In this document: piece by piece, positions 1 to 64,000 of the stretch
Layout: each line of letters opens with the position of its first letter
Position numbering within the stretch: position 1 is the stretch's first letter
NCBI GenBank assembly: GCA_913061235.1
Contig: CAJXTB010000007.1
Location: 248,001 to 312,000, forward strand
Source of the DNA: an uncultured Pseudomonadota bacterium
Lineage (GTDB): Bacteria > Myxococcota_A > UBA796 > GCA-2862545
Direction: 5' to 3'
DNA: 64,000 bases
Program-made: the position numbers and the translations under genes
The notes under the pieces: generated by a model
The model's database searches: none
Told to the model about the DNA's origin: nothing
What the model saw: only the letters and a program-made list of their open reading frames with translations

Positions 1-1130
1 TCAGCCTCGTCAATGATGAGGAGGACGTACCCAAGGGCGTCTACTAGGTCGAGAATCTTCTCGAGGTTGCCTTCGGTGCTTCCGACCCACTTTTCGCGGA
101 AGTTCTTGAACTTGAGGGCGGTCAGCCCGCTCTCAGCAGCGAACGCTTCGGCGACGAAGGTCTTGCCGGTACCCATTGGGCCCACAAAAATCATGCCCAT
201 AGGGACTGCGGCGCGGCGGCCCGCTTTCACGGCGTCGGCTACGCGCATGAGGTCTTGCTTGACCCGTTCCATGCCACCAACATGGCTGAAGTTGTGCTTG
301 GGGGCGATGAACTCTACAAGGCCGTGGCACTCCTGCTCAATTATGGCTTTCTTGCGCAGGGACACCGAGCGGTAGGTGATGGCCTCACCAGACTGCTTGG
401 CGCCCTTGAGGATGGCGCGGATCTGAGTGCGCGACAGGCCCGCGGTGACCTTGCTGAGTACCGCCATGTCCATGTCGTTGGGCACAGCGGCCATGTCCTG
501 GGACTCAAGGAACGCCTCACGTTCGGGCAGTCCTGGAAAGGCCACCTGAATTGTGGCGAGCGATGGACTGGCGACCACGCGGCGATTGACCTCGGACAGG
601 TGCTCAGCGACGAGGATGACCAAGTTGTCCGTGGCCAGGAAAGCGGGGTCACTTGACCAGCGCTGTAGTGAGACCAAGTTCGCCCGGTCCTCATGGGACA
701 TGAAGTTCACGTCACCGTTGGGCGCGACCATCTCGAAGAAGTCGATGATGACGCCGCTGCTGGCGGTGGGGTTCTGGATGAGGTCTTCAATGACTGGAAT
801 TGCCGTGGACGGGTAGCGCGGCATGGCCTCCAGCTTGCCTTCGCCACGCATCATTCGCGAGGCGTCAACGGTGCTCTGAAAGGCGCGCTCGTGGGCGCGG
901 TCGGTGAAGCACAGGCCCTGGGAGACGTTGTAGTAGGCAACCACATCGCGGGTGCGCTTGAGGAATGTCTCGAGGAACGTGCGAAGGTCGAGCCAGCGAA
1001 CCGAGCCGTCGTCCTCGTACCAGGGATGCAGGTCGCGGACGTTGCCGTGAAGCAGGAAGAGGCTGGCTTCTCCGGACACGTAGCGGGCGCGAAGTTGGTT
1101 GGCCCAGTCGGGCAGCTTGGATTGGGACAT
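1..1130 (-). CDS. AAA+ ATPase (C-terminus cut by window edge)
   Basis: About 376 codons are visible, running off the left edge. The start ATG at 1130 has GGAG eight bases upstream. The first ~270 residues form an N-terminal domain beginning MSQSKLPDWANQLRARYVSG and containing 'LLHGNVRDL'. This arrangement is like Ycf46-type or ClpX-like stand-alone AAA proteins that carry an N-terminal degenerate AAA-like half. The AAA core follows, with Walker A GPMGTGKT near residue 317 and Walker B LLIIDEAD at the very edge, so sensor and arginine-finger motifs are not visible. The substrate is unknown. It is divergent from the TetR gene that starts at 1179, with a 48-bp gap. The AAA+ assignment is firm; any more exact role is not supported. 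Confidence 0.85.
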   Translation of the reverse strand, partial: MSQSKLPDWANQLRARYVSGEASLFLLHGNVRDLHPWYEDDGSVRWLDLRTFLETFLKRTRDVVAYYNVSQGLCFTDRAHERAFQSTVDASRMMRGEGKLEAMPRYPSTAIPVIEDLIQNPTASSGVIIDFFEMVAPNGDVNFMSHEDRANLVSLQRWSSDPAFLATDNLVILVAEHLSEVNRRVVASPSLATIQVAFPGLPEREAFLESQDMAAVPNDMDMAVLSKVTAGLSRTQIRAILKGAKQSGEAITYRSVSLRKKAIIEQECHGLVEFIAPKHNFSHVGGMERVKQDLMRVADAVKAGRRAAVPMGMIFVGPMGTGKTFVAEAFAAESGLTALKFKNFREKWVGSTEGNLEKILDLVDALGYVLLIIDEA

Positions 1131-1178
1131 CGGGCATCTCCGTAGTGCGGCCGAGCCTATCGCATTACGCCCACCACC

Positions 1179-1796
1179 ATGGGACGACGTGAAGCGAACA
1201 AAGCCGACAAGCTCCGCCGGTTGACGACCGAGGCGTTGCGATTGTTTCGTGAGCAAGGGTATGACCGCACGTCTATCGAGCACATTGTGTCGGCTGCTGG
1301 TGTGGCTCGTGGCACGTTCTACCTGTACTTTGCCGACCGCGCGTCGCTGTTTGATTCGCTGCTGGATGCGTGGTTTTCTCCGCTGTTAGACCTTCTCGCT
1401 GAAGAACATGAGCGCCTGGAAGAGGCGACGACCCGTGAAGAAAGTCGGACCATTTACGAGGACATTGGTGGACGTGCGGCCATGCTGGCCATTGAGCATG
1501 GTGAGCCCTTGCTGTTGGCCTTTCAGGAAGGACGCAGTCCGGGAGAAGCGGGAGACCGCGTGCGGGTACGCCAGCAACAGTTGTTGAACGTCATTGTGAC
1601 GCTGACCGCACTCGCTGCAGACCGCGGCCTGATCGATGCGCCAATGCCAGAGGTCGCGAGTCGGGTGGTCATGGGTGCTGTAGAGAAGATGTTCTACGAC
1701 GTGCTGGCGACCGACTGGGATGTCGACCCCCTGGCGGTAGGGCGCGAGACGGTGCGACTGCTGACAACGAGCCTTGGCGTGCCCTCGTTGCCGTAG
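1179..1796 (+). CDS. TetR/AcrR-family transcriptional regulator
   Basis: 205 residues. The N-terminal helix-turn-helix (residues ~10-56) is classic TetR: 'TEALRLFREQGYDRTSIE', then 'AAGVARGTFYLYFADRASL'. The C-terminal ligand-binding helices (about 60-200) are divergent, so no ligand can be named. It lies divergently from the AAA ATPase, with a short intergenic region that probably holds its operator, although no clear palindrome is seen there. It converges on the HEAT lipoprotein gene, stop to stop, with a 2-bp gap. It may act on its own promoter and the ATPase; this is inference from position only. Confidence 0.9.
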   Translation: MGRREANKADKLRRLTTEALRLFREQGYDRTSIEHIVSAAGVARGTFYLYFADRASLFDSLLDAWFSPLLDLLAEEHERLEEATTREESRTIYEDIGGRAAMLAIEHGEPLLLAFQEGRSPGEAGDRVRVRQQQLLNVIVTLTALAADRGLIDAPMPEVASRVVMGAVEKMFYDVLATDWDVDPLAVGRETVRLLTTSLGVPSLP

Positions 1797-1798
1797 CG

Positions 1799-2950
1799 TC
1801 AGCGCAGCAGAGCGCCGGCGGCTTCAACACGAACCAAGATGTCTTCGTCTGAGAGCAGGACCTGTAGACGCTCGGTGTCGCCGGCTGCGGCCTGAAGACC
1901 CAGCTCGCCAAGGCGACGTGCGGCTGCTGCGCGGACACGGGGAACGTCGTCGAGCAAGGCGCGTCGTGCCAGGTCTCGTGCGAGGTCAGGATTGCTTGAG
2001 GTACGGCCGAGAAGGTCCAATGCGGCGAGCCTGAGTTCCGGGTCGTCGCTCTCAAGGGCACGCGGGAAGCGGTCGCTTACGCGGTCGCGAACGGCGTCCC
2101 AGGCGAGTGCTGCGTATTCGCCGGCGATTGCGTCTCGTGAGCGCATGGCGGCCTTGAGGACGGGCTTGTTTCCCGGAATGTCGAGCACGGTATCAATGAC
2201 CGCCAGCTGTACAAGAGGGTCGTCGTCGTTGGTGGCTGTGATCAGAAGGCTTCTTCCGGCGTCGTCTCCAAGGAGCATGCGGGCGGCAGCGACTGCAAGG
2301 ACCAGCTCTTCTTCTACTCGGTCAGAGGCGGCGACCAAGGCCTCGAGCACGCTCGGGTTTCCGGTGTGACCCAGGTCTTGGATGAACGTCAGCTCGAGCG
2401 CAATGTCTCCGCGTGCGACGGCATCGGTGAGGGAACCGGTGTGGGTGGTGTCGCCAAGAGCCATGGCTCCAAGTGCCAGTGCGCTACGGTTCCACGGGTC
2501 ACGGCTCTGGGTGACGGCGGCGGATAGCGCATCTCGCACGGTGTCATCTCCACCCGTCTGTGCCAGGACAACAGCGGCGTGGCTGCGAGCGTAGGCATCT
2601 GCGCTGTCGCGGGTTGCGAGCTGTGCAAGAACCCCGCGCATAGCGGGCTCTTCGGCGTATGGCGCCATGGCATCAACGGTCTGACTCTGAACCCATCCAT
2701 CGGGGTCATAGCTGCCACGTCCGGCCCAGGTTGCCCGGTCTGCTTCATGCACCGCGATGCCCAGGGCAATGGCACGGCTGCGAATGGAAGGGCCGCTACC
2801 TTGGCTTGCGTCGACCAAGACCTGGTCCGCAGGTTGGGCGCTGATCACACTTGGGGCGTCAGGAATCGAGAGGTCGAACGTTGCCTGTTTTGGGCACCCG
2901 CTCAGCAAAGCGGCGAAGATGACCCACTTCACTGACAGGACGCACTTCAC
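1799..2950 (-). CDS. HEAT-repeat lipoprotein
   Basis: 383 residues. The N-terminus has a signal peptide with lipobox 'ALLSGC' (Cys at about 19), predicting an outer- or inner-membrane lipoprotein. The rest is alpha-helical with HEAT/PBS-lyase-type repeats, for example 'LVQLAVIDTVLDIPGNKP', 'PELRLAALDLLGRTSSNP', 'VPRVRAAAARRLGELGLQ' and 'ILVRVEAAGALLR' at the C-terminus. The GTG start overlaps the stop of the upstream FHA gene as GTGA, so the two are translationally coupled. A scaffold or protein-binding role is inferred from the repeats. It is the last gene of the ribF-aroE-FHA operon. Confidence 0.82.
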   Translation of the reverse strand: MKCVLSVKWVIFAALLSGCPKQATFDLSIPDAPSVISAQPADQVLVDASQGSGPSIRSRAIALGIAVHEADRATWAGRGSYDPDGWVQSQTVDAMAPYAEEPAMRGVLAQLATRDSADAYARSHAAVVLAQTGGDDTVRDALSAAVTQSRDPWNRSALALGAMALGDTTHTGSLTDAVARGDIALELTFIQDLGHTGNPSVLEALVAASDRVEEELVLAVAAARMLLGDDAGRSLLITATNDDDPLVQLAVIDTVLDIPGNKPVLKAAMRSRDAIAGEYAALAWDAVRDRVSDRFPRALESDDPELRLAALDLLGRTSSNPDLARDLARRALLDDVPRVRAAAARRLGELGLQAAAGDTERLQVLLSDEDILVRVEAAGALLR

Positions 2951-4449
2951 TGAAGGAGCGGCAGGCGGAAGCGCGCACTTGGATTTGTGGGGTCGATCGC
3001 CAGGACGCGCTCGAAGGCTTCTCGCGCGGCCGGGGTGTCGCCTTGTGCCTGTGCACGAACGCCAATGGCCCAGTCGACCTGAACTTGGCGCGCGAGCTCT
3101 CGCTGGCAGACCACGCGTCCGGTGCGTGCGGACTGACGCAGTGTGTCGTCTAGAGTGGCGACGAGAACTTCGTTGTAGGCAGCAATGGCGTCTGCGCAGC
3201 GACGGTTGGCGGCCATCTCGGAGGCTTGGGCCAACCGCGATTGTAGCTCGACATGAACGCTACTTGGGCCGAGGCCCAGTGCTGTGCGCACAACGGGGTC
3301 CGCGCTGTAGTCGCGTTCGAGGGTGCGGCGCGAAGCACGGGAGTTGTCGGCGATGAGTGCGTCACGTGCAGCTTCATGGCTCTCGCGAGCTTCTACAGCG
3401 GCGTACAGCTCGGGGCGCATTCCGTTGATGACCAGGTGCTCACCGGCAGCGTACGCAAAGACTTCGCCAGACTCGTATCCAGGCCGTGCGCGCAGCAAGA
3501 GCCAGAAGCGTTCAAGCGCTGCGCGGTCGTCATTGGCTGAGACCAGGGCCACGCCTTGGCGTGACAGCTCGACGGGGTCGTCTGTCTCAGGCTCTTCGGA
3601 CAGCGTGAGCGACCATGAGGGCGGGCCGCTGGACAGCGTGGTGGGCTGCGGAATTCCGTCGCTTCGGAAGATGAATACGGACAGTGCTGCGACGAGTGCC
3701 AGGACACCAACGGTGAAGATGGTGGCGGCTACAAAGACCCAAGACATGGCGTCGTTGTTGCGCGGGCGGGCCGGCATTGAAGCGGTTGCAGGTTGGCGGC
3801 CGCGAGCCGTGGACTGCCGAGCGGCTTGGTCGGAGACGTACTTCAGCTCGGTGTTGCCGATGGTAATGACGTCGCCGTCATTCAGCGTGCACTCGTCGAC
3901 GCGCTGCCCATTCACATACACGCCGTTGGCGCTTCCCATGTCGCGCAGCACGTGGACGCGCTGTTGTAGGAAGATGGAGCAATGGTGTCGTGAGCCGGCG
4001 GGATCTGGGAGGACGACGTCCCGGGTGTCGCTTCGTCCGACGGTCAGGCCCCGCGCTGGGATGGGGTAGGTCGATTGGGCCAGTGCAGGGCCGGTGACCA
4101 CGTCTAGTCGCGCGCGCAGAGGCACCTGCGGTGTGTGGTCGCCAATGTGGCGGCCGATCATGCGCACTTGGATGACGAACGGGTCGATGACAATCTCGTC
4201 GCCGTCGGTCAGGGGCTGGCGATCGACGCGTTGTCCACGCACGAATGTTCCGTTTCCGGAGCCGAGATCTTCGACCCGAACAGTGCCATTGTTGACGATG
4301 ATGCGTGAGTGTCTCCGGGACACACCGACGTCAGACAGGACGATCTCGCTGTCGTCTGCGCGTCCCATTCGAGACGTACCTTCGCGCAGAGGAACGACCC
4401 TGTCTGGGCGCCCTGACTGCTTGACGATGACCTCAACCGACCCTGTCAT
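2947..4449 (-). CDS. Tandem FHA-domain membrane protein with TPR-like tail
   Basis: 500 residues from the ATG at 4449, chosen because it forms an ATGA overlap with the preceding FHA gene. Two phosphothreonine-binding FHA domains are seen: the first (~8-95) with 'RMGRADDSEIVL' and 'GSGNGTFVRGQRV', the second (~115-200) with 'TVGRSDTRDVVL' and 'GSANGVYVNGQRV'. Then comes a linker, one transmembrane helix around 240 ('WVFVAATIFTVGVLALVAAL'), and a ~220-residue helical, TPR-like C-terminus that should be extracytoplasmic. The FHA domains would read Ser/Thr kinase output in the cytoplasm and pass it across the membrane; that link is inference. Kinases are encoded at 8.3, 10.6 and 14 kb. Confidence 0.88.
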   Translation of the reverse strand: MTGSVEVIVKQSGRPDRVVPLREGTSRMGRADDSEIVLSDVGVSRRHSRIIVNNGTVRVEDLGSGNGTFVRGQRVDRQPLTDGDEIVIDPFVIQVRMIGRHIGDHTPQVPLRARLDVVTGPALAQSTYPIPARGLTVGRSDTRDVVLPDPAGSRHHCSIFLQQRVHVLRDMGSANGVYVNGQRVDECTLNDGDVITIGNTELKYVSDQAARQSTARGRQPATASMPARPRNNDAMSWVFVAATIFTVGVLALVAALSVFIFRSDGIPQPTTLSSGPPSWSLTLSEEPETDDPVELSRQGVALVSANDDRAALERFWLLLRARPGYESGEVFAYAAGEHLVINGMRPELYAAVEARESHEAARDALIADNSRASRRTLERDYSADPVVRTALGLGPSSVHVELQSRLAQASEMAANRRCADAIAAYNEVLVATLDDTLRQSARTGRVVCQRELARQVQVDWAIGVRAQAQGDTPAAREAFERVLAIDPTNPSARFRLPLLQ

Positions 4450-4835
4450 TCGTTCCGCCGTCCGAAAGGCCACCACCAGGCCTTCTTTTCATCTTCAATC
4501 TTAGGCATTGGGTAAACACCGGATTCGTCGTCGCCAAGGGCCCAACGCACCGTGAATTCGTGCGAACCCACAGTAATCGCGTCTTCCACGCGCAGCGCCT
4601 GGTGACCGGTCACGCGTACGCCGTTCACGAAAACGCCGTTTCGTGAGCCTGCGTCTTGCAGCCATAGGGAGCCATCGTCCAAGAGGAGCCGTGCGTGGAA
4701 CCGAGAAACACCATCTCCTTCGAGAATCAGGTCATTTTCGGGTGCGCGACCAATCTTCAGTCCCCCGTCAGGAACTGGGATTTTTTGCCCTTGAATGGAT
4801 CCCGCGGTGCAAACAAGCACCGGGACGTCCGCCAC
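4446..4835 (-). CDS. Small single FHA-domain protein
   Basis: 129 residues from the GTG at 4835, which has GGAGG five bases upstream. A further GTG at 4856 would add seven residues but has a poor ribosome site. One FHA domain covers about residues 5-105: 'LKIGRAPENDLIL', 'VSRFHARLLLDDG', 'DAGSRNGVFVNGVRV'. The acidic and tryptophan-rich tail ends 'AWWWPFGRRNE'. It is a soluble phosphothreonine reader, translationally coupled by ATGA to the larger FHA protein downstream and 22 bp after aroE. Confidence 0.87.
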   Translation of the reverse strand: MADVPVLVCTAGSIQGQKIPVPDGGLKIGRAPENDLILEGDGVSRFHARLLLDDGSLWLQDAGSRNGVFVNGVRVTGHQALRVEDAITVGSHEFTVRWALGDDESGVYPMPKIEDEKKAWWWPFGRRNE

Positions 4836-4857
4836 ATCGACCTCCAAGGCGGACACT

Positions 4858-5691
4858 CTACTCTACTGAGCGCGTGTTGGGCACTAGTGGGGGCGACTTG
4901 CCTGTGAAGTGCTTGAAAGCAAGTGCCGCCTGATGACGGAGCATGGCTGAACCGTCCACGAATGCAACCCCAACTCGTTGGCACTCAACCAGGCCGGGCG
5001 GTGTGGCCATCCAGTAGTTTAAATCACACCAAACGGCGCCTTCTCCAAGTGCCTCCGGGTTGATTTGTGTGGCCGCATGGATGCCTTTGCCGGCCAAAGC
5101 ATTGACGACTAGTGTTCGTCCGGTCGCAACGTCGGCGAGCTCGCGGAGGGAGTGCGCCGAGAAGGTGGTTTGGGTCCGATCCAAACGTTGTGCGACGTCT
5201 GCGGCGCGGGCCTCTGTTCGATTGCACACGGCGATGTGTTTGACGCCGGCGTCGCACAGCCCTTTGGCCACTGCCACTGCAGCACCGCCGGCTCCCAACA
5301 AGACGACATCTCGGCCTGCGAGGGTCTCACCTTGCGAAGAGATGAATCCGTCTGTGAAGCCCTGAACGTCAGTGTTGTAGCCGTACCACTTGTCTCCGCG
5401 TCGTACGGCGGTGTTGGCGGCTCCGAGTATCTTCACATCGTCGCTGATCACGTCTAGGTGTGCAACGACGGCCCGTTTGTGGGGCACGGTGAGATTGACA
5501 CCGGACAGGCGCAGAACCCGCAGGGCGTCCATCAACCGCTCACCGTCTTCAGGAGCCACATCAAGAGCGACGTAGGTGGCGTCGATATCCAGGTCGGCAA
5601 ACCAACCATTGTGCAGGGCTGGTGAGCCGGAGTGGGCAATAGGGCGGCCGACGACGGCGTAGACTGAGGTGTGACCGGTGATCGGCTTCAT
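4858..5691 (-). CDS. aroE: Shikimate dehydrogenase
   Basis: 277 residues, the normal AroE length. It reduces 3-dehydroshikimate to shikimate with NADPH in aromatic amino acid synthesis. Diagnostic motifs are the substrate site 'GRPIAHSGSPALHN' (residues ~16-29; usual Ser-x-Ser serines), catalytic lysine in 'NLTVPHKRAV' (~66-75), 'GAANTAVRR', 'YNTDVQGF' and the NADP loop 'LLGAGGAAVAVAKGL' (~135). The ATG overlaps the ribF stop as ATGA. The coupling of aroE with ribF and FHA genes looks like a housekeeping operon into which regulatory genes have been added. Confidence 0.95.
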   Translation of the reverse strand: MKPITGHTSVYAVVGRPIAHSGSPALHNGWFADLDIDATYVALDVAPEDGERLMDALRVLRLSGVNLTVPHKRAVVAHLDVISDDVKILGAANTAVRRGDKWYGYNTDVQGFTDGFISSQGETLAGRDVVLLGAGGAAVAVAKGLCDAGVKHIAVCNRTEARAADVAQRLDRTQTTFSAHSLRELADVATGRTLVVNALAGKGIHAATQINPEALGEGAVWCDLNYWMATPPGLVECQRVGVAFVDGSAMLRHQAALAFKHFTGKSPPLVPNTRSVE

Positions 5692-6608
5692 GACAGAAGG
5701 GTTCGGGCAGCCACAATGTCATTGCCGATCTGGGCGACGAGGGCCGCTGGGCTCGCGAAGGTCTGTTCGTCTCGAAGTCTGTGGTGCCAGTGCACGGTCA
5801 TGTGGGTGCCGTAGACGTTCGTTTCTACGTCTAAGAGGTGAACTTCTACGGACCGACCAGCGCCAGGAAAGCTAGGACGCGAGCCGATATTGGCGACAGC
5901 TTTGTACTCGACAGGGCCGACCACTGCGGTCACTGCGTACACACCGTCCCCGGGTACAAGGCCGATCAGCTTTTCGAGGTTGGCGGTTCGGATTCCGAGT
6001 GTTCGTCCGCGTGCTTGTCCGTGAACAACGGTGCCTCGGACCGAGTGCGGGCGAGCGAGTAGGGCTGTGGCCTCTTCCACGCGCCCTTCGGCCAGCGCGC
6101 CACGAATCCGAGAACTACTGATGACGCCGTCGTCGGATTGTAAGGCGTTTACCTGGGTTACTGGGACGTTTACCCAGTCTCGCAGGGCCTCAACCGTACC
6201 TTCGCGACCCGCTCCGAAGCGGAAATCCCAGCCGACCACCACCGCCGATGCTCCCAGACGGCGGGTCAGCACTTCTTTGGCGAACCACTGGCCGCCATGG
6301 CGTCCAAAATCAAGCGTGAACGGTTCCACAATCACGCAGTCGACGCCGAGGGTGCCGAGTAGACGGATCTTGTCCTCAAGGGATTGGATTCGTGGCACCG
6401 GGTTTCCTGGGCGCAGAACATCCCGTGGTGCAGGGTCAAACGTGTATACACACGCTGGAACACCCAGGTCATTTGCCTGGGTGACGGCTGCAGAAACGAG
6501 AGCGCGGTGTCCGCGATGGACCCCGTCAAAGTTCCCAATCGTGACGACGGGATGGTCATTTGGGGACCGGTAAGCGTTTGAACCGGGCACGACGATGGGC
6601 TCGGACAC
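5688..6608 (-). CDS. ribF: Bifunctional riboflavin kinase / FAD synthetase
   Basis: 306 residues from the GTG at 6608, preferred because GAGGAGAG lies just upstream; an ATG at 6641 is in frame without a ribosome site. The N-terminal FMN adenylyltransferase domain has 'TIGNFDGVHRGHRALV' and 'SSSRIRGALAEG'. The C-terminal flavokinase domain (~180-300) has 'GRTLGIRTANL', 'GVYAVTAVV', 'NIGSRPSF' and 'EVHLLD'. The flavokinase signature usually reads PTAN; here the proline is an arginine. It makes FMN and FAD from riboflavin in the cytoplasm. It is the first gene of the ribF-aroE-FHA-FHA-HEAT operon. Confidence 0.95.
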   Translation of the reverse strand: MSEPIVVPGSNAYRSPNDHPVVTIGNFDGVHRGHRALVSAAVTQANDLGVPACVYTFDPAPRDVLRPGNPVPRIQSLEDKIRLLGTLGVDCVIVEPFTLDFGRHGGQWFAKEVLTRRLGASAVVVGWDFRFGAGREGTVEALRDWVNVPVTQVNALQSDDGVISSSRIRGALAEGRVEEATALLARPHSVRGTVVHGQARGRTLGIRTANLEKLIGLVPGDGVYAVTAVVGPVEYKAVANIGSRPSFPGAGRSVEVHLLDVETNVYGTHMTVHWHHRLRDEQTFASPAALVAQIGNDIVAARTLLS

Positions 6609-6686
6609 GGCTCTCTCCTCGGACGCGTGGCTAACGTGCATCGCGATGAGCGGGCAAGTCGGATACCCCCCGCACCTGGAGGGTGC

Positions 6687-7127
6687 ATGAGCGCAATCTC
6701 ACGTTGGGTCCTTATTGGAAGCGTGGTCTTAATGACGGTTGGCGGCGCAACAGCGCTTGCGGGCGGCATTACCGGAACCGATGCACCAGCACGTGTGCCT
6801 GTTCCCGCAGCAGAGTTCACCGCGACTATCAGTGACAGCGCTGGCGTGGATGTGACCCTGACGCGCGTCACCTACAACGGCGAAGTCTTTTTCTATGGGT
6901 CGCTTGGCGCTGGAATGGTGACGGTTCCGTTCCGCAACGTGGACACCGTGCGCTTTGAGCCGTCGCAATCTCAAGGAAAGGTCGTGTTGTTCGCGACCCT
7001 GAAAGACGGGCACACCGCGCGAATCTTGGTGGAGGATGACCTGCTACTCTACGGTGTCGCCCCGTTCGGCAACTACAGCATTGAGAGCAAGGACCTGCGC
7101 TCGATTCGGATGACTGCCACGCCGTAA
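6687..7127 (+). CDS. Exported protein of unknown function
   Basis: 146 residues from the ATG at 6687, which follows GGAGG; the longer frame from 6627 lacks a ribosome site. Residues 1-26 form a signal peptide ('WVLIGSVVLMTVGGATALAG'). The mature part is about 120 residues of beta-rich sequence, with 'VDVTLTRVTYNGEVFFYG', 'VPFRNVDTVRFEP' and 'YGVAPFGNYSIESKDLRSI'. It resembles a small beta-sandwich that senses or displays a loop. I do not recognise a family. It is divergent from ribF and converges on the response-regulator gene with a 4-bp gap. Confidence 0.75.
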   Translation: MSAISRWVLIGSVVLMTVGGATALAGGITGTDAPARVPVPAAEFTATISDSAGVDVTLTRVTYNGEVFFYGSLGAGMVTVPFRNVDTVRFEPSQSQGKVVLFATLKDGHTARILVEDDLLLYGVAPFGNYSIESKDLRSIRMTATP

Positions 7128-7131
7128 GGCC

Positions 7132-8298
7132 CTAGATGCTGAAGCGCATCTCGACACTGCAACGTGGACCATCTTGCGCAACGCGTACGTCGCCGCCGGC
7201 GCTGGCCACGACCTGTTCGGCCAAGAGTCGTCCCAAGGTAAACGATTCTGCAGGAACCGGAGCGGTTGAGACGACGCGGATGATGGCTGCTGCCGGTTCG
7301 CGATGCGTCTGCACCAAGATGGATCCGCCACCGGCTCGAAAGCCGTCCATGAGCGCGACGATGGCGTGATGAAGGTCGCCGACAGGGCAGCGGAGAATGG
7401 CGCTGGAGCCGAAGTCTGTGGAGACATCAGTCAGGCCGAGATGCCTGGTGGCATAGGTCACAGCACTGGCGACAGCGGCGTTGACATCCGCGCTTCCAAC
7501 GGGCTCGGTGACGCACATAGCCGCTTGCTGAATGGGCTCTAGAGCGCTCTGTAGTGCGGACCAATCCCGGTTTTGCGTGGCTTCGTCAATGTCGGGCATG
7601 GCGAGCGACAGCACCCGTCCAGCGGACTCACGCTGATGTGCGGCACACAGCAGGCGTTCCACTTCGACGACTTGGTCGCGAGCTCGTTGCAGCTGTGCGT
7701 TGGCGACTTCGAGGTTTCGGCCTTGTTCATTGGTAATACGCGACAGGTCGTTGAGGTTCGTGCGTGTGCGACGGACCAGTTCCCAGCGCTCAGTAAGCGC
7801 GTGAGCAAGCTGCTCGACTTCGGTGACGTCGAAGGGTTTCTTGAGGATGAGCAGGTTGTCGCGGCGTCCGAGCCTCTCGATCGTCTCGGCCCAGGTGTAG
7901 TCTGAGTAGGCGGTACAGATGACCACCTGAATATCGGGGTCTACCCGCCATAAATGTCCGATAGTCTCTACGCCGTCCCAACCGGGTGGCATACGAAGGT
8001 CAACGAAGGCGAGCGCGTAGGGCCGCCCCTCGGCGGTGGCCTTTTCGACCATTGCAAGGCCTTCTTGTCCCTGCATGGCCGAGTCGATCTTGAACTCGAA
8101 GCGCTCGACTGTCGGGGCTGGAGCTCCAAAGAGGTCGGCCTCAAGAGCGGACAACTCGTCATCTTGCGCTTCGGGCGCGAGAATCTTGCGGATGTCCTCA
8201 TGAATCATGTGGTTGTCATCGACGATGAGGATGCGCAGGTTTCGATCTTCCGTGGCTTGGGGACCGGAGTTGTTCGGGCTGGTCTGGACAGCGCTCAT
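7132..8298 (-). CDS. Response regulator with degenerate histidine-kinase-like tail
   Basis: 388 residues from the ATG at 8298 (GGAGAC five bases upstream; ATGA overlap with the kinase gene). The receiver domain spans residues ~25-190: 'RILIVDDNHMIHEDI' acidic pocket, phosphoacceptor Asp in 'FVDLRMPPGWDG', then 'VICTAY' and 'ILKKPFD'. It is enlarged by an insertion after helix 1. A coiled coil ('NLEVANAQLQRARDQVVEVE') follows. The C-terminal ~130 residues have the outline of a HATPase_c domain but no DHp histidine: 'DLHHAIVALMDG' sits where the N-box Asn is expected, and the DxGxG motif is missing. It is therefore probably a non-catalytic output or docking module. Coupled translation suggests it works with the Ser/Thr kinase upstream. 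Confidence 0.85.
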   Translation of the reverse strand: MSAVQTSPNNSGPQATEDRNLRILIVDDNHMIHEDIRKILAPEAQDDELSALEADLFGAPAPTVERFEFKIDSAMQGQEGLAMVEKATAEGRPYALAFVDLRMPPGWDGVETIGHLWRVDPDIQVVICTAYSDYTWAETIERLGRRDNLLILKKPFDVTEVEQLAHALTERWELVRRTRTNLNDLSRITNEQGRNLEVANAQLQRARDQVVEVERLLCAAHQRESAGRVLSLAMPDIDEATQNRDWSALQSALEPIQQAAMCVTEPVGSADVNAAVASAVTYATRHLGLTDVSTDFGSSAILRCPVGDLHHAIVALMDGFRAGGGSILVQTHREPAAAIIRVVSTAPVPAESFTLGRLLAEQVVASAGGDVRVAQDGPRCSVEMRFSI

Positions 8299-9518
8299 GG
8301 CGAGTCTCCGTGCGGCGGCATCGATGCTGGGGAGTTGGTTGGCGACGAGAGGGCCGCCCCACGAAAGAGAAGGGCGAACACGGTGATGGCTGCGGCTATT
8401 GCAACCGTCGTCGTCGTTATCGGAATCCACAGCTTACGCTGTAGCGGAACCTGTTTCTGAGTGCGTTGGCCGGGTTCTTTCTGAGGAGCCACTACAGGCC
8501 GCGCCGCGCGTCTCAGGTGTTTGGGGATCACGTTCAAGGACTCGGTTGGATCGGGTCCGAGAGGGGCGATGCGCATTTCGCTGGTCTTGACCGGTAGACG
8601 CGGCTCTACGTCCGTATCGGCGGTCAGCTCTTGGGAGCCGATGAAGCTGGGCTCCTCACGCATGTCGTCACTCAAGTCTACGCGTTGGGTCGTTAGGCCG
8701 CCGTCGTACAACAGCTCAAACAAGTGGTCCGTACTACGGATTCGCTCTTCGCGGGAGGGTGCAAGAAGCTGGGCGACGCTGTCCAATACAACCTGTGGTG
8801 TGTCCGGACAGCGCTGTTGCAATGGGACGTAGTCGCCTTGCTGAATGCGGTTGAACGTCTCCAGAGGGTTGGCCCCGGTGAACGCGCGGCGTCCCGAAAT
8901 GAGCTCGTACAGAATGCAGCCGAGCGCCCACAGGTCTGTGCGCTGGTCGATGTCAGGTGCACCGCTGACCTGCTCTGGCGCCATGTAGGGAGCGGTGCCA
9001 ATGGCTCGTCCGAGCTGGCTTGCGGACACGTCGTGGTCCGCGAACTTCACGAGGCCGAAGTCCGTGACCTTTGGCACGAGACCGTCGTTGGTGGGAGCGA
9101 GCAGTACGTTGTCGGGCTTGAGGTCCCGATGGACCAAGCCCCGCCTGTGGGCGGCGCCGACGCCGAGGACAATGCCGCGGAATAACCACAAGGCTTCGGG
9201 CACCGCAAAGCGACGATGTTTGATGAGTGCGCCTAAGGTTGGACCGCCGACGTACTCCATGAGTAGGGCTGGCGCGCCGTCGATGTCCAGCACGTCGAAA
9301 ACGCTGACTACATTTGGGTTGCGTAGTCCGGCCTGCCCGCGCCCCTCCTGTAGGAGTCGGTTTTGGAACGACAGGGTCGTGACGCGCATCACCTTGAGCG
9401 CTTGCAACGAGTCGAGGCGCAAGTGGCGAACGGCATAGACAACCGCTGCTCCACCCTGTCCGAGAACGCGCTCCACCCGATAGCGGTCGAACTCGTAGCC
9501 TATGTCTAGCTGCGTCAT
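8295..9518 (-). CDS. Membrane Ser/Thr protein kinase (Hanks type)
   Basis: 407 residues. A complete kinase domain spans residues ~12-270: Gly loop 'VLGQGGAAVVYAV', lysine in 'QALKVM', catalytic 'HRDLKPDNVLL', 'DFGLVKF', and 'APYMAPEQ', so it should be active. A basic juxtamembrane linker leads to one transmembrane helix near residue 365-388 ('TTTVAIAAAITVFALLFRG') and a very short outside tail. It therefore has almost no extracellular sensor. Its stop overlaps the response-regulator start (ATGA), pairing a Ser/Thr kinase with a two-component receiver. Confidence 0.93.
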   Translation of the reverse strand: MTQLDIGYEFDRYRVERVLGQGGAAVVYAVRHLRLDSLQALKVMRVTTLSFQNRLLQEGRGQAGLRNPNVVSVFDVLDIDGAPALLMEYVGGPTLGALIKHRRFAVPEALWLFRGIVLGVGAAHRRGLVHRDLKPDNVLLAPTNDGLVPKVTDFGLVKFADHDVSASQLGRAIGTAPYMAPEQVSGAPDIDQRTDLWALGCILYELISGRRAFTGANPLETFNRIQQGDYVPLQQRCPDTPQVVLDSVAQLLAPSREERIRSTDHLFELLYDGGLTTQRVDLSDDMREEPSFIGSQELTADTDVEPRLPVKTSEMRIAPLGPDPTESLNVIPKHLRRAARPVVAPQKEPGQRTQKQVPLQRKLWIPITTTTVAIAAAITVFALLFRGAALSSPTNSPASMPPHGDSP

Positions 9519-9556
9519 CGAGTCACGCTTGGGTTGGAGGGATGGGGAGTCGTTGG

Positions 9557-9576
9557 GTCACATTCGGTCCTGTGAC
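9557..9576. promoter_or_regulatory. Inverted repeat between divergent genes
   Basis: GTCACA and TGTGAC are separated by 8 bp and form a perfect 6-bp dyad between the kinase start (9518) and the outer-membrane protein start (9641). It could be an operator for the divergent pair. The half-sites resemble, in inverted order, those of CRP-like sites, but the spacing is unusual, so no regulator is assigned. Confidence 0.35.
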
Positions 9577-9640
9577 TGGTTCATCGGCCCGCCATCTGGG
9601 AAGTTAACGGTGTCCACCCCGGCTTCAAAAGAGGTTGTCT

Positions 9641-10582
9641 GTGATCAGAGCAATGTTGAGTGTTGCGTTTTTGTGTTCAGCCACAGCGTCGGCCGGGTCC
9701 GGGCCTTGGGTGGTGGGTGAGGGTAATGGCACGGTCTACGCCGGGATGGAGGCTCAGCGTCTCACCGAGCTGGCCATCACCGTGGACGACGAGCGGTCGG
9801 TCATCGAAGTTGGCGAGGGCTTGTCGTCCTTTGGCGTCAAAGCGATTGCGTCCTGGGGGCTCACCAATCGGATCGAGCTTGAAGGCGAGGTTCCGTGGTA
9901 TCGAGTGCATGCGAACCGGTCAGATTCGCCGCTTTGTGCCGCTCTGGGTCTGAACGCCTGTGCGACGACGGCATCCGTCGGGTTGATCCGATTGTCTGGC
10001 AAATACTTGGTCTTGGATGAACTTCTGGGTGCTCCGGTGTCCGCGTCGATCGGTGGAGAGGCTCGGTTCGGAGACTTTACTGAGTCCACTCGGGCGCGCA
10101 TTACCAACGTTGGTGAGGGAACGTTTGACCTGGGTACCTGGCTTTCGGTCGGACGAACCGGCGCACTGGGTTCGATCGGATCCTACAGTGCGTACGGAGA
10201 TCTCGGGTACCGGTACCGCTTCCCCAAGACCACCACCTTCCCGAACTTCACCGGCAACCTTCGTGTGCCCGGTAGCGAGTTCGAGGGGCGTCTTGCCGGC
10301 CTTGTGTCGCCCAATCCCTTCTTTGGGGTGGGGCCGGCGGTCAGCGTGTTGTGGCGTCCGCAAGGTCTCGATTGGGGAGAGGTCGACTTGACGGATCCCG
10401 ACCGTCTATCTGCGCTTCGCGTGTTCAATATGCGCGCAGGTGGTCAAGTCATCCTACGATCGAAAGGCGGAATTAGCGTCTCAGCGAGCGCATTCGGTAC
10501 AGTGTGGACGGTCAACAATCCATCGGACGTCTTTGTCTTTAACTTGGGTGCCCAAGTGCCCTTTGCTCTGAAGGAACGCTAG
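9641..10582 (+). CDS. Predicted outer-membrane beta-barrel protein
   Basis: 313 residues from the GTG at 9641, which has AAGAGG six bases before it; an upstream in-frame TTG is too close to that site. Residues 1-~20 are a signal peptide ('MLSVAFLCSATASAGSGPW'). The mature chain is made of alternating amphipathic strands with Gly/aromatic turns, for example 'NRIELEGEVPWYRV', 'YSAYGDLGYRYRF' and 'LRVFNMRAGGQVILRS', ending in a strand with 'FNLGAQVPFAL'. This fits a 12-16-stranded barrel such as those annotated as transporter/porin-like. The stop TAG shares its G with the GTG start of the next kinase gene, so the two proteins are made together. Confidence 0.7.
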   Translation: MIRAMLSVAFLCSATASAGSGPWVVGEGNGTVYAGMEAQRLTELAITVDDERSVIEVGEGLSSFGVKAIASWGLTNRIELEGEVPWYRVHANRSDSPLCAALGLNACATTASVGLIRLSGKYLVLDELLGAPVSASIGGEARFGDFTESTRARITNVGEGTFDLGTWLSVGRTGALGSIGSYSAYGDLGYRYRFPKTTTFPNFTGNLRVPGSEFEGRLAGLVSPNPFFGVGPAVSVLWRPQGLDWGEVDLTDPDRLSALRVFNMRAGGQVILRSKGGISVSASAFGTVWTVNNPSDVFVFNLGAQVPFALKER

Positions 10583-12351
10583 TGCTTGAGGTTGGACACC
10601 GGGTTGCGGGACGGTACGTCGTTGAGGCGCTCATCGGTTCTGGAGGCTTGGCCCATGTGTATCGCGTTCGCCACATTGAGTTGGGTTCGGCACATGCGCT
10701 GAAGGTCTTGGCCTGGGACACACCCGCACTCGCTGCTCGAATGCTGCAAGAAGGCCGCATACAGGCCCAACTTCGGCATGCACACTTGGTCCGTGTGACC
10801 GATGTACTGCGCGACGGCAGCCTAGTCGCTCTGCTGATGGAGTACGTCGAAGGCCAGACGCTCGAACAGCACGTTCACGAGCACGGCGCCATGGACGTAG
10901 ATGCCCTGTTGTGCTTGATGGCACCGATTCTCGGGGCGGTAGCTGTTGCCCACGATGCGAAGGTTCTGCACCGTGACCTGAAGCCAGCCAATGTGCTGCT
11001 GGAGAGGCGTGGGGCTGCGCTCAATCCCAAGGTGATGGATTTTGGGATTGCAAAGGCGCTGGCGGATAGTGGGGACGCCGCAAGTACCCGTCCCAACGCC
11101 ATCTTAGGCACTCCCGAATACATGGCGCCGGAGCAGTTTCTCGACGCCGGCCTTGCCACACCTGCTGTGGATGTTTTCGCGCTCGGGGTGATGATTCAGT
11201 TCTGCCTGACCGGAGTCGGGGCTTTCGAACCGTCGAGTGCCGACCGACCTCTCGTGGAACTGTTGATGCGCCAGCCCAAACCGCTTCCGAGCGGTTTGCC
11301 GGACTCGGTTCACGCCGCGATTCGGGTGGCCATGTCCAGTGAACCGTCCGACCGGTACCCGCATGCACGCGACTTTGCCCAGGCCCTGTTCAAAGACTAT
11401 CCGGCACTGTTGGAAGTCGTGGGTGAGGCCGCCGAGGCTTCCGGTGGACTGGACCCACAGGCGTTTACGGCGGGGTCTCCGGTGGCACGCGGGAACGAAC
11501 CGGGCCGAGGGACGCCGTCTCCAACTCTGACGCCAATGGTGTCTGCGCCGTTCAACCCGCCGGCACTACGGCGGTCGAAGGCGCCGCTGCTGCTCGCCGC
11601 TGTATTGTTGGTGGGTGTTGTAGGACTGTTGTGGTGGTGGATGGCACAGAACCCGGCGGTGTCCGACGGCCCTATGTACGCACCGGTGACGGACGTGGTC
11701 GCGCCAAGCTTGCCACCCGCTCCAGTCATCGAAGCGACTGTTGAGGCGGACACCAATGTCTCCGAGCCGCCTGTGGTGGCGGAGCCTGATGTAGAAGAGC
11801 AACGCGTACAGCCCGAACCGGAAGACCCCGGTGCCAACACGGAGCCACCAGCGCCGACGACGGCAGCACCAGCGCCTGCAGCGGTGGAACCAGCCCCGAC
11901 TCCAGTGGTGATGGCGGTGGAACCAGCCCCGGATGTCGAGGTTGTTGAAGAGGATTCGGAAGTGGCTGCGGATGCGGTTGTCCAGCCCGTCGTGACCGTC
12001 GCGGTACCCGAACCGCTGACATCCGTGGTGGCTGTCACGGATGCGAATCCTGAGCCAGAAGTGCAAAGGGTGAATGTCGAAGGCCGCTGGGTGGGTACGG
12101 CAGATGGTCGTCCGCTAGTCTTGAGTCTTCGCCAAGGCATTGACGGCACTATCAACGGCGAGTTGACCTTTACTCTGGGGACAACTCAGCGTTCGGTTCC
12201 TGTGATTGGCACAGTCAGCGGTGAGCGTGTCACGTTGGATGCCAGCGGGGCCTTCCGCTTCGTTGGGGCGCTACGGAACGGTCAGCTGGGCGGAACCTAC
12301 ACGGCTCGTCAGCGCTCGCGGTCCTTTCCGTGGTCCACCACACGAGACTAG
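10582..12351 (+). CDS. Transmembrane Ser/Thr protein kinase with extracytoplasmic beta domain
   Basis: 589 residues, GTG start preceded by GAAGGAAC. The kinase domain (~10-265) is complete: 'LIGSGGLAHVYRV', Lys in 'HALKVLAWD', 'HRDLKPANVLLE', 'DFGIAKAL', 'PEYMAPEQ'. A transmembrane helix lies near 333-354 ('PLLLAAVLLVGVVGLLWWWM'). It is followed by ~140 residues rich in Pro, Ala, Glu and Val (a long extended spacer) and a C-terminal ~85-residue compact domain ('RWVGTADGRPLVLSL', 'GELTFTLG', 'GTVSGERVTLD'), which looks like a small beta-barrel ligand sensor. Overlap with the outer-membrane protein gene suggests that the spacer and sensor reach to or monitor that protein; this is inference. Confidence 0.92.
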   Translation: MLEVGHRVAGRYVVEALIGSGGLAHVYRVRHIELGSAHALKVLAWDTPALAARMLQEGRIQAQLRHAHLVRVTDVLRDGSLVALLMEYVEGQTLEQHVHEHGAMDVDALLCLMAPILGAVAVAHDAKVLHRDLKPANVLLERRGAALNPKVMDFGIAKALADSGDAASTRPNAILGTPEYMAPEQFLDAGLATPAVDVFALGVMIQFCLTGVGAFEPSSADRPLVELLMRQPKPLPSGLPDSVHAAIRVAMSSEPSDRYPHARDFAQALFKDYPALLEVVGEAAEASGGLDPQAFTAGSPVARGNEPGRGTPSPTLTPMVSAPFNPPALRRSKAPLLLAAVLLVGVVGLLWWWMAQNPAVSDGPMYAPVTDVVAPSLPPAPVIEATVEADTNVSEPPVVAEPDVEEQRVQPEPEDPGANTEPPAPTTAAPAPAAVEPAPTPVVMAVEPAPDVEVVEEDSEVAADAVVQPVVTVAVPEPLTSVVAVTDANPEPEVQRVNVEGRWVGTADGRPLVLSLRQGIDGTINGELTFTLGTTQRSVPVIGTVSGERVTLDASGAFRFVGALRNGQLGGTYTARQRSRSFPWSTTRD

Positions 12352-12389
12352 GGACCCGTTAGGGGGCCGGCCGTGTATGGAGACCGCCT

Positions 12390-13286
12390 ATGATGACCCA
12401 GAACTTCCGCTCGAATCCACTGAATCTGATTCGGTGGCAGCAGCGCCATATTCTGCTGTACATGGCGGTTGGAGCGGTGGCTTGGTTGCTCATTGTGGTC
12501 CTGGACCAACGTTACCTAGAGCTGCCGGTCCTCCCACTTAGCGTCATTGGTGCGGCTATTGGTATCTTCGCATCCTTTCGGTCGAACCAAGCGTACGACC
12601 GCTGGTGGGAAGGCCGAAAGCTGTGGGGACGCATGATCAACAGCTCCCGGCATTGGTCGAGCCAAGTCATCACCTACGTCAAAGACCCGGAGCTGGCTGA
12701 AGAGTTGGTGATGCGGCATGTCAGCTACGTGCATTCGCTTCGCACGCTGTTGCGGTCGCGTAAGCCGTTCGACGACACGTCTTTCTCTCGAACCGTTCGC
12801 GACAGTGACCGAGCACTCGAAGGCAGTACGAACCTGACCCACGCGTTGCTTCACCAGCAGTTCACTGCGGTTGTGGCCCTTGCCGATTCTGGCGAGCTGG
12901 ACGAGCGTCGGCTGGAGTCGATGGACCGCACACTGATGGACTTTCTCAACATTCAGGGGGGGTGCGAGCGCATCAAGGGAACGCCGCTACCCCGTGGCTA
13001 CAGCTTCATCGTGGAGTCGTTGATCAACTCCTTTGCGGTTCTGCTGCCCTTCGCCCTTGTACATGACCTTGGCGCGATGGCCATTCCCGTGAATGCCCTG
13101 GTCTGCCTGTCATTTGCGCTCATCAGTGAGGCCGGCCGAGTGTTGGAGGACCCGTTCAACGACTTCTACAACGGGCTGCCCCTCTTCGCGTTGTCCATCA
13201 AGATTGAGCGCAACATCCGCGAGCGTCTGGCCCATACAGACCTACCGCCAGCGGTCGTTGAAGACTCGAATGGCGTGTTGATGTAG
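12390..13286 (+). CDS. Bestrophin-family ion channel (UPF0187)
   Basis: 298 residues, ATG preceded by GGAGAC. It shows the bacterial bestrophin pattern: an N-terminal 'LNLIRWQQRHILLY', two transmembrane helices (~25-65), then 'FRSNQAYDRWWEGRKLWG' (the conserved N-x-x-Y-x-R-W-W-E-x-R motif), and a second pair of membrane helices near 205-250 followed by 'EAGRVLEDPFNDFYNGLPL'. It probably forms a pentameric inner-membrane anion or cation channel. It converges on the exported RelA/SpoT-like gene with a 3-bp gap. Confidence 0.92.
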   Translation: MMTQNFRSNPLNLIRWQQRHILLYMAVGAVAWLLIVVLDQRYLELPVLPLSVIGAAIGIFASFRSNQAYDRWWEGRKLWGRMINSSRHWSSQVITYVKDPELAEELVMRHVSYVHSLRTLLRSRKPFDDTSFSRTVRDSDRALEGSTNLTHALLHQQFTAVVALADSGELDERRLESMDRTLMDFLNIQGGCERIKGTPLPRGYSFIVESLINSFAVLLPFALVHDLGAMAIPVNALVCLSFALISEAGRVLEDPFNDFYNGLPLFALSIKIERNIRERLAHTDLPPAVVEDSNGVLM

Positions 13287-13289
13287 GGT

Positions 13290-13859
13290 CTAGGCGGCGA
13301 TGTCGAAACCTTGGCCGCGCTTGTAGGCCGCGTGCGAGGCGTCCCCGTACTCGGCTAGGTCATGCATCGCGTGGGTTCGTACTTGGACTTCGACAGGGCC
13401 CTCTTGCAGCTGCAGCACAGTGTGCAGTGAGGCGTAGCCGTTGGCTTTCGGCATGGCGATGTAGTCGTCAAACTCGCCTGGAACGGTGTCGTAGCGGTCG
13501 TGCAGCGCTTCGATCAGCGCGTAGCACTCGTCCACGGTGTCCACGCGGACACGCATTGCCAGGCGGTCGAGCACCTGGTCCATGCTGAGGCTCTTGCGAT
13601 TCATCTTCATCCACACGCTGTACGGCGACTTTTGGCGAGAGGTGATGATGCCGTCAATGCTGAGCTGGTCGAGAAGCTGAGTGGTCTCGGTCACTTGCTG
13701 TGCCAAGACTCTGGACTCCGCCGCTGCGTCTGGCAGCGAGACGACCAAGCTGGATGCCGCCGCCGCGACAGGGGGGTCTAAGTGGAGTTCAAGTGCCGCT
13801 GCAGGCAGTGCTGCGGTGGCTGCCCACAATCCGGTCGACAATGCAAAACGAAGCCACAT
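13290..13859 (-). CDS. Signal-peptide protein with RelA/SpoT (p)ppGpp synthetase domain
   Basis: 189 residues; the ATG has GGAGAC three bases upstream. Residues 1-22 look like a Sec signal peptide ('FALSTGLWAATAALPAAA'), and a linker runs to ~70. The domain 74-182 is a RelA/SpoT synthetase: R75, K77, S81 and K85 in 'SRQKSPYSVWMKM', D98 in 'LDRLAMRV', K138/Y142/H146 in 'PKANGYASLHT', E157 in 'VEVQVRT', then 'MHDLAEYGDASH'. Spacing between R, K, D, Y and E equals that of Rel from Streptococcus (R241, K251, D264, Y308, E323). There are no hydrolase, TGS or ACT domains. An exported alarmone synthetase is unexpected because the periplasm lacks ATP and GTP. It may be a secreted effector, a membrane-anchored form or a repurposed fold. 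Confidence 0.85.
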   Translation of the reverse strand: MWLRFALSTGLWAATAALPAAALELHLDPPVAAAASSLVVSLPDAAAESRVLAQQVTETTQLLDQLSIDGIITSRQKSPYSVWMKMNRKSLSMDQVLDRLAMRVRVDTVDECYALIEALHDRYDTVPGEFDDYIAMPKANGYASLHTVLQLQEGPVEVQVRTHAMHDLAEYGDASHAAYKRGQGFDIAA

Positions 13860-14018
13860 AGCGTCTCCAAGGTGACAGCCATGTCGGTCCGCTTCTCCGA
13901 ATGCAAAGGGGTATGTGACGCATCGCGACAGATTCTGCGGGCTATGTCTCGCTTTGTCCCAGCGAAACGGTCCTTAGCGCCAGTGCAAGCTCACCCCTAG
14001 TTGGAGCACTCCGGTCGG

Positions 14019-15446
14019 CTAGTTGCCCATGGCCCCGCACATACAGCACAGCATGAAGAAGCCGACCACACAGATGGCAGCTGCGACTGCGGCAACGATG
14101 GACACGCCACCAAAAGCCTGAAGGATGACCATGTTTCCGCTCGGCCCACGACGCCGTGGTCGAGGGCGCTTACCCGATTGACGCCCGGGCTTGGATGGGC
14201 GTTCTTTCTTCGGTGGCCGCTCTCGTTTGGAGGCAATCGCCGACAGGTCGTTCGACCAGCTGTCCACAACCGGGGTCGCGGCGGGCGGTGACTTTGACGG
14301 TGCTGGTTCATCGAGCGGCGGGTCTTCGGACAGGGGCGGGTCTTCCGTCAAGAAGTCGTCTGTGAAGGTGGGCAATGAACGCTTTGGTAAGACTCTAGGG
14401 GGGGAGTCGGGGACCGTGAGTGGCTCTGGCCCAGCATTTGACGGCGCCGAGGCCTCTTGGGACGGCGGTGGCAAGCCGAGGCTTCGTGCCTCGGACAAGA
14501 TGTCGCTGGTGAAGTCGTGCCCTTCGGTGGGGTCGATTGTGCCGACGAGTTTTGGAACGCAGTCTTCCGCCCAGTCACGTAGCCAAGGACTGGGGGCTTC
14601 TAGGCGTAGGTCACGCAACATGCGCTCGACGTCGCGGGCCGACGGGCGGTCAGAGGGCTCGTACGCGAGCATGGTGTCGAGAAGGACCACCATTCCAGGC
14701 GGGATGCTTCCATCCGTGGGCAGCTTGGCCATGCCTTCAGCTTTGTGGGTGGCGTAGCGGTCGGGCTTGCTCGATGCGCGACCGTAGGTGTCGCCAGTGA
14801 TGAGCTCCCACAGCACCACGCCCACAGCGTACACGTCTGAGGCGTGCTCTTCGCGCAGGTCGTAGCGCTCGGGGGCCATGTACCCAATCGAGCCGAACAT
14901 CATGTTTTGGGTCTTGGCTTCGCGGGCCTCGAAGTTGGCGCGGGCCACGCCAAAGTCGAGAACCTTCACCTCACCGTGTAGGCCAACAAGCACGTTGGCT
15001 GGCTTGATGTCGCGGTGCAAGAGGTTGAGGGGTTCGCCGGTGGGGCCTGGTGTGGAGTTCGCGACGTGCAGAGCTCCAGCAATCTCACCGGCAATCTCGA
15101 TGGCCACGCCCAGAGGTACCCGGCCTTGCTCAGCGAGCACTGAGACGGGCACGCCTTCGACGTACTCCATGACAATGGTCCAGCGACCGTCTAAGCGAAC
15201 GAGACCGTCTACCCGAACGATGCTTCGGTGGCGTAGCAGTCCGAGTAGCCGGGCTTCGTCGCGCAGGCGCTCTGCGATCGACGGCAGGTCTTTGACGTCT
15301 GGATTGAGCACCTTCAGGGCGACGGAGCGGGTGAATCCACTCTGCCCGATAAGGTCGGCAAGGTAGACCGTGCCGAATCCACCACGGCCAATCACGCCAC
15401 GAATGCGGTAACGACGGGCTTCGGTGGGTGTTCCAGAGGCGGGCAT
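14019..15446 (-). CDS. Transmembrane Ser/Thr protein kinase
   Basis: 475 residues. The kinase domain (~13-290) is complete: 'VIGRGGFGTVYLAD', Lys in 'SVALKVL', 'HRDIKPANVLV', 'DFGVARAN' and 'GYMAPER'. A ~150-residue Pro/Ser/Asp-rich linker ends in a strongly basic stretch ('SGKRPRPRRRGPSG'). The last ~35 residues are one transmembrane helix ('IVAAVAAAICVVGFFMLCC'), so it is a tail-anchored kinase with no outside domain. It stands alone between the exported RelA/SpoT-like gene and msrB. Confidence 0.92.
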   Translation of the reverse strand: MPASGTPTEARRYRIRGVIGRGGFGTVYLADLIGQSGFTRSVALKVLNPDVKDLPSIAERLRDEARLLGLLRHRSIVRVDGLVRLDGRWTIVMEYVEGVPVSVLAEQGRVPLGVAIEIAGEIAGALHVANSTPGPTGEPLNLLHRDIKPANVLVGLHGEVKVLDFGVARANFEAREAKTQNMMFGSIGYMAPERYDLREEHASDVYAVGVVLWELITGDTYGRASSKPDRYATHKAEGMAKLPTDGSIPPGMVVLLDTMLAYEPSDRPSARDVERMLRDLRLEAPSPWLRDWAEDCVPKLVGTIDPTEGHDFTSDILSEARSLGLPPPSQEASAPSNAGPEPLTVPDSPPRVLPKRSLPTFTDDFLTEDPPLSEDPPLDEPAPSKSPPAATPVVDSWSNDLSAIASKRERPPKKERPSKPGRQSGKRPRPRRRGPSGNMVILQAFGGVSIVAAVAAAICVVGFFMLCCMCGAMGN

Positions 15447-15481
15447 GGCTCCCGTACTACCGCGTCACCCAGCGGTTTGCC

Positions 15482-15925
15482 TCATTTCTTCCGGTGCGCG
15501 TCTAGGACGGCTTGTGGGTCATCGCCGCGAGGAACGAACAGCAGTGCCGTTCCGTTGACGCAGTGGCGCATTCCACCGGGTTGATGAGGGGCATCGTTGA
15601 AGATGTGGCCTAGGTGACCGTCGCATACTGCGCACCGCATCTCGGTTCGCGTCATGCCGAAGGTGGTGTCCGTCAGGGTGGTGAGGGCGCCCTCTTCGAC
15701 TTGTTGGAAGAAGGACGGCCAACCACAGCCGGAGTGGAACTTGTGTTCGGCGTCGTACAGCTTGTTGGCGCATCCAACGCAGTGGTAGGCGCCGTCAGAC
15801 TCGTCATCCAAGTATTTGCCGGTACCCGGTCGCTCAGTGCCGCTCTCGCGCAGCACATGGTACTCGTCAGGGCTTAGCAGTGCTTTCCACTCGGTAGCGG
15901 TCAGAGTGCGTGGGTCTTTGGTCAT
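15482..15925 (-). CDS. msrB: Peptide-methionine (R)-S-oxide reductase
   Basis: 147 residues from the ATG at 15925, which has a strong GGAGG site. It reduces methionine R-sulfoxide in proteins. It contains the two zinc-binding CxxC pairs ('YHCVGCANKL', 'RCAVCDGHLGH'), 'HSGCGWPSF', and the catalytic cysteine in 'RHCVNGTALLF' near residue 122 (most homologues read RxCxNSAAL). No signal peptide is present in this start, so it is cytoplasmic. It is a single-gene unit after the ABC permease. Confidence 0.95.
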   Translation of the reverse strand: MTKDPRTLTATEWKALLSPDEYHVLRESGTERPGTGKYLDDESDGAYHCVGCANKLYDAEHKFHSGCGWPSFFQQVEEGALTTLTDTTFGMTRTEMRCAVCDGHLGHIFNDAPHQPGGMRHCVNGTALLFVPRGDDPQAVLDAHRKK

Positions 15926-15990
15926 TCGGGCCTCCGGGGGTGGGTGTAGTCCCCAGGACCGTGGTGGCACGTCTCAGTCGGTCAGTAGAA

Positions 15991-18015
15991 TCACCGGTCG
16001 GACAAAACCCAGGCTCGGAAGCGAATCATCAGAATGCCGAAGGGCACCATGGCCAGCACCACCAGCCCAGCGGCAGTCACCAGCGACATCCAGTTTCCGT
16101 GGCAGGCGTTGTAGCGGCTGGGCTCTTTGAAGATCGGCATCATGCCTTCAATGAAAATCCATGGTACATCCAGCGTTTCCGCTAGGATGGTTATGGCGAC
16201 GGGTGCAATGAAAGCGATGCTAATCAAGATTCCGAAGGCCAGCCTTGCTGGTCGCGCGCGCATGGCGACGGTGAGGGACAGCATCAGGGTCAACAGCCAG
16301 ATAGCGAGAGCCCAAGTGGTGTAGCTGAGGACGTCGTACAGGGGCATGTAGGCGGCGATGGTTGGAAATGTACACGTCTGGGTGGACGCGTAGTGGCCGT
16401 ACGCGCCGTACGCGCCGTAGGGGTCTTGGGATGCGTAGCCGAGGCTGGTTAGGACAATGGCCACCAGCATCCACGGCAACGTCATCAAGCCGACGGCTAC
16501 GACCTTTCCGATGACCACGGACACACCGGAGTTCGTGGTCGTCACGAGCAGTGTCAGGGTGCGTGCTTGCCGTTCGGAGGTCATGCTTGTTGTGGCCACC
16601 AGCATGGTGACGGCCATGGCGACAAACCACATGAGCAGGCCAAGGACCCAGAGGAACTCGCCGCTGCCAGCGACAGCGCCCAGGCAGATAGCGAAGGTAG
16701 CGGCACCGAGCAGCGGCAGGAGCATCCAGCGGACGAAGACTGCCGGCCCGCCAAGGCCGCGTGTCATGACCTCTCGCCACACAACGGGGTTCCACCAGAC
16801 CGGCAAGCGAACCGGTCGCACGATGGTGTCGTACGCTCGCAGTGCCGTCGCTACCATTCCTGTGCCAGTACCCCCCCCAAAGGCCTGTTTGAGAATGCCG
16901 GTCATGCGAAGCTGCGCCAAGGCGATGAAGCCGGCGAATAGCGTCATGATGAGCACGGCAGTGCCTAGGACAATGCCTTCGCTGAGACCGGTGTCGAGCA
17001 CCTGAGCCGCTTGGTAGAGTGCAGCATCAAGCCAGGGTCGGGTGGAGATAGGGCCGACCTTGCCGGGCACCCCATAGCCGTAGCCGTAGCCGTAGCCAAA
17101 GGACATCCGGCGCTTCATCTCGACGGCGAACACCGCGATGCTGGCAGCGACAAACAACGGAACCAATAGGGCCATCACGCCAACACGACGCTGATGGCGG
17201 CTCACGACGAGCAGCTCTGGGTCGTTCTGAAGTGGTGCATCTAAGTTCGGAGTTGAGCGACTCGTGACGAGCGAAAATAGCGGTGTGACAAGGCGGGCGA
17301 TGAACACGACGACCGGAATATTGGTGAAGAGGGGAGCGAAGCCTCGCACACCGGGCTCGAACATGGCGACGGGCGGTGAGAGCAGCGCAATGTAGGGCTC
17401 GGGGCTGCTGTTTGCCCCGCTAAATCCCCAGTACAGAAAGGGAAGCAACAGCCAAGACACAATGGCCCACAGTGCGGCGGCACCCAGGGCGACAGCACCT
17501 CCACCACTGAACAGCGCGGCCACGCCTCCAATGGTGCCCAAGACCACGCACACCAGCAGGGTGTTCAGTGTGACGTTTAGGACCTCGCCAATGCCCACAC
17601 CGCCGAACGTGGCGATCAGGGCCAACACTGGAAGGCTACCAATGATGAAGGAGGCCAAGATGAGCAGGCGGCTGACCACCTTGCCCCACAGGATCTGAAA
17701 GGTGCTGAGCTGGGTGATGATCAGCAGCTGCAGCGTGCCTTCTTCCCGTTCTTCCGCGACACCGAGTCCGACCAAGAGTGGGGCTAGAACCGCGGCGATA
17801 CCCATCTGGGTGGAGGCGTAGATGAGAAAGAGAGTGCGTCCGAACTCTCCGCTGCGAGCCGGGTCAATGCTTGGATTGTTGACCCCCGCCATGAAGAACA
17901 ACAGCGCAAACAACGCTGCCGCCATGCCAAAGCGTAGGCCATAGGTCTGCCAACGCCGTGCGCTGCGGCGGGCCTCCCGAAGGAAGACCGCGCCAATGGC
18001 TGGACGTCCCGCCAT
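15991..18015 (-). CDS. ABC-2 type exporter permease (copy 2)
   Basis: 674 residues with about 12 hydrophobic helices. The N-terminus 'FLREARRSARRWQTYGLRFG' and the coupling region 'VAEEREEGTLQLLIITQLS' are typical of ABC-2/NosY-like permeases. It is clearly paralogous to the permease at 21215-23056, which has 'ARASRRWQTYALRTG' and 'EEREEATMDLL'. A second half (~400-670) repeats the permease outline ('SERQARTLTLLVTT'). It contains two tyrosine-glycine tracts: 'FGYGYGYGYGVPG' (~304) and 'YGAYGAYGHY' (~540). It is the last gene of the operon, 4 bp after its ATPase. Confidence 0.88.
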   Translation of the reverse strand: MAGRPAIGAVFLREARRSARRWQTYGLRFGMAAALFALLFFMAGVNNPSIDPARSGEFGRTLFLIYASTQMGIAAVLAPLLVGLGVAEEREEGTLQLLIITQLSTFQILWGKVVSRLLILASFIIGSLPVLALIATFGGVGIGEVLNVTLNTLLVCVVLGTIGGVAALFSGGGAVALGAAALWAIVSWLLLPFLYWGFSGANSSPEPYIALLSPPVAMFEPGVRGFAPLFTNIPVVVFIARLVTPLFSLVTSRSTPNLDAPLQNDPELLVVSRHQRRVGVMALLVPLFVAASIAVFAVEMKRRMSFGYGYGYGYGVPGKVGPISTRPWLDAALYQAAQVLDTGLSEGIVLGTAVLIMTLFAGFIALAQLRMTGILKQAFGGGTGTGMVATALRAYDTIVRPVRLPVWWNPVVWREVMTRGLGGPAVFVRWMLLPLLGAATFAICLGAVAGSGEFLWVLGLLMWFVAMAVTMLVATTSMTSERQARTLTLLVTTTNSGVSVVIGKVVAVGLMTLPWMLVAIVLTSLGYASQDPYGAYGAYGHYASTQTCTFPTIAAYMPLYDVLSYTTWALAIWLLTLMLSLTVAMRARPARLAFGILISIAFIAPVAITILAETLDVPWIFIEGMMPIFKEPSRYNACHGNWMSLVTAAGLVVLAMVPFGILMIRFRAWVLSDR

Positions 18016-18019
18016 TCGG

Positions 18020-18946
18020 CTACTGCACCAGGCCCTTCGTCAGCGTCATGAAGACCTCTTCGAGAGTGGGGTCTTGGCGTTCTAGGTAGCGTACGTGAAT
18101 GTCGCGGTCGTGTAGATGGGCTGACAAGACGGCGAGGTCTGTGCCCGTGGCCAGCTTGACCGTGATGTGGTTGGCGTCGTCGCTGAACTCGGAGTCGGCG
18201 ACCACGGGAAGCTCGCGAAGCACGGTCGTTGCGCGCTTGTCGTCTGTGGTCCGCAACCACACTTCCGCCTCGTCTCGGGCCATGTCCATGATGTCCTGGA
18301 TACCGCCCTGAGCCACGATTTCGCCGCGCTCCATGATGGCGACACGGGTACACACTTCGGCAAGCTCGGACAGGATGTGTGACGACAGCATGATGGTCTT
18401 GCCCATGCTCTGAAGCTCTTTGAGAATCTCTCGAATCTCAATGCGCGCCCGTGGGTCGAGACCGCTGGCCGGTTCATCGAGAATCAGCACTTTCGGGTCG
18501 TGTACGAGGGTGCGGGCAAGGCTCAATCGCTGCTGCATGCCACGAGACAGTGAGTCGATCAGCGCGTCTTTCTTGTACGTCAGGTCTGTCAGGTCGAGCA
18601 AACTGCTGACGAGGCCCCTACGAGTCTTGCTCGGGATGCCGTAGGCAGCGGCGAAGAAGTGTAGGTACTCGGTGACGGTCATGTCTCGGTACACACCGAA
18701 ACTATCGGGCATGTAGCCCACGACTCCACGGATCTTGGCCTTGTCTTTCCACACGCTGTGTCCGTCTACGAATGCGTCTCCGCTCGTGGGCTCCAGCAGG
18801 GTGGTCAAGATTCGAATGGTAGTGGTTTTACCAGCGCCATTTGGCCCGATAAAGCCGAAGATGTCACCCTTCTCCACCTTTAGGTTGATTCCCTGCAGCG
18901 CGTTGAGCGAACCGTAGGTCTTCTTGAGGTCCGTGGTCTCAATCAT
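18020..18946 (-). CDS. ABC transporter ATP-binding protein
   Basis: 308 residues. Walker A 'GPNGAGKTTT' (~34-43), Q-loop region 'YMPDSFG', signature 'LSRGMQQRLSLA' (~133), Walker B 'VLILDEPASGLDP', and 'LSSHILSEL' switch region. The C-terminal ~90 residues form the extra domain found in ABC-2 exporter ATPases (CcmA/NatA-like). It would power the two flanking ABC-2 permeases. Its ATG overlaps the stop of the exported protein gene (ATGA). Confidence 0.95.
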   Translation of the reverse strand: MIETTDLKKTYGSLNALQGINLKVEKGDIFGFIGPNGAGKTTTIRILTTLLEPTSGDAFVDGHSVWKDKAKIRGVVGYMPDSFGVYRDMTVTEYLHFFAAAYGIPSKTRRGLVSSLLDLTDLTYKKDALIDSLSRGMQQRLSLARTLVHDPKVLILDEPASGLDPRARIEIREILKELQSMGKTIMLSSHILSELAEVCTRVAIMERGEIVAQGGIQDIMDMARDEAEVWLRTTDDKRATTVLRELPVVADSEFSDDANHITVKLATGTDLAVLSAHLHDRDIHVRYLERQDPTLEEVFMTLTKGLVQ

Positions 18947-21186
18947 GGGGCCTCCGCCACAGTGGGCGACATGTAGAGTGGAGTTCGGAGCACGGTATGT
19001 ACGCGCTCAACAGGCGTCAGTCCGGTGAGCGTGAACTGCTCGTAGGGCTGACTGGCGATGCCGACGAGGCCGACTGGCGATTCGAGGGACAAGGTGCCGC
19101 CGTGGGTCTCTGGGTAGGTCGCGAGCATGCCCAAGGGAATGCGGTCGCCGACTTCCAAGTTGGCGAGGTTTGAGCCGCTCTGGCCGACCTGTGTGGCAAT
19201 GCCTTCAAGGTCTGCGGATGGAACACTGAGCGTCTCGCTCTCGCCGTCGTCGAGGGCGCCCAGACTGATGTAGCGTCCGCGCGCGCGAATCTCGGCGCTG
19301 TCTAGGTCAATGCCCAGTCGGTTGGTGATGACCACGGTGGTGGCGTCTTGAACGGTGACGGTGACCGAGCCCGTGTTGGGGGCGGTCCACTCGGTCTGAA
19401 CGTAGGCGAGTGACCAGGTCTGTGCGCGCCACTCGTAGAAGCCCGAGCCTTCATTGCTTCGGGTGCGGGCGTCTTGCACGAAGCCGCCATCTCCGACAGG
19501 CCGAACAACGGCGTCGTCGAAGCCGGAGGCGAGGGACAGATCGGTCTTCTTAGTGGAGAACACTCCAAGCCAGGTGTGGCCTCGCCACAGACCGGTGCCG
19601 GGCAGGACATCGACCACTTCGTAGCGGTTGACGATGGCCTGGGAGCCCTTGACGACGGATGTACCGACCAAAGCAATGGCGCTGAACACCGCGACCATCA
19701 AAGGGAAGGTCAGCCAGGTCCAGGGTTGTTTGCCGATGAGCTTCAAGGCGATGTAGTCGATGGGTCCAATGAGCATCAAGTAGACAACGGCGAACAGCGC
19801 GAGCCACGGCAATGGAAGGGGGGCCACTCCAGGAATGTCCGCGAGTAGCTCGCGCATCTTGGTCTGGAATGAGTCGCTGTCCGATGTGGTTGTGCCATAG
19901 CCATAGCCGTAGCCAAAGCCCATGTTTGACGACTGAGTGCTGTTGAGTCCAGCGACGGGCTGACAGCGCTCTGTGGGGCAGACGAGGCCCAGGCCAATGG
20001 CTAGGCGTGTGCCGCCTGTGACGAGTGCGTCTGCGTTCTTGGTGTCGTCGTACCGAGCGGCTCCCGAATAGGCGAACCACGACGCCATGTCGGAGGGGGC
20101 GAACTCATACCAGTCAACGGCCGCACCGTCTGGCGGGAGCCATAGGAGGTTGCGCCACAGTTGTTCTCGGCGAACGTCTGTGATCATAGGGCCAATCGAC
20201 GGATCGACGGTAAGTGCGTGAACGCTACCAAGACCGTAGACGCCAGCGGTCCACACCGGACGTCCGTCGTCTGCCAGGGCCAAGACTTGTGGAGAGCGGT
20301 CGGCGTTGGTGGTCGGAAGTGCGGTCGCGATGGGGATGTTTGTCGTGCTTGCCGGGCTGTCTGAGACATCTGTCAGCCACTGGCTAATCGAACCATCGGC
20401 TTCGCCAATAAGCTCGATAGGCAGCACGTCTGCGAGGGCGCTGCCGTTCACTGCGGACCACGAATCGGTCACGGTGACGAGCAGGTTTCCGCCGCCTGCG
20501 GTCCAGGCGAGCAGTGCGTCGAGCTGGCCTGGAGTCAATGCTGCGGGATTGGCTTGCGGCCAGATAATCCAGTCCAGCGCCATCAAACCGGCGGACTTCT
20601 CGGGGATGTCGGCAACGGGAATGAGGCCACTGCGGACGGTCCTGCTGCCGTTGGCCAAGGGGCGTGCAGACAGACCAGGCACTGGGCCGTTCCACGCGTC
20701 TTGCAGGACAACGGTTCCCAGGCTGTCTTCGCCAATGACGCCAATGCCAACGTCATCGTCACCGAGCAACCGTACGGGGAAACTGCGCACGACAGAGTCT
20801 GGGCCCACGCTGACCGTGACGGTTCGCTCCCGTGAGCTGCTGCCGGCGCGCCACAACAGCTGGATGTCCTTACGTGACCCCTGTGGCAGGGCTACCTGGC
20901 GCGTGTACGACTGGGTTCCGCTGTCGGTGCTTTCGCGTTCAGTCATGCTGACCGTGGCGTCTGTCGAGTCGGCACCGTTGGCGAGGGTGACGCGGATAGT
21001 TGCCCACTCGCCTTGGCGAATGATGCCGTCGGCGATGGGGTGAATGCCCATGCGGATTTCTCCGGGCACCACAAGAACCGGCTTGTCGGTCTCTTCGGTG
21101 TCCGAGTCGACGTCGGGGTCGTCTTGGGCCTGCGCATTGAGCGCGAATAGACCAAGGAACAACGCTGTGAACCACTTCATTGCCAT
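18943..21186 (-). CDS. Exported membrane-anchored protein of ABC-2 system (GldG-like layout)
   Basis: About 747 residues from the ATG at 21186 (an ATG two codons later is also possible). A signal peptide ('FTALFLGLFALNAQA') precedes an acidic stretch. A beta-sandwich follows, then a region resembling a glutamine-amidotransferase/DUF4350-like domain ('PGQLDALLAWTAGGGNLLVT', 'LGSVHALTVDP'). Then comes a 'FGYGYGYG' tract (~430), two transmembrane helices (~465-520), and a C-terminal beta domain. The layout matches exported GldG-type partners of ABC-2 transporters. It sits between a permease and the ATPase and is coupled to the ATPase by ATGA. The substrate is unknown. Confidence 0.72.
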   Translation of the reverse strand: MAMKWFTALFLGLFALNAQAQDDPDVDSDTEETDKPVLVVPGEIRMGIHPIADGIIRQGEWATIRVTLANGADSTDATVSMTERESTDSGTQSYTRQVALPQGSRKDIQLLWRAGSSSRERTVTVSVGPDSVVRSFPVRLLGDDDVGIGVIGEDSLGTVVLQDAWNGPVPGLSARPLANGSRTVRSGLIPVADIPEKSAGLMALDWIIWPQANPAALTPGQLDALLAWTAGGGNLLVTVTDSWSAVNGSALADVLPIELIGEADGSISQWLTDVSDSPASTTNIPIATALPTTNADRSPQVLALADDGRPVWTAGVYGLGSVHALTVDPSIGPMITDVRREQLWRNLLWLPPDGAAVDWYEFAPSDMASWFAYSGAARYDDTKNADALVTGGTRLAIGLGLVCPTERCQPVAGLNSTQSSNMGFGYGYGYGTTTSDSDSFQTKMRELLADIPGVAPLPLPWLALFAVVYLMLIGPIDYIALKLIGKQPWTWLTFPLMVAVFSAIALVGTSVVKGSQAIVNRYEVVDVLPGTGLWRGHTWLGVFSTKKTDLSLASGFDDAVVRPVGDGGFVQDARTRSNEGSGFYEWRAQTWSLAYVQTEWTAPNTGSVTVTVQDATTVVITNRLGIDLDSAEIRARGRYISLGALDDGESETLSVPSADLEGIATQVGQSGSNLANLEVGDRIPLGMLATYPETHGGTLSLESPVGLVGIASQPYEQFTLTGLTPVERVHTVLRTPLYMSPTVAEAP

Positions 21187-21214
21187 GGGTGAGCAACCTT
21201 CGTACAACGAGTCA

Positions 21215-23056
21215 TTACAGCGTTCCCCACTTGCGTAGCCGGACGGCCATGAACAAGAGCAACATCACCGCCATGCTGAACCACGCGCCCGTCGACAGAA
21301 TCATTTCCCACCAAGTCGGTGTGGCAACGAGAACGGGGATGATCAGCCGGAAGGGGACAGACAACCAAGGGTATGGCGTCAAGAGTAGGCAGATAACGGG
21401 GGGGATGAACAGGGTGGCGCTCATGAAGCCCAGCGCGACTGGCTGAGCGGCGCGTGGATTGCGCAAGCGCATGGCCAAGAACATGGTCATGGCAATGACC
21501 CACATCCACTGGGCAACCACCCAGAAGCAGGCCAGGAAGGCCACAACCATTGCCGATGTCATGGTGCGGCCATTGGTGACCATCTGGAGGTGCGGCACGC
21601 CGACGATGATGAGCGGAAAGCTGACGGCGAGGAGGGTGAAGGACGGGGCGGCAATGCCCACGAACTTGCCCAGGATGATGCGCCAGGTGGACAGTGTGGT
21701 GGTCAGCAAGATCTGTAGAGTGCCGGAACGACGCTCGACATCAATGGCGCTGGACGCCATCCACAACGTCAACACAAGCGCCGCAGCAGCGTTCAAGGCG
21801 CCAACGGTCAGCAGGCCACCGGGCACAATCCAGAAGCCGGTCTGGAACACGCCGAGCAGGGCCAGGAACCACATTGTGACGGCAGGCAGGATGACCTTCC
21901 ATGCCGCGGGGCGAATGGAGCGCCACATCACCGGGTTGTTCCACACGCGGACTGTCTTGCCGCGGCGCTTGCGGTCCGCTTGGCTGGTACGACCGGACAA
22001 CAGGTCGTCGCCCATCATGACCAGGTCCATGCCCACGCGCAGGTACAGCCAGGTGCAGCCAAGGAGGACCATGACGCACCAGACCCAAACGACCGAACGG
22101 CTGACGCCCATGATGGCCAAGTTGGCGTACCAGGGCAGGCCGTTGGGGCTTGAGTTTGAGGCCATGGCAAACCACGCGCCACCGATGGCTGGCGGCAAGA
22201 TGACCAGCATGACGAGGACGATGGCCGCCCACAAGATGCCAATCGGCCATGCGCCCCACAGCGAACGCGAGAAGTACGACCGTAGACGCGCTCTCGCGAT
22301 GCGCAGAGCGAACAGGCGCGCGCCGAGAACGAACGTGACCGCCACAACTGGCATGTACGACAGGATGGGCAGCATGGCCCACCAGTTCTGCGCTGTGGTG
22401 CCTAGTAGCGGGCTGAAGTGGGCGAATGCGCGCCAGTCTAGGACCAACAATCCGTACAGCAGCGGCATGAGCAGGTACGCGGTCGCGGCGTAGCCAATGG
22501 ATGCCAGGGTTGCGAGCACTGGACTTCGGGTGAACAAGGCGAAGAACCCGCCGAGCATTCCAAGCAAGACTACCGTCAACATGGCGTGTGAGGTCACAGC
22601 AATGACCTCAACCACCGACACGCCGCCGAGTGACACCACCATGCCGAGCACCGGTAGGGCGCCCAAGATGACGGTCAGCAAGGTCAGCACGCGTCCGGTG
22701 ACCTTGGCACCGAGAATCTGCTTGGGCGACAAGTAGGTCAGCGCGAGCAGGTCCATTGTGGCCTCTTCGCGCTCTTCAATGATGGCCTGGGACACCGCGA
22801 ACGGTGCAATCAGCGTGGCCAGCAACACCTGAATGACCGCGAAGGCCACGAACATGTAGCGTCCGAGCTCTCCGAGGTTGGATGGGTCCATCGCGGCCTG
22901 TTCGACGTTCGTGACCGCCCAGATACTCGCGAGCACCATGGCGAGCAACGCGGCCGAGAACCCAGTGCGTAGCGCATAGGTCTGCCACCGGCGGGAGGCG
23001 CGTGCGGCGTCGCGGAACAAGATGGCAGCGGAGGCTCCGCTCTTTTCTTTAGCCAT
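21215..23056 (-). CDS. ABC-2 type exporter permease (copy 1)
   Basis: 613 residues with ~12 hydrophobic helices. The N-terminal 'ILFRDAARASRRWQTYALRT', 'IIEEREEATMDLLALTYLSP' and the matching second-half coupling region 'DVERRSGTLQILLTTTLS' mark two fused ABC-2 permease halves. It is paralogous to the gene at 15991-18015. With the ATPase at 18020 it could form a heterodimeric exporter. It lies downstream of the VWA genes across repeat element A. Confidence 0.88.
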   Translation of the reverse strand: MAKEKSGASAAILFRDAARASRRWQTYALRTGFSAALLAMVLASIWAVTNVEQAAMDPSNLGELGRYMFVAFAVIQVLLATLIAPFAVSQAIIEEREEATMDLLALTYLSPKQILGAKVTGRVLTLLTVILGALPVLGMVVSLGGVSVVEVIAVTSHAMLTVVLLGMLGGFFALFTRSPVLATLASIGYAATAYLLMPLLYGLLVLDWRAFAHFSPLLGTTAQNWWAMLPILSYMPVVAVTFVLGARLFALRIARARLRSYFSRSLWGAWPIGILWAAIVLVMLVILPPAIGGAWFAMASNSSPNGLPWYANLAIMGVSRSVVWVWCVMVLLGCTWLYLRVGMDLVMMGDDLLSGRTSQADRKRRGKTVRVWNNPVMWRSIRPAAWKVILPAVTMWFLALLGVFQTGFWIVPGGLLTVGALNAAAALVLTLWMASSAIDVERRSGTLQILLTTTLSTWRIILGKFVGIAAPSFTLLAVSFPLIIVGVPHLQMVTNGRTMTSAMVVAFLACFWVVAQWMWVIAMTMFLAMRLRNPRAAQPVALGFMSATLFIPPVICLLLTPYPWLSVPFRLIIPVLVATPTWWEMILSTGAWFSMAVMLLLFMAVRLRKWGTL

Positions 23057-23103
23057 TTTCGGCGCGCTTTTGGGCGTAGCTATTGAGTTCGGTGGCTCGA
23101 GAG

Positions 23104-23279
23104 TTCAGAGGACAGAGGTCAGAAGTCAGAGCAACCGGCTTGCGCCGGGTGCGTGCTTCGCTGGCCGTCTTTTTTCGGTTCTGCACGGGAGCTTCTACAC
23201 CGATGAAACAGGCGAGCCTAGCCGTGAATCGCTGGCGCCGCGAGGCGTCCGCTCTGACATCTGATGTCTGACCTCTGAC
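23104..23279 (+). repeat. Hairpin-bounded repeat element, copy A (non-coding)
   Basis: 176 bp in the gap between the VWA gene and the ABC permease gene. The left end is four near-identical heptamers of consensus GTCAGAG, the right end four heptamers of its complement CTCTGAC, so the ends are inverted. Just inside the left end is the hairpin CCGGC-TTGC-GCCGG (23135-23148). Just inside the right end is GGCGCC-GCGA-GGCGTC (23234-23249), with a GNRA loop. About 70 bp of unrelated interior carry no ORF. It is related to copies B (28024) and C (29157). Confidence 0.8.
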
Positions 23280-23317
23280 CTCCCGAACGGCGGAAATCTC
23301 TGGCATTCCGGTAATCA

Positions 23318-26119
23318 TCACTTGTCATCCATCTTGTCGCGCGCCTTCTTGCGTGCCGCGAGCAGACGACCAGCGTAGCTCGTTGGGTCGACAATTTCTG
23401 GCTCTGGGAACGAGGCCTCCTCTGGCTCGACCTCTACGACCTCTGCAACGCCCGTTGCACTGCGCTCCGTCTTCTTGACCCGCTTGACCTTTCGGAATTG
23501 TCGCTGACCCTTGGCTCCCTGGGTGACGACTCGGGCAACGGCGGACACCGGACCTCGAGGGGTCAGTCCGAGCCGGCGTACGGCGACGTCGAACAGGAAG
23601 ACGAACGGGAGGAGAAGCAGCAGCCATGGCCACAGCGGATGGGGGACCATGCGTGGCGACGGAGGCCGGGCGAAGACGGATGCGGGATCTGTCAGTACGC
23701 CGCCACCACCGAGGCGTCCGAGCTCTTGGGCGAGTGCACGACCCGCACCCCGTGGGCGGTACTCGGGGGAGTAGGGCTGGACGGCTTCGGTGACGGCCTG
23801 TCCAACAACCTCGTCGCCGCTCTCGAGCTGCACACCCACCAACCAAGAGCCGTCTTGGTCGACCGTTGTGATGGCTTGGTAGCGACCGGGAGCAATCTGA
23901 CGGAGTTCGACCGGACGAACCGAGAGGTCGGGTGCCACAATGCGGGCTTCGCCGGTGAGGAAGTTGCGGAAGTTGCCGTTCACGTCGAAGGCGTCAATGG
24001 TGATGATGAGCTCACCGTCGCGAATCTCAGAGACCATGTCGAGGTTGGCGTCGTCTCCGGTACCGGCGGCCCATCGGACAATCTGCGTCCAGAAGCGGGT
24101 GTACTCAGGTGTGGCGACCCAGCGACCCGACCAGCGTGGCTTCACATCACTTGTGAAGGCGACGGAGCGGCCTAGGCCGTAGCGCCAGTGTGCGAGAAGC
24201 GGGGCTTCGTGCTCGTCATCAGGAACAGTGAGTGCCACGGTCGCGCGACGCTTGGCTTCGGTGCCGACGTAGCCCTGAAACACCGGCAGGTCGTTGGTGG
24301 TGATGCCGCGAAGTAGGTCGGATGGCGAGCGGAATTGAGGGCGGACAGGCTCTTCAATGAGGAAGGACCGGCTCGCGAGCATGGTCTCACGCGTAAAGAT
24401 GGCCGGAATCGCGTTCGGGTCGGTCACCAAGTAGTACGAGCCACCTCCCCACTGGGCGAAGTTCTCCATGGTCACTCGGTCGGCGTATCCGCCGATAGCT
24501 ACGGTACTAACGGTCACGCCTGATGCCACGGCACCTTCGATGAGAGTCTGGTAGTCAGCAGGGCTGGTCATGCCATCGGACAGAATAATCGCGTGCTTTA
24601 AGGCAGCATCTGTCGCATTTAGGCCGCGGATGGAGCGGTCCAGCGCAGGGTAGATGTCAGTGCCGCCGCCGACTCGCAGCGTGCCGATTGTGTCAATGAC
24701 AGACTGGCGTTCGGTCATCTCGGTCAGCGGAACAATCCACGCGGCCGAGTGGTCGAAGCCGATAACGCCGAGCATGTCCCGCTCGCTCAACAACTCTGCC
24801 GTGAGAACACCGGCTTCTTTGGCCATCTCCATTGGGGCGCCGGACATGGAGCAGCTCTTGTCGATAGCCATGGCCATTGCCATCTTCGGGAAGCGCGTCT
24901 TGTCTTTGATGTCCATGTTCAGCGGCAGCGCTTCTTCGATAGGCGTGTCGTAGTAGCCACCGAGGCCGAAGCTCTGGTCACCGCCGACCATGATGAACCC
25001 GCGGCCCAAGTCGCGCACGTAGCTCTGGATGGCTTCTTGCTGGCGCGTGGTGAGCATGTACGCTGGCACATCACTGAAGATGACGGCTTCGTAGGGGCGC
25101 AGACCGGACAGTCCAGCGGGTAGCTGTTCGGGAGGGATGACGTCGACGTTCAGGCCCTCGCCACGAAGAGCGGTCGACAAGTGGTTGGACTGGCCAATGT
25201 AGCCTTCGACGTACAGAACGCGTGAGCGACCGGTGACCTGGACCGTGGAGATGACCTGGTTGTTCTGCGGGACCACATCTGCGGAAGGGTCGTCGACGGT
25301 CAGCGTGGCGCGGTAGCGGTACAGGCCGCTCTCGTCGGCTTCTTGGCGGAAGGTGAAGACGTCTGCACGCTCGCCGCCGAGCTCTACAGGCACCTCGCCC
25401 ATGTACTCGTCGTTGCGGTACATGCGGAGCTTGCCGGTGGTCGGAATGGAGGAGCGGGCGACAACGCGGACGTCGTATGCTGCACCTTCGTCGACTCGTG
25501 CGGGCGCTAGGATGTCCTCCAGCAGGGCGTCTGCTCCGCCGGTCGTGGTGAGCGGCAGGACTGCAATCTCCAGGTCTGCGCCTGCGGTCAGCAGCGCTTG
25601 CGTGCCGACGTCTCCACGGGTCTCTTCGCCGTCCGTCAGCACCACGATTCGGCGTGCACGGTCGGCGGGAAGCAGTGCGGATGCCAGGCGTACGCCGGCC
25701 GCAATGTCGGTTTGGTGTGGCGACGGTGCGGACTCAAGACCTTGAAGGTCGACCTCTTCGCGTGGCTCCATCTCAACGAGTGCGTCAGCACCGAACACGA
25801 CGACACCCACGAGGTCGTCGGCCTCGCGGTGTTGCAGCGAGTCGCGCATGAACTGGAGCGCCTGGCGCTGGCCGCCAATGTCGATGCTGGCCGATTGGTC
25901 GACAACAAACATGACCGCCAAGGCGTCGACCGGCTTGTTGCGGGTCAGACCTGCGAGGGCCATCACAAGGAGAAGCAGCAGGAAAGAGCGTACACTTGCG
26001 GCGAACAAGCGACGGACCAGGGCGGCTTTGCGCTTGCTGTAGATGGCGAGGCCGAAGATTGGCAGCACCAACAGCAGCAGGAACAGAAACTCAGGGCGTT
26101 CGAAGGACAGCGACATCAT
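23318..26119 (-). CDS. BatA/VWA/amidotransferase-like membrane protein
   Basis: 933 residues from the ATG at 26119 (ATGA overlap with the upstream gene). Two transmembrane helices at the N-terminus ('FLFLLLLVLPIFGLAIY', 'FLLLLLVMALAGLTR'), then a first von Willebrand A domain with 'MFVVDQSASID' (~70), a beta region, a glutamine-amidotransferase-like fold ('RVLYVEGYIGQSNHLSTALR'), and a second VWA with 'MAIDKSCSMSG' and 'GGTDIYPALD' (~405-560). A beta domain and a transmembrane helix near 805 follow, then a charged cytoplasmic tail. VWA domains bind metal and protein partners. With MoxR and DUF58 neighbours it is likely a MoxR-remodelled envelope complex; the client is not known. Confidence 0.88.
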   Translation of the reverse strand: MMSLSFERPEFLFLLLLVLPIFGLAIYSKRKAALVRRLFAASVRSFLLLLLVMALAGLTRNKPVDALAVMFVVDQSASIDIGGQRQALQFMRDSLQHREADDLVGVVVFGADALVEMEPREEVDLQGLESAPSPHQTDIAAGVRLASALLPADRARRIVVLTDGEETRGDVGTQALLTAGADLEIAVLPLTTTGGADALLEDILAPARVDEGAAYDVRVVARSSIPTTGKLRMYRNDEYMGEVPVELGGERADVFTFRQEADESGLYRYRATLTVDDPSADVVPQNNQVISTVQVTGRSRVLYVEGYIGQSNHLSTALRGEGLNVDVIPPEQLPAGLSGLRPYEAVIFSDVPAYMLTTRQQEAIQSYVRDLGRGFIMVGGDQSFGLGGYYDTPIEEALPLNMDIKDKTRFPKMAMAMAIDKSCSMSGAPMEMAKEAGVLTAELLSERDMLGVIGFDHSAAWIVPLTEMTERQSVIDTIGTLRVGGGTDIYPALDRSIRGLNATDAALKHAIILSDGMTSPADYQTLIEGAVASGVTVSTVAIGGYADRVTMENFAQWGGGSYYLVTDPNAIPAIFTRETMLASRSFLIEEPVRPQFRSPSDLLRGITTNDLPVFQGYVGTEAKRRATVALTVPDDEHEAPLLAHWRYGLGRSVAFTSDVKPRWSGRWVATPEYTRFWTQIVRWAAGTGDDANLDMVSEIRDGELIITIDAFDVNGNFRNFLTGEARIVAPDLSVRPVELRQIAPGRYQAITTVDQDGSWLVGVQLESGDEVVGQAVTEAVQPYSPEYRPRGAGRALAQELGRLGGGGVLTDPASVFARPPSPRMVPHPLWPWLLLLLPFVFLFDVAVRRLGLTPRGPVSAVARVVTQGAKGQRQFRKVKRVKKTERSATGVAEVVEVEPEEASFPEPEIVDPTSYAGRLLAARKKARDKMDDK

Positions 26120-27969
26120 GCGGCCCGCCTGCGGTTGTAGGCGAACCACTCAATGAACAGTGCGACAATGCCGAGCGCTAAAAGCCAGCGCCACAGCTCA
26201 CGTCGGCCGGCGGTCGCTCCCACGCTTGCCTGAACGACCGAGTCGGCCAGGACCAAGTCAGGCCTCGGGCCAATCTCTGATTCGTCGGGTGAGAGCAGGT
26301 TGGCTGCGAAGGCGGAACGGACAGCGCCAATGCGCAGCTCGTACACACCGACCTTGCTGGTGTCGCGGACGCGCAGAAGGTTGTCGGACACCTGTACATC
26401 GATGTCGTTGCCGTCTGGACCGATGACCCGAACGCTCTCGAGTGGTGTGTCGTCGGGTAAGCGTCGGACAAATGGGGAGCCGGTCGGAATGGCCTGTGCG
26501 GCTTCTCCGGTCGAGCTGTTCTCGGTGAGCCAGCCCACTGCGTTGAGTAGGGTCACTGGCCAGGCCACACGCAAGGGAAGGTCGCTGCGCAGCGGGTCGA
26601 AGGCCAGCTGAACAACGCGGCCTCCTGCGACTTCACCCGCCAAGACCAAGGGGCCCTGGTCGGAATCTACGATGGCGACGAGGTTGCGGTTGTCGGTCAC
26701 CTGTTGGCTGCGGGAGATGATGATCTGGTCCCACTCTACGAAGCGCAAGACCGGATGGGTGCGACGCCAGCCGAGTACCAGAGGGTTGCGGACTTCGTCT
26801 GCAAACTCAACCTTGCTGCCGGGAAGGGGGCCTAGGATGAGCACGTTGCGCCCTTCGAGGCCGTCGGGAACATTGCCGTTTGCAAAGACGATGGCGTCCG
26901 AGTTGTCGAGGATTGTGGCGGGAATGGGGCCGGGCGCGAAGCGTCGGAGGGTGACCCGTGGGTCGGCCTGAAGTGCACGCGCGGTCAGGGAATCGCCGCC
27001 AATGAGCGTGATGCGACGCTGCGACAAGCGGGCCAGCGCCAACCAGGCGGTGTTGTCGGCCTCTAGGTAGTCGTCGTCTGCGGCGAGGGTGACCTTGATG
27101 GTTCCGGACCGGTCGCCGCCGACGTCAAAGACGAATGAGACGGGCGTGTCGGGTGGAAGGGTCTCGCTGCGAAGGCCAATGAGCTCACCGTCTAAGTACA
27201 CTTCGACGGTTCCTTCTTGGTCGTCTCCACCGTAGTTCTGGGCGGTGACGAACAGCTGGCGCTCCAGCTCAGACGACGGCGAACGGCGAAGGTCCACGGC
27301 CACAATCGCGGCGTTGTCATCGCTGCGTCCAACAGGGACGAAGGTGACTTCTGCACCGCCAGTAGGCACATCTGCCAGGGAGTCGGCACCACCGTCGGAC
27401 AAGACCACAACCTCAACACCGGGACGGGAGCGAGCCATGGAGACGGCCAGCTGCACGCCTTCGCGCAGTGCACCGCGTGCCTCGGAGGCTACCAACGCAT
27501 CGAGCCCACTATGCAGGGCTGACTTGTCGCGGGTGAACGGGACGGTGACCTCGGTCCGCGGACCGGCAACGATGAGCATGCCTTCGTCGGACGAACTCAT
27601 GGAGCTCACAAGGTCGTGCGCGCGCTCAACAGCGTTGCCCAAGCGGGTCGGAGAGACGTCTTCGGCGCCCATGGATGCCGAGGTGTCGACGACGACCACG
27701 AGTGAGCGCGCCAGGGGGGCGTCGCTGGTCATGTACGGTCGGGACAGGGCCAAGACCAGCAGCAGCAACGCGAGCAGCTGGAGCAACAGCATGAGGTTGC
27801 GACGGAACCGCTCGAAGGGACTCGCGAGCTGTTCGGACTTCTGGAACTGCTGCCACAGCAGAAGGGACGGAACCTTGACCTTCTTGCGGCGAAGCTTCAG
27901 GAAGTACATCGCCACCAATGGAATGGCGAGGGCGCCGGCGGCGAGGCCGAGGGGTGCGAGGAAGTTCAT
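26116..27969 (-). CDS. BatA-type VWA domain membrane protein
   Basis: 617 residues. The N-terminal BatA/aerotolerance domain has two helices ('LGLAAGALAIPLVAMYFLKL', 'LMLLLQLLALLLLVLALSRP'). A VWA domain follows with an intact MIDAS 'VVVDTSASMG' (~90) and 'VVVLSDGG'. Beta-rich extracytoplasmic domains precede a C-terminal transmembrane helix ('LWRWLLALGIVALFIEWF'). The start has GAGG upstream. The stop overlaps the next VWA gene start (ATGA), so the two VWA proteins are made in fixed ratio. Confidence 0.9.
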   Translation of the reverse strand: MNFLAPLGLAAGALAIPLVAMYFLKLRRKKVKVPSLLLWQQFQKSEQLASPFERFRRNLMLLLQLLALLLLVLALSRPYMTSDAPLARSLVVVVDTSASMGAEDVSPTRLGNAVERAHDLVSSMSSSDEGMLIVAGPRTEVTVPFTRDKSALHSGLDALVASEARGALREGVQLAVSMARSRPGVEVVVLSDGGADSLADVPTGGAEVTFVPVGRSDDNAAIVAVDLRRSPSSELERQLFVTAQNYGGDDQEGTVEVYLDGELIGLRSETLPPDTPVSFVFDVGGDRSGTIKVTLAADDDYLEADNTAWLALARLSQRRITLIGGDSLTARALQADPRVTLRRFAPGPIPATILDNSDAIVFANGNVPDGLEGRNVLILGPLPGSKVEFADEVRNPLVLGWRRTHPVLRFVEWDQIIISRSQQVTDNRNLVAIVDSDQGPLVLAGEVAGGRVVQLAFDPLRSDLPLRVAWPVTLLNAVGWLTENSSTGEAAQAIPTGSPFVRRLPDDTPLESVRVIGPDGNDIDVQVSDNLLRVRDTSKVGVYELRIGAVRSAFAANLLSPDESEIGPRPDLVLADSVVQASVGATAGRRELWRWLLALGIVALFIEWFAYNRRRAA

Positions 27970-28023
27970 GGCGTTCCTCGCTCTTCGTCATTCTCGTCGA
28001 AGATGTTCTTGGCGATTTGAGAA

Positions 28024-28199
28024 GTCAGAAGACAGATTTCAGAGGTCAGAGCAACCGGCTTGCGCCGGGTGCGTGTGGAGACCGCCAGAAGAGCGCAGCG
28101 TTCATGCAGAAGTAAGCTCGCTAGCTTTGGGTAGGAATCCCAATCTCCTCGCTGGCGCCGAAGGGCGCACGCTCTGACGTCTGACGTCTGACCTCTGAC
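28024..28199 (+). repeat. Hairpin-bounded repeat element, copy B (non-coding)
   Basis: 176 bp, the same length as copy A, in the gap between the DUF58 and VWA genes. Four degenerate GTCAGAG heptamers on the left and four CTCTGAC/GTCTGAC heptamers on the right form inverted ends. It has the same left hairpin CCGGC-TTGC-GCCGG and a right hairpin GCGCC-GAAG-GGCGC (28155-28168). The ~70-bp interior does not resemble copy A by eye. There is no ORF of note. Confidence 0.8.
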
Positions 28200-28246
28200 A
28201 TCCGACCTACGACGCTGTCCGCCACCATTGTTCTCTGTTTGTCGCA

Positions 28247-29110
28247 TCACGAGACAATCCCGAGTCGGCGTAGGTCGCGTAGAATCACGTCTTCTAGGCT
28301 CGCCGTTGTGGGCACGCGCACGTACTTGGCGCCAAGGCGTCGGCAGGTGGCTTCGGTCTCTTCGGCCCAGGCGTGTACCGTGGCTTCGTAGCGGTCCAAG
28401 GTGCGCTCATTGACGCTCACGTGCATCTCCTCGCCGCTCTCTTGGTCTACCAAGACCACGTCTCCGTAGATGTCAGGGCGCAGGTCTACAGGCGACAGGA
28501 TGTGGAAGATATGGACTTCGGAGTTGCGGGAGAGCAGGCGCTTGAGAACGATTTCGAGCGGCTCTTCGTACAGCAAATCGCTGAATAGCAGCGCAATACC
28601 GGCCCCACGCTGACGTGGGTAGGACTCGAGTGCTCTGCCAAGGTCGGTGCCACTGCTGGCGACGACCGCCTCCAGGGTGTTGAAGATGGCATTGGTCGAC
28701 GCGCGTCCACGACGAGGCGGTGCGTAGTGGCTCAAGCCATCCGATAGTCCCGCTACGGCGACTCGGTCCGTTCGTCCCAAGGCCACGAAGGCCAGGGCCC
28801 CAGCGAGCTGGCGGGCGAACTGAAGCTTGTCACCTTCCATCGACTCCGAGCAGTCTAGGAGCAGCTGAACAACGCGGTCTTCTTCCTCTTCAAACAGCTT
28901 GATCCACAGCGTGTCCAGGCGTCCATACAGGTGCCAGTCCAAAAACCGCAGGTCGTCCCCAGGAACGTACTGGCGGTGGTCGGCAAACTCTTGGGATTGA
29001 CCCCGACGTATCGAACGCCGCTCACCCTGACGCGCACCGGCTGCACGTTTGCGAGTCGACAAGCCAAGGCGTGCGAGCTTCTGGAGCAATTTCGGGGGGA
29101 CTAGGGACAT
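28247..29110 (-). CDS. DUF58 domain protein
   Basis: 287 residues, soluble. It shows the DUF58 signature 'YVPGDDLRFLDWHLYGRLDT' (~47-66; usual PGDDxRxIDW), then a VWA-like fold with 'LLLDCSESM' and 'ALLFSDLLYEEP'. DUF58 proteins are standard partners of MoxR ATPases and BatA/VWA membrane proteins. It lies between MoxR (29718) and the VWA pair, separated by repeat elements C and B. Confidence 0.92.
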   Translation of the reverse strand: MSLVPPKLLQKLARLGLSTRKRAAGARQGERRSIRRGQSQEFADHRQYVPGDDLRFLDWHLYGRLDTLWIKLFEEEEDRVVQLLLDCSESMEGDKLQFARQLAGALAFVALGRTDRVAVAGLSDGLSHYAPPRRGRASTNAIFNTLEAVVASSGTDLGRALESYPRQRGAGIALLFSDLLYEEPLEIVLKRLLSRNSEVHIFHILSPVDLRPDIYGDVVLVDQESGEEMHVSVNERTLDRYEATVHAWAEETEATCRRLGAKYVRVPTTASLEDVILRDLRRLGIVS

Positions 29111-29156
29111 TGGACTCGGGGTGAGCTGGTTTTGCGGAGAGCGCAGTGGGAAGGAT

Positions 29157-29620
29157 GTCAGAGGTCAGAGGTCAGAGGTCAGAGCGTGCGACTTGCGTCG
29201 CCAGCGGTTTGGCGGATTCGTTTTGTGTAGCTAGCCAGCATCTTCCGCGTTTCGATAGTTAGAGAGATTAGATGCTGGAAATCCTCGTCCGGCAGGAAAG
29301 TTAAATCCCGGGAAAGGAGAAGTAGATACTCGACTTCGGACAGCGAGCCTGCTGCGATGTCGAGGAAGCGCGCGAAATCACTAAGGGTGTTCCTTCCACA
29401 TCCCTCGGCGATGTTTGTGGGGACAGACGCCGCCGCACGCCGCAGCTGGGACGTCAACCCGAAGCGCTCATCCTTCGGGAATGCGCGAGTCGCTTCGTAC
29501 ACCCGCAACGTCAGCAGGTGACTCTTGCTCCAGACCCCAAGCTTTCGAAAGCTGCGCACCTGTCCTCCTTCGCACCCGGCGAAGGCCGGTTGCTCTGACT
29601 TCTGACCTCTGACCTCTGAC
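29157..29620 (-). mobile_element. Repeat element copy C carrying a four-helix-bundle gene
   Basis: 464 bp. The ends are exact or near-exact inverted arrays of four 7-bp units (GTCAGAG at 29157-29184; its complement at 29593-29620). Reading on the minus strand, the 5' hairpin CCGGC-CTTC-GCCGG (29576-29589) comes next, then AAGGAGG and the GTG of the protein gene, the 3' hairpin GCGAC-GCAA-GTCGC with a GNRA loop, and the 3' heptamers. The gene's TGA stop lies inside the first 3' heptamer. It has no transposase. It looks like a small non-autonomous or RNA-level element related to the 23S rRNA intervening sequences that encode similar proteins; that link is inference. Confidence 0.75.
29179..29559 (-). 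CDS. Four-helix-bundle protein (S23/IVP/Avd-like)
   Basis: 126 residues from the GTG at 29559, with AAGGAGG four bases upstream. It begins 'MRSFRKLGVWSKSHLLTLRV' and contains 'FPKDERFGLTSQLRRAAASV', 'PTNIAEGCGRNT' and 'SLSEVEYLLLLSRDL', all standard marks of the TIGR02436 four-helix-bundle family, first seen inside 23S rRNA intervening sequences and related to the Avd protein of diversity-generating retroelements. These proteins form basic pentamers that bind nucleic acid. The whole gene lies within the inverted ends of element C, and its last codons make part of the 3' hairpin. No reverse transcriptase is in this window. Confidence 0.93.
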   Translation of the reverse strand: MRSFRKLGVWSKSHLLTLRVYEATRAFPKDERFGLTSQLRRAAASVPTNIAEGCGRNTLSDFARFLDIAAGSLSEVEYLLLLSRDLTFLPDEDFQHLISLTIETRKMLASYTKRIRQTAGDASRTL

Positions 29621-29717
29621 TTCCCGCCCCGCGAAAATCTCCGCTCGGCAAGTCGTGAATCCACACCTCCCCACTGGCCGACTAGGCTCACGGAAATCAA
29701 AGCTGACCCAGAAGCTG

Positions 29718-30728
29718 TCACTTGGCGCTGAGTTCCTTGGCCACACGCGGGGCCACTTCGCTGGTCTGGTCCAAGATGAGGTCGATGACCTTGTCGGCGG
29801 TGATGCCGTCGCTGTCTGCCTCGAAGTTGAGTCCCAAGCGGTGCCGCAGTGCGTGATGGGCGACGCTGCGAATGTCCGCGACCGCCACGTGGGTGCGTCC
29901 GGCCAAGAGTGCGTAGGCACGTGCACCCAGAATGATGGCCTGGGCTGCACGAGGACTCGCGCCGTAGCGCAGGTACTGGCGGGAGGCTTCGGTGCCGTGG
30001 TCGCTGTCGGGATGCGTAGCTAGGATGAGGCGCATGGCGTAGTTCATCACCTCCGGCGCAATCTCAACGGTACGCACGATGCGGCGTAGTTGAGAGAGCT
30101 CCTCTGGCGTGAGCACTGCCGTTGCGCGCTGGGTCGCGTTGCCGGTGGTCCGGGCCATGATCTCGACGAGCTCATCAAGGGTAGGAAACGGGACGTCTAC
30201 CTTGAAGAAGAACCGGTCCAGCTGGGCTTCTGGAAGAGGGTAGGTGCCCTCCATCTCCAGCGGGTTCTGTGTGGCGAGCACCAAGAATGGCTTGGGAAGC
30301 GAACGTTGCTTTCCGCCAATGGTCACCTGACGCTCGGCCATGGCTTCGAGCATGGCGGACTGGGTCTTGGGCGTGGCGCGGTTGATTTCGTCGGCCAGCA
30401 GCAGCTGGGTGAACACAGGGCCTTCGCGGAACTGCATGGTTCGTTTGCCTGATTCGTCCTCTTCAAGGATGTGCGTTCCGATGATGTCGGCGGGCATCAG
30501 GTCAGGCGTGAACTGGATGCGTTGGTAGGACAGCGACAGCGCCTCCGACAGCGTACGGACCAGCATGGTCTTGCCGAGACCCGGTACGCCTTCGAGCAGC
30601 ACATGGCCGTCTGCGACAAGCGCGATGATGACGCCGCTGACGACTTCTTCCTGACCCACAAGGACCTTGGCCACTTCATCACGCAAGCGCTGAATGCGCT
30701 CAGCGAAGAAGGCGAGTTCATGTTCCAT
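29718..30728 (-). CDS. MoxR-family AAA+ ATPase
   Basis: 336 residues from the ATG at 30728 (GGAGAC upstream). Walker A 'EGVPGLGKTML' (~46), Walker B 'LLLADEINRATP' (~110), sensor 1 'VLATQNP', and the C-terminal lid ('YGASPRAAQAIILGARAYAL') identify a MoxR. MoxR ATPases act as chaperones that load or remodel VWA-domain proteins. The gene follows the coiled-coil protein and precedes DUF58 and the two VWA genes, the usual order. Confidence 0.95.
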   Translation of the reverse strand: MEHELAFFAERIQRLRDEVAKVLVGQEEVVSGVIIALVADGHVLLEGVPGLGKTMLVRTLSEALSLSYQRIQFTPDLMPADIIGTHILEEDESGKRTMQFREGPVFTQLLLADEINRATPKTQSAMLEAMAERQVTIGGKQRSLPKPFLVLATQNPLEMEGTYPLPEAQLDRFFFKVDVPFPTLDELVEIMARTTGNATQRATAVLTPEELSQLRRIVRTVEIAPEVMNYAMRLILATHPDSDHGTEASRQYLRYGASPRAAQAIILGARAYALLAGRTHVAVADIRSVAHHALRHRLGLNFEADSDGITADKVIDLILDQTSEVAPRVAKELSAK

Positions 30729-30776
30729 GGATGTCTCCAACGAATTTAAAAAGGGTGTTGGACCGTTAGCTTTCGG

Positions 30777-32666
30777 CTATTCGGTCGCGTCGAAGTACTG
30801 CCGGACAGCATCTCTGTAGCCGGGTGGAATGCGTTCGCTGGCCAGGGCCTCGTCGCGTGCATCCCGGTACTGGTCGGGAAGGGTGAGCATGGGCTGGGAC
30901 GCGTCTTCGTTGCCGCCGGTGAGGCGTGTGGGAAGGGTGTCGATGTGACCGTTCTCGTCCAGTTGACCGCTGATGCTGGTCAACAAGCCGTTGGCGCCTT
31001 GCATGCGGAGTGGGTCGTACAGCGCTTGGAAGTCGTCGGCCTCGGCGCCTGCTGTGCGGTCGGACTGGCTACGGTCGGCGTCTTGATGTTGACCACCCGC
31101 TGGGCCGGCACCGCCATTGCCCTGGTCTTCCCAGGTGTGACCCGTACCCCAACCAGCGCCGGGGTCCCCGAGGCCCTGTCCTTGGCCTTGACCCTGGCCT
31201 TGGCCTTGGCCTTGGCCTTGGCCTTGGCCTTGGCCTTGGCCTTGGCCGGGCTGGCTCGACTGACCCTGGGCCACTTGTCCTTCGCCGCCCATGCTCTGGC
31301 GGGAGGCTTCCATGGCGCCGTTGGCTTGCTGAGACGCAGCCATTGCCTCGCGGTCTTCGCTGAGTTGCTGGGCGAGACCTTGTTGACGACGCAGCTCTTG
31401 AGCGAGTGCTTGGCTACCGGGTGAGCCGGACTGACTGCTCGACTGTGACCCCTGTTCACCGGACTCTGAGCCCTGTTCGCCGGACTGTGAGCCTTGTTCG
31501 CCCGATTGGTCGCCGCTCTGTGAGCCTTGTTCGCCGCTCTGTGAGCCTTGTTCGCCAGATGGCGCGCCTTCCTGACCCGGTTCCGTGCCCTGTCCGCCTT
31601 CTTCACCGGACTCAGAACCTTGTTCGCCTTCTTCGCCCGAGCCCTCTTGCTGGTCCGCTTCGTCTTGCAGCTGCTCACCCATGCGTTCCATGGCCTCTCC
31701 CGCTTGCGACAGCTGCTCGCTGTCTGAGCCGGACAGGGTCTCACCGGCTTGCTCGAGTGCTTCGCCGGCTTCGCGACGCTCTTCGGGAGTTGCGTTCTGC
31801 AGCGCTTCCTCCAGCTCACTGGCCGCTTCGGCTGCCGCACCCATGTCTAGGTCTACCAGAGCGTCGGCGAGGGGCTGCAGCGCTTCGGACTCGGCAAGTT
31901 GCTCGGCTGCCTGCTCGATTTCGTCCAGCAGGTCTTCCGACTCTGCCATCTCTTCTTGGGCGTCAGCGAGCTGCTCTTGAAGCTCTTCTAGACGGTCCTG
32001 GGCTTCGATCTCGTCAATCTCGTCTCCAAGCATGTCTTCGACGAGCTCTTCGAGGGACAGGGCGACGTCTTCGGGAAGCTCGACGCCTTCATCTTTTAGC
32101 TCCTCAAGCCGCTCTTCGAGGCGTTCGCCCTCTTCCTGCACCGTTGAGACCTCTCCAATTCGGGTCTGATTGATTCGGGTCGGCAGCAAGAAGGCCAGCA
32201 TGGCGATGAGTGCGGTGACGGGAATCCAGCCGGTACGTCGTGGCCAACGGGCGAACAGGACACGTCGCTCTGGCTGCAGCGACGCCTCTGCAGTGACGGC
32301 CGCCTCGAGGATCTGCTCACGCGAGCCACTCTGGGGCTGGTCAAGAACATGGGCCGACGTGATGAGCAGCTCGTCCGTACCGTGCAGACGGTCGAGCAGG
32401 TAGGTCATCTCGCGGTCGGTCAGACCAGACCACAACGCACCCAGCATGGCGCCAATGACGGGCGGAATGACGGCGACGATTGGGGCAACCACGTAGGCTG
32501 GCACCGGTCCAAGCCACCAAAACCGCGAAAGACCAGCAATACCCAGGACACACGCGACCGAACACCACGCGCCGGTGGCCACACCAAGCTTGATGCGACG
32601 GCGCCGAAGGATGCGCCGAGCAGCACGTATGCGCTGACCGATGGCCTTCTTGATGGGATGGGACAT
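30777..32666 (-). CDS. Membrane protein with acidic coiled coil and Gly-Gln repeats (DUF4175-like)
   Basis: 629 residues from the ATG at 32666 (GGAG upstream). A basic N-terminus ('RIRAARRILRRRRIKLG') leads to three hydrophobic helices (~30-90 and ~155-175), a long Glu-rich coiled coil (~185-340), a Ser/Gly/Glu/Gln tract built of 'GEQGSQS' units (~365-430), and a Gly-Gln dipeptide run (~490). The ending has 'RIPPGYRDAVRQYFDA', a motif common at the end of DUF4175-type proteins found beside MoxR/DUF58/VWA genes. It is probably the inner-membrane anchor of that system. It is the first gene of the long leftward array. Confidence 0.8.
   Translation of the reverse strand: MSHPIKKAIGQRIRAARRILRRRRIKLGVATGAWCSVACVLGIAGLSRFWWLGPVPAYVVAPIVAVIPPVIGAMLGALWSGLTDREMTYLLDRLHGTDELLITSAHVLDQPQSGSREQILEAAVTAEASLQPERRVLFARWPRRTGWIPVTALIAMLAFLLPTRINQTRIGEVSTVQEEGERLEERLEELKDEGVELPEDVALSLEELVEDMLGDEIDEIEAQDRLEELQEQLADAQEEMAESEDLLDEIEQAAEQLAESEALQPLADALVDLDMGAAAEAASELEEALQNATPEERREAGEALEQAGETLSGSDSEQLSQAGEAMERMGEQLQDEADQQEGSGEEGEQGSESGEEGGQGTEPGQEGAPSGEQGSQSGEQGSQSGDQSGEQGSQSGEQGSESGEQGSQSSSQSGSPGSQALAQELRRQQGLAQQLSEDREAMAASQQANGAMEASRQSMGGEGQVAQGQSSQPGQGQGQGQGQGQGQGQGQGQGQGQGLGDPGAGWGTGHTWEDQGNGGAGPAGGQHQDADRSQSDRTAGAEADDFQALYDPLRMQGANGLLTSISGQLDENGHIDTLPTRLTGGNEDASQPMLTLPDQYRDARDEALASERIPPGYRDAVRQYFDATE
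31178..31247. repeat. Hexanucleotide tandem repeat coding for Gly-Gln
   Basis: About eleven copies of CCTTGG/GGCCTT lie in tandem inside the DUF4175-like gene, encoding a run of GQ dipeptides. Such arrays change copy number by slippage in 6-bp steps, which here would keep the frame and only alter linker length. Confidence 0.85.
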
Positions 32667-32900
32667 GAGGATTCTCCGGGGTGGCCGGTGCCGCACACTA
32701 AGACGAAGCACACCGGCATTCCATTGCACTCGGACTGAACGGTCCCAGGTGCCTGCTGAACAGGACTCGTGAACGGGTGAGCGGTTCCGTACTTACAGCG
32801 AACCATCGGTACTACAGCTTTCGTGACCCCTTCATGAGGTATCCTGGCGTTTCGCCCAGTCTACCGATCCACCCAGCCAGTGGGATGGCGCGAAAGGTGC

Positions 32901-33713
32901 CTAGGCTTCGGCTTTGATCAGGGCGTTGTAGGCGTGTCGTTCCCAGAGTGATCGGTACACCACCGCCTGCCCGAGCAGAATGATGGGAACGCCAACGGCT
33001 AGCCAAGCCGGACCCATCACCAGGTTCGCCAGCAAGCCTCCAACAACGACAAACAGGGTGATGGGGATGAGCTGCATCTTGTAGCCGTCTGTGAGTTCCG
33101 AACTGCGAGCCAACGCATCTAGCGGTCCACGGCGTTTCTCAACGATAATGAACGGGAAGAACTGCAGGGCTATGCCTAGGATGAACCCGGGCACGACCAT
33201 CATCAGGGCACCCAACAATACGAGCACGCCCGCGATGACACTGGCAATGGCGGCGGGAACCCAGCTCTCACCCTGTGTGAAGATCAAGGACACCGCGCTT
33301 GCTCGTCCGCTGACGATGTTCAGGAAAATGCGCGTTGCACCAAGACTGACGAAGAGGAATGCCGTCGACATCGCCGCCATCACGGCCCAATGTATGGTGA
33401 TGACGACGGTGGGATTCGCACCCAGCCAGTGCTGTTGAAGAACCCATGGGACCAAGAGTGCAGGGATCAACAAGACCAATTGGGCAGCGCTCAAGGCGAA
33501 TGCTGTACCCAATATGGTGGCGGGTTGTTCGCGCGTGTGCTGCCACATGCGTCCGACGATTCCAGCGATTGTCAGTGATGTAGGCGGACCTACATCAATA
33601 CGCCTTGGTGGCCCGCCGACCGATGCTTCGGGAGCGTCGAAGGGGTTGTTGACGGCGATGGAGAACTCCGAGAGGGGTGCGGACCTGTACTCCACAACCT
33701 GCGGACTGCACAC
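32901..33713 (-). CDS. Multi-pass inner-membrane protein, unknown function
   Basis: 270 residues. The N-terminal ~55 residues are polar; then about six hydrophobic segments follow ('ILGTAFALSAAQLVLLIPAL', 'AVMAAMSTAFLFVSLGATRI', 'AIASVIAGVLVLLGALMM'). The central 'FPFIIVEKRRGPLDALARS' and 'ELTDGYKMQLI' pattern is shared by the widespread family of DUF975/glycerophosphodiesterase-membrane-domain-like proteins. The GTG start at 33713 has a weak ribosome site and a later GTG (33692) is possible. It is divergent from feoAB, and the Fur-like box sits 16 bp upstream of the start, so iron control is possible. Confidence 0.72.
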   Translation of the reverse strand: MCSPQVVEYRSAPLSEFSIAVNNPFDAPEASVGGPPRRIDVGPPTSLTIAGIVGRMWQHTREQPATILGTAFALSAAQLVLLIPALLVPWVLQQHWLGANPTVVITIHWAVMAAMSTAFLFVSLGATRIFLNIVSGRASAVSLIFTQGESWVPAAIASVIAGVLVLLGALMMVVPGFILGIALQFFPFIIVEKRRGPLDALARSSELTDGYKMQLIPITLFVVVGGLLANLVMGPAWLAVGVPIILLGQAVVYRSLWERHAYNALIKAEA

Positions 33714-33729
33714 GAGTGTCTTCGCCTAT

Positions 33730-33744
33730 TGAAAGTCGTTTTCA
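33730..33744. promoter_or_regulatory. Fur-box-like palindrome upstream of feoAB
   Basis: TGAAAGTCGTTTTCA matches 12 of 15 positions of the common Fur-box core TGAAAATGATTTTCA. It lies 20 bp before feoA and 17 bp before the divergent membrane-protein start. Iron repression of ferrous iron uptake through Fur is the expected logic; this is a sequence match, not a demonstration. Confidence 0.6.
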
Positions 33745-33763
33745 TTTGGGATAGCAGGCGGGC

Positions 33764-33985
33764 ATGACCCTCGACGACCTACCTGTGTCTGAATCTGCGA
33801 CAGTGACTGCGATTGGCGGCACCCGTGCCCTGCGCTTGCGCCTGATGGAAATGGGCTTGGTTCCTGGAACACAGATCGACAAGCTTCGTGTTGCTCCGCT
33901 GGGAGACCCAGTGGAGCTACGCGTGCGGTCCGGGCGTCTGTCTGTGCGTCGCCATGAAGCGCGTGCCATCGAGGTGTCCCAGTGA
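33764..33985 (+). CDS. feoA: FeoA, ferrous iron transport accessory protein
   Basis: 73 residues, typical FeoA size, an SH3-like small cytoplasmic protein. Motifs: 'MTLDDLPVSESATVTAIGG', 'LRLRLMEMGLVPGTQIDKL', 'APLGDPVELRVRSGRLSVRR'. It assists FeoB. Its stop overlaps the FeoB GTG start as GTGA. Confidence 0.92.
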   Translation: MTLDDLPVSESATVTAIGGTRALRLRLMEMGLVPGTQIDKLRVAPLGDPVELRVRSGRLSVRRHEARAIEVSQ

Positions 33986-36036
33986 GACGCATTGTGCTCG
34001 CCGGAAATCCGAACACCGGCAAGAGCACGTTGTTCAACCGGCTGACGGGTGGTTCTGCACGGGTCGGAAACTACCCAGGAATCACGGTTTCGCCATACGA
34101 AGGCAAGCTGGTATTGCCGTCTGGTGAGGCCACATTGGTGGACCTGCCCGGCACGTATTCGCTGACCGCGCGATCCCTCGAAGAGCAGCTTGCTGTCGAC
34201 GTGATCGATGGTCGTGGTGATCACAGCGTGCCCGACTTGGTCGTGCTGTGCGCAGATGCCACCAACTTGGTTCGCAACCTGTACGTGCTGCTTCAGGTGC
34301 AAGAGTTTGGCCGCAACGTCATTGTGGCGCTGACCATGCTCGACGAAGCGGGGGGGGCCGCCCCGGATGCCGTCGCTCTGCGCGGTGCCCTCGGATGCCG
34401 CGTACTGCCGGTGAATCCGCGTACGGGTGAGGGGGTGGAGGCGCTCAAGACTGCCATTGAACAAGCCATCGACCAGCCGAGACCGGAGCCTCTTTGGCGG
34501 TTTGAGCCGAGTCCTGACCTTCAGGTGGCCATGACCGACATGCAAGAGGCCACAGGGTTCGGCCGAGGGGCTGCACTGTGGGCGCTGCTGTCTGTTGGAG
34601 ACGACGACCTTGAGGGGATCTCCGACGAAGGGCGTGCCGTAGCGGCGCGGGTCACGGACCGCTTTGACGACGAGGTTGTTGAAGGCCGATACCGCTGGCT
34701 AGATGCCAACATCGCGCCTCTGCTTGCGGATGACGCCAGCGACGAGGTTCACGCGTCGACCGACCGCCTCGACCGGATTCTTCTGCACCCGGTCCTGGGC
34801 TTTGGCATCTTCCTCGCACTGATGACTGTGCTCTTCCAGGGCCTCTTTACCTGGTCAGACCCGTTCATTGGCCTCATCGAATCTGGATTCGGCTGGCTTG
34901 CCGGTACCGTTCTGTCGGTGACCGGTCCCACATTGCTGGGGAGCTTCCTAGCAGACGGTCTCGTGGGGGGCGTTGGCAGTGTTCTGGTGTTCCTGCCGCA
35001 GATTATGCTGCTCTTCCTGTTGCTTTCGCTGATGGAAGACACCGGGTACATGGCGCGTGTGGCGTATCTGATGGACCGCGTGATGAAGCCGCTCGGACTT
35101 CACGGCCGCGCCTTTGTTCCCATGCTGTCGGGCTTTGCCTGTGCGGTGCCAGCCATCATGGCCACACGCACCATGGAGCGGAAGCGCGACCGGTTCCTCA
35201 CCATGATGATCATCCCGCTGATGACGTGCTCTGCTCGGCTTCCGGTGTACACGCTCATCATCGCCGCGTTGTTCCCGGCGGGCCGAGTTCTGGGCATCTT
35301 CCCCACACGCGGCTTGATGATGACCGGCATGTACCTATTCAGCGTGGTCATTGCGTTGATTGCCGGCTTCGTCATGAGTCGTACGCTCCTGCCAGCTCCA
35401 CCGTCTCCGCTGGTGCTTGAGCTGCCGCCGTATCGGCTTCCTCGCCTCATCGATGTGTGGCGACAAACCTGGCGCGGCACCCAGCACTTCCTCAAAGACG
35501 CTGGCGGCATCATCTTATTGGCCGCGGTTGTCATGTGGGGAGCGCTGACCTTCCCGCGCATTGACCCGACCGAAGTTGTGGGATTGGGGGAGGATGCTGT
35601 TGCAGCCGCCCAGCTCGAGCAGTCCATCGCCGGTCGCATGGGCCACGCCATTGAGCCCGTCATTCGGCCGGTGGGCTGGGACTGGAAGATTGGTGTGGGC
35701 ATGATTGGCGCCTTTGCAGCCCGTGAAGTGTTCATCAGCACTCTGGGCGAAGTCTACGCCCTCGGTGGAGATGTCGACGAGGCGGACGTCACACTGCGCG
35801 AGCACATGAAGGCGGAGATCAAAGCCGACGGCAAGCCTGTTTGGAGCCCGCTGGTCGGCCTGTCTGTCATGGTGTTCATTGCGTTGGGAGCGCAGTGCAC
35901 GAGCACCTTGGCAGTGTTGAAGCGTGAGACGAAGACCTGGCGGTGGCCTGCGTTTCTGTTCGTCTGGATGACGGTGCTTGCGTACGTGGCGAGTCTGGCT
36001 GTCTACCAAGGCGGTTTGGCGCTCGGCTTTAGCTAG
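33982..36036 (+). CDS. feoB: FeoB, ferrous iron transporter
   Basis: 684 residues. The N-terminal GTPase has G1 'GNPNTGKST' (~9), G2 'NYPGIT', and G3 'DLPGTYS'. G4 is the unusual 'TMLD' (most FeoB read NMLD/NMxD) near residue 117. A GDI helical domain follows, then ~9 membrane helices with the two gate motifs 'GFACAVPAIMATRT' and 'PLMTCSARLPVYTL' and the C-terminal 'AQCTSTLAVLK'. It imports Fe2+ across the inner membrane. There is no FeoC gene nearby; the next gene is an unrelated opposite-strand lipoprotein. Confidence 0.95.
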   Translation: MRRIVLAGNPNTGKSTLFNRLTGGSARVGNYPGITVSPYEGKLVLPSGEATLVDLPGTYSLTARSLEEQLAVDVIDGRGDHSVPDLVVLCADATNLVRNLYVLLQVQEFGRNVIVALTMLDEAGGAAPDAVALRGALGCRVLPVNPRTGEGVEALKTAIEQAIDQPRPEPLWRFEPSPDLQVAMTDMQEATGFGRGAALWALLSVGDDDLEGISDEGRAVAARVTDRFDDEVVEGRYRWLDANIAPLLADDASDEVHASTDRLDRILLHPVLGFGIFLALMTVLFQGLFTWSDPFIGLIESGFGWLAGTVLSVTGPTLLGSFLADGLVGGVGSVLVFLPQIMLLFLLLSLMEDTGYMARVAYLMDRVMKPLGLHGRAFVPMLSGFACAVPAIMATRTMERKRDRFLTMMIIPLMTCSARLPVYTLIIAALFPAGRVLGIFPTRGLMMTGMYLFSVVIALIAGFVMSRTLLPAPPSPLVLELPPYRLPRLIDVWRQTWRGTQHFLKDAGGIILLAAVVMWGALTFPRIDPTEVVGLGEDAVAAAQLEQSIAGRMGHAIEPVIRPVGWDWKIGVGMIGAFAAREVFISTLGEVYALGGDVDEADVTLREHMKAEIKADGKPVWSPLVGLSVMVFIALGAQCTSTLAVLKRETKTWRWPAFLFVWMTVLAYVASLAVYQGGLALGFS

Positions 36037-36083
36037 GGACTGTCCACGGTGGTGTTGCGCGGGTGGGCTGAATCGCTCCAGCG

Positions 36084-36443
36084 CTACTCATCACACAGCC
36101 TGTCCACTGGTTGCCCGCCTAGCTCCACACGGCTGTAGTCGCCGTCGGGTAGGTCGCACTCGACGGTCTTGCCAACACAGCTGTCGTCGCACCCATTGGG
36201 TTTGTCGCGCTTTCGTGCCTGTGCGTAGGTGGAGATGACCAATACATCGCCCTCGATGGTGGCCGAGCAGCGTGCGTCTAGCCAGACGTCACAGCTCGGA
36301 GACACACAGATGGCTTCCATCAGGTTTACCTGGATTTCGTCGTCGTTTATGCACACTTCGCCGCGGTCGTGCACCTCTACGACGTAGCCACAGGCACTGA
36401 GGATGAGCAGGATCCCGATGCTGGGGACGGAAGAGACCCTCAT
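36084..36443 (-). CDS. Small Cys-rich lipoprotein
   Basis: 119 residues with a perfect AAGGAGTTGTC-ATG start. Lipobox 'LLILSACG' places the lipid on Cys18. The mature part has eight further cysteines ('EVCINDDE', 'AICVSPSCDVWLDARC', 'NGCDDSCVGKTVECDLPDG') that could form disulfides outside the cytoplasm. No family is recognised. It converges on feoB and is divergent from the TetR gene, with the operator cluster in between, so it may share regulation with the efflux operon. Confidence 0.8.
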   Translation of the reverse strand: MRVSSVPSIGILLILSACGYVVEVHDRGEVCINDDEIQVNLMEAICVSPSCDVWLDARCSATIEGDVLVISTYAQARKRDKPNGCDDSCVGKTVECDLPDGDYSRVELGGQPVDRLCDE

Positions 36444-36488
36444 GACAACTCCTTAAGCCGCACATTGTGACCGGCGTTCCGGCCAACC

Positions 36489-36583
36489 TACCGTTCGGTA
36501 ACAGGACGAGACATCTGTTGTCCTAGACAGGTCCGATGCACCAACTTACCGGGCGGTAACCTGAGGCTACCTACCGGTCGGTA
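36489..36583. promoter_or_regulatory. Three TetR-type operator palindromes
   Basis: Three copies of the 12-bp palindrome TACCGnnCGGTA lie at 36489-36500, 36547-36558 and 36572-36583, between the lipoprotein gene and the TetR gene. Each is followed by AC or AAC. They are the probable binding sites of the TetR protein encoded 26 bp downstream, giving autoregulation and control of the efflux operon, and possibly of the divergent lipoprotein. Confidence 0.75.
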
Positions 36584-36609
36584 ACCCTGCCTCGCTTCGT
36601 GGAGTGCCG

Positions 36610-37194
36610 TTGAGCACAACAGACGAAAAAGACGTAAAGAAGCGCATTCTAGACGTCGCAACCACCCTCTTTGCTGAGAAGGGCTTTGGCTCGACTTCGG
36701 TGCGTGAAGTGGTGGAAGCGGCGGGCGTGACGAAGCCCACACTGTACTACTACTTTGCCAACAAAGAGGCGCTGTTCGTAGAGCTCGTGAACATGCACAT
36801 GGACGGGCTTGACGACCTGATTCGCAGCTCGCTCACCGGTCAGGGCTCGGTTCGCGAGCGCCTGCGCAGCTTCATTCGCTCCTACGCAGACGGCGCTCTT
36901 CAGAACCAAGACGTCGTCCGTCTCATGTGGACCTGCCAGCACCCAACGGACAGCAAGCAGCCACAGATCGACTTGATGTCCATGCACCTCCGCAAAATCG
37001 CTCATATGAGTGCGTTGTTCGCAGAAGGCATTGCCTCTGGTGAGCTCCGAACAGACATCGACGTCGACTACGCCGTTCGCGGCTTCGTCGGCATGGTCGA
37101 CCTTCACACCATGGCCATGGTCCACGGCTTGCCAGCCGATGATGACTACGCCGTTCGTATCCTTGACCTTTTCTACCGGGGAGTCTCCGGATGA
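36610..37194 (+). CDS. TetR/AcrR-family regulator of the efflux operon
   Basis: 194 residues. The TTG at 36610 is chosen because GGAG lies five bases upstream; a GTG at 36604 overlaps that site. The N-terminal HTH: 'RILDVATTLFAEKGFGSTSV' then 'AAGVTKPTLYYYFANKEAL'. The C-terminus is TetR_C-like (~80-190). It is the first gene of the operon with the membrane-fusion protein, whose ATG overlaps this stop (ATGA). Confidence 0.92.
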   Translation: MSTTDEKDVKKRILDVATTLFAEKGFGSTSVREVVEAAGVTKPTLYYYFANKEALFVELVNMHMDGLDDLIRSSLTGQGSVRERLRSFIRSYADGALQNQDVVRLMWTCQHPTDSKQPQIDLMSMHLRKIAHMSALFAEGIASGELRTDIDVDYAVRGFVGMVDLHTMAMVHGLPADDDYAVRILDLFYRGVSG

Positions 37195-38297
37195 CCGCCG
37201 CTATGCACCGTTTCGCACTGATTTCACTTCCACTTATGACGCTGGCGTTGAGCGTCGGATGTGGAGCAGGCGCGGACGGTATCGACCCGTCTACTGTTCC
37301 TGCCTCCGTCGCCTCCGCCACCGCAACGCGGGTGGAGATTGTGGAGATTAACCAGACCGACGCCAACATTGACCTGACCCTTCCGGGTGAGGTGATGGGC
37401 GGCCGTGATGCTGTGCTGGCCTCTGGGCTCGGCGGTATCGTCGAGCGTGTGCGCGTCTCTGAAGGAGACACCGTCACGGCTGGACAGATTCTCATTCAGG
37501 TGGACAGCGAAGCGTACGCTGCACAGCGAGACCAAGTCGAGGCACAGCTTCGCCTGGCAACCTCCGACCTCGAGCGCATGCGACAGCTCGGTGACTTGGC
37601 CACCCCCCAACAGGTGGAGCAGGCCGAGACCCAGGTTGCCGTCCTTCAAGGGCAGCGTCGCGGCGTCATGTCCCAGCTTCGGCAGGCCAACGTCACGGCA
37701 CCGTTCTCCGGAACGATTGGCCAGCTCGACCTTGAGCCTGGCGAGTTTGCGGCACCGGGAACACCGCTGGTCCGCGTGGTCCAGCTCGACCCGGTGATGA
37801 TTGATCTGACCGTCTCCGACCGAGACCGCTCGGCACTGAGCGTCGGTGACATGGTCGCTGTCAGCGCGAGTGGAACCGGCGCCATCTACCAAGGCGTCGT
37901 CCAGCACATTGGCCCCGCGGCCGACCTCCGCACACGGTCGTTTCCGGTGGAAGTCTCGGTCGACAACCCTGAAGGCGTGCTGCTTCCCGGCATGATTGCC
38001 TCCGTCCGCGTTCGCAGCCAAGTGGGCGAGGGTGCCTTGGTCATTCCCCAGGATTGGGTTGTCACCAAGATGGAAGGACCGGGCGTGTTTGTGGACGTCG
38101 ACAATGTTGCTCAATGGCGCGATTTGGAGCTTGGTGCTGTCATTCGCGACCAAGTCATCGTGCTCGGTGGACTGTCTGTTGAAGAGCGTCTCATCATGAA
38201 TGGCCATCGTGAGCTGGCAGATGGAGACGAGCTGTTGGTTGTGCGTGAAGGCGTGTGCTGCGAGGGCGGCCGCGCCGTGTTTGGAGGCCAGTTGTGA
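37191..38297 (+). CDS. RND efflux membrane-fusion (adaptor) lipoprotein
   Basis: 368 residues. Lipobox 'LALSVGCG' (Cys ~24) tethers it to the inner membrane. The HlyD/AcrA-type layout is a beta-barrel/lipoyl half-motif ('SGLGGIVERVRVSEGDTVTA'), a short alpha-hairpin (~105-150), the returning lipoyl half ('NVTAPFSGTIGQLDLEPGEF'), and barrel and membrane-proximal domains. It links the inner-membrane pump to the outer-membrane channel. The stop overlaps the pump GTG start (GTGA). Confidence 0.94.
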   Translation: MTAAMHRFALISLPLMTLALSVGCGAGADGIDPSTVPASVASATATRVEIVEINQTDANIDLTLPGEVMGGRDAVLASGLGGIVERVRVSEGDTVTAGQILIQVDSEAYAAQRDQVEAQLRLATSDLERMRQLGDLATPQQVEQAETQVAVLQGQRRGVMSQLRQANVTAPFSGTIGQLDLEPGEFAAPGTPLVRVVQLDPVMIDLTVSDRDRSALSVGDMVAVSASGTGAIYQGVVQHIGPAADLRTRSFPVEVSVDNPEGVLLPGMIASVRVRSQVGEGALVIPQDWVVTKMEGPGVFVDVDNVAQWRDLELGAVIRDQVIVLGGLSVEERLIMNGHRELADGDELLVVREGVCCEGGRAVFGGQL

Positions 38298-41200
38298 TTC
38301 GTTGGTTGGTCAATCACCCCACCACGGTGTTCGTGGTGGCTCTCGCGGTGTTGATTTTCGGCATGATTTCGTACGTCACGCTTCCGCGTGAGTCGTCGCC
38401 GGACATCACCATTCCCATCGTCCTGGTCACCACTCCCTACATTGGGGTGTCGCCACAAGATGTGGAGAAGCTCGTCACCATTCCGCTCGAGAATGAGCTG
38501 GCTGGGCTTCAAGACATCAAGGAGCTCGCCAGTACGTCTGCCGAAGGCGTCAGCATTGTCAGCATTGAGTTCGACCCTGCGGTGAACATTGAAGAAGCGC
38601 TGACGAACGTGCGTGACCGTGTGAGTCGCGCCAAGGCTGACTTGCCCGAAGACGTGGAAGAGCCTGGAATTACCGAGATCAACTTCTCGGACATCCCCAT
38701 CATGCTGGTCAACATTGCCGGCCCGGTGGATGAAGAGGTGCTCAAGCGCCTTGGCGAGCGTCTCGAAGACGAAGTCAAGCGTATTCCGGGCGTCCTTGAA
38801 GCCAACCTGTCGGGTGGCCAAGAGCGCGAGATTCAGGTCAACGTCGACCCCTTGCGTCTGTCTCACTACGGATTGTCGTTCACGGATGTCATCGCTGCGA
38901 TTGGCAACGAAGACGTCAACATCCCCGGTGGCGAGGTCGATGCCGGCTCGAGCACTTTCTTGGTGCGTACACCGGGCGATTTTGAGAATCCACGCGACCT
39001 GGAAGCGGTGCCCATCAAGCGGGTAGGGGACCGGCCGGTCTTCGTGCGCGACGTCGCTAGCGTGCAAGACACGTTTGCTGACCGAACCAGCCTGGCGCGG
39101 ATGAATGGCGAGTCGAGTGTGTCGCTGTCCGTGACCAAGCGTCCCGGTAGCAACATCATTGAGATTGCCGACACCGTCAAAGAGCTGGTGGCCTCCCAGA
39201 GCGAGAGCTGGCCCCAGGGTGTTGAGTACCGCGTGCTGAGCGACGAGTCCTTTTACATTCGGGACCAGGTTGCTTCGCTACAGAACAACATCATGACCGC
39301 CTTGATTCTTGTGGTCGGCGTCATCTTCTTCTTCATGGGTGGGCGCAACAGCCTGCTCGTAGCGCTCGCGATTCCATTCTCGCTGTTCATCAGCATGATG
39401 GTGCTCGACTTGTTGGGCTTCACCCTGAACATGATGGTGTTGTTCTCGCTCATCCTCGCTCTGGGGATGTTGGTCGACAACGCGATTGTTGTGGTCGAGA
39501 ATATCTATAGGCACGTCGAAGAAGGGCTGCCTCTGCGCGAAGCGGCTGCCAAGGGCGCCAGCGAAGTCGCGATTGCCGTGTTCGCATCTACCATGACCAC
39601 TGTTGCAGCATTCCTGCCTCTGGTGTTCTGGGGCGGAATCATGGGCGAGTTCATGAGCTTCTTGCCCAAGACCGTCATCATTGTTCTGCTGTGCTCCCTG
39701 TTCGTCGCTGTGTTCTTCCTGCCCATGTTCTCCGCTGTCTTCATGAAGAAGTCGGGCCGAGCGGTTGTGGACGAAGACGACGATGACGCCGAGGTTGGCC
39801 GCATCATGGGGGCCTACCGAGGCCTGCTGCGCTTCAGCGTCGCACATCGCTACCTTGCGGCCGTTGCCATGGCGCTGATGTTCGTCTTCAGCATTGGTGC
39901 CTACGCCGTTCTGGGCGCGGGTATGGAGTTCTTCCCAGAGACGGACCCCGACCAAGCGACCATCAATGTTCGCGCTCCGGACGGCACGGACGTCATGACG
40001 ACCGACCGCATTGCCCGGCGCATTGAAGCGGTGTTGGCCGCCGAAGAGAACGTCGCTGTCTTCGTGACCGAGGTTGGTGTTGCCGGTGGCGGCAGCAACT
40101 TGACCGGTACGCAAGCCGCTCCCAACCAGGCGCGTATCAGCATCGACTTCCTCAAAGACCGCAACCAAGCCGCTCCCGGTGAGCAGGTTCGCGTTGAGAA
40201 TACCCAGCTGACTATCGCTCGACTTCGCGACCAGATGCGCGAGATTCCGGGGGCTGCCATCAGCGTTGAGAAGCGCGAGATGGGACCGCCGGTTGAAAAG
40301 CCCATCAAGGTCCAGGTGTCTGGCGACAACGTGCATGAGGTGGGCGCCTTTGCCCAGCGTGTCCGTCGTGAGCTCGCCCAGATCGATGGCACGACCGAGC
40401 TGACCGACGACTACCGAGTTGGACGTCCAGAGCTTCAGCTGCGCGTAGACCGCGGTGCTGCCAAGCGCATTGGTGTGAGCACCGGTGAGATTGGAAACAC
40501 GGTTCGTACCGCAGTCGCCGGTGCTACCGCCTCCACGCTGCGCGATGGGGAAGACGAGTACGACATTGTTGTTCAGCTCGCACCTGAATTCCGCGGAGAC
40601 ATCCAAGGCGTTCTTGCCCTGCGCATTGCTGGCCGTCTCGACACATCGCCCGACACCTTCCCGGTGCCGCTGTCGTCCGTTGCTGGCTACAGCTTGGCGG
40701 GTGGTACGGGCTCGGTTCGTCACGTGGACCAAGATTTGGTCGTGACCATCACCGGTGAAGTGCTCGACGGATTCTCCGAGTACGACATCCAACAGCAGGT
40801 CGCAGCGCTGATCCCCACGCTTCAGGAAGAGGGCTTTCACCTCGACTTCGTGGGCTCCAATGCCGAGCAAGAAGAGACCATGGCCTTCTTGGCCCGGGCG
40901 CTTCTCATTGCATTGGTCCTCATCATCCTGGTTCTGGTCGCCCAGTTCGACAGCCTGATGACCCCGTTCATCATCATTGCGACAGTGTTCCTGTCCATGA
41001 TTGGTGTGTTGTGGGGCCTCATCATCACGCAGACGCCCTTTGGCATCATCATGACGGGCATCGGCGTCATCTCATTGGCCGGTGTTGTGGTGAACAACGC
41101 CATTGTGCTGCTCGACTACGTGGGGCAGCTGCGTAGCGAGGGGGTTCCCATGGAGAAGGCTCTGGTTCGCGCCGGCATGACTCGCTTCCGTCCTGTCATG

Positions 41201-42769
41201 TTGACCGCTGCAACGACCATTCTGGGACTCGTGCCCATGGCCGTCGGCATCAGCTGGGACTTCACGCGCTTCCGCTTCTTGGTTGGCGGGGCAAGCCAGC
41301 AGTGGTGGGCTCCCATGGCCATCGCGGTCATCTTCGGACTGGCCTTCGCCACCCTGCTGACCTTGGTGATGGTGCCTACGCTCTACACCATCATGGACGA
41401 CATCAGCCGTCTGCGTAGCCGAGTGTGGAACAGCATCTTCGGTCGCAAGCAGTCGATTGTGACGACGGGCGAAGTGCTCGCCAAGTTGCTTGTCGTCGGC
41501 GCTGTTGTCGGGGTTGGAGCCAGCACGGCGCAGGGCGTCACGTTGGAAGAAGCCTTTGCGGCCGCCGAAGACAACAACGTGGACCTGGCCATTGTGGGTG
41601 AACAGACCGAGCAGGCACGCGCCGTCGTTGGTCAGGCGTGGTCTGCGGTTCAGCCGCGATTGACCGGTCAGCTTGGACTCACCATCAATGAGCTTGAGAT
41701 CAAGTTCGACCCCACCGAGGGCATTCCTGCTGAAGTGTTGCCTCCGGGTGTGGGTGGCGAGATTGTCATTCAGGAGAAGACACAGTGGGCCGGCAACATC
41801 ACGCTCAGCCAGTCGCTGTTCAACGGTGAGGCCCTTCCCGCCATTCGCGGTGCGTACGGCATGCGTCGTGCTGCCGAGGCAGACGAACTGGGCGTGGGTC
41901 AGCAGGTCCGCGCTGGTGTGGCGTCGTCCTTCTATGCACTGGCCACCGCCCGTGAGGCGCTTGAGCTGGCCGAAGAAGCCAAGCTATTGGCCGATTCGCA
42001 GCTGGTCTTGGCGACGCGTCGCAAAGACGCCGGTGTGGAGCCACTTCGCAGTGTCATCCAGGCTCAGCTCGGTGCCAGCCAAGCTCGTCGGGATGTCGAT
42101 TCTGCGGCCGAGCAGCTCGTCCGTGCCCAAGAGGCGTTCCATCGCTTGACGGGGCTGGAGCGGGACGTCTCGCTAGAGATGCCCACTCTCGACATGGCGC
42201 CAACGTCTCTAGATGACGCCGCTACACTCGCGATGTCCGAGCGCTTGGACCTACAAGCGGCTCGTCTGCGTGTAGATGTCGCTCAGTACCAAGTGAACTC
42301 GAAGAAGTGGGGCTGGATGCCCACGGTCGACGCGAACTTCAGCTACGTCTACCAGCAAGCTGCCGGCTTTGCCGGTCAGAACACCTTCTGGCAGGCAGGC
42401 GTGACCGGTCGGTGGACGTTGTGGGACGGCGGACTTCGCTTGGCCCAGACCCGCGAAGCTGCCAGCCAGCGACGCACCGCCGAGTTCGCCTTGCGGAGCG
42501 CTGAGATGGAGGTCGCTGAAGACCTTCGCGTGTCGTGGGAAGCCTTTGACCGCGCGCAAGACAATGCCGAGCTGGTCGAGCGTGAAGTAGAGCTAGCGAC
42601 CGAGTCGCTGCGCCTTGCTGAGACCGGGTTGTCTGCCGGTACAGCAACGTGGCTAGACGTCGAGCAAGCACGCATTCTGCTACGTCAGACACGCTTGAGC
42701 GACCTGCAAGAGCGCATGACGCGTGACCTGGCGGCCATTGAGCTGCGTCGGGCCATGGGTACGCTGTAG
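38294..42769 (+). CDS. RND efflux pump fused to TolC-like outer-membrane factor
   Basis: 1491 residues as one open frame. Residues 1-~1055 are a complete HAE/CzcA-like RND permease: 'RWLVNHPTTVFVVALAVL', 'YVTLPRESSPDI', two porter halves, and the TM4 motif 'LALGMLVDNAIVVVENI'. The frame then continues through a basic linker into a hydrophobic segment ('LLVVGAVVGVGASTAQG', ~1077) that looks like an internal signal peptide, followed by a ~400-residue outer-membrane efflux protein: 'LFNGEALPAIRGAY', 'RLDLQAARLRVDVAQYQVN', 'GTATWLDVEQARILL'. Fused RND-OMF proteins are known in some other phyla; cleavage at the internal signal would release the channel. Confidence 0.92.
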   Translation: MIRWLVNHPTTVFVVALAVLIFGMISYVTLPRESSPDITIPIVLVTTPYIGVSPQDVEKLVTIPLENELAGLQDIKELASTSAEGVSIVSIEFDPAVNIEEALTNVRDRVSRAKADLPEDVEEPGITEINFSDIPIMLVNIAGPVDEEVLKRLGERLEDEVKRIPGVLEANLSGGQEREIQVNVDPLRLSHYGLSFTDVIAAIGNEDVNIPGGEVDAGSSTFLVRTPGDFENPRDLEAVPIKRVGDRPVFVRDVASVQDTFADRTSLARMNGESSVSLSVTKRPGSNIIEIADTVKELVASQSESWPQGVEYRVLSDESFYIRDQVASLQNNIMTALILVVGVIFFFMGGRNSLLVALAIPFSLFISMMVLDLLGFTLNMMVLFSLILALGMLVDNAIVVVENIYRHVEEGLPLREAAAKGASEVAIAVFASTMTTVAAFLPLVFWGGIMGEFMSFLPKTVIIVLLCSLFVAVFFLPMFSAVFMKKSGRAVVDEDDDDAEVGRIMGAYRGLLRFSVAHRYLAAVAMALMFVFSIGAYAVLGAGMEFFPETDPDQATINVRAPDGTDVMTTDRIARRIEAVLAAEENVAVFVTEVGVAGGGSNLTGTQAAPNQARISIDFLKDRNQAAPGEQVRVENTQLTIARLRDQMREIPGAAISVEKREMGPPVEKPIKVQVSGDNVHEVGAFAQRVRRELAQIDGTTELTDDYRVGRPELQLRVDRGAAKRIGVSTGEIGNTVRTAVAGATASTLRDGEDEYDIVVQLAPEFRGDIQGVLALRIAGRLDTSPDTFPVPLSSVAGYSLAGGTGSVRHVDQDLVVTITGEVLDGFSEYDIQQQVAALIPTLQEEGFHLDFVGSNAEQEETMAFLARALLIALVLIILVLVAQFDSLMTPFIIIATVFLSMIGVLWGLIITQTPFGIIMTGIGVISLAGVVVNNAIVLLDYVGQLRSEGVPMEKALVRAGMTRFRPVMLTAATTILGLVPMAVGISWDFTRFRFLVGGASQQWWAPMAIAVIFGLAFATLLTLVMVPTLYTIMDDISRLRSRVWNSIFGRKQSIVTTGEVLAKLLVVGAVVGVGASTAQGVTLEEAFAAAEDNNVDLAIVGEQTEQARAVVGQAWSAVQPRLTGQLGLTINELEIKFDPTEGIPAEVLPPGVGGEIVIQEKTQWAGNITLSQSLFNGEALPAIRGAYGMRRAAEADELGVGQQVRAGVASSFYALATAREALELAEEAKLLADSQLVLATRRKDAGVEPLRSVIQAQLGASQARRDVDSAAEQLVRAQEAFHRLTGLERDVSLEMPTLDMAPTSLDDAATLAMSERLDLQAARLRVDVAQYQVNSKKWGWMPTVDANFSYVYQQAAGFAGQNTFWQAGVTGRWTLWDGGLRLAQTREAASQRRTAEFALRSAEMEVAEDLRVSWEAFDRAQDNAELVEREVELATESLRLAETGLSAGTATWLDVEQARILLRQTRLSDLQERMTRDLAAIELRRAMGTL

Positions 42770-42776
42770 GCAGCTT

Positions 42777-43376
42777 CTAGGGCGTACAGTCCGGCACAGT
42801 TGAGGGCAGCGTGGATGTCTGACCCTCATACAGTGCGACCGCCTTGGGATTGCCGTAGTCCGCCATGAACAGTGGGACCTGCTCCAGCCAGACGGACAGC
42901 AGGAGGACCGCTGGAGTGGCGGACGGGTCTGACCGGAGAACTCGGATCTCTCGCTGTAGCGCGCACTTCGGCTCGCCCTGGGGTGTCAGCGACACAATGT
43001 CGACATCGATTCCCGCGGCTGGGATGGTGGAGTCGGCCGACAAGGTGACTTCCATCCCCCGAGCGTTGTTGGGCAGCTCCATAGACATCGTGTAGCGTCC
43101 GTCGCCCTTGAAGTGGTTGACGGTGAGTACGGTGTCCTGGTGCGCGAAGACCTCGATGCGGTGACCGACGGCAAGGGCCGGGTTGTTGAAGAAACCAGAA
43201 CCGTACATCGAGCAGGGCCACATGACGGCGTACAGGTCGTCTTCGGTGACCAGATGTCCCTCGGGTATGTAGTCGATGGCTACAATGACGGGTGCCTCGG
43301 CGTCTCCTGGACCGCACGGGGCCGCGACAGCGTCCCACGACAAAGAGGCAAGCAGTACCCCTACAGCCCAACGCAT
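42777..43376 (-). CDS. Exported SAF-domain protein (CpaB/FlgA-like N-terminus)
   Basis: 199 residues from the ATG at 43376 (GGAGGG upstream); the much longer frame start is not supported. The signal peptide 'WAVGVLLASLSWDAVAA' is followed by a SAF-like segment 'IVAIDYIPEGHLVTEDDLYA' and 'LAVGHRIEVFAHQDTVL'. The rest is beta-rich. SAF domains occur in CpaB of Flp pili, FlgA and sialic acid synthases. It overlaps the preceding SAF gene by 16 bp. No pilus genes are nearby, so a pilus role is not supported. Confidence 0.7.
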   Translation of the reverse strand: MRWAVGVLLASLSWDAVAAPCGPGDAEAPVIVAIDYIPEGHLVTEDDLYAVMWPCSMYGSGFFNNPALAVGHRIEVFAHQDTVLTVNHFKGDGRYTMSMELPNNARGMEVTLSADSTIPAAGIDVDIVSLTPQGEPKCALQREIRVLRSDPSATPAVLLLSVWLEQVPLFMADYGNPKAVALYEGQTSTLPSTVPDCTP

Positions 43377-44014
43377 AGCGTTCCCTCCGGCGTTGTTCCG
43401 TAGTCCCGCTTTCCGCGCAACGCCGGATGAAGCGTGGCGTCGCTCGACTGTCGTAGTGCTTGTGCGGTCTTTGGGTCTGTCTGTGCGACCAGCAGGTAGC
43501 CGTCGTCCGTTTCGGACACCTGGGTGAGGGACATGTTGGAGGCCACCACACATGCCGGCCCCGGACTGGGTGCCACTCGCCACAGGTCGACACGGTCTCC
43601 AGGCACCAACCACTCATTCGGTGTGGAGACCACGACGCGGACCTCAACGCGCTCACTATTGTCGGGATTGTGCCCAGTGGACCACGCATTGGTGGGCAGG
43701 ATGAGGTCGCAGGTGCGAACCGGGGAGCCCTCATAGATCGGACGCACCGCAATGGTCCCAATCGCGTCTGCCATCGTGGTGACTTGGAAGTCGGCAATGA
43801 GATTTGACGGGAACATCTGGCACCGAACATCTTCGGCTTGCAGGCGCCGGCCTTCGTCAATGCGTACCTTCGCCACAACACGTTCGTTCGCGGCGCAATC
43901 CGTAGTTTGTTGCGCGTTTTCGGGAGGAGTGTCTTCGGGGATCGGCATGGCATTGCAGAGGCTGCATCCATTGACGAACGGCAGGACCATTCTCACCAGC
44001 GTCATCAGCTTCAT
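43361..44014 (-). CDS. Exported or lipid-anchored SAF-domain protein (CpaB-like)
   Basis: 217 residues. The hydrophobic start 'LVRMVLPFVNGCSLC' may be a weak lipobox (Cys17). It contains a SAF-like region 'RVVAKVRIDEGRRLQAEDVR' and 'AIGTIAVRPIYEGSPVRTCD', then 'LVPGDRVDLWRVAP', which in CpaB follows the SAF domain ('PGDRVDV'). A tail with 'VAQTDPKTAQALRQ' is also CpaB-like. It is coupled to the hydrolase upstream (ATGA) and to a second SAF gene downstream. Confidence 0.72.
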   Translation of the reverse strand: MKLMTLVRMVLPFVNGCSLCNAMPIPEDTPPENAQQTTDCAANERVVAKVRIDEGRRLQAEDVRCQMFPSNLIADFQVTTMADAIGTIAVRPIYEGSPVRTCDLILPTNAWSTGHNPDNSERVEVRVVVSTPNEWLVPGDRVDLWRVAPSPGPACVVASNMSLTQVSETDDGYLLVAQTDPKTAQALRQSSDATLHPALRGKRDYGTTPEGTLCVGL

Positions 44015-45009
44015 GGTGAGTGTGTCCCAGCCACGGGCAGGCCTGTAATGAACGCCAACATCGCGGCATGGGTGTCGGCGCGTCGTTCGAACTGCGGCAG
44101 GTGGCCGGTGCTCGGGAACTCCACGAGAATGGACCCATCAATCGCCGCTGAGGTGCGCTCACCGAGAGTGTCGTAGCGGCCCATTGTCGCGCGGACGTCG
44201 TCCGTCACTGCACCTTTGAGCAGTGCCGTGCGGTCGCGCTCGCCAATCACCAACAGGGTTGGACTGGTGATGCGGTCCCACTCGTAGGCCACTGGCTGGG
44301 TGTAGATCATGTCGTAGGTCAAGGCGGAGATGCGGGCGAGCTGGTCGGCGTCAGGTCCGGTGACGAAGCCCGCCTGTAACGCCACGAGTGCGTCATACGC
44401 AGGGGTCCATTGACCGTCGAAGTAGCTCTCCTGCATGTACGCGCGAATTCGCTCGGGCGTCTTGCCACGTTCCGCCTCGTGCCAGTCGTCCACCGTCTTG
44501 TAGGGGGCGAACCGTTGGTAGTCTTCAAGACCAATGGGGTTGAGCAGGACCAGCTTGGCTGTGCGCTCGGGGTGGTTGATGGCGAACCGACTGGCCAGCA
44601 TTCCGCCCATTGAGTGTCCGACCACCGTGACGGGACCCACGTCGAGCTGGTCGAGCAGGGCGGTCGTGTGGCGAACAAGCTCATGGAAGCTGTACTGGAC
44701 GTTTGTGGGCTTGCTCGACTTTCCGAAGCCTATTTGGTCCGGAACAATGACGCGATGCCCGGCGGCAGTGAGTGCCGTGATGGTGGCCTCCCAGTAGGCC
44801 CCGGAGAAGTTCTTTCCGTGCAGAAGCAGGACGGTCTGCCCGCTTGCAGCGTTGGTCGGCGCCACGTCCATGTAGGCCATCTGTAGGTCCTGACCCTGCA
44901 TGGTCACCGCAGTCATGGCGACGGGGTGCGGGTAGTCCATCTGCGTCAGGCGGGCGTCGTATGGGACGACGTCGGCGGCGAGGGCAAGGGTGAGCATCCA
45001 AGTGAGCAT
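44011..45009 (-). CDS. Exported alpha/beta hydrolase
   Basis: 332 residues from the ATG at 45009 (GGAGAC five bases upstream). A signal peptide ('MLTWMLTLALAADVV') precedes the hydrolase fold: oxyanion 'LLLHGKNFSGAYW' (~62), nucleophile elbow 'GHSMGGML' (Ser ~132), 'LLNPIGLEDYQRF', and catalytic His in 'STGHLPQFERR' (~307). Periplasmic esterase- or haloperoxidase-type proteins look like this; the substrate is unknown. It leads the three-gene unit with two SAF proteins. Confidence 0.88.
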   Translation of the reverse strand: MLTWMLTLALAADVVPYDARLTQMDYPHPVAMTAVTMQGQDLQMAYMDVAPTNAASGQTVLLLHGKNFSGAYWEATITALTAAGHRVIVPDQIGFGKSSKPTNVQYSFHELVRHTTALLDQLDVGPVTVVGHSMGGMLASRFAINHPERTAKLVLLNPIGLEDYQRFAPYKTVDDWHEAERGKTPERIRAYMQESYFDGQWTPAYDALVALQAGFVTGPDADQLARISALTYDMIYTQPVAYEWDRITSPTLLVIGERDRTALLKGAVTDDVRATMGRYDTLGERTSAAIDGSILVEFPSTGHLPQFERRADTHAAMLAFITGLPVAGTHSP

Positions 45010-45175
45010 GGGAGGTCTCCGTCGGGCGTGCCTATTGTTGATCACTCTCGAAGCGCTGTCTTGAAGGTTCACCTTCGGCTTGCTGCGCACTCCACGACCT
45101 GGACTCCCGTCCTGTGAAGGGGGTTGTCTGTTTGGGCGCATGACGTAGACTGGTGGTCTTTGAGGGAGAGTGAAC

Positions 45176-46285
45176 ATGCTCGGATTTTTGTTGGCCGCGT
45201 TGTCTACTGCACTGGCTGCGCCTAGTGAAGTCAACTTTCAAGGCCGCATTGCCGACGTAGATGGCGGTGCCGTCAACGGCGTTCACGAGTTCACATTTCG
45301 GCTGTACGCGTCCGAGACGGGCGGTAGTCCCGAGTGGTCTGATTCCGTCGATCTCACCCTAAGTGACGGCATCTTCGCCGTTCGCCTGGGCATGACCCCT
45401 GGCAATCCGTTGGACCTGGATGCCCTGTCGAACTCAGCGTGGATTGAGACCCGCGTTGATAGTGGCGCGCCCATTGGCGGAAGGCAGCCGCTGTCGTCCG
45501 TACCCTTCGCGCGAATGACTGAGGCCATTGCGACGGTCGCTCCCGAGTGTGACGGTTCATCGACCGGTCGGCTGTACTTTGACACCGTCACAAGTGACGT
45601 TCGAATCTGTGACGGCACGGAGTTTCTTCGGGTCAATGCCTGCTCGGACAGCTGTCTTCCGCTTGATGAAGTGGCCTGTGGAGACACGGCTACGACCGGC
45701 TGTGGCGAGACCTGTACGGGTGTGGGAACGGGCATTGACCAGAGCGAATGTACGCTCGGAAGCTCGGTGGAGTGCGGAGAGGCGATTGCGGACTCGTGCG
45801 GCAATGACTGCGGCTATGCAGGTTCAGGGGCCAATTCTGCGCAGTGTGACCCCGCATCGGCCATCACATGCGGGGACTCTGTCGCGGATGACTGCGGCAA
45901 CGACTGTGGGTACGCCGGCGACCAGTGTGCGGATGGCTTGACCTGCCATGACGGGGAGTGCCTGTCGTGTGCAGGAGGTTGTTGCGGCCTCGACGGTGGG
46001 GCTATCGGGTCCATTTCCGTGGCGGAGCTCAACTCCTGCCTCGGTTCGCTCGGCGTCAGCTCCCCCAGCATTCAGTACATCGAGGTGGCCTACGGCAACA
46101 CCAGCTACCTCACCGCCATCTGTCAGGAGTTTGGCTACAGCAGCTACTCGGCCCCGTACGGCTCGGACCAGTGCAGTAGCTCGGCTCGTATGTACCCATC
46201 CCACTGCAGTCCGGGTGTGGTCAGCAATGGCTGTACTAACGGCTGTGGACATACGAACTACCCCGGCTTCGTCTGCAATCAGTAG
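45176..46285 (+). CDS. Secreted Cys-rich protein with bacterial 'FQGRI' beta domain
   Basis: 369 residues from the ATG at 45176 (GGGAG seven bases upstream). Signal peptide 'FLLAALSTALAAP'. Residues ~18-120 match the common exported domain starting 'VNFQGRIADVDGGAVNGVHE' and 'FAVRLGMTPGNPLDL'. Then 'GRLYFDTVTSDVRICDG', a Cys-rich repeat region ('CGEAIADSCGNDCGYAGSG', 'CGDSVADDCGNDCGYAGDQ'), and a ~100-residue C-terminal domain with ten cysteines ('CQEFGYSSYSAPYGSDQCSS', 'GCGHTNYPGFVC') that recalls scavenger-receptor-like folds. It is divergent from the hydrolase. Confidence 0.8.
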   Translation: MLGFLLAALSTALAAPSEVNFQGRIADVDGGAVNGVHEFTFRLYASETGGSPEWSDSVDLTLSDGIFAVRLGMTPGNPLDLDALSNSAWIETRVDSGAPIGGRQPLSSVPFARMTEAIATVAPECDGSSTGRLYFDTVTSDVRICDGTEFLRVNACSDSCLPLDEVACGDTATTGCGETCTGVGTGIDQSECTLGSSVECGEAIADSCGNDCGYAGSGANSAQCDPASAITCGDSVADDCGNDCGYAGDQCADGLTCHDGECLSCAGGCCGLDGGAIGSISVAELNSCLGSLGVSSPSIQYIEVAYGNTSYLTAICQEFGYSSYSAPYGSDQCSSSARMYPSHCSPGVVSNGCTNGCGHTNYPGFVCNQ

Positions 46286-46330
46286 CCCAACGTGTAGAAG
46301 GACCCTTGGACGCCTCCGTCTAGCCGTCGG

Positions 46331-46840
46331 CTACGTCTCGTCGTTCAACAGGCGGTCGACCGCGTGACACGCAATGCCTACGTGGGAGCGGACTCGGCCA
46401 ACTACCGTGCTCTCAAGCGTTGAGAGTCCGCGGCTGCGCAACATCTCTGGCATGCGCGCGCGGGCGGCTTCAGTCAGTGAAAAATCACCTTCGACCTCGA
46501 CCTGAGTGTCCCACCCGTCGTTGTGCAGCTGGACCCAACCCGTGAACGAGACGGCCTCGGGGTGGACCAGCGGCGTCACCGCGAATGTGGCGCGATGTCC
46601 TGTCCAGATGAGCTCGTCAATGAACCCCAGGGCCTCGTCGGAAATGAGACCGCTGATACCCGGCGGAAAGGCGCTGCGCTCCAGACTCCAGCGGTGCCGT
46701 CGAACGGTGGGTGCAGACGCGAGCTGCTCGACAGAATCGACGCCATGCAGGTAGGCCGCGAGACGCTTCATGCGGTGCAGCATGACGTCAGAGACCTCGT
46801 CTATAGGCCAGGGGATGGTGTGCTCGACCCGGTAGTGCAT
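46331..46840 (-). CDS. SRPBCC/DUF2505-like protein
   Basis: 169 residues, no signal peptide. The start 'MHYRVEHTIPWPIDEVSDVM' and the alternating strands ('RATFAVTPLVHPEAVSF', 'WDTQVEVEGDFSLTE') followed by a long C-terminal helix ('ESTVVGRVRSHVGIACHAVD') match the helix-grip fold of polyketide-cyclase/START-like DUF2505 proteins. The ligand is unknown. It is upstream of, and on the same strand as, no obvious partner; the small beta-barrel gene lies 18 bp to its right. Confidence 0.65.
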   Translation of the reverse strand: MHYRVEHTIPWPIDEVSDVMLHRMKRLAAYLHGVDSVEQLASAPTVRRHRWSLERSAFPPGISGLISDEALGFIDELIWTGHRATFAVTPLVHPEAVSFTGWVQLHNDGWDTQVEVEGDFSLTEAARARMPEMLRSRGLSTLESTVVGRVRSHVGIACHAVDRLLNDET

Positions 46841-46858
46841 GCCGGAGCTAGTATCGCG

Positions 46859-47479
46859 CTAGAAGTACACGTGTGCTGTGGCCACGAGGCGGCCTGAATC
46901 GGTCGGTCCGAATCGCCAGTCCGTCTGTGGGTCCTGGTTCGTGTCTGTGGGGACGCTAAATCGGCTTCCTTCAGCGAGGGCAACGCGGTAGTCGACACCC
47001 AAGCCCCACCACCGCTTGGGAGCGTACTCGATACCTAGTCCTGAGCTGACCGACGCGAACACGTAGTCGTACTGCTCTTCTTCTCCGAAGGCCGTGTTCT
47101 TGGTTCGGGAGAGGGAGCCGGAGAACCCGAGAAGGCCGACCAAGTGCATCTTGTCGGATGATGCGGCTGTGACGCGAAGACGTGTGCCCAGGTAGGCGGC
47201 CTGGTTCTGCGAACTGCTCTGCTGATTCTCACTGTTGCTGGCTCCGAATCGCACGTTGGGCTCGAGAGCGAAACGCCGAGAGGCTTGCCAGCGTAGGCTT
47301 GTCTCGTCGACCAGCGAGGCACCGTCACCAAGCCCCACGTATCGGAGGTCCTGGCCGATTCCGAGCCCAATGGTTCTCTGGGCCAAGACGCCTCCTGGAG
47401 TGTCTTGGGGCAGGTCGCTTGCCGAGGCCAATGAGGCGAGGGGAAGGGCGAGGACGAAGGACAAGAGGAGGATGCGCAT
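46859..47479 (-). CDS. Small outer-membrane beta-barrel protein
   Basis: 206 residues. Signal peptide 'MRILLLSFVLALPLASLASA'. The mature chain has ~8-10 amphipathic strands ('FALEPNVRFGAS', 'AAYLGTRLRVTAAS', 'DYVFASVSSGLGIEYAP', 'WWGLGVDYRVALAEG') and ends in a C-terminal phenylalanine ('LVATAHVYF'), the usual BAM recognition signal. It resembles OmpW/OmpX-type barrels in layout. Function unknown. Confidence 0.78.
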   Translation of the reverse strand: MRILLLSFVLALPLASLASASDLPQDTPGGVLAQRTIGLGIGQDLRYVGLGDGASLVDETSLRWQASRRFALEPNVRFGASNSENQQSSSQNQAAYLGTRLRVTAASSDKMHLVGLLGFSGSLSRTKNTAFGEEEQYDYVFASVSSGLGIEYAPKRWWGLGVDYRVALAEGSRFSVPTDTNQDPQTDWRFGPTDSGRLVATAHVYF

Positions 47480-47926
47480 GACGGCTCCGGACTGGGGTTC
47501 GTCCAGTGCAGTTCAATCCGCGTGCCAATCCATTGTGGAGTTTTGTTGGTGGTCCGAGCGGGTGTCATGGACGGGCTGTCGTGCGCGTGACCGCGGTTGA
47601 CATGTCCTTGTCATTCTGTCATCTGCCTGTCCCGGCTCGTGGTGTCGTACGGGTGGTGACGCCTACAAAGAGCACCGAGGATGGCCCAAGTAGAGGGACT
47701 CGAACGCGGGCGCGACAAGCAGCGGAGCTGCCGAAACTTCCGGGTCTGTCGCCTCTCACCGGGCGACACCTTCGACCTGTCGAACCGCCTCACGGATGAC
47801 TTGCATTCCGGTTGCGTCGTAGATGGCGTACTGTCCGAGGCCCACCGTGCGTAAGCGTGTGCAGCGACCGGTCAACACTCACCCGACGACCCGCAGACAG
47901 GCTCAGTCGTGCGACAACTGGGCTCC
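47480..47926. other. Intergenic region with RNA-like secondary structure
   Basis: 447 bp with no convincing gene. A 24-bp stretch (47682-47705, minus strand) reads like the 3' end of a tRNA (T-loop TTCGAGT ... GGGCCA), but the T-stem does not pair, so it is at most a remnant. Next to it GCGACA/TGTCGC (47712-47717 and 47747-47752) encloses two hairpins. The same TGTCGCC can instead pair with GGCGACA at 47762-47768. A 41-codon frame on the minus strand (47756-47878, 'TVGLGQYAIYDATGMQVI') may be a small protein or gene fragment. Confidence 0.4.
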
Positions 47927-48619
47927 TCAAAGCTCGCTCGGCTCCTGAGTGTAGGTGTCGGGCAGGGGCATGCCCAACACCATGCGTCGGCCGCGAGCGG
48001 CGTTGGCGCAGCGACGCAATGCGAGCAGCACGGGCTCGAATAGAAGAATCCCAAGTACGGAGCGCTTGACCGTAAAGGTCATATCGTCGCCCATGGCCGG
48101 AATGGGGTCACCCGGCGCGAGCTTGAACTCCACCTCAGACAGCTTCCACACCCAGTCCGCGAGCTGGCGCAGCTGATCCGCGCCGAAATCCGGGTCGAGA
48201 TGGCGACGAATTTGCACTAATGGACCTGCAATCTCGTCCACCCAGAAGTAGCGCTCGTCCTCAGTGGTCCACGGGAGGCTCCGCAGGAAGGCTCGGACCT
48301 CGTCGTGCACCGGCTGCATCTCAACGGATACTTCGGTCGGCTTTGGGTACACCGCTACAAGCGCTTGGTTGATGGGGTCGGCGTCGGACTCTCCCAAGGG
48401 CTGCAAGGCGGCGAAGACCGACCGCAGTGTGTCCGTGCCCAACCCAGCCACGTCCTTGAGCGCGCCGATGAGCATGAGCCTCTCTAGGTGGAGCGTTTCG
48501 TAGACGACTTGGTTGGATGCCGTCGTCCGTTCTCCTCGGGGGAGCAACCCCTCGCGAATGTAGAACTTGATGGTTGAGATGGGCACTCCGGACCGCTCCG
48601 CCAACTGGCTGACTTTCAT
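47927..48619 (-). CDS. MerR-family transcriptional regulator
   Basis: 230 residues from the ATG at 48619 (AAGGGGGG upstream). The winged-helix MerR DNA-binding domain spans residues 1-70: 'MKVSQLAERSGVPISTIKFY', 'IREGLLPRGERT', 'LERLMLIGALKDVAGL'. The C-terminal ~160 residues are longer than in metal-sensing MerR proteins and contain no cysteine cluster, suggesting a small-molecule ligand. It is divergent from the protease/beta-lactamase fusion, with two palindromes in the shared 90-bp promoter. Confidence 0.92.
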   Translation of the reverse strand: MKVSQLAERSGVPISTIKFYIREGLLPRGERTTASNQVVYETLHLERLMLIGALKDVAGLGTDTLRSVFAALQPLGESDADPINQALVAVYPKPTEVSVEMQPVHDEVRAFLRSLPWTTEDERYFWVDEIAGPLVQIRRHLDPDFGADQLRQLADWVWKLSEVEFKLAPGDPIPAMGDDMTFTVKRSVLGILLFEPVLLALRRCANAARGRRMVLGMPLPDTYTQEPSEL

Positions 48620-48646
48620 AGGCACCCCCCTTGCGCGACTTGTACG

Positions 48647-48687
48647 GATAGTATAACTATCTAAAAGTGGATACTTAAACTATCCAC
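48647..48687. promoter_or_regulatory. Two palindromic operators between MerR and the fusion gene
   Basis: GATAGT-ATA-ACTATC (48647-48661) and GTGGATA-7 bp-TATCCAC (48667-48687) are perfect dyads sharing the GATA/TATC core, in an AT-rich island within GC-rich DNA. They lie between the divergent starts at 48619 and 48709. They probably bind the MerR protein and contain both promoters. Confidence 0.65.
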
Positions 48688-48708
48688 TAGTCATCCATTG
48701 GAGTTCCC

Positions 48709-50403
48709 GTGGTCCACGCTCGTCTTTCGGTCGCAGGCCGTTTCTTTGCGATGACGCTATTGTTCAGTCTTCCGTTGTATTTCTGCTTCCTTCTCATTGG
48801 ACTAGGTGCGCTTTCAGCGGACATCGCGCTCCCTTTGGTCACGGCAAGCCCACTGCCGCCGTTGCTCGCCGCACTCGCCGTCACGCCGCGCGGCCAGCGA
48901 GGTCGCCTACTTCGCCGCGCCGTGGATTGGACAGTCCTGCCACACCGCGGGTGGTTCCTTTCCGCCACGGTATTGGTTCCGGCCGTCCTAGTGATTGCCA
49001 TGTTGTTGTTGTGGGCGGTCGGTGTCCCCATCGCAGACGGGCGAGCTGCGGTCTTTATGTTGCCGCTGTTAGCCGTCAGCTTCCTCTTCGCAGCGATTGG
49101 CGAGGAGCTCGGATGGATGGGCGTGGCCTACGAGCCAATGACGGCTCGGTGGGGTCGAACCGGTGGCACTGTCCTGCTGGCGCTGCTGTGGGTCGCATGG
49201 CACCTGCCGTTCTATGTCGTCACATTCCCAGGACCGGCCGCCATCCTGGCGCAAGCCACCACGGTGGTCGCTCTGCGCTTCTTGATGGTGTGGATGTACG
49301 AACGAGCCGGGCGCAGCGTGTTCATCGTGTCGCTGACCCACGCCGCTTTCAACGTGTCGCTCGCAGCGGTACCCATCTACGGCATGGCCGAACCGCTGGG
49401 TATGTGGGCGGTAGCCACCTTGATGGTCGGCCTTGCCGCAGGACTTTGGGTCACCGCCGGGGGCGCACCTGCACACCCCGGGCAACCGGGCACCCGCACT
49501 GGACGTCGGTACCGCCATGTTTTCGGACTCTTGGCGGTAGGTCCTGTTGTCGCAGCCGGCTGGTGCGGTGGCTTGGTCCTCAGCGGGCCGAGCATTCCCG
49601 ACCAAGTGGAGCCCGCCTTCGACCTCGAGCACGCCCGGACCCTGGCTGGAACCGGCGGCCCAAGCGAGCTGCGCGCAGTTGAGGTGGTTGCAGGACTTCA
49701 GTGGCAGGGGCTGTTGAGCGTGGGCTTGCCCTGGGAACAGCAAGCGATGCCGGTGTACGCCCTTGAGTTGGTCTGGCCGGAGGGCTCGAGCGTGCTGATT
49801 GAGCCGGCCACCGACGACACCTGTGCCGAAGAGTTCCTCCCAGTCCATACGTTCGACGCTGACGCCTACGAGCGCATGCAACAAGCCATGCTGCGCGCCG
49901 ACCACATCGTGGCCACTCACGAGCACTTCGACCATCTGTGTGGATTGGCGCGCTCCCCCCACCTGGACGTGTTGGTCGACAAAGTGCGCATGCCCCCAGG
50001 CCAGTTGGACGGGACCGGGATGATGACGGTCTCGAACGAACAGCTGACCCGAGAGGTCGAGCCACTGGACCTTGGCGCGATGTACCGCCTAGCACCTGGC
50101 GTGGTCCTCATTCCCGCTCCGGGTCACACTACGGGCAGCTTGTGGGTGTACATTCGCCAAGCGAGCGGAACCGAGTGGTTGTTGGTCGGCGACAGCGTCT
50201 GGAGCATGGCCGCCATTACCAATCTCGCTCCCAAGCCGTGGCTACCGATGTTGGTTGGGGGTGAGGACGCCGAAGCGGATGCACGCAACGTGCGGTTCTT
50301 GCACGACATCCACCAAGCCCATCCCGAGTTGCGGTTGCTAGTCGCTCACGAGGGCGCGCAATGGGAACAGGCACTCGCCGAAGGCGCGCTAGAGCCCTTG
50401 TAG
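48709..50403 (+). CDS. CPBP intramembrane protease fused to metallo-beta-lactamase domain
   Basis: 564 residues, GTG start with GGAG upstream. Residues ~10-260 are a multi-pass CPBP/CAAX-protease-like (Abi) domain with motif 1 'AIGEELGWMG' (~127), motif 2 'WVAWHLPFY' (~163) and motif 3 'LTHAAFNVS' (~207). After a linker and one more helix ('VFGLLAVGPVVAAGWCGGL'), residues ~320-564 form a metallo-beta-lactamase domain with 'THEHFDHLCG' (HxHxDH, ~404), 'PGHTTGS' (~470), 'VGDSVW' and 'LLVAHEG'. All metal ligands appear present, and the hydrolase should face the periplasm or cytoplasm according to helix count. I do not know this fusion as a named family. Confidence 0.88.
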   Translation: MVHARLSVAGRFFAMTLLFSLPLYFCFLLIGLGALSADIALPLVTASPLPPLLAALAVTPRGQRGRLLRRAVDWTVLPHRGWFLSATVLVPAVLVIAMLLLWAVGVPIADGRAAVFMLPLLAVSFLFAAIGEELGWMGVAYEPMTARWGRTGGTVLLALLWVAWHLPFYVVTFPGPAAILAQATTVVALRFLMVWMYERAGRSVFIVSLTHAAFNVSLAAVPIYGMAEPLGMWAVATLMVGLAAGLWVTAGGAPAHPGQPGTRTGRRYRHVFGLLAVGPVVAAGWCGGLVLSGPSIPDQVEPAFDLEHARTLAGTGGPSELRAVEVVAGLQWQGLLSVGLPWEQQAMPVYALELVWPEGSSVLIEPATDDTCAEEFLPVHTFDADAYERMQQAMLRADHIVATHEHFDHLCGLARSPHLDVLVDKVRMPPGQLDGTGMMTVSNEQLTREVEPLDLGAMYRLAPGVVLIPAPGHTTGSLWVYIRQASGTEWLLVGDSVWSMAAITNLAPKPWLPMLVGGEDAEADARNVRFLHDIHQAHPELRLLVAHEGAQWEQALAEGALEPL

Positions 50404-50547
50404 GCATCTGCCTTTGCACGATGGCATCGCTCGCGTACTGGGCAATGCCCCTACCGCGAGTGCACGCCGTCGGGACTCGTAAGCAGCTGTGCACGACTGG
50501 GTACAGGGTGTCTGGCGGTCGAGCCCCTCGGCGCTGACCTGTCACCG

Positions 50548-51387
50548 CTACTGTCCGCTCTGTAAGACCTCGGTCGCCGCCCGGATGACCTCGCGTACCC
50601 ACGGGCTGTCCTTCATGACCTGCTCAACGGTGGCGCGGCGTCCGACCAGACGGTGCAGCCACACTCTACGAAGCCTCCACTGACGTAGTTCTTCGACATT
50701 TGGCAGGGTGGGCAAGACCCAGCCAACGGTCGCCACTCGGCCGGCCGTCGTGTGGGCGATGCGGGTCAGGGCAGCGGGACCGTCGTCGCACAATAAGTAG
50801 GCGAGGGGGGTTGGGTCTGCGGTGATGACCTGGCCGTCTAGGACGTCTTCAAAGGTCCACTGTGGGCCGCGACTGACGATGCGACACAGACGGTGGGGTT
50901 CTCGGTCTACGGCGCGAAAGCGGTGCCTCTCCTCCACGCTGGCGATGGGCTTGCGCCGGGTCCACTGGATGAACGGCGAGCGCATGTGCTTGTCGTCTTC
51001 TTCGGGGATGAAGCCGGCCGCAGCGATGGCGGTCATCAGCGCATAGTGGTCGCGGCGGTTGTGGCCGTTGAGCTCTAGCCAGGCATTCCCCAGCAGCCGA
51101 GCCACACCCTCGCCACCGAGATGCGGCGCCATGTCGGTCGCCAGCTGGGCGCACTCGGCAACGGTGGCCAAGTTGTCAGTGATGCGCGGCTGATCAAGGT
51201 CATGGGTGAGGGGACGGTGAACGCCCAAGCGCTCTGCGGCGGCCTGGTCGCCGGTGAGCAGTCGGGTCAACAGTACCGTGAAGGTTGGTGCATCAATGCC
51301 GTGCTCGGCCGCTCTGGAGAGCGCCGTGGCGGTGTCGAAGGGGTCGTCCGTAGCGCAGTCTTGCGGCCAGATTGCCGGGTTCTTCAT
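50548..51387 (-). CDS. Hypothetical protein coupled to WYL regulator
   Basis: 279 residues, soluble, no recognised domain. Visible features are a helical N-terminal half ('AAAERLGVHRPLTHDLDQPR', 'MAPHLGGEGVARLLGNAWLE'), 'HYALMTAIAAAGFIPEEDDK', and a basic, tryptophan-containing C-terminus ('LRQWRLRRVWLHRLVGRRAT'). Its ATG overlaps the stop of the WYL gene (ATGA), so it is likely a partner of that regulator. The 144 bp to its right, up to 50403, show nothing I can name. Confidence 0.6.
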   Translation of the reverse strand: MKNPAIWPQDCATDDPFDTATALSRAAEHGIDAPTFTVLLTRLLTGDQAAAERLGVHRPLTHDLDQPRITDNLATVAECAQLATDMAPHLGGEGVARLLGNAWLELNGHNRRDHYALMTAIAAAGFIPEEDDKHMRSPFIQWTRRKPIASVEERHRFRAVDREPHRLCRIVSRGPQWTFEDVLDGQVITADPTPLAYLLCDDGPAALTRIAHTTAGRVATVGWVLPTLPNVEELRQWRLRRVWLHRLVGRRATVEQVMKDSPWVREVIRAATEVLQSGQ

Positions 51388-52370
51388 CCGACTGCTGCCG
51401 CTTCATAGCGAGCAGAGGCCCGCTTTAGACTCTCGGCAATGTCGCTCACAAGTTCTGGCGGGTGAACGACCTGGGAGTCGTCTCCAAAGCTTAGAATCCA
51501 CGTCCGTAGCTCCACGGTGTTGCCGACCGACAAGCGCAGCTCCATGCGGCCATCTCCGCGTGTGTGGCAGGTCTGAGTGGGGTGCCAGGTGCGCTCACGA
51601 ATGTAGGCCGCAACACGGTCTGAGAACGCAATGCGAACGTCTACTGGGGTCGAGCCAATGATGCCGAAGGCGGATGCCAGGTGGACCTCTGGATTCCAGG
51701 TGTGCGGGTAGTCGAACTTCTCGGACGAGATGCGCTGTACATCGATGAAGCGCTCAATGGCGAAAGACTTCACCTGGTTCACTGCCGTATCTAGGGCGAA
51801 CAAGTACAGACCCTGGCGGAACGTGGCCAAGGTGAACGGGTGCAAGCGGTAACGAGATGGAGCACCGTTGATCTTGCGATATCGGGCTTCCAGCGGGTTG
51901 TTGTAGACCAGAGATGTGATGACGTCGTCGATGACATCTGCGTGCTCTCGGTAGTCTTTGTGGCTCTCGGGCACGGCTAGGAACTTCTTGTCGAGCTCCT
52001 TTGCAATGTCGGCGTGGGTCCGAGTGATTGCAGGGGCAAGCCGCTCGATAGCGCCATCCATGTCTTCGGCGAACGGCGTGCCTTCGAGGAAGTTGAACAG
52101 CTTGCGCCCAAAGTGCAGCGACAGGACCTCGGTCAGCGTCAGCTGAACACCGGATCGGCGCCAGCGGGCATCAATGGCTACCGTGCGCTCGTCTCCCCGG
52201 CCGTCATCCAACAGGGGCAGGTCGAGCTCTTTGAGGTCGGACAAGTAGCGACGCAGCGTGCGTGCATCTAAGTCGAAGCGCTCCATCAACTCACTGGCGC
52301 GAATGCCGCCTCTGCGGGTCATCAACTCCAGAATCTTGACGAGCTTCTGGGCTTTATTGAGTGGCGGCAT
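51384..52370 (-). CDS. WYL-domain transcriptional regulator
   Basis: 328 residues from the ATG at 52370 (GGAGAC five bases upstream). The N-terminal DeoR-type winged helix: 'KLVKILELMTRRGGIRASEL', 'RFDLDARTLRRYLSDLKEL'. A middle helical region precedes a WYL core ('ARYRKINGAPSRYRLHPFTL', 'GLYLFALDTAVNQVKSFAIE') and a C-terminal WCX-like extension. WYL proteins sense nucleic acid or nucleotide ligands and often control defence or stress genes. It is divergent from the small ORF at 52568, with a repeated TGAACA array between. Confidence 0.92.
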   Translation of the reverse strand: MPPLNKAQKLVKILELMTRRGGIRASELMERFDLDARTLRRYLSDLKELDLPLLDDGRGDERTVAIDARWRRSGVQLTLTEVLSLHFGRKLFNFLEGTPFAEDMDGAIERLAPAITRTHADIAKELDKKFLAVPESHKDYREHADVIDDVITSLVYNNPLEARYRKINGAPSRYRLHPFTLATFRQGLYLFALDTAVNQVKSFAIERFIDVQRISSEKFDYPHTWNPEVHLASAFGIIGSTPVDVRIAFSDRVAAYIRERTWHPTQTCHTRGDGRMELRLSVGNTVELRTWILSFGDDSQVVHPPELVSDIAESLKRASARYEAAAVG

Positions 52371-52488
52371 GACCGGTCTCCGGCAGGAGCGAGGGAGGAA
52401 AAAATAGCAGTGCAAGTGAAGGCGGACAGTTTCTGGTACGTCCACGAGTCACACTACCCGAGACAGGACGAAAGAGCGAGAACGCCTG

Positions 52489-52533
52489 AACATATGAACA
52501 GTGAACACTTGACCACTGAACGGCTGTACAGTA
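52489..52533. promoter_or_regulatory. TGAACA direct-repeat array in divergent promoter
   Basis: Five TGAACA-like units at 52489, 52497, 52504, 52512 and 52519 are spaced alternately 8 and 7 bp, followed by the palindrome CTGTACAG (52526-52533). It lies between the WYL gene and the small exported ORF. It may be the WYL operator. Its phased short-unit form also recalls the heptamer ends of the repeat elements at 23-29 kb, but no inverted partner is seen. Confidence 0.5.
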
Positions 52534-52567
52534 AGCTGCACATGTCGCCCCCGCCAGGAGGACTCTT

Positions 52568-52831
52568 ATGACATCGATGACCGTGCTATTTTGCCTTGTG
52601 AGTTTGGTTGCTACTACCTTAGGTGTGGCCGTACTTCCCTGGACCGACGCACAGTTGGAGTCAACAGCTAAGGGGTGGAAGTCCCTTCAGGCTCGAGTTC
52701 GTGGTGTTGCGCCTTTGGCGCGGCCCACTCGGTTCGGTTGGCGTTCACTGGAAGTGGAAGCCGGTGTTCGTCCGCCACTAGACCCTCTGGTCTGGGCGGC
52801 GCCCTCTCATGAGCATGCTCGCTGCGCGTAG
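52568..52831 (+). CDS. Small membrane or exported protein, unknown
   Basis: 87 residues. A very good AGGAGG six bases before the ATG supports translation. The first 24 residues are hydrophobic ('VLFCLVSLVATTLGVAVLPW') and may be a signal peptide or anchor; the rest is basic ('GWKSLQARVRGVAPLARPTR'). No family is recognised. Its position suggests control by the WYL regulator. Confidence 0.5.
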   Translation: MTSMTVLFCLVSLVATTLGVAVLPWTDAQLESTAKGWKSLQARVRGVAPLARPTRFGWRSLEVEAGVRPPLDPLVWAAPSHEHARCA

Positions 52832-52891
52832 GCGGATGACTTCGCCCGCTACGAGTCTGTGGATGACTGCGCCCACTGGGCGGAAGAGCCG

Positions 52892-54739
52892 CTAGTCGCT
52901 GTGGGTGTAGGCGCCGCTGTAGGCGGGATTGAAGTCTACTGGCCAGATGCGTCGCTCACCGCGACTCGCGTCTACTGAGAGCACGCAGCCGTTGATGTAC
53001 GTCTGGGTGCGAGTGCTGTTTGACGCGGGTGTTCGGGGAAGCTGGCTGCCGTAGTCGAAGACCATCCAGTTCGTGTAGCCGGAGCCGGAGCCGGGGAGGT
53101 TGATTCGGTCGGAGCTGTAGGCCCGTAGCTGACGGGGTAGGAAGCTGGTGCCGATGATGCCGCATCTCGCTGCGCTGTCTACCTCTACACTGTCGAACTG
53201 CACGTCTTCATTGAGGTCGTGACGCCCAGCAAAGTCGATCTGCGCCCGCCACGTGCAGGTCTCGACAGCGCCCGAGACAGTGGTCGCTTCCACCTCTCCG
53301 CTGATGACGCCGGTAATGTCGTCTCGCCACAGCTCGTGGGAGTTGTTGGGGTACTCGCCGCAGCCGACGGAGCCCGATGCGTACGACGTGCTGCTGCTGG
53401 GGCGGACAACGCTGACCCACCAGTTGTTGCGAGCCAGCTGTCCACTGCCTCCGGTGACGCGCGCGCGGGTCTGCTGTGCGGCACACTCGGGGATCAGGCA
53501 GTCATCATCGGCGCAGTCGATAGCGCCGTCTCCGTCGTTATCGTCGCCATCTGCACAGTCCTCGATGCAGACATCGGCACAGCTCGCCTCTTCGCAGTCA
53601 ATGAGACCGTTCGCGTTGTTGTCTTCCCCGTCGTCGCACACTTCAATGCACACGCTTGCACAGTCGTCGTCCAGGCAATCGCCGCGTCCGTCCGCGTCGT
53701 TGTCGATTCCGTCGTCACAGATCTCGGCGCAGCCCGGCAGGTCTGCACAGTCGGAGTCGGCGCAGTCCGCGTCTCCGTCTAGGTCGTTGTCGCGGCCATC
53801 TACGCAGATCTCAGCGCAGTCGGAGCCAAAACAGTCGGTGTCCCAGCAGTCGGCGACGAGGTCCAGGTCGTTGTCGAGGCCGTCTCCGCAGTCCTCGGCA
53901 CAGGCGTCGTCAAAGCAGTCAGGGTCTGCGCAGCCCACGAGGCCGTCTCCGTCATTGTCGACGTCGGACTCACAGTCTTCGTCACAGGAACAGGCGTCGT
54001 CTTGGCAGTCGGTCAGGCTGTTGCCGTCGTTGTCGATGCCATCTCCACAGATCTCTACACAAGTGGGACAGTCGGAGTCTTGGCAGTCCACGAGCTCGTC
54101 ACGGTCGTTGTCGACGCCATCTCCGCACACCTCAGCACAAGCGGGGCAATCGTCGTCCTCGCAGTCGGTGAGTCCGTCCATGTCGTTGTCACCGCCGTCC
54201 GAGCACACTTCTTCGCAGTTGGTGCTGTAGCAGGACGGGTCAAAGCAGTCGGCGAGGCCGTTGGCATCGTTGTCTTGGCCGTCGGTGCAGTCCTCTGCGC
54301 ACAGCTCACCAAAACAGTCGGGGTCGGCACAGTCTGTGAAACCGTCGTCGTCGTTGTCTTCCCCGTCGTCGCAGACTTCTTCACAGGATGTACCGAAGCA
54401 GTCGGCGTCTTCGCAGTCCACATCGCCGTCATCATCATTGTCGGCACCGTCGTCGCAGACCTCGGTGCAACTGGGGCCAAAGCAGTCATCGTCTTCGCAG
54501 TCAACGAGGCGGTCTTGGTCGTTGTCTGCGTTGTCATCACAGACCTCGACACACTCAGCCTCGCAGGAGTTGTCGTCACAGTCGATGAACCCGTCCGCGT
54601 CGTCATCGATGCCGTTGTCGCAGTCTTCGAGGCAGTTGCACGCGATGTCCGCACAGCTGTCCGCCTGGCTGCAGTCCACGCGGCGAGACTGGGGTCCGCA
54701 GAAGTTCAGGAAAACGAGGGATAGCGCAAACCACTTCAT
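52892..54739 (-). CDS. Secreted Asp/Cys-rich calcium-type repeat protein (MopE-like)
   Basis: 615 residues; ATG with AAAGGAG upstream. A short hydrophobic leader ('WFALSLVFLNFCG') with a poor lipobox is followed by fourteen tandem units of 25-29 residues (~38-420) of the pattern E-x-C-x-D-G-x-D-N-D-x-D-G-x-x-D-C-x-D-x-D-C. The DxDxDG core binds calcium in thrombospondin-3/EF-hand-like repeats, and paired cysteines lock each unit. The last ~185 residues are a beta-rich domain ('ARNNWWVSVVRPSSSTSYAS'). Such putative metal-binding repeats are frequent in Myxococcota surface proteins. Antisense reading frames through the repeats are artefacts. Confidence 0.88.
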   Translation of the reverse strand: MKWFALSLVFLNFCGPQSRRVDCSQADSCADIACNCLEDCDNGIDDDADGFIDCDDNSCEAECVEVCDDNADNDQDRLVDCEDDDCFGPSCTEVCDDGADNDDDGDVDCEDADCFGTSCEEVCDDGEDNDDDGFTDCADPDCFGELCAEDCTDGQDNDANGLADCFDPSCYSTNCEEVCSDGGDNDMDGLTDCEDDDCPACAEVCGDGVDNDRDELVDCQDSDCPTCVEICGDGIDNDGNSLTDCQDDACSCDEDCESDVDNDGDGLVGCADPDCFDDACAEDCGDGLDNDLDLVADCWDTDCFGSDCAEICVDGRDNDLDGDADCADSDCADLPGCAEICDDGIDNDADGRGDCLDDDCASVCIEVCDDGEDNNANGLIDCEEASCADVCIEDCADGDDNDGDGAIDCADDDCLIPECAAQQTRARVTGGSGQLARNNWWVSVVRPSSSTSYASGSVGCGEYPNNSHELWRDDITGVISGEVEATTVSGAVETCTWRAQIDFAGRHDLNEDVQFDSVEVDSAARCGIIGTSFLPRQLRAYSSDRINLPGSGSGYTNWMVFDYGSQLPRTPASNSTRTQTYINGCVLSVDASRGERRIWPVDFNPAYSGAYTHSD

Positions 54740-54935
54740 GGCCGACTCCTTTCGGTCCGGTCATGGTACTCGATGTGCAGCTGGCGAGAAAGGCCCAGTT
54801 TGGTGGCGAGCGACTGGCCTAATCGCACGATGAAGATGTACCGTACTTGTCTCGGAGACCGTGATTCCCATTGCTCTCGATGGGGGCGGTTGCTCCATCG
54901 GCCGTGCAACACGGCCGACGGGTTCCGTGTCGCTA

Positions 54936-56786
54936 CTACTCGCCGAAGATGAGCACAACTCGGCCGGAGTCTCCGGGGTCGCTGGCTCCAGCGCCGCCCT
55001 GTCCAGTCGGGCTGACGTAGAAGGAGTCTGACGTATTGGGAGTGGTGCTGTAGCTGGCGCCCAACAGACTTGCGGAGCCAATCCGATCGGTCGCGCGACT
55101 GTAGGAAGAGCCCCCGCCTCCGCCGCTATGGCTGGAATAGCCACCGCCTGCACCACCACCGTAGCCTCCGCCGCCGCCTCCGGCGTGTACAGAGCCACCA
55201 CCACCGCCGCCGGCAGACCCACCACCACCGCCGAAGTAGGAGCCATTGGCGGTGATCTGGCCGCCCCCGGGGCCGAGGCCTGCAGTGTTAAGACTGCCGC
55301 TGCTGTCACCACCGCCGCCACCGCCACCGTAGTCGGCGCCATGTCCGCCGCCAAATCCGTTACTTCCTGTGGCTCCCTGACTTGAGGGGGTTCCACCGCT
55401 GCCACCGATGCTGGATGAGCCTCGACCGCCCGCGTCGGCCACGCCGCCACCCCAGCTACCTCCGCCGCCGCCAATGTAGCTGGCACCGGTTTGTCGCTGG
55501 CCGCCGGTACCATCGGCATACCCACCGGGGTGTCCGGCGCCGCAGCTGCCGGTCTGACCGTCGCCTGTCGATGGACCCCCGCCACCGCCACCACCCCTAC
55601 AGCCAGAGTGGCCTCCACCACCACCGCCACCGGCAACTACGAGCGGGTCTGCCGCGTCGGTTGCGAGCGCGACGACGCTGCGGCCTCCACCGCTTCCGCC
55701 GATATGGGCGCCGCCGCCGCCACCGCCAAACCCGCCGCCGGTGTTGCCGGAATCGTAGCCGCCGTCACCGCTTCCGCCAACGTAGACATTGAGCTGCGCA
55801 TTCTCAAGCACACTGTACGTGGCCTCGACGAAGCCGCCGGAACCGCCAGTCGCTACGGATCCGGAGCTGGCGGCAGCCCCGCCACCGGCCCACGCCTTAA
55901 TGGTTACGCTCCCGCAGCCTGTTGGCACGGTCACAACGGTCTTCTGGACCGCAGTGATGATCATGGGATCTAGGTTTGAGCAGGGCGGGTCGCCTACGTA
56001 CTCACCCCTGGGAACCACGGTTCCAGGGTCGATAATAGTGGATGCCGCGACCTCTGCGCCCATTCCAATACGCGCATTGGCGCCGATGGTGGCGCCGTCT
56101 CCAATGATGGCGCGTCGGGCAATGCGCGCACCGTCTAGTACGGTGACATCACTTCCCAGGACGGCACCCTTGCGAATACGCGCCGAGGGGTCAATGTCGT
56201 TGTCCCCGCCAATGGTGACGTCTGGGCCAATGTTACCGCCGATGAGTCCGGCGGTGGTTGAGTTGAGAATGGTGGTTCCGCGACCGACCACCGCACTGGC
56301 ATCGACCGTGTTCTTGTCGCCAACGCCCGCCAAGTTTCCGATGACGGCACCCGAGCTGATGACGACGTCATCACCGAGGGTAGACGCGTAGCCGATGGAG
56401 ACATTGGCCTCCGTCAGTAGGCGTTCCCCAGCAGTGACGGAACGACCAATGGCGTTGTCCACCCCAATGTCATGGTCTGCATCGATGAAGGTCTGGCGAC
56501 CGATGACGGTTCCGCTACCGACCGGACGGGCGGTGGCCTCGCTGACCCGGCCGACCAGGGTGGCTCGGCTGCCAACGTAGACTGTCGCACCCAGAGCGGT
56601 GTCCGCCCCAATGCTCGCGTAGTCGCCAACCACGACATCCGTCGCCAGAGTCGCTCCAGCTCCGACCGTTGCAGTGAGAGAAACGCAGGCGCCGTTGGCG
56701 TCAAAGTAGGAGTCTTCACACCCGTCACCGTCCGAATCGGCTGCGGCTGCGATGGATGCAATGAGTGACAGCAGGACCAATGACAT
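54936..56786 (-). CDS. Exported hexapeptide beta-helix plus glycine-rich protein
   Basis: 616 residues. Signal peptide 'MSLVLLSLIASIAAA', then a short Cys-bearing Asp-rich segment ('DSDGDGCEDSYFD'). Residues ~38-255 are isoleucine/valine hexapeptide repeats ('VGDYASIGADTALGATVYVG', 'IGDGATIGANARIGMGAEVA') that build a left-handed parallel beta-helix. After 'VVTVPTGCGSVTIKAWAGGG' comes ~330 residues of glycine-rich sequence with runs of up to seven glycines, of the Gly_rich/ALK-like type. It probably ends up on the cell surface. It is transcribed on its own, with ~200 empty bases to the next gene. Confidence 0.82.
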   Translation of the reverse strand: MSLVLLSLIASIAAAADSDGDGCEDSYFDANGACVSLTATVGAGATLATDVVVGDYASIGADTALGATVYVGSRATLVGRVSEATARPVGSGTVIGRQTFIDADHDIGVDNAIGRSVTAGERLLTEANVSIGYASTLGDDVVISSGAVIGNLAGVGDKNTVDASAVVGRGTTILNSTTAGLIGGNIGPDVTIGGDNDIDPSARIRKGAVLGSDVTVLDGARIARRAIIGDGATIGANARIGMGAEVAASTIIDPGTVVPRGEYVGDPPCSNLDPMIITAVQKTVVTVPTGCGSVTIKAWAGGGAAASSGSVATGGSGGFVEATYSVLENAQLNVYVGGSGDGGYDSGNTGGGFGGGGGGAHIGGSGGGRSVVALATDAADPLVVAGGGGGGGHSGCRGGGGGGGPSTGDGQTGSCGAGHPGGYADGTGGQRQTGASYIGGGGGSWGGGVADAGGRGSSSIGGSGGTPSSQGATGSNGFGGGHGADYGGGGGGGDSSGSLNTAGLGPGGGQITANGSYFGGGGGSAGGGGGGSVHAGGGGGGYGGGAGGGYSSHSGGGGGSSYSRATDRIGSASLLGASYSTTPNTSDSFYVSPTGQGGAGASDPGDSGRVVLIFGE

Positions 56787-57225
56787 AAGATCTCCCCAGA
56801 GTTGGCCCGATTATAGAGGACCTTCCAGGCACGTCAAGGAACGGCTGGTGAGGTGTTCTACCCGGGTAGAGTGCCGTCCGTACAAGCCCGTAGCATCGGG
56901 GTTTGCGCAGTATTCGCAACCGATGGAGGGTCGTTGGGCTGGCACTTGCTGAGCACGTCGGGTGGTGCCGCTGTCGGTCGAGAGAGTCCGCTCCTACTCA
57001 TGGTGCTCGCATCGTCAGCGTTGGACCTCTGGCACGGCATTGTGAACGCCAGACGGGACCGGTACGACAGGCGCACTTCTTCATTGAATCGAGCCGCACT
57101 TTGGGGCGAAACGTGTCGGGGCATCGTCCTCCAAGTCACCCAACTGGCCGAACCCCCCCGAACCTTGCTATAGTGGCGGTCCCCCCGGCTGCACTTCCGT
57201 TGCGGCCACCGCCCCTGGTCCTGCT
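56787..57225. other. Intergenic region, no gene seen
   Basis: 439 bp between divergent genes. It contains the perfect palindrome CTACCCGGGTAG (near 56861) and, close to the right gene, a TATAGT stretch (57170) that could be a -10 element. Frames of 60-140 codons in it have neither ribosome sites nor protein-like composition. Confidence 0.5.
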
Positions 57226-60135
57226 ATGCCCCCCGAAGCTGCCCTCGCCCCGCTCCAGCGGGTCGTCGCGAAGTACCGTCGTGACGTGCATCAACTCTCG
57301 AACGCCGCCCCTGCTGAGTCGGTCGGTGTGCTCGAAGCGCACCTAGGACAATGCCTGCCGTCGGGTTTGCGCTCGTTCTTGCTTGTTCACAATGGCGCCA
57401 GTCTGTTTCGTGGTGCCTTGCGCATTCGCAGCGTGGCTGACATTGCTCCGGCGTCCGAGTCGCATCGCAACATCGTGCTGTTTGCGGACGGCCCCATGCC
57501 GGCAGCTTTCACTCGCGAAGCCAACGGAAACATGGTCCTAGGCACGTGGGATGGAAAGCGTCTCACGCCGCTACACACAAGCTTTGCCGGATGGTTTGCG
57601 GCGACGGTCGACATTCTCGACACCCGTGTCACCACTGAGCGCGACCGGGAGCTGCTGTCGTTTGCGGCGGATGACGAAGACGTGTTCCAGCTGATGCGTG
57701 CCGGTGAGCGTGCACTACGAACCGGGCGCCCGGATGAAGCGGTCCCGCTGCTGCAGAAGGCGCTTGACCACGACGACTCCCAGGTGGGGGCTTGGCACTT
57801 ACTGGGCGACGCTCTGATTGGGTCCGACCGAAGTGCAGCACGACTCGCATGGCGGGAAGCGTTTCGTCGGTGCTCCCTGCCTCTGGCTTGGCCAGGTGCC
57901 CCATGCTTGGACGCAGACATTCTGTCCCCCCTCGCAGACGCTTACAAGGAGCCCGAAGCCTGGGTCCGTGAGCTCGAGCGATTCCTCGGGGACCGCGTCA
58001 AAGACGTCACGACCCATGAAGGTGCGATGCTGGTGGAAGCGGTGGTTCACCACTTGGCCAAGGCGCAGCTCAAGCGTGGGCGACGCGCTGCTGCGCGGGA
58101 TGCCTACCGCGGACTGCTGAGTCGTCAGCCGCTGTTCACTTGGAGCGACCCGGCGTGGAAGACCCACCTTGAAGTGGCGCGCTTGGAGATGGACCTTGGC
58201 AATCATGATGAGGCAGAAGCCTTGCTTCGTCGCGTGATTGCAGAGGGACCGGAGACGTTGCGTGGACGCGCCTTGCTTCTCACCGCAGGCATTGCGACCG
58301 TTCGCCATGAGCCGTGGGCCGAAGAGCTGCTCGCGGAAGCACAGGCGGCTGGACTGGACCGCACAGATGCCATTGAACATGCGCTGCTCGCGACCGAACG
58401 CGCTGTCCGTACCGAGCGCGAAGACGTGGCACGCCGCTGGCTCGAACGCGTCCATGTCTTGGTTGAGGCGTTTGGCACACGGTTTGATGCGGTGCGTTTG
58501 CTGGCGGAAGGCGAAGTGCGCCGGCTTGGTGGGCACGGCAACGAGGCTGCGGACTTGTGGCGCAAGGCCATCTTGGAGGCGCGGCCGAATCCAGAGATCA
58601 AGGGACGCTTGCACCTGCGTCTTGGTGACCACATTCTACCGACTGACCCAGATGCCGCACACGAGCACTACCGTCAGGCCCTGGACCTGTTCGTAGGCGC
58701 CGAACTACCGCTGCGAGAGGCGTGGACCTTGGTTCGCCTGTCCCGTCTGCACAGCAAAGATGCTCAGCTTCTTCAGGCTGCGCGAGACCGTTTTGCCACC
58801 GCCGACTTGGCGTCTGGCATGGCTGCCGTTGACGTGGCAATGGGGATTCCCGGGCACAACCTGGCGTGGCACCTCGAGCGTGCCACCCGGCATGCACGTT
58901 CACGTCATGATGCCCAGCGCAACCGGCCACCATGGACCCGTGCGGATGCTGAGCGTCCGGAACGTCGTCTTGGTGCTCACCGGACCGCACTCGCTGCCTG
59001 TGGGCCCGGAGTCGTCGGCGCGATTGCGCGTGAGATGGACGCCTGTGTTCGTGCCATGCGCAGCGGACGCGCACGCACCCTCGACCCGCCAGTCATGCGC
59101 TACGTTGCCGCTGCTGACCTGCTCAGCGCACATCGCTCGTACGAAGCCGCTCGGGTCTTGTTGGACCAGCTGATGGCGCGCTTTGTTGAGGGGCCCGCGC
59201 ATCGGTCTCTTCAGGGGGCCATTGCGCGGTCGCCGAACATGGCCTTGGTCGACCGCTTGTTGGTGGTCGTCGAAGAGCACCCAAAGCACCCGGCTCAGTC
59301 GGTGGCGGAAGCTGCTGAGATCTTGGGCCTACGCCGTGAAACAGCGGCTGTTGAGGTTCTCACCAAGCTCATTGGCGCTACGGCTCACCCCGTAATTCGC
59401 AAGGCTGCGGTCACGGCACTGGGTCGCATTGGCGAACGCTCTGTGGTGGATGCCCTGGCGAGCGCCCTGGATGAGCCCGCATTGGCCGAGCCAGCCGCGC
59501 TGTCGCTGTTGATGCTCGGGGACCGTCGCGGAATCGACTTTCACGGGCGCGCTCTCTCAGGTGACCGTGCAGACATGACGGGTTCACCCGGTGAAATCGT
59601 AGGGCGCTACGGCGGGCCTAGCTACTTGCTGCTCCTGCGCAACGTCGCTCAAGAGAACGATGCGACGGGCTTGGGAGCGCTTCAAGGGCTGGGACTGATG
59701 GGGGACCCCCGTGCGGTGCCTGTCCTGCTTGGCGCCTTGAGCGGTCGGCCCCGTGCGGTGTCCGAGGTCGCCAACGACGCACTCACCATCCTCACTGGTC
59801 ACGTAGAAGACTTGGATGACCCAGGCGCCCGCAATCGCTGGGCGCAGTGGTGGCAGACCCATGCGGACCAGTTCCGTGAAGGACTGCGTCACCGTTCGGG
59901 TCGGCCGATGGACGGCAGCTTGTTGCTGACGCGTATGGACAATGACCTGCCGTGGACGCGGCGTACCGCCTACGACGAGCTGGTCATTACGACAGGAGCG
60001 CGCCTGCCGTTCGACGCCGAAGGCCCCTGGCGCGCCCAGCGGTCACACCTTCGTGGCTGGGGCTCTTGGTGGAATGAGAACCGCACACGCTTCCCGGCGG
60101 GTGGCTGGTACCTAGACGGCGACCGAATCGGCTAG
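57226..60135 (+). CDS. SUKH (SMI1/KNR4)-TPR-HEAT scaffold protein
   Basis: 969 residues, cytoplasmic. Residues ~25-130 fit a SUKH fold: 'LEAHLGQCLPSGLRSFLLVH', 'NIVLFADG', 'GNMVLGTWDG' and 'FAGWFAATVD'. Then come TPR-like helical pairs (~155-560; 'RTGRPDEAVPLLQKALDHDD', 'GNHDEAEALLRRVIAEGPET'). The C-terminal HEAT repeats run ~690-860 ('HPVIRKAAVTALGRIGERSV', 'DPRAVPVLLGALSGRPRAVS'). SUKH proteins include immunity proteins against nuclease toxins, but here the domain heads a large scaffold. The start has a weak ribosome site. Confidence 0.75.
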   Translation: MPPEAALAPLQRVVAKYRRDVHQLSNAAPAESVGVLEAHLGQCLPSGLRSFLLVHNGASLFRGALRIRSVADIAPASESHRNIVLFADGPMPAAFTREANGNMVLGTWDGKRLTPLHTSFAGWFAATVDILDTRVTTERDRELLSFAADDEDVFQLMRAGERALRTGRPDEAVPLLQKALDHDDSQVGAWHLLGDALIGSDRSAARLAWREAFRRCSLPLAWPGAPCLDADILSPLADAYKEPEAWVRELERFLGDRVKDVTTHEGAMLVEAVVHHLAKAQLKRGRRAAARDAYRGLLSRQPLFTWSDPAWKTHLEVARLEMDLGNHDEAEALLRRVIAEGPETLRGRALLLTAGIATVRHEPWAEELLAEAQAAGLDRTDAIEHALLATERAVRTEREDVARRWLERVHVLVEAFGTRFDAVRLLAEGEVRRLGGHGNEAADLWRKAILEARPNPEIKGRLHLRLGDHILPTDPDAAHEHYRQALDLFVGAELPLREAWTLVRLSRLHSKDAQLLQAARDRFATADLASGMAAVDVAMGIPGHNLAWHLERATRHARSRHDAQRNRPPWTRADAERPERRLGAHRTALAACGPGVVGAIAREMDACVRAMRSGRARTLDPPVMRYVAAADLLSAHRSYEAARVLLDQLMARFVEGPAHRSLQGAIARSPNMALVDRLLVVVEEHPKHPAQSVAEAAEILGLRRETAAVEVLTKLIGATAHPVIRKAAVTALGRIGERSVVDALASALDEPALAEPAALSLLMLGDRRGIDFHGRALSGDRADMTGSPGEIVGRYGGPSYLLLLRNVAQENDATGLGALQGLGLMGDPRAVPVLLGALSGRPRAVSEVANDALTILTGHVEDLDDPGARNRWAQWWQTHADQFREGLRHRSGRPMDGSLLLTRMDNDLPWTRRTAYDELVITTGARLPFDAEGPWRAQRSHLRGWGSWWNENRTRFPAGGWYLDGDRIG

Positions 60136-60576
60136 CTACGGGGTGTCGAGAATCAGGGTCACAGGGCCGTCGTTCACTAAAGACACGGCCATGTCGGCGC
60201 CAAAGACGCCTCGACCCACGGCTACGCCTTTCGCGGCCAGTACTTCACAGAACCGCTCATACAGCGGCTCTGCAATGGCAGGTGGCGCGGCCCTGGAGAA
60301 TCCTGGGCGTCGGCCTCGGCGTGTGTCGCCGTACAGTGTGAACTGACTCACCACGAGTGCTGAGAGTCGCTGATCCAGCATCGAATCGTTCATCTTGCCG
60401 TCGTCGTCTGCAAAGATGCGCAGTCCAGAGATCTTGTCCACGAGCCAGGTCACTTGGCTGTCCGTGTCCTCTGGGGCCACACCGAGCAAGATGACCAAGC
60501 CCTTGCCGCAGGAGCCCACCTCTTTTCCGTCTACATGAACCTGGGCGTTCTGCACACGCTGAATCACCGCCCGCAT
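60136..60576 (-). CDS. dtd: D-aminoacyl-tRNA deacylase
   Basis: 146 residues, standard DTD length. It releases D-amino acids (and glycine from tRNA-Ala) from mischarged tRNA. Motifs: 'MRAVIQRVQNAQVHVDGKEV', the active-site 'SQFTLYGDT' (~77) and the cross-subunit 'VNDGPVTL' (~134). It lies 3 bp after the pseudokinase gene, and across from it hisS, another tRNA-related gene, is divergent. Confidence 0.96.
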   Translation of the reverse strand: MRAVIQRVQNAQVHVDGKEVGSCGKGLVILLGVAPEDTDSQVTWLVDKISGLRIFADDDGKMNDSMLDQRLSALVVSQFTLYGDTRRGRRPGFSRAAPPAIAEPLYERFCEVLAAKGVAVGRGVFGADMAVSLVNDGPVTLILDTP

Positions 60577-60579
60577 TGG

Positions 60580-62637
60580 CTAGGGCCCACTACAGGCAAA
60601 GCCGTTTCCGCGACCTGAGCACGCCACCGTGCCGCCGTTCGGGATGTAGACGGCTGCACGACCGGTCTCGGACTCTTGAATGACACAGGAAACGGGCATG
60701 AGAGCGCCGTCGAATGTCATGGTCCGTGAGCCATCCACCACTTCCGACTGACCATCACCACAAGCGATTGTCGCGCGGCTGCGTGAACGGAACACCACTG
60801 TGACAGGGCCGGCAAACGCGGGCTCCGGCTCTACGACCGGGGCTGGCGCTGGAGCGGGTCTTGGACTTGGCCTGACCAAGCTGGGAGCGGGACTGGGACG
60901 TGTGGTCGGGGCGGGGCGTGGCGCTGGACTTGGACTTGGACGCGTCACGGGTGCAGGACGAGGTGCAGGAGCGGCTTCCGGGACGGGCTCCGGCGCCACT
61001 TGGGGCTCTACGAGTGCAGCCGGTGCAGGGACTGCACCTGCGGGAACAGCAGTGTCGATGCTGCCCGCGGGCACAACGGGGTCAAGCTCGGTAACGGAGC
61101 CGCTGCCACCGCCAAACACGAAGTAGTATCCACCACCGGCAATCGACAGACCGCCGCACAACAGAGCACCTAGAAGAACAATTGCGCCGATGATGAGCGG
61201 CATGTTGCTGCCGCCAGCATCCAGTTCATCATCCTCATAGATGGGCATGGGCTGCGGCATTCCGCTAGGCATGCCAGGTTCGTTGGTGACGGGTCCACCA
61301 GCGATGGGGCCGCCAATGACGGGGCCGCCAGCGACCGGACCGCCAATGATGGGATTGCCGACGGCGGGGCCCGGTGGTGGCGGAAGTGGCGCCGTTCCCG
61401 GGGCGGGGGCCCGCTGTGGTGGTGTCATGAATGTTGTGCTGGCGCGACCCGTATTCGGCAAGCGACTCGGTGCTTCGGCTGACTGGCCAGGACGCCAGCC
61501 ACCGCCTGGCTGCGCAACGACATGGTCGTCTTCGTCAATCGTTGGAGGACGGGTTGGCGCGTGGTATTTGCTTGGCTTCTGCTGACTTGACGGCGGCGGA
61601 GCGGGGGGGGGACTTGAACGCTGTGCCGGTGCCGGTGCCGGTGCCGGTGCCGGTGCCGGTGCCGGTGCTGCAGTTCGAACTTTTCGTTCAGCAGCTTTGC
61701 CAGCGCCGCGTTTCGGGCGTGGGGCTTCCGAGCCGCCGGCGGCCATGGCGGCCATCTCGTCGCGGCTCCAGAAAGCGGTAGACGAGCCACCACCGACTGC
61801 CGGGCGGAAGCCATCATCCTCGTCGTCGTCACCTTCCAGAGCGGCTTTCATGGCGTCTCGCGACCAGAAAGCGGTGGCTTGACCGCTGGACTTGCCACCG
61901 GAGAAGTCGATGGCACCGCGGGAGAGGGGGCCGGCGCTGCGCTGCACACCGCCGAGGTCTTCGGACGGTGGAAGGTCTTCCGGCTCTTCCGCAGGCATCT
62001 CGACACGTTCGGCAGCCGTTCGCCGCTCGCCGCCGCCGTCGACAGCAACGCGACTCCAATCCTCTAGGGCGTCTCCGCTGACCGTATCGGCGAAGGCGAT
62101 GAAGGAGCGCCATGCGTCGAGTGCAGGCGGCCGTTCCTCGGCTTCGTAGGACAAGAACTTGCCCAAGAACCACTGAATATCGCCAACGATTGCCTCGGGG
62201 AGAGAATCCAGGTCAATGCTGATGATCGCGTCGATAACGCCGTCATCATGAGCATCTGGGTCGTCATTCGGCAGTTCGGGAAGGTCGGTACCTGCGAACA
62301 GGCGGTAGGCGACGTAGCCCATGCCGTATCGGTCGGTCGGTGCGCCCTTCGGAACCCGTTCCGGTGCGCGTGAACGGCCTTCGCCACCGTACTCTAGAGA
62401 GACAGCGCCGGTGTCGTCCAGGAAGACGCAGTGCAGGCCGATCGCATTGTGATGTTCGCCATCTTCTTCAGCGATGTCGAGGATTTCGCAGAGTGCGGCT
62501 ACAATTTCGAGAACTTGCTTGAACGGGGGGAGTCCCGCGACAAGCAGCTCGTCCAGGCCAATGCCAATGGCTGGACCATCGACAGCATCGACGCCTCCAT
62601 CGACCCCAGTCGTACGCACGTAGTGGAACTGACTCAC
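60580..62637 (-). CDS. Transmembrane pseudokinase-like protein
   Basis: 685 residues from the GTG at 62637, which has GGAGGAG upstream. Residues ~30-200 have the helical C-lobe of a Ser/Thr kinase: 'FLDDTGAVSLEYGG', then 'RAPERVPKGAPTDRYGMGYV' (APE-like), 'AYRLFAGTDLPELP' and 'RPPALDAWRSFIAFAD'. There is no Gly loop, invariant Lys, HRD or DFG motif, so it cannot be a normal kinase. Two 'TAFWSRD' repeats (~255, ~290), a long Pro/Ala linker, one transmembrane helix ('MPLIIGAIVLLGALLCGGLS', ~475) and an outside PAP-rich spacer follow. A ~75-residue beta domain with three cysteines closes the protein. It is translated just before dtd. Confidence 0.78.
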   Translation of the reverse strand: MSQFHYVRTTGVDGGVDAVDGPAIGIGLDELLVAGLPPFKQVLEIVAALCEILDIAEEDGEHHNAIGLHCVFLDDTGAVSLEYGGEGRSRAPERVPKGAPTDRYGMGYVAYRLFAGTDLPELPNDDPDAHDDGVIDAIISIDLDSLPEAIVGDIQWFLGKFLSYEAEERPPALDAWRSFIAFADTVSGDALEDWSRVAVDGGGERRTAAERVEMPAEEPEDLPPSEDLGGVQRSAGPLSRGAIDFSGGKSSGQATAFWSRDAMKAALEGDDDEDDGFRPAVGGGSSTAFWSRDEMAAMAAGGSEAPRPKRGAGKAAERKVRTAAPAPAPAPAPAPAPAQRSSPPPAPPPSSQQKPSKYHAPTRPPTIDEDDHVVAQPGGGWRPGQSAEAPSRLPNTGRASTTFMTPPQRAPAPGTAPLPPPPGPAVGNPIIGGPVAGGPVIGGPIAGGPVTNEPGMPSGMPQPMPIYEDDELDAGGSNMPLIIGAIVLLGALLCGGLSIAGGGYYFVFGGGSGSVTELDPVVPAGSIDTAVPAGAVPAPAALVEPQVAPEPVPEAAPAPRPAPVTRPSPSPAPRPAPTTRPSPAPSLVRPSPRPAPAPAPVVEPEPAFAGPVTVVFRSRSRATIACGDGQSEVVDGSRTMTFDGALMPVSCVIQESETGRAAVYIPNGGTVACSGRGNGFACSGP
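61625..61666. repeat. Tandem GCCGGT repeat coding for Pro-Ala
   Basis: Seven exact GCCGGT units inside the pseudokinase gene encode a Pro-Ala run in its cytoplasmic linker. Slippage would alter linker length without a frameshift. Confidence 0.85.
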
Positions 62638-62718
62638 CCGACTCCTCCGACGCACCGTGTGGTGCGCCCCCATCCTAGCCCAGTCGTGGTTAGGGAGCGC
62701 CCGCCGCAGGAGTGCACC

Positions 62719-64000
62719 ATGGCTGTTTACCTTCCGAAAGGGACCCGAGACTTCCTTCCAGAGCAGATGCGAACGCGTCTGTTCGTGCTGGATACGGTGC
62801 GTTCCGTGTTCTCACGGTTTGGCTTTGAGCCCCTAGAGACACCGGCTTTCGAGCGAATCGAGACCCTCACCGGCAAGTACGGTGATGAGGGCGACAAGCT
62901 CATTTACAAGATCTTGAAGCGCGGAGCGGGTGCTGAACGGGGAGAGTGCGACCAAGCCTTGCGCTACGACCTGACTGTGCCGCTGGCGCGCGTGGTCGCC
63001 ATGAACCCCGACCTGCGCATGCCGTTCAAGCGCTACCAGACCCAGCCGGTGTGGCGCGCTGATCGCCCACAGCGCGGTCGATTCCGTGAGTTCTGGCAGT
63101 GTGATTGCGATGTTGTCGGCACCAAGTCGCCGCTGGCCGAGGCCGAGTGCATTGCAGTTGCTCTTGCTGCGTTGGACGCACTGGGGCTTCCAGGTGCAGT
63201 CATTCGGTTGAATGACCGTCGGATTTTGCGCAGCATTGCTGTTGCTGCCGGTGCTGCAGACAAGGAGATTCCGTTCCTGATCTGCTTGGACAAGCTGGAC
63301 AAGATCGGTCGCGACAAGGTGTCAGCCGAGTTCGGTCGCTTGGGACTCGATGACGCCGCCGTTGCGGGTGTGTGGGATGTTCTCACCGTGCCGGATGGCC
63401 ACGACCCCGCGCTGGACAGCCTAGAAGCGGCACTAGACGACGCGGGTCGCGAAGGTGTCGACACGCTGCGTGCGGTCTTGGACGCCGTGGGGCGCATGGG
63501 TGTGGCACTGGATCGAGTGCAGATCGACCCGACCCTGGCACGTGGTCTCGACTACTACACTGGACCGGTGTTCGAGATTTCCCTACCCGCCGGCGACATT
63601 GGCTCGGTGGGGGGAGGCGGTCGCTACGACGGCCTCGTTGGCATGTTCTCCGGCCGCGATGTCCCAGCAGTGGGCATTGCTCTGGGCATCGAGCGCATCA
63701 TCATGGTGCTCGAAGAACAAGGCAAGCTGTCCTCACAACGTACGACGGCGGACGTGTTGGTCACGGTGTTCTCGGATGAACAACGCAACACGAGCTTGTC
63801 TTTCGCGACTCGCTTGCGCAGCGCTGGGGTCAAGACGGATCTGTACTTGGGTGAGGGAAACCTGAAGAAGCAGCTAAAATACGCCAATGCGCGTGGCTAT
63901 CCGAACATTGTGATTATCGGACCGGACGAATCGGAACGAGGTGAGGTCACTGTCAGAAACTTGGATTCGGGAGAGCAAAGTAAACTATCCGCCGGTGATG
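62719..64000 (+). CDS. hisS: Histidyl-tRNA synthetase (C-terminus beyond window)
   Basis: 427 codons visible, running off the right edge. The ATG has AGGAG six bases upstream. It charges tRNA-His. Class II motifs: 'KGTRDFLPEQM' and motif 1 (~10-40), 'RYDLTVPLARV' (~82), motif 2 'FREFWQCDCDVVG' (~120), the histidine loop 'LARGLDYYTGPVFE' (~274), motif 3 'GIALGIERIIM' (~318), and the beginning of the anticodon-binding domain ('ADVLVTVF', ~345). The wording of the motifs is nearer to the eukaryote/archaeal-like branch found in several bacterial phyla than to E. coli HisS. Confidence 0.96.
   Translation, partial: MAVYLPKGTRDFLPEQMRTRLFVLDTVRSVFSRFGFEPLETPAFERIETLTGKYGDEGDKLIYKILKRGAGAERGECDQALRYDLTVPLARVVAMNPDLRMPFKRYQTQPVWRADRPQRGRFREFWQCDCDVVGTKSPLAEAECIAVALAALDALGLPGAVIRLNDRRILRSIAVAAGAADKEIPFLICLDKLDKIGRDKVSAEFGRLGLDDAAVAGVWDVLTVPDGHDPALDSLEAALDDAGREGVDTLRAVLDAVGRMGVALDRVQIDPTLARGLDYYTGPVFEISLPAGDIGSVGGGGRYDGLVGMFSGRDVPAVGIALGIERIIMVLEEQGKLSSQRTTADVLVTVFSDEQRNTSLSFATRLRSAGVKTDLYLGEGNLKKQLKYANARGYPNIVIIGPDESERGEVTVRNLDSGEQSKLSAGD

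Follow-up and report, generated by a model that had tools for sequence, protein, structure and literature searches.

The locus examined here raises the question of whether a small gene and the inverted arrays of heptamers on either side of it form a single genetic unit and, if they do, what kind of unit this is and how it would move. The gene encodes a member of the S23/IVP family, the rRNA insert proteins that have been puzzling for decades. The window, which is the whole stretch of 64,000 nt that was analysed, carries the element between the genes for a MoxR-type AAA ATPase and a DUF58 protein, all three genes being on the same strand, and not within a 23S or 16S rRNA gene. The features are listed in Table 1.

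Table 1. Positions in the window of the parts of the IVP element, its neighbouring genes and two gene-less copies
Feature	Position	Strand	Remarks
Gene-less copy, second in the window	23102..23284	+	
Gene-less copy	28022..28207	+	In the next operon gap, between the DUF58 and BatA/VWA genes
DUF58 protein gene	28247..29110	-	Downstream co-directional neighbour; PF01882, 115 bits
Left outer terminal inverted repeat, GCGGAGAGCGCAGTGGGAAGG	29134..29154	+	End inferred from the family consensus ...TCTCCGC
Left heptamer array, GTCAGAG x4	29155..29184	+	
TGA stop codon of the IVP gene	29179..29181	-	Within the innermost heptamer
IVP/S23 four-helix-bundle gene, 126 aa	29179..29559	-	GTG start (29557-29559); PF05635, TIGR02436
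End hairpin GCGAC-GCAA-GTCGC	29188..29201	-	Plus strand GCGAC-TTGC-GTCGC; overlaps the last IVP codons
Ribosome binding site AGGAGG	29564..29569	-	
End hairpin CCGGC-CTTC-GCCGG	29576..29589	-	Plus strand CCGGC-GAAG-GCCGG
Right heptamer array, inverted, CTCTGAC type x4	29593..29623	-	One unit is TTCTGAC
Right outer terminal inverted repeat	29621..29644	-	End TCTCCGC; overlaps the drawn array by its first 3 bases
MoxR-type AAA ATPase gene	29718..30740	-	Upstream co-directional neighbour; PF07726, 213 bits

The preliminary description of this DNA had reported four GTCAGAG heptamers and four inverted heptamers enclosing a TIGR02436-type gene, a ribosome binding site, a hairpin at each end, and a TGA stop codon inside a heptamer with the last codons forming a hairpin. 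All of these were confirmed. However, the unit is larger than the 464 bp given there, as outer repeats reach approximately 21-24 bp past the arrays and the element extends from about 29134 to 29644. Sequence conservation outside the arrays drops at approximately 24 bp in the 57 element ends compared. Both end hairpins have perfect 5 bp stems and lie inward of the heptamer arrays. The start codon of the IVP gene was chosen using an alignment with relatives and the position of the AGGAGG, and in a profile search the protein scored 128.7 bits with PF05635 and 124.6 bits with TIGR02436.

The heptamer arrays are far beyond chance in the window, with 16 matches to GGTCAGAGGTCAGA (up to 2 mismatches) where 0.7 are expected, a number reached in none of 100 shuffles. 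The longest inverted repeat at the locus is 53 nt with 79 % identity. There were no matches to Rfam across the whole window and none in PADLOC. A 7 bp direct repeat, GACTAGG (29099-29105 and 29680-29686), was rejected as a target duplication, as about 0.2 such pairs are expected and the ends that it encloses do not match.

In the genome from which the window comes (7.18 Mb in 72 contigs), the heptamer 15-mer has 38 exact matches and its reversed control none. At least 39 paired elements were found when the loci were read, and 38 of them lack the IVP gene, which occurs once in the genome, in the window copy. The heptamers had been taken as a property of the gene-bearing unit; they belong instead to a repeat family. 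All members of the family follow one plan: the outer inverted repeat, some 24 bp long with the end TCTCCGC, is followed by approximately four GTCAGAN units and a hairpin, then comes a middle of about 50-200 bp, and the mirror image of the first parts closes the element. The ends of the IVP copy and of the gene-less copies are approximately 90-94 % identical over about 50 bp. The gene-less middles contain no IVP remnant and are unrelated to the IVP copy, so that the gene-less copies, which share only the ends with it, are not simple deletion products, a possibility that was considered and rejected. The middles are also unrelated to one another despite the conserved ends. A second type of heptamer, GCTCACA, with 6 matches genome-wide, lies directly outside four of the elements (L009, L012, L027 and L029).

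An offset scan of 28 elements of this family gave no signal of a target duplication above chance, and movement of the window copy is therefore something that we infer. The copies in this genome look old or use other ends.

The hairpins vary in sequence and keep their pairing. Among 32 ends from this genome, 89.6 % of cells are paired, against 56.3 % after shuffling (reached in 0 of 500 shuffles), and all six hairpin pairs show changes on both sides, with a covariation of 0.724 compared to at most 0.238 when the alignment was slid. The 32 ends were chosen for a 6-4-6 layout, which somewhat favours the percentage paired and does not account for the double changes. A double-stranded binding site has no need of such covariation, which hence argues for folded single-stranded DNA or RNA. 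The covarying hairpins show that a folded single strand, whether RNA or ssDNA, matters at the element ends.

Finding the heptamers as a common repeat across the genome had been named in the preliminary description as a sign of chance association. They are such a repeat here, and the gene is present in only one of at least 39 copies, as would be expected if a random gene had fallen into it, yet this explanation is refuted by other genomes. A scan of genome contigs yielded 80 IVP loci from at least 16 phyla. With a complementary inverted flank defined as a score of at least 14 in flanks of 200 bp, 59 of 76 IVP loci have such flanks, compared to 1 of 56 segments located 2 kb out. Pairs of flanks taken across loci gave 40 of 912, and the direct orientation 12 of 76; a clear inverted flank is absent from 17 of the 76. 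In viral contigs, a few of which are near-copies of each other, inverted flanks were found at 34 of 36 IVP loci and at none of 22 controls. As the same arrangement with unrelated heptamers recurs in 59/76 and 34/36 of the loci, chance association is wrong and retains almost no probability. The view that the gene and its inverted arrays are one piece is supported by this cross-phylum comparison, not by the window locus alone.

The period of the arrays is also general. Self-similarity at a period of 7 was detected in 55 of 154 flanks and 4 of 133 controls, with 12 at lag 8 and 1-3 at each of lags 5, 6, 9, 10 and 11. The heptamer word differs from genome to genome, and most units fit TN(A/G)G(C/T)NN. 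Of 97 arrays, 66 have a TN(A/G)G core that faces the gene, whichever side they lie on, where about 30 % would be expected. The window element, an IVP ORF between inverted arrays of 7 bp period, fits the IVP heptamer-foldback class that we propose. Heptamer similarity tracks IVP identity (Mantel r=0.204, not reached in 500 permutations), i.e. the heptamers are more alike where the IVP proteins are closer, and this would fit recognition of the heptamers by the protein and also plain common descent. The same architecture around IVP genes in most of the bacteria tested points to what is probably an overlooked class of small transposase-less mobile DNA.

The search of the genome and its relatives for the heptamer signature, as previously recommended, gave the 38 matches in the genome itself. 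The GTCAGAG array was found in none of 57 other genomes and has no counterpart around the IVP genes of relatives, several of which are flanked by other inverted heptamers. We do not regard the missing GTCAGAG as a refutation, because a different heptamer in each genome proved to be the rule. Named phage records gave no IVP match. A tree of IVP proteins was rejected as proof of transfer between phyla, since it has too few columns and 44 of its 71 inner branches are open.

Among the relatives, G014 is one where the reversed control pattern matched 70 times, and the IVP gene adjoins such an array. Gene-less elements of about 200 bp dominate there. No signal of a target duplication was found in this family, and its heptamer arrays are invariant and so uninformative for covariation. 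One element end in this genome (L215) has a tandem duplication of the array and outer inverted repeat. In another genome (G081), diverged IVP-like genes occur as facing pairs about 45 bp apart in several copies (e.g. C6:420045-420679), and these look like a multicopy two-gene element.

Evidence for mobility comes from relatives. Many copies of one IVP element, which has hexamer arrays (CCCGAT/GGGAGC) and the ends GGGCGCGAT...ATCGCGCCC, lie at unrelated sites in G004, a genome of the same family (L161-L177). The ten hexamer copies compared are of high identity, several of them with deletions in the ORF, and this element has multiplied recently. Two of its copies are flanked by flush 9 bp duplications, GTCGCGAAG (L167) and CCCGCCGAA (L176), and the same was found for two heptamer IVP elements with the ends CAATGCCGNTCACTTA, namely GGCTAGGCG (L161 in G004) and GCTTAGCCC (L052 in G049, apparently one record with L081 and so counted once). 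This makes four IVP elements with exact 9 bp duplications, from two families with unlike ends; further hexamer-type copies (L163, L164, L166 and L173) have no visible duplication.

One IVP ORF in G004 is interrupted by a gene-less heptamer element of approximately 190 bp (L172, 1733-1925), and sibling copies show the empty site. There are about 37 further matches to this gene-less element (L172 and L294-L313), nearly all of them 96-99 % and most 97-99 % identical, and many at contig ends. Full copies with both flanks read lie in a duplicated NCTAGN (6 bp), with the exception of two copies that have a right flank in common, which is probably an artefact of the assembly. The idea that NCTAGN serves as target more generally was rejected, with 0 of 106 loci showing it, as were general flanking direct repeats in IVP loci, which showed a small excess with the arrays themselves as the longest repeats. 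Terminal repeats together with target duplications indicate insertion into DNA after a staggered cut.

The comparison of orthologous gaps with and without the element, which had been proposed for this locus, bore out mobility at the gap between cas6 and cas4: an IVP element is present there in Anabaena sp. 90 and absent from Dolichospermum UHCC 0315A, which has another palindrome in the gap. In pANA02 of Anabaena sp. 90 (L245, 2937-3450), the array provides the stop codon of cas6 and runs into the frame of cas4, and the first residues of the annotated Cas4 (WP_015081716.1) are encoded by the heptamers. Where IVP genes have been reported 'in' cas loci (PMC3936711), this is explained by insertion between operon genes. 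In a Pseudanabaena galeata plasmid (L242, 2230-2965), the gap from cas6 to cas4 holds an IVP element whose AAAGCTA array is long and nearly perfect, and in a related plasmid from strain ABRG5-3 a solo (ATTACGA)4-like array stands alone in this gap.

The elements contain no transposase, which upholds their earlier description as transposase-less, and no nuclease or transposase motif is recognised in IVP, whose residues S45, N49 and E52 are invariant. The strongest alternative is that they are MITE-like and moved in trans by the DDE transposases of ISs, with IVP as a hitch-hiking passenger, regulator or stabilizer. This is a serious rival, though we consider it unlikely. It accommodates the terminal inverted repeats, the exact target duplications and the majority of gene-less copies, and the NCTAGN 6 bp duplication is identical to the IS481 signature (PMC3053399, PMC2516522). 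Duplication length differs between families, at 9 bp for the IVP copies and 6 bp for the gene-less NCTAGN family, and this too fits different transposases acting in trans. However, no IS481 transposase above the curated cut-off was found in G004, where three weak partial matches lack the ends of the element, and the element ends do not start with TGT, unlike published IS481-family ends. The Y1 transposase (PF01797) was found neither in the window's own genome nor in G004. Among the Y1 and IS481 families searched, no transposase with matching ends was found. A passenger would also not be expected to keep inverted arrays across at least 16 phyla or to track the heptamer sequence, and the 9 bp duplication is common to IVP copies of two unlike families. 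This shared duplication and the conservation with arrays across phyla would speak for an active role of IVP.

An RNA-based mobile unit had earlier been thought plausible, i.e. a folded transcript that is reverse-transcribed together with IVP and reinserted, in an Avd/DGR-like or intron-like manner. IVP resembles Avd (PMC10053308), the ends are foldbacks with covarying hairpins, and rRNA intervening sequences are processed by RNase III (PMC4990558). The gene also tends to lie in the sense of the operon: with neighbour directions taken from a simple gene caller, it is co-directional with both neighbours at 51 of 71 IVP loci and opposite to both at 4 of 71. Against this, the sole reverse transcriptase match in the window's own genome is a truncated fragment on another contig (L210; G000:C51:6341-6607), no DGR reverse transcriptase was found in that genome, and the one full-length reverse transcriptase in each of G004 and G014 is that of a group II intron. 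Terminal inverted repeats with exact 9 bp or NCTAGN duplications in relatives are also a better match to DNA cutting, and an RNA-based unit is decidedly improbable.

In our preferred reading, the window contains a single coding copy of a foldback element that has no transposase, in which IVP would bind the folded ends, a partner enzyme would cut and insertion would follow a 9 bp staggered cut; we give this a probability of roughly 0.55. IVP is proposed as an end-binding factor with a partner nuclease or transposase in view of the lack of a transposase in the elements and of the Y1, IS481 and reverse transcriptase results above. It is very probable that mobile elements whose coding part is the IVP gene exist as a class, and the odds that IVP acts directly in mobility are about even. 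IVP would bind the single-stranded folded ends, comprising hairpin and heptamer array, as ssDNA at a fork or in a transcript, and would bring the two ends together with an enzyme that cuts and that comes from the cell or from a different element. Insertion into intergenic DNA would then follow the staggered cut. The same machinery would serve, in trans, the gene-less copies that share these ends, and these are more numerous than the gene copy, in the way that REPINs exceed their RAYT gene in number.

In this scheme, copies survive mainly downstream of genes, where the heptamers may help. Since 7 cannot be divided by 3, an array of CTCTGAC units has TGA in all three frames of one strand, and such positions may be tolerable for that reason. 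In the window's own genome, with gene context assigned by a simple codon-usage gene caller, none of 39 copies is inside a gene, 21 are between convergent genes, 15 between co-directional genes and 1 between divergent genes. Elsewhere, IVP loci are intercistronic in hem, arg, sdh and met operons (gene names read from sequence), e.g. as hemF-IVP-hemB in Flavobacterium and in the arg operon of Pedobacter. These positions and the stop codons in every frame of the array are also what an element that is not mobile now would show, with arrays and hairpins as a REP/BIME-like device for transcript processing or termination and IVP as a host RNA-binding protein acting on it. However, purifying selection also yields a position bias, and such a device does not account for copies in G004 that multiplied recently and lie in exact target duplications, for the presence and absence at an orthologous gap, or for the heptamer element inserted in an IVP ORF. 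We regard it as improbable.

A more far-reaching form of the preferred reading is put forward only tentatively, and we would not rate it as high as even. Here, S23/IVP would be the mobility protein of autonomous foldback elements found throughout bacteria, its pentamer recognizing arrays and hairpins and driving DNA insertion with a 9 bp stagger while having no recombinase of the DDE, HUH, serine or tyrosine type itself, and rRNA intervening sequences and unexplained heptamer repeats would be members or relics. The solved structures of two IVP relatives, 2gsc and 2rld, contain five chains each. Should movement prove to depend on IVP, the protein would represent a new type of mobility protein, and the element would possibly be of a new kind.

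No paper that links IVP genes with inverted heptamer arrays and with copies lacking the gene was found in a search that covered mostly literature outside subscription journals. The nearest known things are rRNA intervening sequences (IVS), REPIN/RAYT systems and MITEs. RAYT is a Y1 HUH transposase, whereas the window gene belongs to PF05635 and there is no PF01797 gene in its own genome or G004; the repeats of the window family are also different, being heptamer arrays with hairpins, and there are target duplications in relatives. What is shared with REPIN/RAYT is a single-copy gene lying in the inverted repeats that also bound many intergenic foldback copies, which lack the gene and vary in their middles (PMC3116915). 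MITEs and foldback transposons are likewise short, with terminal inverted repeats and many copies that lack a transposase, and the target duplications in relatives are a further likeness. They differ in that the elements described here have a conserved non-transposase coding gene across phyla and tandem-array ends with a sequence particular to each genome, and no parent transposon was found. Avd of diversity-generating retroelements has a related four-helix-bundle fold (PMC10053308), and differs in that the window's own genome has no DGR reverse transcriptase.

The heptameric intergenic repeats of Xanthomonas and Nostoc are arrays with many inverted pairs (70 in X. campestris) that are rarer between divergent genes (Rehm 2015, PMC4692102). 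They are intergenic in the same way, and X. campestris has an IVP protein, XCC0516 (PDB 2gsc). However, they were published as G-quadruplex repeats with no link to mobility or to IVP (PMC4692102).

The 23S rRNA IVS of Leptospira, Coxiella and CPR share the protein family and the arrangement of a PF05635/TIGR02436 ORF in the loop between complementary ends. The window element differs from them in lying between protein genes and in belonging to a genome-wide family, with terminal repeats and target duplications in relatives. The kinship with rRNA IVS that had been suggested from the gene is supported by the Coxiella IVS, where tandem heptamers (GACAGAT) adjoin the S23p ORF on its upstream side and vary in copy number among strains (PMC4990558). 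ORF-less versions of rRNA insertions are recorded in CPR (PMC11270868). The classical rRNA IVS fit as one niche of the element class, which joins the function of the widespread PF05635/TIGR02436 proteins, the origin and spread of rRNA IVS, and the excess of heptamer repeats between bacterial genes.
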